In this document: positions 1-37,543 of the stretch, piece after piece | Layout of the letters: each line of letters opens with the position of its first letter | Numbering within the stretch: position 1 is the stretch's first letter | Assembly: GCA_027624955.1 (NCBI GenBank) | Contig: JAQBTG010000039.1 | Location: forward strand, 1 to 37,543 | DNA length: 37,543 bases | Direction: 5' to 3' | From: Pseudomonadota bacterium | GTDB lineage: Bacteria > Pseudomonadota > Alphaproteobacteria > UBA828 | Notes under the pieces: model-generated | What the model was told of the DNA's origin: nothing | The model's database searches: none | The model's input: the letters and a program-made list of their open reading frames with translations, nothing else | Translations under genes and position numbers: made by a program

Positions 1-338
1 ACCAGGTGGGCCAAATCCTCCTTTAGATCAGGCCGTAGATTGTTCCAAATTATATGACGACGGACAATCTGGAACACTTCTTGAACCACCGGGCAGAGCG
101 CCGCAACCGCGAGCTTGCCGCCGTTTGCTTTGCTTTCCTTAGCGCCGATCATTAAGGCGCGTAAGCCGACGCTCGAGATATATTCGATGGCGGTGAAATC
201 GACCACGACCGAAGCAGGCGGCGTGCTGGCAATTTCACCGGACAAGGCTGCTTGAAAAGCGGCGCTGGAATCTTGGTCGATTCGCCCCGAAGGCGCGAGA
301 ATGATTGTGCCGTCATTTTCTGAGCGTGTGATTTCCAC
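1..338 (-). CDS. STAS-domain protein (anti-sigma factor antagonist type), partial
   Basis: An open frame runs from a GTG at 338 to the window edge without a stop, giving 112 residues, which is about a whole STAS domain. The GTG sits behind an AGGGGGAG ribosome-binding site with good spacing. The core motif EYISSVGLRALM (about residues 52-63) matches the conserved STAS segment of SpoIIAA/RsbV-like anti-sigma antagonists, which carries the serine phosphorylated by an anti-sigma kinase; Ser55 and Ser56 lie there. The family switches partners by binding an anti-sigma factor or kinase in the cytoplasm. Partners such as a PP2C phosphatase or an RsbW-like kinase often lie downstream, which here is outside the window. 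Family assignment is good; the partner and the regulon are unknown. Confidence 0.8.
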   Translation of the reverse strand, partial: MEITRSENDGTIILAPSGRIDQDSSAAFQAALSGEIASTPPASVVVDFTAIEYISSVGLRALMIGAKESKANGGKLAVAALCPVVQEVFQIVRRHIIWNNLRPDLKEDLAHL

Positions 339-420
339 TGTGGCTCCCCCTATGAACTCCGGCGCGGGCGGCGCCGGAAAGTGCCCCATGATAATGCAAA
401 GTTAGCACCCGACACGCCAA

Positions 421-448
421 TATTCTTACGCCGCTGTATTCTTACGCC
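421..448. repeat. 12-bp direct repeat in divergent intergenic region
   Basis: TATTCTTACGCC occurs at 421-432 and again at 437-448, a 16-bp period. It lies in the roughly 315-bp gap between the divergently read STAS gene and the copper chaperone gene. Nothing else convincing is seen in that gap except the palindrome at 619-636. It could be a pair of protein-binding half-sites or a local duplication. Confidence 0.45.
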
Positions 449-618
449 ATATTCACGATTGCGAAATCTAGGCGCAGAAAGCGGCGGCCGAACGTCGACG
501 GCGCAGATTACCCTGCCCGCCAGGTTAGAAAAAGTGCGGTACAGCACGGTTCTTCACAATTCGTTGTTGTGCACAGGTATCGGCTGGGTTTTTTCGCCGC
601 GCCGGGCTATGGGTTCTA

Positions 619-636
619 TCACAACCCCGATTGTGA
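619..636 (+). promoter_or_regulatory. Palindrome TCACAA-N6-TTGTGA upstream of copper chaperone gene
   Basis: A perfect inverted repeat with 6-bp arms and a 6-bp spacer lies 18 bp before the start codon of the copper chaperone gene. Its position between any promoter and the ribosome-binding site (GGAGAAA at about 644-650) would suit a repressor operator. The arms do not match a copper-regulator consensus that I can name, so this is a candidate only. Confidence 0.35.
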
Positions 637-654
637 AGGACGCGGAGAAATTAC

Positions 655-1179
655 ATGCGGCTAGCCGTTGCAGCCTTGGCGATAGTGCTGTTGTTTGGAT
701 TTGCGGCGCCGGCCATCGCCGGCGGCATTCAGGTGGAGGACGCCTGGGCGCGTGCCTCGCTCGGCACCGAGCGGCCCAGCGTGGCATATATGACAATCCG
801 CAATGGCGGCCATGAAAGTGATCACCTGATCGGCGCCAAAACACCGGTGGCCAAGCGCGCGAGCGTGCATGAATCCCTGCTGCGCGATGGCGTGATGAAA
901 ATGCGCCCGGCAGAAAACATCGAAATTGCGCCGGGCAGCGCCGTTGAGCTGGAGCCGGGCGGCCTTCATCTGATGTTGAGCTTCCTACAAAAAAAGCTGG
1001 TGGAAGGAGACGCTTTTCCGCTGACGTTGACGTTTGAACATGCAGGGGACGTGCGCGTCCATGTGGTGGTGGCCGGCATGGGCGCCAAACAAGTGCCGCA
1101 ACACCCTCACGAACGTCATGACGATGACAAACATGACGCGCATGATGACCATCAGAACCACCATAACCCTCAGGAATAG
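655..1179 (+). CDS. PCuAC-type periplasmic copper(I) chaperone
   Basis: The 174-residue protein has an N-terminal signal peptide (about 1-22, ending AIA) and one PCuAC domain. The Cu(I)-binding signature H-x10-M-x21-H-x-M is fully present as His72, Met83, His105 and Met107. Known members bind Cu(I) in the periplasm and pass it to the CuA centre of cytochrome c oxidase. An extra C-terminal tail (about 148-171) is rich in His and Asp and probably holds further metal. The ATG at 655 follows GGAGAAA. The gene lies 6 bp upstream of a SCO/SenC gene, the classic partner in CuA assembly, so the two are almost certainly one operon. Confidence 0.93.
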   Translation: MRLAVAALAIVLLFGFAAPAIAGGIQVEDAWARASLGTERPSVAYMTIRNGGHESDHLIGAKTPVAKRASVHESLLRDGVMKMRPAENIEIAPGSAVELEPGGLHLMLSFLQKKLVEGDAFPLTLTFEHAGDVRVHVVVAGMGAKQVPQHPHERHDDDKHDAHDDHQNHHNPQE

Positions 1180-1185
1180 AGTGCG

Positions 1186-1776
1186 ATGATTATATGCCGC
1201 CTTGTGGCCGTGCTTGCCGTTGCTCTCATGCTAACGGGACAAGCGCCAGCGCGCGCCGCCGATATCGGCGGGCCATTTGCGCTGGTCGATCATCACGGCA
1301 ATCGCGTCACGCAAGAATCCTACGGCGACAAATATCTTTTGATTTTCTTCGGCTACACTTATTGCCCCGACGTCTGCCCGACCGAACTGCTTGTCTTCGG
1401 AGAGACACTGGATGCGCTCGGCGGCAAGGCAGCCCGTGTTCAGGCGCTGTTCATTACCGTCGATCCAGAGCGCGATACGCCGAAGATATTGGCGGAATAT
1501 CTGGCGAATTTTCATCCAGATTTGATCGGGCTGACTGGCACAGCAGCGGAAATCGCCGATGCCGCAGGCGCCTATCGGGTGTTTTTCCGCAAATCACCGA
1601 CCGAGGATGAAGAGGACGAGGAAGCGCCTAGCACCGGCGCGGATGCCTATCTCGTCGATCACACGTCGATCGTCTATTTGATGGACCCAGATGGAGAATT
1701 TGTCCGCCATTTTGTTTTTGGCCAAGGCGGGGAAACTTTGGCAGGCGAGATCGAGAAGATTTTGGACGCGGATTAA
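1186..1776 (+). CDS. SCO1/SenC-family copper-binding protein
   Basis: This 196-residue thioredoxin-fold protein of the SCO1/SenC/PrrC family helps load copper into the CuA site of cytochrome oxidase. Residues 1-25 form a signal sequence or membrane anchor. The redox/copper motif CPDVCP gives Cys60 and Cys64, and the distal conserved histidine is His159 (VDHTS), so all three copper ligands are present. An acidic insert (about 140-147, EDEEDEE) precedes that histidine. It follows the PCuAC gene by 6 bp. Its stop codon overlaps by 4 bp the stop of the convergent cyclase-like gene, so there is no room for a terminator between them. Confidence 0.93.
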   Translation: MIICRLVAVLAVALMLTGQAPARAADIGGPFALVDHHGNRVTQESYGDKYLLIFFGYTYCPDVCPTELLVFGETLDALGGKAARVQALFITVDPERDTPKILAEYLANFHPDLIGLTGTAAEIADAAGAYRVFFRKSPTEDEEDEEAPSTGADAYLVDHTSIVYLMDPDGEFVRHFVFGQGGETLAGEIEKILDAD

Positions 1777-3659
1777 GCTGGGAACCCAGCTTTTTCCATG
1801 CCTTCGGCATAATGCGCTCGGTCTTCCTCACGCTCCAGATTTTTGCTCTTCATGTGCATCGAGATGGTGAAATCCGGATAGCGCGCGAGAAAGAGCTTGG
1901 CTGTGGCTTCGGCTTTTTGGGTCTGACCGGCCTGCGCGTAGCTCATTGCCAAGAGCCGTTGTGCAAATGACAACCCCTCGACGTCCTGTAATATCTCGAG
2001 CGCCTCGTCATAGCGTTTGTCGGCATAGAGCGCACTGCCGTAAACAGCTTTGTGCCAATTGGTGTTACGGGTGCTGAGACCACGCGCGCGCTCAATCAAT
2101 TTGAGGGCTTCGGCGATTTCACCTTGGCCGAGTTTGACGTCGGCCAGAAACATATAGGTGTCAATATCGTTAGGATTTAGCGCGATCGCACGATTCATCG
2201 AGACGATGGATTGTTTGGCGTCGCCGCGCGCGCGCTGCACATTGCCTTGAATTAGCCAGGCAGAATGGGAGGCCGGGTTCACCTTCACCGCCTTTGCCGC
2301 ATATTCCTGCGCCTTATCCAACGCTTTCTCCGGCGCGTCGCCCCAATTTTCGAATTTCTCTATCAAATAGGTCCAGGCGAGACCGGAATAGGCGCGGGCA
2401 TAATCCGGATCCAACTCGATAGCTTGCTCGTAAAGCCGGCGCGCCTCGACATTGTCGACCTCGTTGAGTTTTGCCCATTTCTCGCGCGCGCTCAGAACCG
2501 CATCATAAGCCTGGAGATTTTCACTGCGCTCGGAATTGCGCACGCGCTTACGCTCGCTTTCCTCCAGGGTGGGCGCAAGCATCGCCACGATGCGCTGGGT
2601 GACTTCATCCTGGACGGCGAAGAGATCGTCCATGTCGCGGTCGTAGCGCTCGGCCCAGAGATGCTTGTCGCTGGCGGCTTCGATCAACTGCGCGGTGATG
2701 CGCACCCGATTGCCAGCCTTACGCACGCTGCCTTCCAACACATAGCGCACACCCAGCTCTTCACCGACTTGGCGCATATTGGTGGCCTTGCCTTTGTAGG
2801 TGAAGCTGGAATTGCGCGCGACCACGCGGAGTTCCTGAAAGCGCGAGAGTTCGGTGATCAAATCCTCGGCCAGGCCATCGGCGAAATAATCCTGCTCCGG
2901 GTCGCCGCCCATATTCTCGAACGGCAGCACCGCGATGGAGGGCAGCTGGGTCGGCACGCGTTCGCGCGGCGCCACCGGCACAGCTTCCGGCTCTTCCGAT
3001 CCTTCCGCCGCCGCGGTGATAAGAGTATAAACCGGCACGGGCTTGGCGATATTCTTGACCGTTTTCTCGCCTTCAAAACGGAATTTTCCTGCGAATTTGC
3101 CTTCGACATGTTGGTGGACGGCGGCGGACAGCGCGATGCCGCCCGGCGCCGCCAAGCTCTCCAGGCGCGCCGCGACATTAATTCCGTCGCCGAGCAGATT
3201 ATCGCCATCTACCAGAACGTCGCCGAGATGAACGCCGATGCGAAACTGCATCCGCCGTTCGGGCGGCAAATCACCGTTCCGCGCCAAGACCTCGACCTGT
3301 ATCTTGTCGGCGCAGCGCACCGCCTCGACCGGGCTGGAGAATTCGGCGACGATGCTGTCGCCGGCGGTATTGAAAATCCGCCCGTCATGGGCAGCGACCA
3401 AGCGGTCAAAGACGCCGCGATAGACGCCGAGCGTACCTGCGGTAGCCTCTTCATCTTCGCCCATAAGCCGGCTGTATCCGACCACATCGGCAGCCAGAAT
3501 CGTCGCCAGTTTTCGCTTTATCTGCAATTTTTGGTCCACAGGCTGGTTCAGGGGCTGGTTCAGGGGCTGGTTCAGGGGCTGTTTTAGCGGCTGGTTAACG
3601 GTCTGATCCACTGTCTGATCCGAGGGCGCGGGACATCGTCTTGTAGGGCTATCTAGCAT
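1773..3659 (-). CDS. Class III adenylate/guanylate cyclase-like protein with TolB-like domain and TPRs
   Basis: The 628-residue protein has, in order: a repetitive N-terminus (about 15-43, QPLN repeats), a class III nucleotide cyclase domain (about 49-215), a TolB/FlgO-like segment starting SIAVLPFENM (about 241-360), and TPR helices to the end. Metal-binding aspartates are Asp58 (AADVVGYS) and Asp101 (AGDS); Asn161 and Arg165 (NVAARLE) fit the transition-state residues. The usual purine-selecting lysine two residues before Gly-Asp is Asn97 (NTAGDS), as in a large alphaproteobacterial subfamily, so activity and substrate are uncertain. No transmembrane segment is obvious. The ATG at 3659 has an in-frame stop upstream but no clear ribosome-binding site. 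Confidence 0.88.
   Translation of the reverse strand: MLDSPTRRCPAPSDQTVDQTVNQPLKQPLNQPLNQPLNQPVDQKLQIKRKLATILAADVVGYSRLMGEDEEATAGTLGVYRGVFDRLVAAHDGRIFNTAGDSIVAEFSSPVEAVRCADKIQVEVLARNGDLPPERRMQFRIGVHLGDVLVDGDNLLGDGINVAARLESLAAPGGIALSAAVHQHVEGKFAGKFRFEGEKTVKNIAKPVPVYTLITAAAEGSEEPEAVPVAPRERVPTQLPSIAVLPFENMGGDPEQDYFADGLAEDLITELSRFQELRVVARNSSFTYKGKATNMRQVGEELGVRYVLEGSVRKAGNRVRITAQLIEAASDKHLWAERYDRDMDDLFAVQDEVTQRIVAMLAPTLEESERKRVRNSERSENLQAYDAVLSAREKWAKLNEVDNVEARRLYEQAIELDPDYARAYSGLAWTYLIEKFENWGDAPEKALDKAQEYAAKAVKVNPASHSAWLIQGNVQRARGDAKQSIVSMNRAIALNPNDIDTYMFLADVKLGQGEIAEALKLIERARGLSTRNTNWHKAVYGSALYADKRYDEALEILQDVEGLSFAQRLLAMSYAQAGQTQKAEATAKLFLARYPDFTISMHMKSKNLEREEDRAHYAEGMEKAGFPA
3541..3624 (-). 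repeat. 12-bp tandem repeat coding for QPLN units
   Basis: GGCTGGTTCAGG is repeated exactly three times (3541-3576), followed by degenerate units to about 3624. The period is 12 bp, so the frame is kept and each unit adds four residues (Gln-Pro-Leu-Asn) to the N-terminus of the cyclase-like protein. Copy number is likely to vary between strains by slippage. Confidence 0.9.
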
Positions 3660-3792
3660 ATGGGCTTAAAGCCCGCGCATTAAAGACGTTACGCTCATTG
3701 CGCACGAAATGGTGAGAAATGAGGGCAATTCCCGGCTGAGTGGCGAAAATCCTTGGAAACGCAGGGATTTGAGAGAAAGAACAAGAAGAAAA

Positions 3793-3869
3793 TGGCGCGC
3801 CCGAGAAGATTCGAACTCCTGACCCCCAGATTCGTAGTCTGGTGCTCTATCCAGCTGAGCTACGGGCGC
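3793..3869 (-). tRNA. tRNA-Arg (anticodon ACG)
   Basis: A 77-nt cloverleaf reads on the minus strand. The acceptor stem is GCGCCCG paired with CGGGCGC, followed by discriminator G and an encoded CCA (3793-3795). The D arm is GCTC/GAGC. The anticodon stem CCAGA/TCTGG encloses a loop with ACG at 3833-3835. The T arm is AGGAG/CTTCT with TTCGAAT in the loop. The ACG anticodon (normally edited to ICG by TadA) reads CGU, CGC and CGA arginine codons. Confidence 0.97.
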
Positions 3870-3883
3870 GCGAAAGCCGGCGG

Positions 3884-3912
3884 ACATTACTCAAATCGCC
3901 GAAGCCCTGCAA
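3884..3912 (-). promoter_or_regulatory. Putative sigma70 promoter of tRNA-Arg
   Basis: On the minus strand TTGCAG and TAATGT are separated by 17 bp, ending 14 bp before the mature tRNA 5' end. The spacing and position fit a housekeeping promoter for the tRNA gene. No other promoter-like pair stands out nearby. Confidence 0.5.
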
Positions 3913-4030
3913 GGGGCGGGCGAAAAGCGGCGGCCGCCGCGGCGGCGGAAGCGCTTGGCGACGCCTGCCAAAGCCCTTGCCGCGACCGGGTGGTGCGCCG
4001 GAAGCCCTTGGCATAAGTGGGAAAACCTGC

Positions 4031-4059
4031 TTGTGAGCGGCTCATCATGCGGTTACTAT
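4031..4059 (+). promoter_or_regulatory. Possible sigma70 promoter of lipoprotein-ggt operon
   Basis: TTGTGA and TACTAT are separated by 17 bp, each matching four of six consensus bases. It lies in the roughly 345-bp gap between the tRNA promoter side and the lipoprotein gene and would give a leader of about 150 nt. The rest of that gap is GC-rich and shows no gene I can support. Matches of this quality can arise by chance. Confidence 0.35.
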
Positions 4060-4214
4060 CGCCAGTCTTTGAAGAACGAATCGCTGCGCCATGACCTTGG
4101 GGCAGGTGGGATATCTAAAACCCACCTCTCGGCTCGCGCCAGAAACGGTACGCGGCGACAAGATCAAATGACAATATTTGGCGATTCGCGGGAATAGAGA
4201 GTGGGTGGTTTCTG

Positions 4215-5393
4215 GTGGTAGCGCCTTTTAGGGGACTTATCCTTGTCTCGGCGGTCGCATTTTTTATTGCAGGCTGTTCTTTTACCGAGGATGCATTGTG
4301 GCCGTCTCTGACCGGGGAATCACCGGCAGGTTCTGGTGAGCAGATCGTCATCGCGGCGTCGCAAGAAGAAATGCGCGACCAGGCGGTGTATGGCGATTCA
4401 TCGTCGGCGGGCGGCACACGTCCGATTTCCCAGGTTTCCTATGAACCTGAACGCGCGCTCAATGCGAGCTCGCCGACCGGAACATTCGTCGGCGCCAAGG
4501 TTGCGCAGCAGCGCTCCGAACTCGAAAATCTCAAATCCTCGGTCAACAGCCGGCGCATTCAATTCGAACAAGTCCGCAATACCGCGCGGCAAAATTCGCA
4601 AGGCTATTTCGCGACAATTGCCGCCGTCACGGCGCGTTTGCGCATCGGCACCACGCCGGGCAACCCGGTGCTGGTCAGCCAGTGGAACGCGGCGCAGAGC
4701 GAGCTTGACCGTATCCTCACCGACATTGCCGCGCTGAACACACTCGGCAATCAGGTCGCCGCCGATTCGGCAATGTCGAGCTATCTGCTCGATTCTGTAC
4801 GCGCCACCTATGGCCTGCAGGGCGCGGTCGATGAAGATCATCGCCAGCTGTCGCTGATCGAGGACGAGGTCAACCGCAATGTGGTGCTGATCGATCGCCT
4901 GTTGGGCATGCTGCGCGAAACCATCGGGCGCTACACGAATTATGTGAATTCCGAGCGCCACAACCTCAGCACCTTGGCGCTGGCGATCAAAAATGGTGAA
5001 TATCTCGGCCCGAGCCTGTCCAACCGCAACGAGGATTATTCGAACGGACCTGTGCGGACCGCCGCTGTCGAGCCGCAAAGCCTGGTCGAAGAGCGCCGCC
5101 CGCTGGTGGTGATCCGCTTTGATCGTACCAATGTGGAATTTAGGCAGGCGCTTTATGCTGCCATTTCGACCGCCCTCGAGCGCCGCCCGCAAAGCACTTT
5201 CGACCTTGTCGCGGTGGCGCCCAATTTAGGTAGCCCGGCCGATGTGGCGTTGGCCACCAATGCCTCCAAGCGCCATGCGGAAACTGTGCTTCAAGCGCTT
5301 GGCGAAATGGGACTGCCGAGCAACCGGGTGACACTCTCTTCGACCACCAGCCCGGGCGTGCAGACCAACGAAGTTCATATCTACGTCCGTTAA
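4215..5393 (+). CDS. Lipoprotein with coiled-coil region and OmpA-like C-terminal domain
   Basis: The 392-residue protein begins at a GTG behind a weak GAGAGTGGG. A hydrophobic leader ends in a lipobox IAGC (Cys21), so it is probably a lipid-anchored envelope protein. The middle (about 95-240) is helical and Gln/Asn/Arg-rich, likely coiled coil. The last 100 residues resemble a degenerate OmpA-like fold: a beta-strand VVIRFDR, a helix with ASKRHAETVLQALGEMG, an arginine at the peptidoglycan-contact position (NRVTLSS) and a terminal strand NEVHIYVR. A role in anchoring outer membrane to wall is inferred. The gene is immediately followed by ggt with no spacer. Confidence 0.75.
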   Translation: MVAPFRGLILVSAVAFFIAGCSFTEDALWPSLTGESPAGSGEQIVIAASQEEMRDQAVYGDSSSAGGTRPISQVSYEPERALNASSPTGTFVGAKVAQQRSELENLKSSVNSRRIQFEQVRNTARQNSQGYFATIAAVTARLRIGTTPGNPVLVSQWNAAQSELDRILTDIAALNTLGNQVAADSAMSSYLLDSVRATYGLQGAVDEDHRQLSLIEDEVNRNVVLIDRLLGMLRETIGRYTNYVNSERHNLSTLALAIKNGEYLGPSLSNRNEDYSNGPVRTAAVEPQSLVEERRPLVVIRFDRTNVEFRQALYAAISTALERRPQSTFDLVAVAPNLGSPADVALATNASKRHAETVLQALGEMGLPSNRVTLSSTTSPGVQTNEVHIYVR

Positions 5394-7154
5394 GTGGCGC
5401 GTATGACGGCACACCGCACGCCACGGTGTCCACGTGCCAGCATGGCTGGTCTCGTTCTTGCGCTTTGTGCGGCGCTTGCCTGTTTCTCACCAAATGACAA
5501 ATCGGCCCTAGCCGCCGAGCCAATGGCGCCGGTACATGCGGCAAAGGCCATGATTGCTGCGGCGAACCCGCATGCCGCGCGCGCTGGCCAGGAAATTCTA
5601 AGCGCAGGCGGCTCAGCCATCGACGCCGCCATCGCGGCGCAGATGGTGCTGGGGTTGGTCGAGCCGCAATCATCCGGCATCGGCGGCGGCGGCTTCTTGC
5701 TGCATTTCAACGCCACCTCGGGCGCCATCGAAAGTTTCGACGGACGCGAAACCGCGCCGGCATCGGCCGATGGAGATTTATTCCGCAAAGAAAATGGCGA
5801 ACTGATGAGCTGGCCCGAGGCCGCCTCGGGCGGGCTTTCAGTCGGCGTACCCGGCTTGTTGCGCATGCTGGAGTTGGCGCACCGCATGCATGGCCGGTTG
5901 CCCTGGTCGCGTCTGTTCGAGCCCGCAATAAAATTGGCCGAGCACGGCTTTGTCGTCTCTCCGCGCATGGCGGAATCGATTGCCGGCAATGCCGATCTCG
6001 CGGATTTTCCTGCCGCACGGGTCTATTTCTTCGACGGCGACACGCCGCTCGAGGCCGGTACCTTACTGCTCAATCCGGCCTATGCGGCAACGCTCCGCAC
6101 CGTCGCGGCGGGCGGCGCCGACGCTTTCTATCACGGCGACATCGCCGCCGACATTGCTGCCGCCGTACAGGGTGCGGTGCGCAATCCGGGTTCTTTGACG
6201 GTGGCTGACATGGAAGCCTACGAGGCGCGCCAGCGCCCGCCGGTGTGTGACGCCTACCGCATATATGCGGTGTGCGGTATGGGGCCGCCGAGTTCGGGCG
6301 GGCTGACGACGTTGCAGATTTTGGGCTTGATCGAGGGTTTCGATATTGCCGGTGCGGGCGCGAATTCGCTTTCCGCCGTGCATATTATTGCCGAGGCCAG
6401 CCGCCTCGCCTTCGCCGACCGCGCGCTGTTCATGGCCGACAGCGATTTCGTCAACGTGCCCGTGGCGGGCCTGTTGAATCGAAGCTATATCGCCGAACGC
6501 GCCGCGCTCATCCGCCTCGACAAATCGATGGGCGAAGCTGTGGCCGGTGCGCCGCCCGGTTCCGACCGGCGCGCCTTCGCCATGCAGGAGGCCGAGCACG
6601 GCCTATCGACGAGCCATTTGGCGGTGATCGACGCAACCGGAAACACGGTTTCGTTCACCACCAGTATCGAGCGCGGCTTCGGCTCCCGCCTGATGGTGCG
6701 CGGTTTCCTGTTGAACAATCAATTGACCGATTTCTCCTTCGAGGCCGAGCGCAACGGCAAGCCGGTCGCCAACCGCGTGGAAGGCGGCAAACGTCCCCGT
6801 TCATCCATGGCGCCGGCGCTGGTGTTCGGCAATGATGGTCAGATATTGCTCACTATCGGCTCGCCCGGCGGCTCCCGCATTATCGGCTATGTGACGCTGG
6901 CGCTGGTCGCCGCGCTCGATTGGCAGATGGACCCGCAGGCCGCCGTCACGCTCCCGCATTTCCTCAACCGCAATGGCGCGACCGAGCTGGAGGCGGGCAC
7001 GGAGCTGGAGGCGCTAGCGCCGGAGCTAGAGGCGCTTGGTCACGAAGTCAAAATCCAGGCCCTCACGAGCGGGCTGCATGCAATTCGCGCCAGCGTGGAT
7101 GGCCTGGAAGGTGGCGCCGACCCGCGCCGCGAAGGTCTCGCTCTCGGACAGTAA
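5394..7154 (+). CDS. ggt: Gamma-glutamyltransferase (glutathione hydrolase)
   Basis: The 586-residue protein is an N-terminal nucleophile hydrolase that cleaves the gamma-glutamyl bond of glutathione, made as a proenzyme that cuts itself into two subunits. The self-cleavage site and catalytic threonine is Thr406 (LSTSHLAVID, the equivalent of the family TTHxSVVD). The substrate-binding arginine is Arg118 (DGRETAP), and the oxyanion-region motif SPGGSR is present near the C-terminus. Residues about 17-41 form a signal peptide, so it should act in the periplasm. The GTG at 5394 directly abuts the lipoprotein stop; an ATG at 5403, or the ATG at 5442 just before the hydrophobic stretch, are alternatives. 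A GST-like gene follows, suggesting a glutathione theme. Confidence 0.95.
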   Translation: MARMTAHRTPRCPRASMAGLVLALCAALACFSPNDKSALAAEPMAPVHAAKAMIAAANPHAARAGQEILSAGGSAIDAAIAAQMVLGLVEPQSSGIGGGGFLLHFNATSGAIESFDGRETAPASADGDLFRKENGELMSWPEAASGGLSVGVPGLLRMLELAHRMHGRLPWSRLFEPAIKLAEHGFVVSPRMAESIAGNADLADFPAARVYFFDGDTPLEAGTLLLNPAYAATLRTVAAGGADAFYHGDIAADIAAAVQGAVRNPGSLTVADMEAYEARQRPPVCDAYRIYAVCGMGPPSSGGLTTLQILGLIEGFDIAGAGANSLSAVHIIAEASRLAFADRALFMADSDFVNVPVAGLLNRSYIAERAALIRLDKSMGEAVAGAPPGSDRRAFAMQEAEHGLSTSHLAVIDATGNTVSFTTSIERGFGSRLMVRGFLLNNQLTDFSFEAERNGKPVANRVEGGKRPRSSMAPALVFGNDGQILLTIGSPGGSRIIGYVTLALVAALDWQMDPQAAVTLPHFLNRNGATELEAGTELEALAPELEALGHEVKIQALTSGLHAIRASVDGLEGGADPRREGLALGQ

Positions 7155-7201
7155 ATGCGCCGCAAGCGCAGGCAAGGGCAGGCAACCGGAGAGAAAATTC
7201 G

Positions 7202-7840
7202 ATGAAGCTATATGACTGGAAGGGCGCGCCGAACCCCCGCCGCGTGCTTATTTTCCTCAAGGAAAAAGGCATCGAGATGCCGGTAATCGACGTTGGCGCG
7301 GCCGAGGGCGCACGGCTGTCCGACGATTTCCTGTCGAACGACGACCACCGCCTGGTACCGACCTTGGAACTCGATGACGGCACGCGCATCGGCGAAGCGA
7401 TGGCGATATGCCGCTATCTGGAATCGCTCCACCCGGACTTGCCGCTGATGGGCGCCGACGCCGTAGACACTGCCCGAATCGACATGTGGGAGCGCCGCGC
7501 CGATGCCGAGGGGATCGGCGCGGCGAGCGAGCTGTTCCGCAATTCGCATCGGGCGTTCGCCGGGCGTGGATTGCCTGGCCGGGCCGAGCGCATCGAACAA
7601 ATTCCTGAGTTGATTGAGCGCGGCCGGGCCCGCATGACCTGGTTTTTCGACAAATTTGATGCGCAGATCGGCGGCAATCCATTCATCGCCGGCGCGAATT
7701 TTACCGTCGCCGACATTACCGCTTTCTGCGCCACCGATTTCGCCCGGAAGGTCTGCAAGGTACAGATTCCCGAATCATGCAAAAATTTCACTAGGTGGTT
7801 CAAAGCAGTCTCAGAACGCCCCAGCGTCGCACGTCAGTGA
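7202..7840 (+). CDS. Glutathione S-transferase family protein
   Basis: The 212-residue protein has an N-terminal thioredoxin-like domain (MKLYDWKGAPNPRRV...) with the cis-proline VPTLEL (about 53-58) and the glutathione gamma-glutamyl contact region (about 62-69, GTRIGEAM), where the usual Glu-Ser pair is Glu-Ala. The C-terminal all-helical GST domain contains the N-capping-box-like GANFTVADITAFCATDF. The ATG at 7202 follows GGAGAG. It lies 47 bp after ggt and may be co-transcribed. The substrate is unknown; the family covers detoxification and isomerase-type roles. Confidence 0.88.
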   Translation: MKLYDWKGAPNPRRVLIFLKEKGIEMPVIDVGAAEGARLSDDFLSNDDHRLVPTLELDDGTRIGEAMAICRYLESLHPDLPLMGADAVDTARIDMWERRADAEGIGAASELFRNSHRAFAGRGLPGRAERIEQIPELIERGRARMTWFFDKFDAQIGGNPFIAGANFTVADITAFCATDFARKVCKVQIPESCKNFTRWFKAVSERPSVARQ

Positions 7841-7982
7841 TAAATCCCTCTTCCTAAGGGACGAAGGGGCGACCCAAGCGCGAAGCGTTGTCTTTGTTTG
7901 CTCCCGCAAGCGCCGGGCGGTCACGCTTGCCGAAATGCGCTAGGCATTCCGGTTAGAGGTGCCCTCTTTGTTGGCTTCGGTA

Positions 7983-8354
7983 TCAGCGCTCCAGGATCGA
8001 GCTGTAGACCAGGGCGATGAGCAGTACCACAGAGCAAATTAGAGTGGTGATGGCGCCCATGAAAAGCGTATTGCCGACGGTGCCGAGGGGATGAAAGACC
8101 CGCTCCGCCTTGCGGCGCAGCCCCGGGCGCCGCTCGCGGCCGGCCACAAATGTCATGAAATATCTGTTAGTTAAAAGCGGAAGCGAGAGGCGGATATCCA
8201 CCGATTGACGGCGCCAGGTACGAGAATTCAGTGCTTCGCTGAGCGCCGCACGCTGCCCATCGCTGAAGCTGGCGCGTATCTCGCTTGGTAGATTCTCCAT
8301 TAAGCGCACCATACGGCGGTTCGGGGAAGCACGCTCGAACGTCACATCGGCCAT
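7983..8354 (-). CDS. Small conserved membrane protein of unknown function
   Basis: About 123 residues. The soluble part contains LPSEIRASFSDGQRAAL, a VDIRLSLPL strand and a RYFMTFVAGRERR segment; then a basic stretch and HPLGTVGN lead into one C-terminal transmembrane helix (GAITTLICSVVLLIALVY). The shape is a cytoplasmic domain tethered by a C-terminal helix. From memory, similar proteins occur in other alphaproteobacteria, but I can name no function. The ATG at 8354 is chosen because AGGA lies 7 bp upstream; ATGs at 8357 and 8384 are possible. It follows the kinase gene on the same strand and may share its transcript. Confidence 0.7.
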   Translation of the reverse strand: MADVTFERASPNRRMVRLMENLPSEIRASFSDGQRAALSEALNSRTWRRQSVDIRLSLPLLTNRYFMTFVAGRERRPGLRRKAERVFHPLGTVGNTLFMGAITTLICSVVLLIALVYSSILER

Positions 8355-8421
8355 CATTCCATCCTCGAATGGTGAAGCCGTCATGGTGACACAAGAATGT
8401 TACGGGACGGTTAATCTGGAT

Positions 8422-9465
8422 TTAGGGGTCGCGCGGCGTTTCGGCTGAATGCGGGAATGTGGCGCGGAAAACCGTTCCCGTGGGATCGCTTTTCAACAAT
8501 TCGAGCCGGCCGCCATGATTGCGCGTCAGTTCATAGGCAATGGCGAGCCCAAGCCCGGTGCCGCCGACCGAACCGGCAAACGCTTCGAACAGATGTTCGC
8601 GCGCCTGCGGCGCTAGGCCAGGGCCGGTATCGCCGACTTCGAGCACCGTGCAGGCATCGTCTCGCCAGCCGGTCACCCGCACCGTACCGCCGGGGCCCTG
8701 CGCAGCGACGGCCTCGACGGCGTTTTTCGTCAGGTTCATAAAAATGCGGTATAGCTGATCCCGGTCCGCCAACAAAGAGAGATCGCCCGGGACGTCGTTG
8801 CGCCATTGGATGGCGGCGGTCTGGGCGGTCGGCAGGACGAGCGCGACTTCGTCGACCAGTGGCGCCAGGAAAAATTCGCAGCGCTGGGCATCGGGCTCCT
8901 CGGCGCGGGCGAAGCTGAGGGTCTGGCCACATAAATTGATCGCGCGTTCGAGCGCGCCCAGCAGCGGCGCCGATATCTTGCGGGTTTGGGCATCTTCGGT
9001 GAGCGCCAGGCGGTCGCTCACCAATAGCGCCGTAGCCAGCATGTTGCGGAGATCATGATTGATCTTGCTCACCGCGGCGCCGACAGCGGCAAGGCGAGCC
9101 TTTTGCCGGAGCGCCGCGCGCACGCGCTGCTGCATGACGCGAAGCTCGCGCTGGGCAACGCCGAATTCATCGCGCCGGCGGCTTCGTGCCATGACCGTCG
9201 CGGCGTCCTCCGGCGCACGCCGGAACGAAACCAAGTTCTCACTCATCTGCCGCAACGGGCGGACCAACAGGAGATGCAAGGCGAAAAACACCAGCCCGGC
9301 GGTAATTGCCGCGAGCACCAGGGAGAGTTCGAGAATGCGGCGCGAATAATCGAGCATTTCAGCAACCAACGGTCCCTCGTCGAGAAGAATATCGACCGTG
9401 GTTCCGTCATGGTCCGCGGGCGCCGTGCCGATCACGCGAATCACTCGCTCACCGCCGCCCGCCAA
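8422..9465 (-). CDS. Sensor histidine kinase, N-terminally truncated
   Basis: The frame codes for one transmembrane helix (about 45-68), a HAMP-like linker, a phosphoacceptor helix with His137 (SKINHDLRNML), and a HATPase_c domain with N-box NLTKNAVEA, G1 box GDTGPGL and G2 box GGTGLGLA. From memory, relatives have a first transmembrane helix and an extracytoplasmic sensor domain, together more than 100 residues, before the IRVIG segment that here lies at residues 9-13. An in-frame TGA lies about 18 codons before the TTG start, and only 84 bp separate it from the next gene. The kinase core looks intact, but the sensor half is missing. No response regulator is adjacent. It may be a decaying gene or a constitutive kinase. 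Confidence 0.8.
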   Translation of the reverse strand: MAGGGERVIRVIGTAPADHDGTTVDILLDEGPLVAEMLDYSRRILELSLVLAAITAGLVFFALHLLLVRPLRQMSENLVSFRRAPEDAATVMARSRRRDEFGVAQRELRVMQQRVRAALRQKARLAAVGAAVSKINHDLRNMLATALLVSDRLALTEDAQTRKISAPLLGALERAINLCGQTLSFARAEEPDAQRCEFFLAPLVDEVALVLPTAQTAAIQWRNDVPGDLSLLADRDQLYRIFMNLTKNAVEAVAAQGPGGTVRVTGWRDDACTVLEVGDTGPGLAPQAREHLFEAFAGSVGGTGLGLAIAYELTRNHGGRLELLKSDPTGTVFRATFPHSAETPRDP

Positions 9466-9549
9466 GGCGCCGAAGGCGTGACGGAGTTTTGACCAACCGG
9501 AATTTATCCACTTGCTTCACAAGAGCCCACTATAGGCGCGGCGGCGGTA

Positions 9550-10923
9550 TTATCCCAGGCGCTGAAGGAATCTCACAATGCGTTTCGTGCGCGGGCTGAA
9601 CAGCTTGGGCGCATAATAGCTTCCGGCGGCGCGGGTACCGACTTCGCCCAGCGTGGGGTAGGGCGCGATTGTCTGCGCCAGGGCCGACACCTTGAGCCGG
9701 CGCGCGACCGCCAAGGACCAGATATGGATCAACTCACCCGCTTCGGCGCCAACGATGGACGCGCCGAGGATGCGCCCGCCCGGCGACACCACCAGTTTGA
9801 TTAAGCCCTCGGTGCGGCCGCTGGTGATCGCCCGGTCATTGTCCGCGAAGGAATGGCGCAGGATTTGAAACTTTATCCCGCCGCGCCGCGCCGCGTCTTC
9901 GCTCAGGCCGACATGGGCCAGTTCGGGGTCGCTATAGGTCACCCACGGCACGGCCCGGTATTTCACCTTCGCCGGCAAGCGGAACAGGACGTTGCGCAAC
10001 ACGATGCCGGCCTGATAGGCGGCCATATGGGTGAAGCGGTAAGGCCCGGCGACATCGCCGACCGCGAAGATGCGCCGGTTTGTGGTGCGTAGTCGCGCGT
10101 CGAGCTGGAGGGCGCCGTCCTGGGTCGTCACGCCGGCAGCTTCAAGGCCGAGGTCTGCGATATTGGCCCGGCGCCCGGCGGCAACAAGCAGATGCGAGCC
10201 GGTAATCTCGATCGCGCCCTCAGCGCCGGTACAGGTGAGGCGGATGTCGGCGCCGTCGGGCGCCACGCGCGTGGCTTGGTGGTGCTCGTAAAGGGCGACG
10301 CCTTCGGCTGCGAGTTTGGCGCGGATCACGGCGACCAATTCGCCATCGTCGCGCGGCATTATATTGCCTGAATCAATCAGCGAGACCGCGGCGCCAAGGC
10401 GGCGAAACCCCTGCGCCATCTCGACTCCCATCGGCCCGCCGCCGAGCACCAGCAAATGGTGTGGCTCCGGGCAAGCGGTGAACAGGGTTTCGTTGGTCAG
10501 CGCTGGAACATCGTCGATTCCCGGCAGCGGCGGAATATACGGCCGGGAACCGGTGGCGAGGACATAGCGCCGAGCGCGGATATCGAAGTTGCCGGCGGCA
10601 AGGCTGCGCGGACCGGTAAAGCGCGCATCCTCTGCAATGACGCGCACGCCGAACCCTTCGAACCGTTCGCGCGAATCATGCGGCGCGATCTGCTGAATGC
10701 TGCGCCGGACATGGTCAAACGCCTCGGCAAAGCTCGCCTTCCCGGCTGCCGCAGATAGCAACGCCTTGGACGGCACGCATCCGCTATAGAGGCATTCGCC
10801 ACCCATTTGGCCACGCTCGACAAGCACGACCGACGCCCCCATTTGACTGGCGCCGGCGGCCAGTGTGAGACCGCCCGACCCGGCGCCGATCACACAGAGA
10901 TCGCAGTAAAGGGTCTCAACCAC
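9550..10923 (-). CDS. FAD/NAD(P)-dependent disulfide oxidoreductase (mercuric reductase/lipoamide dehydrogenase-like)
   Basis: The 457-residue protein has an FAD-binding Rossmann motif GAGSGG (about 13-18), the redox-active disulfide Cys44-x4-Cys49 (GGECLYSGCVPSK), a second nucleotide-binding motif GGGPMGVE, and the dimerisation domain. At the C-terminus the HxHPTxxE motif of lipoamide dehydrogenase is replaced by APYPTLGE, closer to the Tyr-containing MerA version. The C-terminal cysteine pair and N-terminal metal-binding domain of true mercuric reductases are absent, so mercury reduction is unlikely. The GTG start follows GGAGAGGCGG. It lies 37 bp downstream of a TVP38-like gene, a pairing I recall from other bacteria. 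The substrate is unknown. Confidence 0.85.
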   Translation of the reverse strand: MVETLYCDLCVIGAGSGGLTLAAGASQMGASVVLVERGQMGGECLYSGCVPSKALLSAAAGKASFAEAFDHVRRSIQQIAPHDSRERFEGFGVRVIAEDARFTGPRSLAAGNFDIRARRYVLATGSRPYIPPLPGIDDVPALTNETLFTACPEPHHLLVLGGGPMGVEMAQGFRRLGAAVSLIDSGNIMPRDDGELVAVIRAKLAAEGVALYEHHQATRVAPDGADIRLTCTGAEGAIEITGSHLLVAAGRRANIADLGLEAAGVTTQDGALQLDARLRTTNRRIFAVGDVAGPYRFTHMAAYQAGIVLRNVLFRLPAKVKYRAVPWVTYSDPELAHVGLSEDAARRGGIKFQILRHSFADNDRAITSGRTEGLIKLVVSPGGRILGASIVGAEAGELIHIWSLAVARRLKVSALAQTIAPYPTLGEVGTRAAGSYYAPKLFSPRTKRIVRFLQRLG

Positions 10924-10960
10924 CCGCCTCTCCTTTTGCCCGCACAGATGCCGGCCGGTA

Positions 10961-11773
10961 TCAGGCCGCGCGTTTGCGCCAGAGTTTATATGCGACCGGA
11001 ATCATAGAGAGAAGGGCGAGCGCGGCAAGGCCGGCAATGATTTCCGGACTGATTACGCTGTCCAGCGAAAAGCTCTCGCCGCTGTCGAAAATCTTGCCAA
11101 GGCCGGCGCCGACGACAGAGAATATCAACGTGCCGGGAATAATTCCGAGCAATGTTCCCACCAGATAGACACGCGGGCGCACGCCGAGGAAAGCCGGCAA
11201 CAAATTCACCACGAAGAACGGGAAGATCGGCACCAGGCGCAAGAACAGCAGGTAGCTGAGGGCGTTTTCCTGAAACCCCGCCTCCATTCGCTGGAATACG
11301 CCCGATTTTACGCTGCGCCGCGCGCGCGCGCGCAACGGGTCTCCGAGCGCGGTCTTGGCGATTGTGAACAGCAGAAAAGCACCCGTCGTCGCGGCCAGGA
11401 CGGAAAGTACGGTTCCCAATATGGGGCCGAATAAAAAGCCGCCTATCAAGGTGAGGAGCGAACCCCAGGGGAGCGATAGCGTAGTGGTGCCGGAATAGAT
11501 GACGACATAGACCAAAGCCGCCAGAAACCAGGAGCGAGCAACAAAATCCACGAGCTCGGCGCGATTCTGGCGCAGCCATTCGAAGCTGAAATGGTGATGC
11601 AGGCCGAACGCGAAGAACAGGCCAATGGCGATCGCAAGAATCAACAACGGCGCCAGCCGGCGCAACGAGAGGCCGGCGCGACCGTCACCGTTTTCTGGTG
11701 CCACAGGTTTTTCCGGCCCAAAGGGAGGCGCCGCTGTATCCTCCGCTATTGTTGAGTGCGGCGGCAAAGGCAT
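10961..11773 (-). CDS. TVP38/TMEM64 (DedA-like) family membrane protein
   Basis: The protein of about 270 residues starts with a proline-rich cytoplasmic tail, then has about five or six membrane segments. The family signature region is clear: GGFLFGPILGTVLSV with re-entrant-loop-like glycines, followed by FLRLVPIFPFFVVNLLPAF. Members of this superfamily have been linked to lipid scrambling or transport. The ATG at 11773 is the chosen start; an in-frame TTG at 11797 would add eight residues, and neither has a good ribosome-binding site. The flavoprotein gene follows on the same strand. Confidence 0.85.
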   Translation of the reverse strand: MPLPPHSTIAEDTAAPPFGPEKPVAPENGDGRAGLSLRRLAPLLILAIAIGLFFAFGLHHHFSFEWLRQNRAELVDFVARSWFLAALVYVVIYSGTTTLSLPWGSLLTLIGGFLFGPILGTVLSVLAATTGAFLLFTIAKTALGDPLRARARRSVKSGVFQRMEAGFQENALSYLLFLRLVPIFPFFVVNLLPAFLGVRPRVYLVGTLLGIIPGTLIFSVVGAGLGKIFDSGESFSLDSVISPEIIAGLAALALLSMIPVAYKLWRKRAA

Positions 11774-12001
11774 GGTTGGTTTCACTATCACGTTCAATCG
11801 GACCAGTTACGACAGGGATACTTAAAAGGACACTTAATAAGACGGTTCGCCGCTTGAACATATGCGACCCGGGGCGTCTTGCCAGGAGTTCTCACCTGAA
11901 TGTTAACAATCCGGCGCGAATGTGATTGCTGCAGCAATGGCTGGGACTTGGACAGACCAGTGGCAAAAACAGGAAAAATTTGATGCTCAGCGGCGCCAGC
12001 A

Positions 12002-12030
12002 TTGACTTTATCCTGCCATATCCGTATTAA
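12002..12030 (+). promoter_or_regulatory. Strong sigma70 promoter of the rpmH operon
   Basis: TTGACT and TATTAA are separated by 17 bp, about 80 bp upstream of rpmH. The leader holds a hairpin CACCGG/CCGGTG (12063-12083) just before the GGAG ribosome-binding site. This is the best promoter match in the window and fits a highly expressed ribosomal protein gene. The rest of the gap from 11774 shows no gene. Confidence 0.7.
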
Positions 12031-12108
12031 GCGGGCTCTTCCAGAGCAGGCACATCCATTCACACCGGAGCTTTGTCCCGGTGCTGGAGATTTGTCGGAG
12101 ATAAGACA

Positions 12109-12243
12109 TTGAAGCGAACTTTTCAGCCCAGCAATATCGTGCGCAAACGTCGGCACGGATTTCGCGCCCGAATGAAAACCGTCGGCGGCCGCCGCATTCT
12201 TGCGCGGCGCCGCGCCAAAGGGCGCGAACGCCTCACGGTATAG
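12109..12243 (+). CDS. rpmH: Ribosomal protein bL34
   Basis: The 44-residue, highly basic protein has the bL34 pattern: [18 protein letters not shown] at the N-terminus, then RMKTVGGR and LARRRAKGR. The start is TTG at 12109 with GGAG (12097-12100) 8 bp upstream. It is the first gene of the rpmH-rnpA-yidD-yidC cluster and sits behind a near-consensus promoter. It is a structural component of the large ribosomal subunit. Confidence 0.97.
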
Positions 12244-12247
12244 GCCG

Positions 12248-12679
12248 ATGGTTCCCAGGATCGTCCGCCTGACGCGGCGGTCCGAGTTTCTCCATGCCGC
12301 GGCCGCGGGCCGCAAATCGGCTATGCCAGGACTGGTTCTGCAAGCCGTTTACCCGGCCGACCGGCCACTTCTGGGAGGAAAATCGGGGGATCAAGGCGCA
12401 CCCATCCGGGTCGGCTTTACCGCGAGCCGACGCGTTGGTGGCGCGGTCGTCCGAAACCGCGCCAAGCGCCGATTGCGCGCAGCAGTGGCTCGTGTTATGC
12501 CGATGCACGCCAAAGCCGGGCAAGATTATGTGGTTATTGCGCGCGCGGCGACGGTACATCGCGGGTTCGAAGAATTACTGCAGGATTTGCAGACGGCGTT
12601 AATACGGGTCGACAAAAAAAAGGCAGCGTTCGCGACGTCGAACACTGCAATACCGACAAATTCCGGGCTCGCGCCGTAA
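12248..12679 (+). CDS. rnpA: Ribonuclease P protein component
   Basis: The 143-residue basic protein assists the RNase P RNA in cutting tRNA 5' leaders. It begins [14 protein letters not shown] and contains the family's conserved strand-helix [22 protein letters not shown], including the RNR motif that contacts the catalytic RNA. The ATG at 12248 lies 4 bp after the rpmH stop, so the two are translated in tandem, the usual arrangement. The C-terminus (about 125-143) is a low-complexity extension. Confidence 0.95.
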
Positions 12680-12713
12680 AAGACTTAGGAATTTTGGGCA
12701 TCACGAATTGATC

Positions 12714-12980
12714 ATGAATCCTGTCAGTTTCATATTCTGGCTGCTTATTCGGGGTTACCAGCTGGTGATCTCGCCGTGGTTGCCGCCGTCCTGCCGCTAC
12801 GAGCCGAGCTGTTCGCATTATGCGCTTGAGGCGGTGAAGCGGCACGGCCCACTGTTGGGACCTGGCCTGGCTTTGTGGCGCATCGTGCGCTGCAACCCGT
12901 TTGGCGGCCATGGCTATGACCCGGTGCCCGAAACATTGTTTGCCCGCCGCGCGCCACGGTGCCGCGGCACGCGGCACTAA
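12714..12980 (+). CDS. yidD: Membrane protein insertion efficiency factor YidD
   Basis: The 88-residue protein has an N-terminal amphipathic helix ([18 protein letters not shown]) and the cysteine-containing family core with [16 protein letters not shown] and [13 protein letters not shown]. YidD associates with the inner membrane and aids YidC-dependent insertion. It lies between rnpA and yidC, its standard place. The ATG at 12714 is preceded by an in-frame TTG at 12708; no clear ribosome-binding site is seen for either. Confidence 0.93.
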
Positions 12981-13005
12981 TCCGAACGGCACCAAGACCT
13001 AAATC

Positions 13006-15345
13006 ATGTTCGGCGAAAGCAAACTAAATCTCGTTCTCGTTGTTGGCGCCGTCTTGGTGATTCTTGTCGGCTGGCAATTTTTGATGCCGGTATTCTTTCC
13101 GACCCCGCCAGCGCCACCGCCGCGCGAAGTGACGGCGGAGCAACAGAGAACCGGGGTGGATGCCACCGGCCAACAGCTGCCGACTGCAAGCGCCGCCGGC
13201 GAAGACAGCGCAGCGATGCCTGTGTTGGAGCGTCAAGCGGCAATCCGCGCGAGCGACCGCATCCTGATTGACGGCACCCGCGTCAGAGGCTCGATCCTCC
13301 TTAAAGGCGCGCGTTTCGACGATGTGGTGCTCAGGGATTACCGCCAACACCGTGAAGCGGACAGCCCGAATATTTTCGTCTTTTCGCCGCGCAACGCTGA
13401 TCACCCCTATTTCGCCGAGCTGGGTTGGATTCAGGACAGCGGTACCGGCCTCACGCTGCCGGATTCCGATACCGTATGGCAGGCCGATCGCGGCACTCTG
13501 AATAGCGGCTCGAGCGTGACCCTCAGTTGGGACAATGGCGAAGGTCTGCTGTTCACCCGGAAAATTACGCTAGATGAGGATTTTCTCTTCACCACAGTGC
13601 AGTCGGTGACGAACAGCAGCGAAGCGACCGTCCGTCTTTACCCCTACGGGTTTATTGCGCATTACGATACGCCGGCGTCCGGCCTGACTGGCATGTTCGC
13701 AGTCAATTCCGAAGAATTCGTCCCCTGGGGCATGTTTGCCCATGGCGGCGTCGGCGTTCTCCAGGGCGCCAAGCAGGAATTTTCATACGAAGACATGCAG
13801 GATAGCGGGAAAACCGAAATCCAGAGCGATGATGGCTGGGTCGGCATTACCGGCAAATATTGGCTGAGCGCCCTGATCCCCGACCCGAAGCAAGCGATTA
13901 CCGCCGATTTCGCGCATTCGTCACCCAATCAACGCGACCTCTATCAGGTCGATTACCGTTGGCAAAACCCGGTGGTGATCCAGCCCAGGGAGACCCAAAA
14001 GGTATCGAACCATCTCTTTGTCGGCGCCAAGGAATTCAACCTCCTCGACTCCTATGAAGGATCACTCGGCGTGCGCGACCTCGACAGCGCAGTCGATTTT
14101 GGCCTGGTCTGGTTTCTCGCCCGGCCACTCTTCTACCCGATCGATTTTTTCTACCGCAATATCGGCAATTTTGGCGTCGCCATTCTGCTGCTCACCATCT
14201 GCGTGCGCATTGTGCTCTATCCGCTGGCCAACAAGGCCTATTCGTCGATGAGCAAGATGCGGAAATTGCAGCCCGATACGATCATGCTGCGCGAGCGCTA
14301 CAAAGACGACAAAGCCAAGATGAATATGGAGATGATGGCGCTCTACCGGCGCGAGAAGGCCAATCCGATGGCCGGCTGTTTGCCCATGCTGGTACAGATC
14401 CCGGTATTTTTTGCCCTCTACAGCGTTCTCTTCGCCACCATCGAAATGCGCCATGCGCCGTTCTTCGGCTGGATTCAGGACCTCTCGGCACCCGACCCGA
14501 TGACGTTCATCACAGGGTTCGGATTGGTCGATTGGCCAGCACCGGAATTCCTCATGATCGGTATTTGGCCGATCTTGTTCGCCGCTACGATGCTGTTGCA
14601 AATGAAGCTCAACCCGCAGCCGGTCGAGCCCTTGCAGCAGAAAATCATGATGTTCCTGCCGCTCCTGTTCCTCTTTATGTTTGCCCGATTCCCGGCCGGG
14701 TTGGTGGTTTATTGGACGTGGAATAATGTGCTCTCGATCGCCCAGCAATGGCTGATCATGCAGCGCATGGGCATTACCCGAGCCTCGCTCCAAGCAGATG
14801 CGGCCCGCATCAAGAAGATCAAAGAGCAGGCCGCCGCCGGCACCCTGCCGATGCCGAGCCGCTCGCGCCCGTCAACCGGCCGCAAGAAGAAGCGCCCCAC
14901 CGGCGAGCGCAGCGAACGAACTAATCGCAGCGAACGGAGCGAACGGAGCAGCACGGCGGCGCCGCGCGGGCGCAGCGCCGAGCCGGCCAAGCGCAAGAAG
15001 AGCTACCGCGAACAGGCGGAAGAGCTGCGACGCGAGAAAATTCGCCAAAGGAAACGCAAAATTCAGGCCGCAGAGGCGAAAAAGCGCGCCAAGAAGCGCG
15101 GCGACACGAACGAAAAAAGCACCGCCGCCAGCGACACCGCGACCGACAAAGAAAATAAATTGTCGCGCCGCGAGCGGCGCGCTGCCAAGGCGGATACTCA
15201 AGGCAGCGATGTTAAGGCGACGAGCGGCACGCGCAACAAAACCAGCGGCACACGCCAGGAAAAGAGTGAGAGTGACACATGGCAAGAGGACAAGAAGCCT
15301 CCGTCACGCCGGGCCAAGGGCAAGAAACCGGCGCCACGTCGCTAG
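13006..15345 (+). CDS. yidC: Membrane protein insertase YidC with long basic C-terminal tail
   Basis: The 779-residue protein inserts and folds inner-membrane proteins. It has an N-terminal transmembrane helix (about 8-31), a periplasmic P1 beta domain (to about 360) and the Oxa1-type five-helix core (about 375-587) with the conserved membrane-embedded arginine Arg401 (ICVRIVLYPL). Gram-negative YidC is usually about 550-600 residues. Here about 190 more follow (590-779), rich in Lys, Arg, Glu and Ser, with small repeats such as SERSERS and TSGTR; such tails in Oxa1-type proteins bind ribosomes. The last 67 bp overlap engB. It is in the rpmH-rnpA-yidD-yidC-engB cluster. Confidence 0.95.
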   Translation: MFGESKLNLVLVVGAVLVILVGWQFLMPVFFPTPPAPPPREVTAEQQRTGVDATGQQLPTASAAGEDSAAMPVLERQAAIRASDRILIDGTRVRGSILLKGARFDDVVLRDYRQHREADSPNIFVFSPRNADHPYFAELGWIQDSGTGLTLPDSDTVWQADRGTLNSGSSVTLSWDNGEGLLFTRKITLDEDFLFTTVQSVTNSSEATVRLYPYGFIAHYDTPASGLTGMFAVNSEEFVPWGMFAHGGVGVLQGAKQEFSYEDMQDSGKTEIQSDDGWVGITGKYWLSALIPDPKQAITADFAHSSPNQRDLYQVDYRWQNPVVIQPRETQKVSNHLFVGAKEFNLLDSYEGSLGVRDLDSAVDFGLVWFLARPLFYPIDFFYRNIGNFGVAILLLTICVRIVLYPLANKAYSSMSKMRKLQPDTIMLRERYKDDKAKMNMEMMALYRREKANPMAGCLPMLVQIPVFFALYSVLFATIEMRHAPFFGWIQDLSAPDPMTFITGFGLVDWPAPEFLMIGIWPILFAATMLLQMKLNPQPVEPLQQKIMMFLPLLFLFMFARFPAGLVVYWTWNNVLSIAQQWLIMQRMGITRASLQADAARIKKIKEQAAAGTLPMPSRSRPSTGRKKKRPTGERSERTNRSERSERSSTAAPRGRSAEPAKRKKSYREQAEELRREKIRQRKRKIQAAEAKKRAKKRGDTNEKSTAASDTATDKENKLSRRERRAAKADTQGSDVKATSGTRNKTSGTRQEKSESDTWQEDKKPPSRRAKGKKPAPRR

Positions 15346-15965
15346 AGGCGGGGCGGATACTGTTTGCGCAGCCGTGCATCTTTATCACCGGCGCCGTCGC
15401 GATGGCTGGATTGCCGGTCACAGCGTTGCCCGAAATTGCCTTCGCCGGCCGCTCCAACGTCGGCAAATCGAGCGTCATCAACGCGCTGACCGGCCAAACC
15501 GCGCTGGCGCGGACATCCAACACGCCGGGCCGGACGCAGCAGGTCAATTTTTTCGAATTGGGGCGACAGCTGATGCTCGTCGATCTTCCCGGCTATGGCT
15601 ATGCCAAGGCGCCTAAGGGCGTGGTCAAGGCATGGACCGGCCTGGCCGAGCAATATCTCAAAGGACGGACGGGCTTGCGCCGCGCTTGTCTGCTCATCGA
15701 TGCGCGGCGCGGCTTTATGGCGAGCGACGAGGCGGTCATGAAGGCATTGGACGATGCGGCGGTATCGTTTCTAGTGATCCTAACTAAAGCCGATAAACTG
15801 AAACCGGCGGCGATGGAACGCCTGATGGGCGACTGCGAAACGGTCCTGAAGACTCATGTCGCTGCCTATCCCCTGGCTCTGCCAACAAGCGCCCGCAGCG
15901 GCACCGGTATCGCCGAATTGCGCGCCCATCTAGGCACATTGGCGAGCCCGGCAGCCATTCATTAA
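15279..15965 (+). CDS. engB: Ribosome biogenesis GTPase YihA/EngB/YsxC
   Basis: The 228-residue GTPase acts in late assembly of the large ribosomal subunit. G1 is GRSNVGKSS (57-65), G3 DLPG (102-105), G4 TKAD (169-172) and G5 SAR (204-206). The N-terminal 25 residues are unusually Gly/Gln/Thr-rich and are coded by DNA that overlaps the end of yidC in another frame. The ATG at 15279 follows GTGAGAG; a shorter form cannot be excluded, but no good internal start appears before the conserved core. Confidence 0.95.
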   Translation: MARGQEASVTPGQGQETGATSLEAGRILFAQPCIFITGAVAMAGLPVTALPEIAFAGRSNVGKSSVINALTGQTALARTSNTPGRTQQVNFFELGRQLMLVDLPGYGYAKAPKGVVKAWTGLAEQYLKGRTGLRRACLLIDARRGFMASDEAVMKALDDAAVSFLVILTKADKLKPAAMERLMGDCETVLKTHVAAYPLALPTSARSGTGIAELRAHLGTLASPAAIH

Positions 15966-16017
15966 GGTCCAGCCCCAGGCGGCATTACACGCATTTCAGG
16001 CATTGAGGCCCCGTACC

Positions 16018-16926
16018 ATGACCAAGAAAAATATCGGCGAGACCAAACAGTGGCTGCATGCGGCCAAGACGATTTCCGAGGCGCTGCCCTATATGCGGCG
16101 CTTTGCGGGGCGCACCTTCGTCATCAAATATGGCGGCCATGCCATGGGGAATTCGTCGCTCGCGGAGAACTTCGCCAAGGATGTCGTGCTGCTCAAACAG
16201 GTCGGCATCAATCCGGTGGTGGTGCATGGTGGTGGGCCGCAAATCGAAAAAATGCTGCAACGGTTGAATATTGAGAGCCATTTCGTCGATGGCCTGCGGG
16301 TCACCGACGCGGCCGCCATTGAAGTAGTTGAAATGGTGCTTTCGGGCACCATCAATAAGCAGATCGTGAGCACCATTAACGCGGCCGGTGGCACGGCGGT
16401 CGGGCTGAGCGGCAAGGACGGCAAATTGCTCGAAGCCCGGCGCCTGGAGATCTCCGCCGGCGGCGCGGACGGCGCTGGCGGAAGCCCGATCGATCTCGGA
16501 TTTGTCGGCGAACCGTCACGCGTCAATATCGGTGTTCTGCAATCCTTCGAAAAATCGAACATCATTCCCGTCGTGGCACCGATCGGCGTCGGACCGGCGG
16601 GCGAGACTTTCAATATCAACGCCGACACCGCTGCCGGTGCGATCGCATCGGCGATGTCGGCGGCCAAGCTGATCATGCTCACCGATGTTGCCGGCGTGCT
16701 CGACCAAAAGGGCGAGCTGATCAGCACGCTCAACTTCGCTGAAACCGAAACGCTGCTCAACGGCGACAGCATCAAAGGCGGTATGATTCCCAAGTTGAAA
16801 ACCTGCCTGTCGGCACTCAAGGATCACTGCGAGGCAGCGCATATTCTCGATGGCCGCATACCGCATTCCTTGCTCCTGGAAATATTCACCTCGCATGGCA
16901 CCGGCACCATGATCGTGCCCGACTAA
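16018..16926 (+). CDS. argB: Acetylglutamate kinase
   Basis: The 302-residue kinase phosphorylates N-acetylglutamate in the second step of arginine synthesis. Amino-acid-kinase-fold motifs are present: KYGGHAMG near residue 42, VVHGGGPQI for the substrate loop, SGKDGKLL, and the nucleotide-site region LTDVAGVLDQKGELI. Its place after engB is usual in alphaproteobacteria. The ATG at 16018 has AGG about 9 bp upstream; an in-frame TTG at 16003 is a less likely start. Confidence 0.96.
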   Translation: MTKKNIGETKQWLHAAKTISEALPYMRRFAGRTFVIKYGGHAMGNSSLAENFAKDVVLLKQVGINPVVVHGGGPQIEKMLQRLNIESHFVDGLRVTDAAAIEVVEMVLSGTINKQIVSTINAAGGTAVGLSGKDGKLLEARRLEISAGGADGAGGSPIDLGFVGEPSRVNIGVLQSFEKSNIIPVVAPIGVGPAGETFNINADTAAGAIASAMSAAKLIMLTDVAGVLDQKGELISTLNFAETETLLNGDSIKGGMIPKLKTCLSALKDHCEAAHILDGRIPHSLLLEIFTSHGTGTMIVPD

Positions 16927-16935
16927 GTAGGAAAA

Positions 16936-17031
16936 CCCTCTCCCCAGGGGAGAGGGGGAATCCAAAGCGCGCTAAGCGCGCCAAGCTCTCTCCCCCCACC
17001 TAAACCCTCCTTCCCCGCTAGGGAGGAAGGG
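16936..17031. terminator. Palindrome cluster between convergent argB and recO
   Basis: Two strong hairpins lie in the 115-bp gap: CCCTCTCC/GGAGAGGG at 16936-16956, and an imperfect CCCTCCTTCCC/GGGAGGAAGGG with bulges at 17005-17031. Between them is a short GCGCGC-TAA-GCGCGC palindrome. None has a long T run. They may end transcription from both sides or be a dispersed intergenic repeat; the CCCTCTCC type is often repetitive in GC-rich genomes. Confidence 0.5.
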
Positions 17032-17041
17032 CTTATCACGG

Positions 17042-17761
17042 TCACGAACTCGTCAGACGCTCCAGGAAGCGCTCCCGCGCAGGCGGTACGCTGGCGCCGG
17101 CAAAGACATGCGCAGTGAGAAACCAGCCTGTCAGATGGAGCGCCGCGCGCAAATCATCCGCCGTGGGCGGGGCGGCATCAGCGCGCCACAAGAACGCCGG
17201 CAACGGCAACAGCTTTTCGCGCCAGCGCTCACCCGCCGCCGCCGACACGGCACGCCCCGAGCGCGGTGATACATATTGTAAGTTCTCGGCCTCTCCAGTG
17301 ACCGCACAAGCCGAAAGATCAAGGCCGAAGCCGAGCTCAGCCAAAAGCGTGAGTTCGAAGCGAGCATAAGATGCTCCCCACTCCGCGGCGCTTTCGATAT
17401 CTTCGCCGAGCCCAGAAAAGCCGGCATAAAGCGTCGGATAAGATTGGCGCTCCGGCAACGCCGCCTCGATCACGGCACAGGCTGAAGACAAGGCGGAAAG
17501 GCGCAACGCATCGTCGAGCAGCCCGGCGACGCGGGCGCGCACCAGCTCACAGCGGAAATTGCCGAGATGCTCATCAAGCCGCGCCCGCCATACTGCGGTG
17601 ACGACATTTCCGGCCTGATAGAGACCACGCGCGCGCCGCCCCTGGCCACCGCGCACGAGACCGGCATGACGGCCATGCAATTCGGTGAACAGGATCACCA
17701 ATGACGACGTTTCGCCGTGCCGCCGCGCCGACAACACAACACCTGAATCGCTCCACTCCAT
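17042..17761 (-). CDS. recO: DNA repair protein RecO
   Basis: The 239-residue protein helps load RecA on SSB-coated gaps in the RecF pathway. The N-terminal OB-fold begins MEWSDSGVVLSARRHGETSS, a standard RecO start, and continues with a GLVRGG-type strand; the C-terminal part is helical. The ATG at 17761 matches the family start; upstream in-frame starts (17770, 17821) would add residues with no family match. In most alphaproteobacteria recO follows era directly, but here a separate gene on the other strand lies between them. Confidence 0.92.
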   Translation of the reverse strand: MEWSDSGVVLSARRHGETSSLVILFTELHGRHAGLVRGGQGRRARGLYQAGNVVTAVWRARLDEHLGNFRCELVRARVAGLLDDALRLSALSSACAVIEAALPERQSYPTLYAGFSGLGEDIESAAEWGASYARFELTLLAELGFGLDLSACAVTGEAENLQYVSPRSGRAVSAAAGERWREKLLPLPAFLWRADAAPPTADDLRAALHLTGWFLTAHVFAGASVPPARERFLERLTSS

Positions 17762-17930
17762 AGCAAGCATATAGCACGGGCGGGGCCCCCCCGCGCGCCG
17801 AGAAGCGCTGCGGGCGGACATGGATTGTCAATTAATTAACCTTATCGGCTCAATATTTCGATCGAATTTCACCGAGTTCGGGAAATCGTCCAGACGGCAG
17901 CTACAGCGACTAGAGGAGCGACGATAGCCA

Positions 17931-18968
17931 ATGACCCGTACCGGCACCGGCGGCGCGTTGCACAGTCTGGACACGTCCGGCAGAGCCATGGGATATGATC
18001 TCGATGATGTTAAGGTCGTCTTGTTCAGCCCCTTACAGAATTCACGGCGCATCATCCTCGATGCCGTCCACGGCGCGGGGTTTCGCCACGTCAATGTGGT
18101 GAACTCAATCGAGGCATTGCGCCGCGCGGTTCAAGATACTGGCATGGACATGCTTGTGCTTGAGACCAACGAGCATGCCGAGGCGGTCTGTCAACATATC
18201 CAAGATATTCGCCATGGCCGGCTCGGCAGCAATCCCTTTCTCGTCATCAATGTTATTACCTGGAAACCGAGCGACGACGTGATTCGCACCTTCGTCAATG
18301 CCGGCGCCGACGACATCATCGTGATGCCGATTTCGATTGGCGCGGTAACAAGCCGGGTCGACAATATAATCGAGAACCGCAAAAAATTTGTCGCCACGTC
18401 GCTCTATGTCGGCCCGGACAGGCGCCAACCGGGGCGCAGAAACGATTCCGAACTTGCCGCCTTCGATGTGCCAAACGGCTTGCGCTACAAGGCGACCGGC
18501 GACGAATCGGCAAAAGTGGATATGGCGCGGATTGAACGCGCTAATTCCATCGTTCGCGAACATCGGTTGCGCCGTACGACGCTGCAACTCCGCAGTTTCG
18601 CCGCCACCATGCAGCAGTTCATCAAGGGAAATCCAAACCTCAGCGTTCCGGCGAACCAATTGTCCGATATGTCGGAAATGGTTCAGTATATTGCTCGCCA
18701 TACCGAGAATGATTCCCGCAAAGAGATTCTTAATCTAGTGGAATCCTTGCAGAAGGTCATGAACGAGGCTGAAGCCGACGCCCGGTCTGAAACGGAAATA
18801 TTCGCCCTTCTGGCCGTCCATGCCGACGCCCTGCTGGCGCTGCTGCGCGGCGAAAAAGAAGCGGCGGACCTCGTCGTGCGCGCCGTGTTTACGGCCACCA
18901 AAATTCTTGAAACGCGCCTGCATAAACGACGCGGCGCGGCTGAGAACGGCGCCGAAGGCAGTAGCTAG
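17931..18968 (+). CDS. Degenerate receiver-domain (pseudo-response-regulator) protein
   Basis: The 345-residue protein has a receiver-like fold (about 26-150) with the right strand-helix rhythm, but the phosphorylation residues are changed. The acidic pair after strand 1 is FSP, the phosphoacceptor position in MLVLETN is glutamate, and the switch lysine is methionine in VMPIS. It is followed by a YVGPDRR linker motif (about 163-169) and a helical region to the end, with no DNA-binding or output domain I recognise. It probably acts through protein-protein contacts, but its job is unknown. The ATG at 17931 has GGAG about 13 bp upstream; an ATG at 17988 lies closer to the domain. Its stop overlaps era's by 4 bp, tail to tail. 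Confidence 0.75.
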   Translation: MTRTGTGGALHSLDTSGRAMGYDLDDVKVVLFSPLQNSRRIILDAVHGAGFRHVNVVNSIEALRRAVQDTGMDMLVLETNEHAEAVCQHIQDIRHGRLGSNPFLVINVITWKPSDDVIRTFVNAGADDIIVMPISIGAVTSRVDNIIENRKKFVATSLYVGPDRRQPGRRNDSELAAFDVPNGLRYKATGDESAKVDMARIERANSIVREHRLRRTTLQLRSFAATMQQFIKGNPNLSVPANQLSDMSEMVQYIARHTENDSRKEILNLVESLQKVMNEAEADARSETEIFALLAVHADALLALLRGEKEAADLVVRAVFTATKILETRLHKRRGAAENGAEGSS

Positions 18969-19894
18969 CTATCGAACTCGAGACCGAGATCGCGGTAGCG
19001 TTCTGGATCATCAGCCCAGCTTTCGCGGACCTTCACGAACAAAAACAAATGCACCCGGCGCGCCAAAAGCTCTTCAAGCTCGATGCGCGAGTCCTGGCCG
19101 ACAGCCTTGATGCGCTGTCCGCCTTTTCCCAGCACCATGGCCTTGTGGATGGGGCGCGACACATAGACGATTTGTTCGATTCTAACCGAGCCGTCTTTTA
19201 GCTCGCGCCAAGTCTCGGTCTCCACGGCGAGCGAGTATGGCAATTCCTGATACAGTTGCAGGAATAGCTTCTCGCGCGTGATTTCAGCAGCCAACAGGCG
19301 CTCGGAGATATCGCTAAGCTGATCTTCGGGATAGAGCCACGGCCCCTCGGGCAGCAAGCCGAGAAGATGGTGCAACAAATCATCGACGCCCTGGCCGTCG
19401 AGCGCCGAAATCATAAAGATGCGCTCGGCAGACGCGCCGTCGTCCAGCGCGGCGGCCAGCGGCAACAGGCTCTCATGCGATACTTGGTCAATCTTGTTGA
19501 TCGCCACTAGGGCCTTGCGCCCCGACTTAACCAGGCTTTTGCGGATTTGCTTGGTATTCTCATCGATGCCTCTCTGGGCGTCGATAAGAACGAGAATGGC
19601 ATCGGCGTCCTGGGCGCCGCTCCACGCCGCATGTACCATCGCGCGCTCAAGGCGGCGCTTGGCGTTCTCGAAAATTCCCGGCGTATCCACCAGGACGAGC
19701 TGCGCCGCGCCTTCGATACGAATGCCGCGCACGCGCGAACGGGTGGTCTGCACTTTTGGCGATACAATCGATACTTTGGCGCCGACCAAACGATTGACGA
19801 GGGTGGATTTCCCGACATTGGGAGCCCCTAGAATGGCGACGAAACCGGCGCGGCGCGGCTCCCCGGGGCGGGGCGGCTCCAAGGAATCAGTCAT
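18965..19894 (-). CDS. era: GTPase Era
   Basis: The 309-residue GTPase binds 16S rRNA and checks 30S maturation. G1 is GAPNVGKST (23-31), G3 DTPG, G4 NKID, and the C-terminal KH domain includes VLGKGGQRIKAVG for RNA binding. It overlaps the end of rnc by 8 bp and is translated with it. The order acpS-lepB-rnc-era is the usual alphaproteobacterial one. Confidence 0.97.
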   Translation of the reverse strand: MTDSLEPPRPGEPRRAGFVAILGAPNVGKSTLVNRLVGAKVSIVSPKVQTTRSRVRGIRIEGAAQLVLVDTPGIFENAKRRLERAMVHAAWSGAQDADAILVLIDAQRGIDENTKQIRKSLVKSGRKALVAINKIDQVSHESLLPLAAALDDGASAERIFMISALDGQGVDDLLHHLLGLLPEGPWLYPEDQLSDISERLLAAEITREKLFLQLYQELPYSLAVETETWRELKDGSVRIEQIVYVSRPIHKAMVLGKGGQRIKAVGQDSRIELEELLARRVHLFLFVKVRESWADDPERYRDLGLEFDS

Positions 19895-20615
19895 TATCGG
19901 CCCCCAAACGATGCATCAAAATTTGCGCCGCCGCTTGTTCGGCGGCCTGTTTGCTGCCGCCTGAGGCGGTGGCGCCTGGAAAATCACCGATTTGCACCTC
20001 GATTTCAAAATGTGGCGCATGCGCTGGGCCGTCGCGTGAAATCAGGCGATAGACCGGCAAAACGCCATGCTCGGCTTGCGCCCATTCCTGCAAGGTGGAT
20101 TTCGGATCGCGCGGCGGACTCTTTTCGCCGGTCATCGGCGCTACCCAATAATGCTGGATGAAGCGCGCTGCCGCCGCATAGCCGCCGTCGACAAATATTG
20201 CGGCAATGACCGCCTCACAGCTATCCGCGAGATTGGCGGAATTTTCGCGCCCGCCGCTTTCTTCTTCGCCTTTGGCCAGGATCAGATAATCACCAAAGTG
20301 CAATTCCCGCGCGATGCGTTCCAACGCCTCGCGCCGGACCAGCGCGGCAAAGCGCCGCGCCAGCGAGCCTTCACTTTCGCTGGGATATTGCGCATGCAGC
20401 ATTTCGGCCACCACTAAGCCAAGTACGCGGTCACCGAGAAATTCGAGCCGTTGATTGGATTGGACGTCGCCTAAGACAGCGCTCGGATGGATGAACGCCT
20501 GAGTGAGGAGTTGGCGATCTCGGAAACGGTGAAAAAGTTTCGCCTCGAGTTTTTCGGCGATCGCTTGAACCTGGTCCGCGCCACGCGCCGCGGTGGCGTT
20601 GCGACGGCCAGCCAC
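19887..20615 (-). CDS. rnc: Ribonuclease III
   Basis: The 242-residue enzyme cuts double-stranded RNA, including rRNA precursors. The signature RLEFLGDRVLG gives Glu58 and Asp62, and the second metal-binding pair is Asp131 and Glu134 (ADSCEAVIAAIFVDGG). A double-stranded-RNA-binding domain forms the C-terminus (DPKSTLQEWAQ to the end). The GTG start overlaps the lepB TAG by one base (TAGTG), so translation is probably coupled. Its end overlaps era. Confidence 0.97.
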   Translation of the reverse strand: MAGRRNATAARGADQVQAIAEKLEAKLFHRFRDRQLLTQAFIHPSAVLGDVQSNQRLEFLGDRVLGLVVAEMLHAQYPSESEGSLARRFAALVRREALERIARELHFGDYLILAKGEEESGGRENSANLADSCEAVIAAIFVDGGYAAAARFIQHYWVAPMTGEKSPPRDPKSTLQEWAQAEHGVLPVYRLISRDGPAHAPHFEIEVQIGDFPGATASGGSKQAAEQAAAQILMHRLGADND

Positions 20616-21391
20616 TAGCGGATCGCAGTGAACAGGCGCTCAAAGCGGGTCGCCTTGCCCCACTTCCAAATTTCCCATATTTCGGCGCCGCCATTGGTCG
20701 AGTAAAAAATAAACTCCGCCCGGCCAACCAGATTCTCTGCCGGAATGAAGCCGACACCAGAATAGGCATTGTCGATGCGGCTATCGAGAGAATTGTCGCG
20801 GTTGTCGCCCATCGCGAAAAAATGACCCTCAGGCACGCTATAGACATCGGTATTGTCGAGATTTCCGTTGGGGTTGGCGTCGAGGGTGTGGTGGACGGCG
20901 CCGTTGGGCAAAATTTCCTCGAACTGAACGATGGAGCGTGACCGGCCGTAGACGTCATCGAAGGTAAAATTCTCAATCTGATTGCGCTCAATCGGGATGT
21001 CGTTGACGTAGAGAAGTCCTTCTTTGACCTGAATACGGTCGCCGGGCAGACCAACGATACGCTTGATATAATCGGTCTCGTTGTCGCGCGGCAGCTTGAA
21101 CACTGCGACATCGCCGCGCTCGGGCTCGGAACCGAACAATCGCCCGGAGAACAGGTCGATTTCCCAGGGCAACGAATATTTGCTGTAGCCGTAGGCATAT
21201 TTAGATACGAACAAATAGTCGCCAACCAGCAGCGTCGGGATCATCGAACCGGAGGGTATATTAAACGGCTCAAGCGCCACCGTGCGGACGACCATCGCGG
21301 CGATCACCGCATAGGCGACGGTGCGGATGGTGTCCCAGATTCCGCTAGATTTCCGTTTCTTTGGTCTGTCGCTGGACTTCGTTCTTGCCAT
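20615..21391 (-). CDS. lepB: Signal peptidase I
   Basis: The 258-residue inner-membrane serine protease removes signal peptides from exported proteins. A membrane anchor (about 24-38) is followed by the catalytic serine Ser49 (PSGSMIPTL) and the catalytic lysine Lys110 (YIKRIVGLPGD). The late conserved box GDNRDNSLDSR is intact. It is translationally coupled to rnc by a one-base overlap. An adjacent acpS gene lies 73 bp upstream on the same strand. Confidence 0.97.
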   Translation of the reverse strand: MARTKSSDRPKKRKSSGIWDTIRTVAYAVIAAMVVRTVALEPFNIPSGSMIPTLLVGDYLFVSKYAYGYSKYSLPWEIDLFSGRLFGSEPERGDVAVFKLPRDNETDYIKRIVGLPGDRIQVKEGLLYVNDIPIERNQIENFTFDDVYGRSRSIVQFEEILPNGAVHHTLDANPNGNLDNTDVYSVPEGHFFAMGDNRDNSLDSRIDNAYSGVGFIPAENLVGRAEFIFYSTNGGAEIWEIWKWGKATRFERLFTAIR

Positions 21392-21464
21392 GGGGCTCGT
21401 GGGCTCGTGGAAACTGGTTATGCGTGGCGACGGAATTGCCCAGCCTGCGTGAACCGCGTTCGCG

Positions 21465-21872
21465 TCATTCTTGCGAGGCGGCGAGGGCGGTGATGATCAC
21501 GATGGCCTGGGCGGTCGGCGGTTCGTCGGTTAGAGACACGTCGATCTGTGTGGTCATGCCTGAAGGCGTTAGGGATTGCAAGCGTTCCGCCGCACCGCCC
21601 GTGAGCCGCATGGTCGGTTTTCCCGACGGCAGATTGACGACTTCCATGTCACGCCAAAAAACCCCCCGGCGAAATCCAGTGCCGAGCGCCTTGGAACAGG
21701 CCTCTTTGGCGGCGAAACGCCGGGCATAGCTTTCGGCGCGCGCCGCGCGGCGTTCGGATTTCGCGCGTTCGCCCTCGGTGAAAATGCGGTGGATAAAGCG
21801 ATCGCCAAAGCGCTCCAGAGTGCGCTCGATGCGCCGGATATCGATGAGATCGCTGCCCAGGCCAATAATCAT
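21465..21872 (-). CDS. acpS: Holo-[acyl-carrier-protein] synthase
   Basis: The 135-residue enzyme transfers 4'-phosphopantetheine from CoA to apo-ACP. The magnesium-binding aspartate Asp8 lies in [12 protein letters not shown], and the second conserved motif [16 protein letters not shown] holds the catalytic glutamate (about Glu57). In related genomes pdxJ normally comes directly before acpS; here a DUF2062 membrane protein gene occupies that place. Confidence 0.96.
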
Positions 21873-21960
21873 CTGCGAAACAGGGCCGCGCGAGCCGCCG
21901 CAACGAATATTTCGATTTGTCGCCGTTTGATCGATCTTGACGCCCGGCTTGCCCGCCCGC

Positions 21961-22683
21961 TCATCCGCCCTTGCTTTCGCCGACGGCGCGTTTGATAGGC
22001 GTGATTGTCGCAGACGGCCGCGGGTCCTCCTGATGAGAAGGTTCCGGAATGGTCAAATCATCGACCGATTGGCTGGCGCTGGCAGGCAATTTCCCGGTGT
22101 TGCTGTTTGCCACCGCGTTCGCCCGTTCGCGCTGTTGCTCGGCCAAGACCTGCTGGCGCTTGATGCGACTGGTATGGCGGTGATGCTGATAATTGGCGAT
22201 CGCGCGGTGGATGGGAATGTAGAAAATCACCCAAGTCACAAGGCCGGCCGGGATGCCACCGATGATCATCGGCACGCCGATGGTTGAAAAATGATCGAAA
22301 ATCATGGTGAGGCTGAGGTCGGAAAAACTCAGCTCCGGCATTTCCCGCCCAAGAATTTTGCTACCCAACCACAGGACACCAAACCAGATTCCCGGAAAGG
22401 TCCAGGGATTGCCGATTGCGGTACCGATAGCGGAGGCGAGAAGGTTGGCGCGCAACCCCCAAGCCAGAAAGGCGGCCAGGAGAAAATGTAAGCCGATGAA
22501 CGGCGTGAACGACACGGCAGCGCCGAGAGCGAATCCGCAAGCAATCGAATAGGGCGTGCCGGGAAGCCGCTTGATGCGGAACCCATAATATTTTCCGGCA
22601 CGCCGCCAGCCCATCCGCGGCCAGAGCAGCTCCACCAGCCGGGCCAGGATGGAGCGTCTGCGCCGACGGCGGAATACGCTCAA
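21961..22683 (-). CDS. DUF2062 family membrane protein
   Basis: About 240 residues. A basic N-terminus (FRRRRRRS) and [10 protein letters not shown] are followed by the family core [23 protein letters not shown], then hydrophobic segments and [11 protein letters not shown]; the C-terminus is a soluble tail. Members are inner-membrane proteins of unknown biochemical role. The TTG at 22683 is chosen because GGGGGAGG lies 6 bp upstream and because the family usually begins at this point. An ATG at 22860 in the same frame would add 59 residues that look non-homologous. A 27-codon leader ORF ends on this start. Confidence 0.82.
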
Positions 22684-22763
22684 GCCGAGCCTCCCCCGGA
22701 CCGAAGGCAGATACCCGGCGCAAAACCGGAAATCGCATGGCGATGCATCGCTTTGTACTTCAT
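22680..22763 (-). CDS. Putative 27-residue leader peptide coupled to DUF2062 gene
   Basis: An ATG at 22763 has an excellent ribosome-binding site (AGGGAGAAAG) and opens a 27-codon frame beginning MKYKAMHRHAISGF and ending SGGGSA. Its TGA overlaps the TTG start of the DUF2062 gene as TTGA, the classic arrangement for coupled translation. The peptide is basic and has no recognised domain. It could be a regulatory leader or simply a ribosome-delivery device for a weak TTG start. Confidence 0.45.
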   Translation of the reverse strand: MKYKAMHRHAISGFAPGICLRSGGGSA

Positions 22764-22924
22764 CTTTCTCCCTATCGACGGCCCAATTTTGTTTTTTTAA
22801 TGACCGTGGATATTGCAAAATATCGTAATGACAGGGCGTTGCGCAAGCGATCCGCCCCATTCCGCGGACCGTGACCCGGCCGATAATCTATATATGTGCG
22901 TCTTTGTCGCCGCTTGCGAGCACC

Positions 22925-23320
22925 CTATTCGAAGAAACTCGCGATATCCGCCAATGCTTTCCGCGTGATATCGGGCACTTTTGCGTGCTTGGCAGGAGGC
23001 CCGCGACCACGATCATGACTACGCGCTCATTGTCCCGGCGGGCGGGCGGCCCGGCGAGCAGGCGGGTGGACAGGCGAGCAGGCTGCGCCCAACCGCATGG
23101 AATTGGGCGTAGGGGTGAGCGTGGCGAGGCCCACATGATAAAGCGCGGTCAACACCAAGCCAACCAAGATACCGATGCTTTCGGCTGCGTCATATTGCTT
23201 GATACGCTCGCCCACCGCATCGACGTCATAATTGCGTTGAAAGGCGATGATTAGTTTGGGGCGCGGTTTCGAGATGGGATTTGTTGGCGTCTGTGCCGAG
23301 CGGCTCCCGCACTTTCCGCC
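22925..23320 (-). pseudogene. Nitroreductase-family remnant (C-terminal part, frameshifted)
   Basis: Reading across frames on the minus strand gives a recognisable nitroreductase C-terminal half: KSHLETAP, then (frame change) LIIAFQRNYDVDAVGERIKQ, YDAAESIGILVGLVLTALYH and VGLATLTPTPNSM, then (frame change) NERVVMIVVAG, then (frame change) AKHAKVPDITRKALADIASF ending in TAG at 22925-22927. At least three frameshifts break it, and the N-terminal half is absent because the rel gene ends at 23341. The parent was an FMN-dependent oxidoreductase. It occupies the position between rel and acpS where pdxJ usually sits. Confidence 0.78.
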
Positions 23321-23340
23321 GCGCCTGGGGCGCGGGCCGA

Positions 23341-25488
23341 CTAACTCCGCGCCCGATCGACACTGCTGACGCTGGGAATGGCGCGCAAGGCCGCAATGAT
23401 ATCGGTCAAATGGCGCGAGTCCTGCACCTCGACATCAACGAGAAAATCGAAAAATTCCGCCGAGCGGCTGGTGATCTTGAGATTGTTGATATTGCCTTTG
23501 TTCTTGGCGATCGACATGGACAATTCGCCGAGCGAACCGGCCTCATTCGCCACCACAAGGGTCAATCGGCCGACATGGGTGCTATTTTCGGCTTCCTCTT
23601 TGTCCCAGGACAGATCCAGCCATCTCTCCGGTGTATCGCCGAAGCTGACCAGCGTATCGCAATCGATGGTATGGACGGTGACGCCGATGCCGGTGGTGAC
23701 AATGCCGACAATGCGGTCCCCCGGCAGCGGACTGCAACATTCCGCGAGATGCACCGCCACACCAGGCACCAACCCACGGATAGGAATCGCCGCGTCGCCG
23801 GCCTTGGTCGATCCCGACCGGCCGCGCACCAAAGACAGGGCGCGCGACGCAACGCCAGGGCGCCGGCGCGTTGGGAAGCAGGCGTCGCGAAAATCCCGGC
23901 CAGTCAAAAGACCCTGGCCGAGGGCGATAAACAGCTCCGATTCGGTTTTTAGCTTGAGCCTGGGTAGGGCCCGATCGATCACCGCCTGGGCATATGTTTC
24001 ACCAATCTCGCGAAAGGCCTTTTCAGCAATCGCCCGGCCCAGAGATTCATATTCTTTGCGCTGCTTGGAACGGATGAAGCGCCTAACGCTGGCCCGCGCC
24101 TTGCCGGTCACCAGAAACCCTTCCCAAGTGGGCGACGGTGCGGGCACGGTGGAGCGGACGATTTCGACTTGATCGCCATTGGAAAGCCGCGTTCTCAGCG
24201 GCACCATGCGGCCATTTATCTTGGCGCCAACACAGGTATCGCCGACTTGGGAATGCACCGCGTAGGCGAAATCTACCGGCGTCGCGCCGCGCGGCAAATT
24301 GATGAGATCGCCATGCGGCGTAAAACAAAACACCTGATCACGGAACATTTCCAATTTGGTGTGCTCGAGGAATTCCTCCGGACCCGACGCATTGTCGAGG
24401 ATGTCCAATAGCTCACGCAGCCAGCGATATTGCTTGCCGTCACTGCCGGTATCGGCCTGCTTGAAGGCCCAATGGGCGGCGACGCCAAGTTCCGCTTCCT
24501 CGTGCATCTCACGGGTGCGAATTTGTATTTCGATGCGTTGGCGTTCCGGACCCATCACGCTGGTGTGCAGGGAACGATAGCCGTTCGGCTTTGGCGTGCT
24601 GATGTAATCCTTGAATCTTCCGGGCACCATGGGATAGGCGCCATGCACAAAGCCGAGGGCGCAGTAGCAATCCGCATCACTGTCAACAATGATGCGGAAG
24701 GCAACGATGTCGGAGAGCTGCTCGAAGGCTATATTCTTGACCTCCATTTTGCGCCAGATCGAATAAAGGCGCTTTTCGCGCCCTTCGACGACGGCGCGGA
24801 AGCGGTGCCCAGCCAACATCTCGCGCAGGGCGTCGAGAATGCGCGGCACGATATCGCCGGCTTCTTCGCGCAGAAAATCAAGGCGAGCCTTTACTGAGTT
24901 GCGGGCATCCATGTTGATCTCGGCAAACGCCAGATCTTCCAGCTCCTCGGTGATGGTCTGCAAACCGATGCGCTCGGCAAGCGGCGCATAAATTTCCATC
25001 GTTTCATTGGCGATGCGCCGGCGCTTGTCTTGGTTTTCGATGAAACCGAGCGTGCGCATATTGTGCAAGCGGTCGGCGAGTTTGACCAAAAGCACGCGGA
25101 TATCCTTTGACATCGCGAGAACAAATTTGCGGAAATTCTCAGCGTGCTTAGTTTGATCCGATTGCAGTTCCAACTGGCTGAGTTTGGTCACACCATCGAC
25201 GAGCCGAGCGACGGGCGAGCCAAATTGACGCTCAATCTCGTCGAGAGACGCCAGCGTGTCCTCCACGGTATCGTGCAGCAGCGCGGTGACGATGGTATCG
25301 CAATCGAGCTTGAGCTCGGTCAGGATGCCCGCCACTTCAAGGGGATGGGAAAAATAGGGATCGCCGCTGGCACGCTTTTGCGCGCCGTGGGCTTTTAGGG
25401 AAAAAACATAGGCGCGGTTCAACGCGCCTTCATCCGCCGTCGGATCGTACGCCTTAACGCGTTCGACAAGTTCGTATTGACGAATCAC
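23341..25488 (-). CDS. Bifunctional (p)ppGpp synthetase/hydrolase (Rel/SpoT)
   Basis: The 715-residue stringent-response enzyme both makes and degrades (p)ppGpp. The HD hydrolase domain is intact: SHPLEV (His48) and LLHDTVEDT (His72-Asp73). The synthetase domain has the RFKD motif starting at about Arg291, typical of bifunctional Rel rather than EFDD-type RelA, and YRSLHTSV. A TGS domain (VFCFTPHGDLINLP) and a C-terminal ACT domain (LTLVVANEAGSLGELS) follow. The GTG start has no strong ribosome-binding site. It follows rpoZ on the same strand, the usual linkage. Confidence 0.97.
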   Translation of the reverse strand: MIRQYELVERVKAYDPTADEGALNRAYVFSLKAHGAQKRASGDPYFSHPLEVAGILTELKLDCDTIVTALLHDTVEDTLASLDEIERQFGSPVARLVDGVTKLSQLELQSDQTKHAENFRKFVLAMSKDIRVLLVKLADRLHNMRTLGFIENQDKRRRIANETMEIYAPLAERIGLQTITEELEDLAFAEINMDARNSVKARLDFLREEAGDIVPRILDALREMLAGHRFRAVVEGREKRLYSIWRKMEVKNIAFEQLSDIVAFRIIVDSDADCYCALGFVHGAYPMVPGRFKDYISTPKPNGYRSLHTSVMGPERQRIEIQIRTREMHEEAELGVAAHWAFKQADTGSDGKQYRWLRELLDILDNASGPEEFLEHTKLEMFRDQVFCFTPHGDLINLPRGATPVDFAYAVHSQVGDTCVGAKINGRMVPLRTRLSNGDQVEIVRSTVPAPSPTWEGFLVTGKARASVRRFIRSKQRKEYESLGRAIAEKAFREIGETYAQAVIDRALPRLKLKTESELFIALGQGLLTGRDFRDACFPTRRRPGVASRALSLVRGRSGSTKAGDAAIPIRGLVPGVAVHLAECCSPLPGDRIVGIVTTGIGVTVHTIDCDTLVSFGDTPERWLDLSWDKEEAENSTHVGRLTLVVANEAGSLGELSMSIAKNKGNINNLKITSRSAEFFDFLVDVEVQDSRHLTDIIAALRAIPSVSSVDRARS

Positions 25489-25599
25489 TGCATGTCATGC
25501 GCTCGGCCTGTCCGCGATATTCCGGGGCCGGAATTATTATTTTATTGGCGTCGCGCCCACAGAATTAAACTGTGGAACTAAATCGTGGACAATTCGCGC

Positions 25600-26040
25600 T
25601 CAGGCCTCCTCGTCGGTACTGGTGGATTTGGGCTCGCTGTCGGCATCTTCAACGCTTTTATCGTCATCGTCGAGTTTCGGCGCGAATACCGCGTCAGCGC
25701 CGACGGCTGCGGCCTCTTCTTCATCGCTTTCCGGAACCCTTGAGGTTGTCACGCCGGCCCAGGCTTGCTCAGCCGACAACACCGCCAGATTTTCCTCCTC
25801 TGGCTCGTCCAATTCTTGGTCGATATCGGCGCCATGCTCCACTTCGTATTTCAGCGCATCGAGGTCAATGGTCTCTTCGGCAATTTCGCGCAGCGCCACG
25901 ACCGGATTCTTGTCGTTGTCGCGCTCAACCGTCAACGGTGCACCGGAATGAATATTCCGTGCCCGCCGGGAAGCGAGCAAAACCAGCTCAAAGCGGTTTG
26001 GGATCTTATCGACACAATCTTCAACGGTTACACGCGCCAT
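25600..26040 (-). CDS. rpoZ: RNA polymerase omega subunit
   Basis: The 146-residue protein begins [20 protein letters not shown], the standard omega N-terminus, with ASRRARNI and the [18 protein letters not shown] segment that packs on beta-prime. The last 70 residues or so form an acidic Asp/Glu-rich tail, as in several alphaproteobacterial omegas. The ATG at 26040 has GGAG about 11 bp upstream; the open frame extends further but without homology. Linkage to rel suits omega's known part in ppGpp binding. Confidence 0.96.
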
Positions 26041-26157
26041 GCTGCGGGCACTCCATAATAAAACAAACAAATGCGGATCAAAAGGCCGCGAAACCTACCC
26101 GTTTGCCACCTCTCACGCAAGTTAATATGGGTGTTTTTGGCGGAAATCAAAGGCCTC

Positions 26158-26670
26158 TTAGGATTCCAGGAGGTCTATTTTCTGGCCCGCAGGCAAGGTG
26201 GCGATGAGATCATCAATATGCCGGCCGTCTTTGGGATGGCGCCACTCGGGTGCGATTTCCACAAGCGGCAGTAGCACAAAGGCGCGTTGGCTCAGCCGCG
26301 GGTGCGGCAACCGCAGCGCTGGGCCGTTTTCGTCGGCGGCCCGATCAAATATCTGGCCGTTGAAATCGATCAGATCGAGGTCCATCACACGTGCCGCATT
26401 CGGCTCACCGCGGCGACGCCCGAAGTCAAATTCAATGTCGAGCAGGACCGCCATCAAGGCGGTGGACGAAAGCCCGCTTTCTACCCGCGCGACGCCGTTT
26501 ACAAACATTGGCTGATCGGCCGACGGATAGGGCGCACTGCGATACCAGTTGGAACACTGGATCACGGCGACGCCGAGTTCGTCCAGGCGGCGCAACGCCG
26601 CTTCCAGCGCCAGCCGCGGCGTGCCATATCGCTCGGTTGCAAGATTGGCTCCCAAAGCGATAAATATCAT
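26158..26670 (-). CDS. folK: HPPK, 6-hydroxymethyl-7,8-dihydropterin pyrophosphokinase
   Basis: HPPK transfers pyrophosphate from ATP to the pterin in folate synthesis. The family start MIFIALGANL, the YRSAPYPSADQPMFVNGV segment, the RVMDLDLIDFNG metal-binding aspartates and LPHPRLSQRAFVLLPL are all present in about 170 residues. The ATG at 26670 matches the normal family start. An in-frame ATG at 26733 would add 21 residues with unlike composition; neither has a clear ribosome-binding site. It lies upstream of rpoZ and is divergent from the NYN-domain gene. Confidence 0.94.
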   Translation of the reverse strand: MIFIALGANLATERYGTPRLALEAALRRLDELGVAVIQCSNWYRSAPYPSADQPMFVNGVARVESGLSSTALMAVLLDIEFDFGRRRGEPNAARVMDLDLIDFNGQIFDRAADENGPALRLPHPRLSQRAFVLLPLVEIAPEWRHPKDGRHIDDLIATLPAGQKIDLLES

Positions 26671-26841
26671 CTCAGCCCAGCCGAAACGCCGGGGACTTGC
26701 CGCAGATGGCGACACGACATTAATATTAGCCATAACGTGACTTTTATTCGCACCAAATTGATTTAGCCCACCTCGATTAACTCTGCCGTTCGGGAATAAC
26801 TCGCGAAATTTGCTGGCATATTTAGAAAATGGATTTTTTTC

Positions 26842-27528
26842 ATGTTTAATTTTTATTCTGACGAACGTATCGGACTATTCATAGACGGTTCCAACCTTTA
26901 CGCGGCCGCCCGATCGCTTGCTTTCGACATCGATTACAAACGCCTGCTCAGCGTTTTCGCAAAGAAAGGGCGGCTCATTCGCGCCTTTTACTATACGGCG
27001 CTGTTAGAGGATCAGGAATATTCGCCGATTCGCCCGCTCGTCGATTGGCTGGATTATAACGGCTACACCATGGTGACCAAACCGGCCAAGGAATTCACCG
27101 ATTCAACCGGGCGGCGCAAGATCAAGGGCAATATGGACATTGAACTGGCCGTCGACATGATCGAAATGGCGCCGGTTCTGGATCATATCGTGCTGTTTTC
27201 CGGAGATGGAGATTTCCGCCGCCTGGTTGAGGCGGTGCAGTATAAGGGCTTGCGCGTCACGGTCGTCAGTACGGTGCGCTCGCAGCCGCCGATGGTGGCC
27301 GACGAGTTGCGCCGCCAAGCCGATTATTTTGTTGAACTGAAAGACCTTCAGGCAGAGATCGGCCGCGCGCCGCAGGGGCGCGAAGAAGACCAGCGAGAAG
27401 GCCCAAACGCGGCGCAGATTCACCAAAGCCTTGCCGACGAAGACGGCGACGGCGATGAATTTCCGGGCGAATCCTTTGAAGAAGAAGACGACGGCGGCGA
27501 CGGCGACGACCAAGTTGACGCGAAATAG
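26842..27528 (+). CDS. NYN-domain (LabA-like/DUF88) putative ribonuclease
   Basis: The 228-residue protein has a PIN-like NYN fold with the acidic cluster expected for a metal-dependent nuclease: Asp15 (LFIDGSN), Asp99 and Asp105 (GNMDIELAVDM), and Asp122 and Asp124 (FSGDGDF). The family is thought to process RNA. The last 50 residues are strongly acidic (runs of Glu/Asp), unlike the core. The uracil-DNA glycosylase gene starts 1 bp after its stop, so the two form an operon. Confidence 0.88.
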   Translation: MFNFYSDERIGLFIDGSNLYAAARSLAFDIDYKRLLSVFAKKGRLIRAFYYTALLEDQEYSPIRPLVDWLDYNGYTMVTKPAKEFTDSTGRRKIKGNMDIELAVDMIEMAPVLDHIVLFSGDGDFRRLVEAVQYKGLRVTVVSTVRSQPPMVADELRRQADYFVELKDLQAEIGRAPQGREEDQREGPNAAQIHQSLADEDGDGDEFPGESFEEEDDGGDGDDQVDAK

Positions 27529-27529
27529 T

Positions 27530-28231
27530 ATGGCGACCCCACGGGATAATATGGCGACGCCACACGGGCCGCAGGCGCCACAGGCACCGCAGCGGAACTG
27601 CCAAAAATGCCCGCGCCTCGTTGCCTATCGCGAGGCCAGCCGCGCCGCGCATCCCGACTGGCATAACGCCCCGGTGGCGAGCGCTGGGCCGCTCACCGCC
27701 CGGCTACTGATCGCCGGATTGGCGCCCGGCATCAGAGGCGCCAACCGCACGGGGCGGCCGTTCACCGGTGACTTTGCCGGCGATCTTCTCTATGCGACCT
27801 TGATCAAGTTCGGCTTTGCAAAAGGTGTCTACGCCCGCACCGCGGATGATGGCGTCAGCTTTGAAGATTGCCGCATTACCAACGCCGTACGCTGCGTGCC
27901 GCCGCAAAACAAACCGACCGCCGCCGAGATCGCCGCCTGCCGGCCGTTCCTGGAAAGTGAAATCGGCGCGATGCCGAATTTGCGGGTCATTCTTGCGCTC
28001 GGCGGGATCGCGCACCAAACTGTGCTGCGCAATCTCGGGCACAAGGTGAGCGCCTATAAGTTTGGCCATCGCGCGTGCCATGAATTATCCGCCAGCCTCA
28101 CGATGATCGACAGCTATCACTGCTCGCGGCTCAACACCAATACGGGACGCTTGACCGAGGCCATGTTCCACGACGTGTTCGACGATATCCGTCGGCTGGT
28201 GGCGGCACCGCGCGCCGGCGGCCGAAATTAG
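27530..28231 (+). CDS. Family 5 uracil-DNA glycosylase (UdgB-type)
   Basis: The 233-residue protein removes uracil and other deaminated bases from DNA. Motif 1 is GLAPGIRGANRTGRPFTGD (63-81) and the late loop is SYHCSRLNTNTGRLT. Four cysteines that can bind the family's 4Fe-4S cluster are at 24, 27, 122 and 137 (CQKCPRL, RCVPP, ACRPF). The ATG at 27530 begins 1 bp after the NYN gene stop; an ATG at 27551 is possible and loses only a Pro/Ala-rich lead. Confidence 0.92.
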   Translation: MATPRDNMATPHGPQAPQAPQRNCQKCPRLVAYREASRAAHPDWHNAPVASAGPLTARLLIAGLAPGIRGANRTGRPFTGDFAGDLLYATLIKFGFAKGVYARTADDGVSFEDCRITNAVRCVPPQNKPTAAEIAACRPFLESEIGAMPNLRVILALGGIAHQTVLRNLGHKVSAYKFGHRACHELSASLTMIDSYHCSRLNTNTGRLTEAMFHDVFDDIRRLVAAPRAGGRN

Positions 28232-28243
28232 GGCATTTCACGT

Positions 28244-28318
28244 TCACCTGCGTTCACGCAAAACGCTCTATCTCCTTTTAATTTAAGCAAATGCGTCGTC
28301 GCAGGTGATTCCACCTGC
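28244..28318. repeat. Intergenic inverted-repeat element between convergent genes
   Basis: TCACCTGCG (28244-28252) is repeated inverted as CGCAGGTGA (28300-28308), and GCAGGTG-ATTC-CACCTGC (28301-28318) forms a perfect 7-bp hairpin. It fills most of the 99-bp gap between udgB and smpB. It could end transcription from both sides, though it has no T run, or be a dispersed intergenic palindrome; the surrounding text looks like short repeats I associate with rhizobial intergenic regions. Confidence 0.5.
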
Positions 28319-28330
28319 TCAGGACTTGCT

Positions 28331-28807
28331 CTAGTTATTGGCGCGCAGCAGGCGTTGCTTGTCGCGATTCCAATCGCGCTCTTTATCCGACGCGCGTTTG
28401 TCATGTTTGCGCTTACCGCTCGCCATGGCGATTTCGACCTTGGCCCGTCCGCGCTCGTTGAAATAGAGGGTGAGCGGCACCAAAGTCATACCACCGCCGC
28501 GCTTCAAGCTGCCGCTGAGCTTCTCGATCTCGCGTTTTCTAAGTAGCAGTTTGCGGGCGCGGGTGGGCTCATGATTGTAGCGCCCGCCAGCGGCATATTC
28601 GGGGATATGCGCATTAACTAGAAAAATCTCGCCGCTGCGTTCGATTGCGTAGGATTCGCCCATGCTGGCGCGGCCCAGGCGCAGGGACTTAACTTCGGTT
28701 CCGGTCAGCATAATTCCCGCCTCGAACTTCTCGGCGATATGATAATTGTGCCGTGCTTTGCGGTTTTGGGCGACAATATCGCGGCCATCGCTCTTCTGTG
28801 TGGCCAT
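28331..28807 (-). CDS. smpB: SsrA-binding protein SmpB
   Basis: The 158-residue protein binds tmRNA and brings it to stalled ribosomes. Diagnostic segments are [41 protein letters not shown] and the basic tail [18 protein letters not shown], which threads into the mRNA channel. It starts 12 bp after the dapA stop with no visible ribosome-binding site; a palindrome spans that junction. The dapA-smpB order is common in alphaproteobacteria. Confidence 0.97.
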
Positions 28808-28813
28808 GTCAAA

Positions 28814-28829
28814 GGCGGCTTAAGCCGCC
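28814..28829. terminator. Perfect palindrome over the dapA stop codon
   Basis: GGCGGCTTAAGCCGCC is a perfect 16-bp palindrome that contains the dapA TAA stop. On the transcribed strand it is followed by TTT and then the smpB start 7 bp downstream. It could act as a weak attenuator between dapA and smpB or block the smpB initiation region. Confidence 0.4.
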
Positions 28830-29707
28830 GCATCCTTCAGCAGGCCAAGTGCGCGCAAGGTTGCTTCGATCCGTTCTTTGCTAGCGCTTGACGGCGGGCA
28901 CATGGGTAGCCGCATTTCGGCGCGGCACTTACCGAGCAGATAAGCCGCATATTTTACTGGTATCGGGCTTGATTCGCAGAACAGCACATCGTGCAGCGGC
29001 ATGAGGCGGGTGTGCAGCTCAAGCGCCTTGGCCGCGTCGCCGGATTTCCACGCGGCATAGAATTCGGCGCAGGCGCGCGGCGCGACGTTTGACGTGACCG
29101 ATATGCATCCGTGCCCACCCTGGGCAAAGAAGCCTATCGCCGTGCCGTCCTCGCCTGACATTTGGTTGAAGCCGCCTGGAATCGCCAGGCGCGTCAAGGT
29201 CGGGCGGGTAAGATCGGCGGTGGCATCCTTCACGCCGACGATATTCGGCAATGCCGCCAGGCGCGCCATGGTCTCGACGCTCATATTCACGACGCTGCGC
29301 CCGGGGATATTGTATATATATAGCGGGATCGCCACCGCATCCTGGATCGCTTTGAAATGCTGATACATGCCTTCTTGGGTCGGCTTATTGTAGTAGGGCA
29401 TGACCAGAAGCGCGGCGTCGGCGCCGGCTTGCTTGGCGTGACGCGTCAACTCAATGGCTTCGGCAGTGCTGTTGGAACCGGACCCGGCGAGGACCGGCAC
29501 CCGCCCCTTCGCCACACCGATGCAAATCTCGGTAATCCGCTTATGTTCGTCATGGCTGAGCGTGGGCGATTCGCCGGTCGTGCCGCACGGCACCAATCCG
29601 GACACGCCCTCGGCAATTTGCCACTCGACCAAGGCGCGGAACGCGTCTTCATCGACCGCGCCGTCGCGCATCGGCGTAATCAGGGCCGTGCAATAGCCTT
29701 CTAACAT
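28820..29707 (-). CDS. dapA: 4-hydroxy-tetrahydrodipicolinate synthase
   Basis: The 295-residue aldolase condenses pyruvate with aspartate semialdehyde, the first committed step of lysine and diaminopimelate synthesis. The Schiff-base lysine is Lys160 (VGVKDAT), the proton-relay residues are Thr43, Thr44 (GTTGESP) and Tyr132 (YNIPGR). The start is ATG at 29707 with a GGAGAG site upstream, both of which are part of a tandem duplication. It precedes smpB on the same strand. Confidence 0.97.
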   Translation of the reverse strand: MLEGYCTALITPMRDGAVDEDAFRALVEWQIAEGVSGLVPCGTTGESPTLSHDEHKRITEICIGVAKGRVPVLAGSGSNSTAEAIELTRHAKQAGADAALLVMPYYNKPTQEGMYQHFKAIQDAVAIPLYIYNIPGRSVVNMSVETMARLAALPNIVGVKDATADLTRPTLTRLAIPGGFNQMSGEDGTAIGFFAQGGHGCISVTSNVAPRACAEFYAAWKSGDAAKALELHTRLMPLHDVLFCESSPIPVKYAAYLLGKCRAEMRLPMCPPSSASKERIEATLRALGLLKDAAA

Positions 29708-29730
29708 GGTGCTCTCCGCACTCGTAACAT
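29701..29730 (-). CDS. Putative 9-codon upstream minicistron overlapping dapA start
   Basis: The duplicated dapA start region gives a second ATG at 29730 with its own GGAGAG site. Read from there, the frame is MLRVRRAPC and then TAG at 29701-29703, which overlaps the first codons of dapA. It is one base out of register with dapA, so ribosomes starting there would stop within the dapA start and could reinitiate. There is no direct evidence of translation. Confidence 0.35.
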   Translation of the reverse strand: MLRVRRAPC

Positions 29731-29747
29731 GGCGCTCTCCGCACTCG
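29702..29747. repeat. 23-bp tandem duplication of the dapA start region
   Basis: Two adjacent 23-bp copies (29702-29724 and 29725-29747) differ at one base. Each carries the reverse complement of a GGAGAG ribosome-binding site followed by ATGTTA. The 23-bp period is not a multiple of three, so the extra start is out of frame with dapA. Confidence 0.92.
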
Positions 29748-29766
29748 AATTATTAAGAGTTTTCCG

Positions 29767-29795
29767 AGCATAATTTGCCGTTGACCGGAGGACAA
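29767..29795 (-). promoter_or_regulatory. Putative sigma70 promoter of dapA
   Basis: On the minus strand TTGTCC and TATGCT are 17 bp apart, each matching four of six consensus bases. Transcription would start near 29760, giving a leader of about 50 nt that includes both copies of the duplicated ribosome-binding site. Confidence 0.45.
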
Positions 29796-29889
29796 GGCCG
29801 GCGCCAATCGCCTTGCCGGATTGCAGACGCCCGGCCTAAGATCGCGGCCCGGCGGTTTGAGAAGGATATTCAGTTTTGAAAGGGCGTTC

Positions 29890-31965
29890 GTGCGCATTTT
29901 TCTCCCGCTAATCTTGGCAGCCATAATTTTTTGCGGTGCGGCCATTTCGCAGCGCGCGATTGCGGAGACGCTGTTGCCGCCGCCGGTTTCAGGCATGGAC
30001 GCAAAATTTTACATCACCGCCTTCAAAGAGGCCGGAAGCGGACGGTGGTCGGCCGCCCACCGGATCGCGGCGCGTGCACGCGATCCGCTCGGCGCCAAGG
30101 TACTGCGCTGGATGGACTACGCACGGGCGCATAATCCTGCTTCGTTCGACGAAATTTCCACTTTCATTGCCAACAACCCCGATTGGCCGAGCCAGTCGGG
30201 GCTGGAAGCCAGCGCCGAAACCGCGATGCTGGGCGTCGACGACGACACGCGCATACGCGACTGGTTCCGCTGGCGCGATCCGGTAAGCCGCGACGGGCGT
30301 CTGCGCTTCGCCGATGTATTGATCGCCGATGGCGACGTGGCGCGCGCCGCAATATTCATCCGCGAGGCCTGGGTAGGAAACAATTTCTCCGGCGCGGACC
30401 TCAAGATCATTTTCGGCCGCTACAAGAACTATTTGCGCCAGGAAGATCATGACGCGCGTCTCGACCGGCTGATCTGGGACAATCGCCAGCGCGATGCGCG
30501 GCGTATGTTCCGCTATGTCGACAAGCGCCAGCGGGCCGTGGCGGAGGCGCGGATGGCGCTGCATGCGTTCGCCGGCGGCGTCGATGGCGCCATCGCCCGG
30601 GTGCCAGAGGACCTGCTCGCATCAGCGGGCCTGATGTATGAGCGCCTGCGCTGGCGCCGGCGCAAGGGACGCGATGACGGCGCCGAAGAAATATTGTTCG
30701 CGGCGCCGGAGGAATTGGGCCGGCCGAAACTATGGTGGCGCGAGCGCGCTATCCAGACGCGCCGGGCGCTAAACAGCGGCCGCGTCTCCGATGCCTACCG
30801 CTTGGCCTCTGGGCACGGCCAAATCGAGAGCTCCACTTTTGCCGAGGCGGAATGGCTGGCGGGCTGGATCGCGCTGCGTTTCCTCGGTGACAATACCGCG
30901 GCGTATGAACATTTTACCCGTCTCTATGAGGCGGTGTTCATGCCGATCAGCCGCGCCCGCGCCGCCTATTGGGCGGGCCGTGCCGCCACGGCCATGGGCG
31001 ATCCGGATGGCGCGGCGCTGTGGTACGCCCAAGCGGCGCACTATCCCGGCACCTATTACGGCCAGCTCGCGGCGGCGCGCATCGGCGGCGCCAAGGCGCT
31101 GTTATTTGCCAATGAATCGCGCACCGGCGAGGAGATCGCCAACGCGGTCATCGCCGACAATGAAATGTTCGCCGTTATCCGCCTGCTGAACTTTCTTGGT
31201 CAAGACCGTTTGGCCGGCGTCTTCGTGAGCCACTTGGTGGAAATATCGAAGGGGCCGGCGGACCATGCCCTGATTGCCGGCCTTGCGCATGCACTCGGCC
31301 GCTATGACCTGGCCATCCGCGCGGCCAAACAGGCGACGCGCGACGGTTATATTTCGAACGCGCGGATATTTCCGCTGGTCGATTTACCTTTCGCATACGC
31401 CAACGACGAACTTGAGCACGCACTAGTTCTGGCGCTGACACGCCAGGAAAGTCTGTTCGACCGGGAGATCGCAAGCCCTGCCGGCGCGCGCGGGCTGATG
31501 CAGCTGATGCCGGCAACGGCGAGCCAAGTATCGCGCGGCCTGCGCCTGCCCTACGCCAAAAACAAACTCACCCAGGCTGCCTATAACGTGAAACTGGGCA
31601 GCACCTATTTGGCCAACATGATCGATAAACATGACGGCTCCTACGTTCTGGCCCTGGCCGCCTATAACGCCGGCCCGACCAATGTGCGGCGCTGGCTGCG
31701 CGCCAATGGCGACCCGCGCCAAGATTCCGAAGTAGATTTGGTCGACTGGATCGAGATGATTCCGATTCCCGAAACCAGAAACTACGTGCAGCGTGTTTTG
31801 GAAGGCGTTCAAGCCTATCGCTGGCAGTTGGGGGTCGAGGTTGACGCTGCCAGCATCGAGCGTGATTTGGCGCGAGGTTTCTCAGCGCGGGTTCTGGCCA
31901 GCCGATGCGACCCTGGCGATGCCGATGCGGCGATCGCGGTCGCGGATTTGGCGGCGCACTGTTAG
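29890..31965 (+). CDS. Soluble lytic murein transglycosylase (Slt70-like)
   Basis: About 691 residues. A signal peptide (VRIFLPLILAAIIF... ending AIAE) leads into a long superhelical alpha domain rich in Trp, Arg and Ala, and a C-terminal goose-lysozyme-like SLT domain. The catalytic glutamate is Glu520 in LTRQESLFD, followed by SPAGARGLMQLMPATA and AAYNAGPTNVRRWL. The enzyme cleaves the MurNAc-GlcNAc bond of peptidoglycan in the periplasm with 1,6-anhydro product formation. The GTG at 29890 is chosen because it starts the signal peptide; a TTG at 29821 would add 23 residues. The stop codon lies in a 29-bp tandem duplication. Confidence 0.92.
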   Translation: MRIFLPLILAAIIFCGAAISQRAIAETLLPPPVSGMDAKFYITAFKEAGSGRWSAAHRIAARARDPLGAKVLRWMDYARAHNPASFDEISTFIANNPDWPSQSGLEASAETAMLGVDDDTRIRDWFRWRDPVSRDGRLRFADVLIADGDVARAAIFIREAWVGNNFSGADLKIIFGRYKNYLRQEDHDARLDRLIWDNRQRDARRMFRYVDKRQRAVAEARMALHAFAGGVDGAIARVPEDLLASAGLMYERLRWRRRKGRDDGAEEILFAAPEELGRPKLWWRERAIQTRRALNSGRVSDAYRLASGHGQIESSTFAEAEWLAGWIALRFLGDNTAAYEHFTRLYEAVFMPISRARAAYWAGRAATAMGDPDGAALWYAQAAHYPGTYYGQLAAARIGGAKALLFANESRTGEEIANAVIADNEMFAVIRLLNFLGQDRLAGVFVSHLVEISKGPADHALIAGLAHALGRYDLAIRAAKQATRDGYISNARIFPLVDLPFAYANDELEHALVLALTRQESLFDREIASPAGARGLMQLMPATASQVSRGLRLPYAKNKLTQAAYNVKLGSTYLANMIDKHDGSYVLALAAYNAGPTNVRRWLRANGDPRQDSEVDLVDWIEMIPIPETRNYVQRVLEGVQAYRWQLGVEVDAASIERDLARGFSARVLASRCDPGDADAAIAVADLAAHC

Positions 31966-32008
31966 AAGCGCCGGATTTGGCGGCGCGCTGTTAGAAGCGC
32001 CGGATTTG
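31944..32008. repeat. 29-bp tandem duplication spanning the transglycosylase stop codon
   Basis: Copies at 31944-31972 and 31973-32001 differ at one base, and a third partial copy runs to 32008. The first contains the last codons and TAG of the lytic transglycosylase; the second repeats them downstream. The protein is not altered. Confidence 0.9.
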
Positions 32009-32102
32009 CCCCGGCGAAGCCCGGCCCTTGGCGCTCGCGCGGCAGCGGTGTAGATTGGCAGCTACAGAAAATTGGGGCCGGTTACGAGGCATAGGTAGAG
32101 GT

Positions 32103-32561
32103 ATGATTGCCATGATTGCGAAGCAGGGATTGCCGCGACTCATCGCCGCTGCCGGGCTGGCCGTGGCGCTCCTTGTTCCACTTACCGCGCCATCGGCGGC
32201 AGCGGACGATCCTCCTCAGAACGCGGTCGAGCTGCGCGTCTCGGGCGTCGTACACGAACCGGCCGGGCGATACGGGCAGTTCACCTATACACGCGAATTC
32301 CACGACCTTAGCGGGCGCGGCGCAAAGATACGCCATGGCCGGGTCTGTTACAGCAGCGGCGGCTGCATCTCTGCGCCACTTGAATATATTGTCGAACCCG
32401 GCGGAGTGCTGGTGCAGGAGGGTCAGCTGCTAATGCCCATGTCGATCTCCCAGGCCTTCGACTTTACTTATGTCGGCGAGGATGGCGAAGGCGGCGACGT
32501 GACCGTCAAGGCACGTATTTTGGTCGTCGGCGATCAACTGGAACTTCAGGAACTTGAGTAA
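32103..32561 (+). CDS. Small exported protein of unknown function
   Basis: About 152 residues. A clear signal peptide (IAKQGLPRLIAAAGLAVALL... ending SAAAD) is followed by a mostly beta mature part with two cysteines close together (GRVCYSSGGCIS, possibly a disulfide) and a Gly/Asp-rich turn GEDGEGGDVTVKARILVVGD. I do not recognise a family. ATGs at 32103 and 32112 are both plausible; AGAGG lies directly before the first and 11 bp before the second. It is on the same strand as the transglycosylase and the dehydratase. Confidence 0.7.
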   Translation: MIAMIAKQGLPRLIAAAGLAVALLVPLTAPSAAADDPPQNAVELRVSGVVHEPAGRYGQFTYTREFHDLSGRGAKIRHGRVCYSSGGCISAPLEYIVEPGGVLVQEGQLLMPMSISQAFDFTYVGEDGEGGDVTVKARILVVGDQLELQELE

Positions 32562-32595
32562 TTCAGAGCGCGTCGTGACGCGCCTCGGCACCGCC

Positions 32596-32656
32596 GACAG
32601 GCGCGAATCAAACGAGGCAGACAGGCGCGAATCAGACGAGGCCAACAGGCGCGATT
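32596..32656. repeat. 24-bp tandem repeat upstream of dehydratase gene
   Basis: Units at 32596-32619 and 32620-32643 match at 22 of 24 bases and a third partial unit runs to 32656 (core GACAGGCGCGAATC). It lies between the exported-protein stop and the dehydratase start, where it would be part of the transcript leader. Confidence 0.88.
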
Positions 32657-32686
32657 CCACCATGCTTCGTGATGACGGGGCTGGTG

Positions 32687-33751
32687 ATGGCATCAACGTC
32701 TAAATCCACAGACCGGGATACCGACCAGAGTACCGCCCGGGACGCCCACCGCGAGCGCTTGATGCTACCCAATTATGCCGATGTGTGTGCTGCGGCCGAG
32801 CGCCTAGCAGGCAGCGCAGTGCGCACGCCACTGCTCGAATCAATCTGGCTGAACGAGCATATCGGCGGGCGCCTTCTGATCAAGGCCGAGCCATTGCAGC
32901 GCACCGGCTCGTTCAAATTCCGCGGCGCCTATAATTGCATTAGCCAACTCGACCGCGCCGCCCGGGCGCAAGGAGTGGTCGCCTATTCCTCCGGCAATCA
33001 TGCGCAAGCGGTGGCGGCGGCAGCGCACATGCTCGGCGCGCCGGCGACCATCGTTATGCCGAACAATGCGCCGGCGGTGAAAGTCGCCGGGACAAAACGC
33101 TACGGCGCTGAAATCGTTAGCTATGATCGCGCGACGGAAGATCGCGGAGCATTGGCGGAGGGCCTGGCGCGCGACAAGGGCGCGACCCTTGTCCGGCCCT
33201 ATGAAAATAATCACGTCATTGCTGGCCAGGGCACGGTTGGCCTTGAAATCGCCGCCGAGTGCCGGGTGCGCAATATCGCCCCCGATTTTGTGGTGGTACC
33301 GGCGGGCGGCGGCGGCCTGATGGCCGGTTGCGCACTGGCGCTCAGCGCCGAGTTGCCGGATACCGCGCTCTACACCGCTGAACCCGCGGACTATGACGAT
33401 CACGCGCGCTCGTTTGCAGCCGGCACGCGCCAACGGGTGCACGATATGACCGTCGCTACCCTTTGCGATGCGTTGCTACCGGAGGAGCCGGGCGCGCGCA
33501 CGTTCGCCATCAATTCAAGCCGCGTCGCCGGCGGCGTGACGGCAGATGACGGCGCGGTTCTCAGCGCCATGGCGGCGGCCTTCCACCATCTCAAGCTGGT
33601 GATCGAACCGGGCGGCGCGGCGGCGCTGGCGGCGGTTCTGAACGGCGCCTTGGCGACAGCCGGCAAGACCGTCGTTGTGGTCGCCTCCGGCGGCAATGTC
33701 GATCCCGATGTTTTCCGCACAGCGCTCGAGAGCGGCACCGGAAGTGTCTAG
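32687..33751 (+). CDS. Threonine/serine dehydratase family (PLP-dependent)
   Basis: The protein of about 354 residues has fold-type II PLP enzyme features: the PLP lysine Lys77 in TGSFKFRGA, the substrate loop SSGNHAQ, and the phosphate-binding glycine loop GGGGLMAG. It lacks the C-terminal ACT-like regulatory domain of biosynthetic IlvA, so it is a catabolic threonine dehydratase, serine racemase or relative. The start is uncertain: family members usually begin at MLPNYADV (ATG 32762), while 32687 has GGGG 6 bp upstream and adds a hydrophilic 25-residue lead; GTG 32669 and ATG 32672 are also open. It overlaps the mlaA start by 8 bp. Confidence 0.88.
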   Translation: MASTSKSTDRDTDQSTARDAHRERLMLPNYADVCAAAERLAGSAVRTPLLESIWLNEHIGGRLLIKAEPLQRTGSFKFRGAYNCISQLDRAARAQGVVAYSSGNHAQAVAAAAHMLGAPATIVMPNNAPAVKVAGTKRYGAEIVSYDRATEDRGALAEGLARDKGATLVRPYENNHVIAGQGTVGLEIAAECRVRNIAPDFVVVPAGGGGLMAGCALALSAELPDTALYTAEPADYDDHARSFAAGTRQRVHDMTVATLCDALLPEEPGARTFAINSSRVAGGVTADDGAVLSAMAAAFHHLKLVIEPGGAAALAAVLNGALATAGKTVVVVASGGNVDPDVFRTALESGTGSV

Positions 33752-34841
33752 ACTATTCGTCACGCTGTTCGCCCTGGCCGCGCTGTGCCTGGTGCCGGTG
33801 ATTGGTGCCATGGCGCAAGCGCTGCCGCCGGAACTGGCCACGCGCATTGGCGCCGCCGCCGAACAGGGACGGCACCACCAAGCATCGCTCAGCGACATCA
33901 TCGACGAGCGCCGGCAAATCGCCAATCGGCAACTGGAAACGGTGGTGGTATCGGCGATCGCTGAACGGCCGGAACTGTTTCAAGCGATCATGCGAGAAGC
34001 CTATCTTCAGGCGCCCGAATCGCATACCAATCTGAACTTTACCGTGATCAGCATGTTTCCGGGCTTTGCCGGCGTGTCGCAGGATCTGTCCGGCGCCGCG
34101 CCGCGCCGGGCCGAACCGGAGGCGGCGCAATTGGTCGCGCCACATGATGCGCGGGCGCCCGACATGCTGCGCGTCGCGACACCCGGCGACCGCCCCGCGA
34201 ACTGGCCGATATTGCCGAAAGAAGGCGGGATCGACGGCTATGCCGATAAAGATCCGCTCGAAGGCCTCAATCGGGTCTTCTTCTATGCCAACGGCGCGCT
34301 GGATTTTATCATCTTCGAGCCGCTGGCGCGTGGCTATCGATTCGTGACGCCGGACGCCGCGCAGGACGCCCTCAGCCGCGCCTTCGACAACCTCGCATCG
34401 CCAATTATTTTCGCCAACGACCTGCTGCAATTGCGCTTCCACCGCGCGGCAACGACCTTGTCGCGGTTCGCCGTCAACAGCACCGTCGGCCTGTTGGGAT
34501 TGTTTGACGTCGCAGCGGAGTTGGGACTGGAGCCGCATGACGCCGATTTTGGCCAGACCCTCTACACCTACGGTGTCGGCGACGGCATCTATTTGGTTCT
34601 GCCGCTATTTGGCCCGACGACGGCGCGCGATGCGGTCGGCCTCGGAGTCGACAGCCTGTTCGACCCGCGTAGCTGGCTCTTGGGCTCGACCGAGCGCCTG
34701 GCGCTCTATGCCGGCGAAGGCGTGGTGCGCCGCGAGGAATTAATCGATGCGGTCGATTATCTGGTCGAAAACGCCGAGAGCAATTACAACGCGGTGCGCG
34801 CCTGGACGTATCAGCAGCGCGAGGCCGAATTGCGCCAGTAA
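33744..34841 (+). CDS. mlaA: MlaA/VacJ family protein with extra N-terminal domain
   Basis: About 365 residues. MlaA sits in the outer membrane and removes misplaced phospholipids through the Mla pathway. The MlaA domain (about 169-350) starts at the diagnostic DPLEGLNRVFFYANGALD and includes GDGIYLVLPLFGPTTARDAVG. Two things are odd. A region of about 140 residues precedes it, including a helix-like VVVSAIAERPELFQAIMREA segment, and the signal peptide ends AMA-QA with no lipobox, although MlaA is normally a lipoprotein. The GTG at 33744 overlaps the dehydratase end by 8 bp. No other mla genes are in the window. Confidence 0.88.
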   Translation: MSRLFVTLFALAALCLVPVIGAMAQALPPELATRIGAAAEQGRHHQASLSDIIDERRQIANRQLETVVVSAIAERPELFQAIMREAYLQAPESHTNLNFTVISMFPGFAGVSQDLSGAAPRRAEPEAAQLVAPHDARAPDMLRVATPGDRPANWPILPKEGGIDGYADKDPLEGLNRVFFYANGALDFIIFEPLARGYRFVTPDAAQDALSRAFDNLASPIIFANDLLQLRFHRAATTLSRFAVNSTVGLLGLFDVAAELGLEPHDADFGQTLYTYGVGDGIYLVLPLFGPTTARDAVGLGVDSLFDPRSWLLGSTERLALYAGEGVVRREELIDAVDYLVENAESNYNAVRAWTYQQREAELRQ

Positions 34842-34845
34842 CGCT

Positions 34846-34980
34846 CTAGGTTACCGACTCATTAAATCTTAGCCATATTCGCACTGAAGCGAGCTTGACG
34901 GAAGCGAGATAGGTGCCGTCGCGCTCGTCCTAGCCTGTGGCTACGGCTCGGAAATGTTTGAGCTTGTTGAAGAAACGCTG
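34846..34980 (-). pseudogene. IS5-family transposase remnant (C-terminus)
   Basis: On the minus strand 45 codons read QRFFNKLKHFRAVATG, a TAG, then DERDGTYLASVKLASVRIWL and RFNESVT with a final TAG. This is the characteristic C-terminal end of IS5-type DDE transposases (ERFFNKLKHFRRIATRYD... in intact copies). The in-frame TAG falls where the family has Tyr of RYD. The N-terminal part is missing; the sequence from 34981 to 35097 shows nothing recognisable. The remnant begins 5 bp after the mlaA stop. Confidence 0.82.
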
Positions 34981-35097
34981 CGACAGCAGTGCGCTGTTTG
35001 TAAAGCCAATGAAAGCGATGCGCTCACAGCCTGTCGACCCTTACCGGACGTCGTGGGCGTTGCTAGACACCACTGCTTGTCCCCCACCAAGATATTC

Positions 35098-35346
35098 TCA
35101 ACCCTTTGTAATGGCTGCCTCTAAGGCCAGCTTAGCCATGCAAAGTTTGTAACAATGATCAAACTCTGGGTGCGCAAGGCAATCATCCCACTCAAAGATT
35201 TTCGCTTTGACCAAAGAATCGGGACGTCCCAAACCCATGGGGCGAAACTCCAAGCTAAAATCTTTGCCTTCAATTTGTTGATTGGGTTCGAAATACAGCC
35301 TGTCGTGGAACCTTGTTCCGTAGTCGGCCGTGTGTTCGGAGGTCAT
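35098..35346 (-). CDS. Small hypothetical protein in arsenic island
   Basis: The 82-residue frame starts at an ATG with AGGA about 8 bp upstream and lies 36 bp downstream of the arsenite exporter gene on the same strand. It is charged and soluble, with three acidic/aromatic stretches and two cysteines near the end (DHCYKLCMAK). I do not recognise a family. Base use is AT-richer than the flanking core genes, like the exporter's. It may be a real co-transcribed cargo gene or a chance frame. Confidence 0.5.
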   Translation of the reverse strand: MTSEHTADYGTRFHDRLYFEPNQQIEGKDFSLEFRPMGLGRPDSLVKAKIFEWDDCLAHPEFDHCYKLCMAKLALEAAITKG

Positions 35347-35382
35347 ATCACCTGTCCTACGAATTGCCTTCTTGGGTTTTCA

Positions 35383-36465
35383 CTACGCGGCTGTAAACCA
35401 GCCGCGCGTTCGGTTTGCGAAAGCAACAAGAGACAACATAACTGGAACTTCGACGAGCACACCTACCACGGTCGTCAGAGCAGCCCCCGAATTTAAGCCG
35501 AATAAGCCAATTGCAACCGCAACAGCCAGTTCAAAGAAATTCGATGTTCCAATAAGGGCGCACGGTGCTGCAACGTTGAACGGCACCCGCCACAAATAGG
35601 CCGCACCATAAGCAAGTGCGAAAATGCCGTAGGATTGAATCAGCAGCGGCACGGCGATCAACGCGATTAATGAGGGGCTTTCGAGGATTACGTGACCTTG
35701 GAAGCCAAAGAGCAGAACCACTGTTGCGAGAAGTGCGACAACAGAAAACGGTTTGATAGCACTTGTGAACCGCAATACCGCGGCTTCGCCGCTTCCCCTG
35801 TTCTTGGCCCGGCTCACCAACCATGTTCGGGTGGCCGCTCCAGCGACAAGTGGAATCACGACATATAGACCAACAGATAAAATCAGCGTCTGCCACGGAA
35901 CATCGATATCGGTAACACCGAGCAGCAAGGCGACAATCGGCGCAAAGGCGAAAACCATGATGAGGTCGTTCAGCGACACTTGCACAAGTGTGTAAGTTGC
36001 GTCGCCGCGCGTCATTTGCGACCACACAAACACCATCGCCGTGCAGGGGGCTGCGCCAAGTAGAATGAGGCCGGCAATGTACTGTTGTGCATCGGCAGGA
36101 GAGATTAAGTTGGCGAACAGGATCTCAAAAAACAGGATGCCGAGGCCAACCATCGTGAACGGCTTTATCAGCCAGTTCACGATAATAGTAATGAGCAGTC
36201 CCTTTGGCCGGTCGCCGATATGACGAAGGCTGGAAAAATCCACATTCACCATCATCGGGTAGACCATTCCCCAAATGAGGACGGCGACGATTAAATTAAC
36301 CGATGCGAATTCCAGACCAGCGAGGACCTGAAAAAGATCAGGCAGCACTGTTCCGAGGCCGACCCCTGCAACGATGCACAAGGCGACCCATACCGATAGC
36401 CATTTCCCGAAGAAACCAATAACGCCAGGAGAGATTGTCGTTGGCGCAGCCTTTTCACGATTCAT
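35383..36465 (-). CDS. Arsenite efflux transporter ACR3
   Basis: The 360-residue inner-membrane protein has about ten transmembrane segments and belongs to the bile/arsenite/riboflavin transporter superfamily. The essential cysteine of ACR3 exporters is present as Cys141 in [15 protein letters not shown], with the paired conserved region [19 protein letters not shown]. It extrudes arsenite from the cell. The ATG at 36465 gives the usual length; the frame stays open further upstream but without homology. An aquaporin remnant, a typical arsenic-operon partner, lies just upstream; no arsR or arsC is seen. Confidence 0.93.
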
Positions 36466-36506
36466 ACTAACGCCAACGGCCTCCCTATCTTGGGCCTGTT
36501 GCTCAA

Positions 36507-36631
36507 CTATGGCTGGAAAATGGTGAATGGCAACAGTCCACCCGCCAGCCGCGCCGCCATGACGCAGCAACCGACTGAAGTGGCCAGTAGGATCGTTGTT
36601 CCGGAAAACTCGGCGACTAGTTTATGGGCAT
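36507..36631 (-). pseudogene. Aquaporin (MIP/AqpS-like) N-terminal remnant
   Basis: Minus-strand codons read [18 protein letters not shown] then [11 protein letters not shown], matching the first transmembrane helix of MIP channels of the arsenic-operon type. An ATG at 36631 reads M-P-I-N but is one base out of frame with LVAEF, so a single-base deletion has broken the start region. After LAGG the homology stops and a TAG follows at 36507-36509. The remainder of the channel (NPA motifs) is absent. It ends about 40 bp before the ACR3 start and begins 5 bp after the decarboxylase-like gene. Confidence 0.7.
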
Positions 36632-36636
36632 GTGAC

Positions 36637-37308
36637 CTAGAGCGGCCCGACGCCTCCGGGATAACAGAATGACGAACTCGGCGAATAGAAGCCGAAGGTG
36701 ATTTCCAGCGGATCGGCCGGGCGCAGCGCATAGCTCGAATGACCCGGTGCGAGAAATTCGAATGACAGCACTTCGAACGGCTCCACGATATCGCCGACAT
36801 AGGCGTAGCGCCCGCTTTCCATAATGCCGCCATTCTGGGTGATGTAGCGCAGATGGCCGCGAACTGATTCACCAATCGTTTCGGACACCCGCGCCTTGGT
36901 GCGGAACAGCAGCGTGCCGTCGCCCGCCTGTGTGGTTGCGGTGAGCACGTCGCCCGCGATCACCAATTCAGTGTTGCCGGCATCGGCGGGAATGCCGCGA
37001 TCAGCGGCGTAGGCGCGCATGCCGGGATTGGAATTGAAATAATGCGTCCAAAACCGGCCAGGCGTGCCGTCGTCAAGATCGAGCCCGTCGAGATCGAGGC
37101 CCATATAGGTGAGCGAATAGGCGCCGAAATGTGATGTCTGCGCATCGGTGTCGACGACATATTGGTTGATGTAGATGGCTTTGTTGGCGGCTGGCTTGAG
37201 GCCGGCGGGCAGCAGGGCGGCGCAGGCTGCGGGATCGGCCGGCACCCAGCAGAAATAGAGCATGCGGGCTTTGGTGATAAGTTGCGGCGGCAACAATTCC
37301 TGGGCCAT
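36637..37308 (-). CDS. Acetoacetate decarboxylase-like protein
   Basis: The 223-residue protein has the ADC-like fold pattern: MLYFCWVPADPAACAALLPAGLKP, then YINQYVVDTD and FGAYSLTYMGLDLDG, and a late LRPADPLEITFGFYSP. In true acetoacetate decarboxylase a catalytic lysine lies after a conserved Gly-x-Pro; the matching region here (GIPADAGNTEL, about 105-115) has no lysine, so a different chemistry is likely. The ATG at 37308 follows GGAGAG with 7-bp spacing. It lies 79 bp downstream of a putative short-chain acyl-CoA-sensing regulator on the same strand. Confidence 0.72.
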   Translation of the reverse strand: MAQELLPPQLITKARMLYFCWVPADPAACAALLPAGLKPAANKAIYINQYVVDTDAQTSHFGAYSLTYMGLDLDGLDLDDGTPGRFWTHYFNSNPGMRAYAADRGIPADAGNTELVIAGDVLTATTQAGDGTLLFRTKARVSETIGESVRGHLRYITQNGGIMESGRYAYVGDIVEPFEVLSFEFLAPGHSSYALRPADPLEITFGFYSPSSSFCYPGGVGPL

Positions 37309-37387
37309 GTTTTTTCTCTCCGGGTTGGATTGTGAAGCATTGTGGCTGGCGGCCATCATACGCCGTGCGGGCCGGCTGGGTGAAGGT

Positions 37388-37543
37388 TCAGGTAAAGAAA
37401 TATGGCGCCAGACCGAGATGGTTCTCATCGACCACCAAGCGGCGGTTGAGCGGCGGATAGGCGCGACGGTTGCATTCCAAACGGTCGCACAGACGACAAT
37501 TGACGCCGATCTTAAGCGCCGAATCAGGGTCCGCCGGTAGTTT
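37388..37543 (-). CDS. C-terminus of a short-chain acyl-CoA-sensing regulator (XRE/DUF2083 type), partial
   Basis: The last 51 codons of a gene that enters from beyond the right edge. The cysteine-rich segment GVNCRLCDRLECNRRAYPPL and the ending VDENHLGLAPYFF match the C-terminal domain of helix-turn-helix regulators of the RamB/ScfR type, which sense short-chain acyl-CoA in propionate and acetate metabolism. Only the C-terminus is seen, so the DNA-binding part is inferred. Its neighbour is the decarboxylase-like gene. Confidence 0.65.
   Translation of the reverse strand, partial: KLPADPDSALKIGVNCRLCDRLECNRRAYPPLNRRLVVDENHLGLAPYFFT

Follow-up and report, generated by a model that had tools for sequence, protein, structure and literature searches.

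Why does a piece of an AqpS-type aquaporin gene lie just upstream of an intact gene for the arsenite exporter ACR3? The two meet in a stretch of alphaproteobacterial DNA of 37,543 nucleotides (contig JAQBTG010000039.1 of assembly GCA_027624955.1; hereafter, the window). Bacteria remove arsenite either through a passive channel or with a pump, and in the class studied here both are rarely present in one genome. The sequence-only reading, made from the letters of the window, took the pair as the remains of an operon that had probably once held both a channel and an exporter, and placed a single-base break at the start of the channel gene.

A channel stub upstream of ACR3

The fragment is a minus-strand stub of 33 codons (36537..36635) that profile matches, shuffles and alignment assign to the N-terminal end of AqpS, in its first transmembrane helix. 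Its frame runs on into a tail, LLPFTIFQP followed by TAG (36507..36536, minus strand), whose translation has no AqpS match, as the profile match ends at 36537; the closing TAG, at 36507-36509, is the lower edge that the sequence-only reading had given the fragment. Scored against a profile of 19 aqpS genes (A2), the stub matched positions 5-37 with 28.1 bits and an E-value of 1.7e-6 among 24,864 frames, drawn from the window and 122 ACR3 loci. The best of 300 dinucleotide shuffles of the inserted segment that carries the stub scored 8.4 against A2, compared with 31.1 for the real insert. The A2 profile represents 19 of 28 aqpS loci found with the stub itself, with cut, broken and start-uncertain genes excluded. 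Because the A2 genes had been picked with the stub, we made another profile, from 13 aqpS genes that do not belong to the stub-fetched loci but were still found via A2, by whole length. This profile also matched the stub (25.2 bits, E 1.9e-5), and the best of 300 shuffles reached 9.3, versus 27.4 for the real insert. By sequence comparison, these results confirm the stub as a remnant of the first helix of an AqpS-type MIP channel, and the claim that such a helix can be read upstream of ACR3 is borne out.

A 43-residue stub query matched 172 of 385 genomes of the class at E-values up to 1, many of them weakly. Thirty loci were retrieved with it, namely the window itself, 28 first helices of one MIP subfamily (including L113, a broken gene, and L123, truncated by a contig end) and L124, which was rejected as a chance match. 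The subfamily is placed by L125, which is 57% identical over 218 residues to the annotated AqpS of Sinorhizobium meliloti. Aligned with that single protein, the stub had a local score of 47, a value that 2 of 2000 residue shuffles also reached. Pfam and NCBIfam searches of this very short piece returned no match. A PDB search returned five matches, all to aquaporin or GlpF chains, at E-values of 0.98-2.3 that are not significant, and tblastn against plasmids returned 13 records, none better than E 0.09; where the match falls, five carry a MIP or aquaporin annotation and others do not.

Homology to AqpS ends after the residues LAGG, at profile position 37 of 224, and the stub contains neither of the two NPA motifs nor the six transmembrane helices of an AqpS-type channel. 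We rejected an apparent continuation past LAGG in another frame, where VAI was matched by eye, as too few residues. Within the helix, the stub follows the subfamily pattern L-x-A-E-x-x-G-T ... G-S-G-[IVM]-M ... L-A-G-G except at GSG, which reads GCC, with the loss of S and G. GSG is invariant in all 19 aligned relatives and occurs in every one of 29 first-helix strings retrieved by a pattern search, and thus the piece looks decayed in any case. Its neighbours are a gene resembling acetoacetate decarboxylase (ADC-like) and ACR3, rather than arsR or arsC, the neighbours expected of an AqpS-type channel.

The start of the stub is where the proposed single-base break would lie. An ATG at 36631-36629 opens a four-codon frame, MPIN followed by TAG (36617..36631, minus strand), which is a candidate aqpS start judged by the start distances of relatives and is out of frame with the helix. 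No ATG, GTG or TTG in the stub frame was found between 36636 and the helix. As the end of the ADC-like gene, with its stop at 36637-36639, is common to the congeners, the inserted DNA begins at 36636, and there is room for no more than 16 inserted bases ahead of the codon for the conserved Leu (36620-36618). The nearest Met before this Leu lies 4 (three of 19) to 24 residues upstream in the 19 relatives, at 8-11 residues in 13 of them, so that the start of 16 of the 19 would not fit within 16 bases. Since these 16 start further upstream, the true start of the stub may be cut off. In so short a stretch, by our estimate, an ATG would be expected in either of the two frames that do not match the helix about once in eight times. 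Either the ATG is the old start, with its frame broken, or the old start may have been lost at the edge of the insert. An out-of-frame ATG is thus there as described; a single-base break is possible but not needed and is not established by these data.

In contrast to the stub, the predicted arsenite exporter ACR3 (35383..36465, minus strand; 360 residues) is intact, spanning positions 2-327 of the 327 of TIGR00832 with 386.7 bits against a cut-off of 282.8. Its dN is 0.087 and its dS 1.04 relative to L018; across L018, L021 and L019, dN is 0.086-0.111 and dS 1.04-1.82, the larger dS values being near saturation. The low dN relative to dS suggests that ACR3 has been under purifying selection. 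Its translation contains GAAPCTAM and NFFELAV, which may hold the conserved Cys and Glu of the ACR3 transport path. Between stub and ACR3 is a linker of 71 bases (36466..36536, minus strand) that overlaps the end of the stub frame; blastn-short against the ACR3 loci found nothing beyond 12-14 bases (best E 0.20). The linker holds a weak promoter-like site at 36533-36506 (9 of 12), one of two such sites in 34780-37400, where 1.1 are expected. Downstream of ACR3 is an 82-residue Cys-containing ORF (35098..35346, minus strand) without a Pfam or NCBIfam match. Among 190 other ACR3 loci, this ORF follows ACR3 in three (L018, L021 and L087); its relatives carry WDDCxxCxEFxHCYxxCxAKLxLE, and the window copy lacks the second Cys.

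An insertion between two convergent genes

Stub, linker, ACR3 and the small ORF all lie on a piece of about 1.8 kb (34842..36636, 1795 bases) that has been inserted between two resident genes that converge on it. Upstream on the minus strand is the ADC-like gene (36637..37308), which scores 18.7 bits against the Pfam ADC family, below the cut-off of 29.8, and is matched in 17 of 21 family genomes. On the plus strand, an MlaA lipoprotein gene (33747..34841, from a putative start; PF04333, 214.5 bits) is matched in all 21, paralogues included. The minus-strand order is therefore ADC-like gene, stub, ACR3, 82-residue ORF, with MlaA convergent on the plus strand. Counted with stop codons, the gap between the flanking genes is 12-62 bases in congeners G002-G005, 87-215 in six further family loci and 1801 here; these empty sites indicate that the piece moved here by insertion. 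Ten of the 20 other family genomes gave no gap value, four having no ADC-like match (G001, G009, G012, G015) and six having their best flank matches on different contigs (G006, G008, G011, G014, G018, G019). Two of the 21 family genomes carry ACR3. None of the five congeners does, but not all of these genomes are complete. The GC content of the insert is 0.527, compared with 0.602 for the rest of the window.

The two edges are exact inverses of each other. The left edge reads CGCTCTAGGT (34842..34851, plus strand) and the right edge ACCTAGAGCG (36635..36644, plus strand), the latter overlapping the native stop of the ADC-like gene. Since 34780-36720 contains eight exact inverted 10-mer pairs, this one included, it is notable only for lying at both edges; the repeat search did not list it. 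The edges might reflect the duplication of a CTAG target, at a palindromic site or spacer. The first 256 bases of the insert are single copy in the genome. Across the whole genome, an LMW-type arsC query gave no match, an empty result that by itself shows nothing, as the query was used without a positive control. One MIP gene is present elsewhere, but at a threshold of E 1e-30 it does not count as AqpS-type.

Channel and pump in ars operons

If channel and exporter had worked as a pair, intact pairs might be found in relatives. We surveyed 385 genomes of the class for aqpS (E 1e-30 or better) and ACR3 (E 1e-60 or better), with a limited number of candidates scored per genome. The channel was found in 104 genomes and the exporter in 99, 97 of these over the family cut-off. 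Only seven genomes carry both, where about 27 would be expected if the two were independent (Fisher p 3.5e-8, uncorrected for kinship). The two genes are on separate contigs in four of the seven and more than 300 kb apart in the other three, and none are adjacent; in one, G344, aqpS is partial.

We also scanned 190 other ACR3 loci with the AqpS profile (13 from relatives, 80 from genome contigs and 97 from the class survey, a set that leaves out the partial ACR3 matches in G356 and G064). They amount to 177 distinct loci by a 600-base core, and most of the flanks scanned measured 1.5-4 kb, with less at the ends of contigs. No intact aqpS was found, and a fragment was found in one locus, L028. 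Three other candidates were discarded: a match in L252 was noise (E 3.2), and seeming in-frame AqpS-ACR3 fusions in L043 and L051 were arsC DNA read in another frame, picked up with a query from L106 that ran into the end of arsC. In a published survey of 685 ars operons, all 18 MIP genes stood without another transporter, as far as the accessible part of that text goes (Yang et al., 2015; PMC4435449). The proposal that this operon once had both a channel and an exporter thus finds no parallel in the seven two-carrier genomes, in the 190 loci or in the 18 published cases available to us, and we do not uphold it. Among the titles and abstract openings listed in literature searches, none reports aqpS scars beside ACR3.

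What the two carriers do share is a neighbourhood. Of 30 aqpS loci (L154-L183), 23 have an arsR or arsC gene upstream, co-directional and no more than 1.5 kb away, as do 19 of 29 ACR3 loci (L184-L212). Among the others, arsC follows ACR3 in L208 and arsR is divergent in L157; our queries found neither gene in six aqpS and nine ACR3 loci. Gene order was inspected in eight plasmid records, one of them without annotation at that place. The annotated order is arsR-aqpS-arsC-arsH in Sinorhizobium meliloti and arsR-arsC-ACR3-arsH in two Acuticoccus plasmids. One plasmid reads arsR-arsC-arsC-aqpS-arsD-arsA, as does a second in which the regulator is named only as a helix-turn-helix protein; another has regulator-aqpS-arsC with arsH divergent, and one has aqpS among other enzymes with arsH. 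Relatives thus yielded aqpS beside ars genes and no intact aqpS-ACR3 operon, and the statement that AqpS-type channels work with arsenic genes is supported in the sense of their position in ars operons. In L283 (an Aquincola plasmid) and L286 (a Sphaerotilus plasmid), where the order is arsC-arsC-aqpS-arsD-arsA, the genes for the ArsA ATPase and the ArsD chaperone adjoin that for the channel, and no ArsB or ACR3 is annotated in the 7-kb stretch.

The fragment in L028, from a Kiloniellaceae metagenome-assembled genome, is the mirror image of the stub. There, an ArsR-type regulator, an LMW-type arsC and ACR3 are followed by a C-terminal aqpS remnant (5081-5293, plus strand) that starts no more than about 20 bases from the stop of ACR3. 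The remnant matches AqpS profile positions 171-220 (E 4.3e-19), exceeds the Pfam MIP cut-off and includes an NPA motif. What survives of aqpS in L028 is its 3' end, after ACR3, and in the window its 5' end, ahead of ACR3. A further broken aqpS, in L281 of genome G040 (2954-3319, minus strand), follows profile positions 2-60 and then turns into unrelated sequence, with no ACR3 in the 6 kb examined.

Origin of the junction

The most likely reading, to which we give a probability of about one half, is that ACR3 replaced an aqpS gene in an ars operon and left the 5' end of that gene behind as a scar, the present stub, and that the resulting piece was later inserted here. Such operons would hold a single arsenite carrier, the channel AqpS or the pump ACR3, in the vicinity of arsR and arsC. 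We infer an illegitimate join that attached ACR3, along with the small gene that follows it, behind the first helix of aqpS, followed by insertion, in the present lineage, of a piece beginning at the aqpS 5' end between the two convergent resident genes. The stub would now encode nothing useful; ACR3 is still intact and is probably transcribed by read-through from the ADC-like gene, which points the same way, or from a weak promoter nearby. As the carriers rarely share a genome but share an operon neighbourhood, displacement is the simplest account of a stub beside ACR3. Against it, a single other scar in 190 loci means that such swaps would rarely leave traces, and the lack of arsC or arsR beside the stub means that the operon slot itself is not visible here. 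No co-directional upstream arsR or arsC was found in ten of the 29 ACR3 and seven of the 30 aqpS loci, and the close ACR3 relative L021 has the end of an arsC upstream, recognized by eye, and no trace of aqpS.

The position of the stub at the very edge of the insert also counts against displacement, since the stub may have met ACR3 only during insertion. This would make stub and ACR3 pieces from different sources, joined by chance as the segment was assembled and inserted, and the stub the mark of a breakpoint only. The native stop codon of the ADC-like gene is indeed only a few bases from the beginning of the stub; the GC content of the stub, 0.600, is above that of the insert (0.527), though over 100 bases this difference is small; and the linker is unmatched in the ACR3 loci compared. 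A chance join, however, fails to explain why ACR3 should have met the gene for the alternative arsenite carrier found in ars operons, pointing the same way and 71 bases upstream, or why L028 shows the mirror case, and we regard it as possible but rather unlikely. We find it improbable that, along the lines of the sequence-only reading, a deletion removed most of aqpS from an operon that had both a working aqpS and ACR3, and that a one-base break arose near the start. The two genes are adjacent and co-directional, and the out-of-frame ATG is about where three of 19 relatives start, but the starts of the other 16 would fall outside the insert, and neither the 190 loci, the 385 genomes nor the consulted part of the published survey (none of 18; PMC4435449) offers an intact adjacent pair.

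Two further explanations carry little weight. The genome is a draft of 84 contigs and the junction DNA was found in none of 59 other genomes searched, as would be expected of an assembly chimera absent from the organism; yet both edges of the insert fall cleanly at the ends of resident genes and a double chimera is unlikely, which makes such an artefact very improbable. Less probable still is that the stub persists because it serves ACR3 as a leader peptide or regulatory element: it lies 5' of the gene, with one weak promoter-like site in the linker, but it has no start codon in its frame within the insert and has lost invariant residues.

Returning to displacement of aqpS by ACR3, the adjacency of stub and pump gene is no proof that both once worked together, and this corrects the tempting reading of such neighbours as a pair. 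More broadly, channel and pump may trade places through joins inside the aqpS frame that leave aqpS ends on either side of ACR3, a proposal for which we see roughly even odds. If it is true, such scars would reveal the direction of an otherwise silent transporter swap: a scar beside the other carrier would tell that the channel came first and the pump later in one lineage, with L028 as a second case.

Among known systems, the arsR-aqpS-arsC-arsH operon of S. meliloti encodes a first helix of the same type as that of the stub, which is by comparison only 33 codons long, without an NPA motif or an in-frame start, and is followed by ACR3 instead of arsC. Like ACR3 (ArsY) operons such as arsR-arsC-ACR3-arsH, the window has a complete ACR3 over the TIGR00832 cut-off, here without an adjoining arsR or arsC. 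In Salinispora tropica, according to the part of the report available to us, AqpS is fused to ArsC as a bifunctional channel-reductase (PMC6205960); there too a MIP channel is joined to another ars gene, in a single protein as reported, whereas in the window the stub is out of frame with ACR3.
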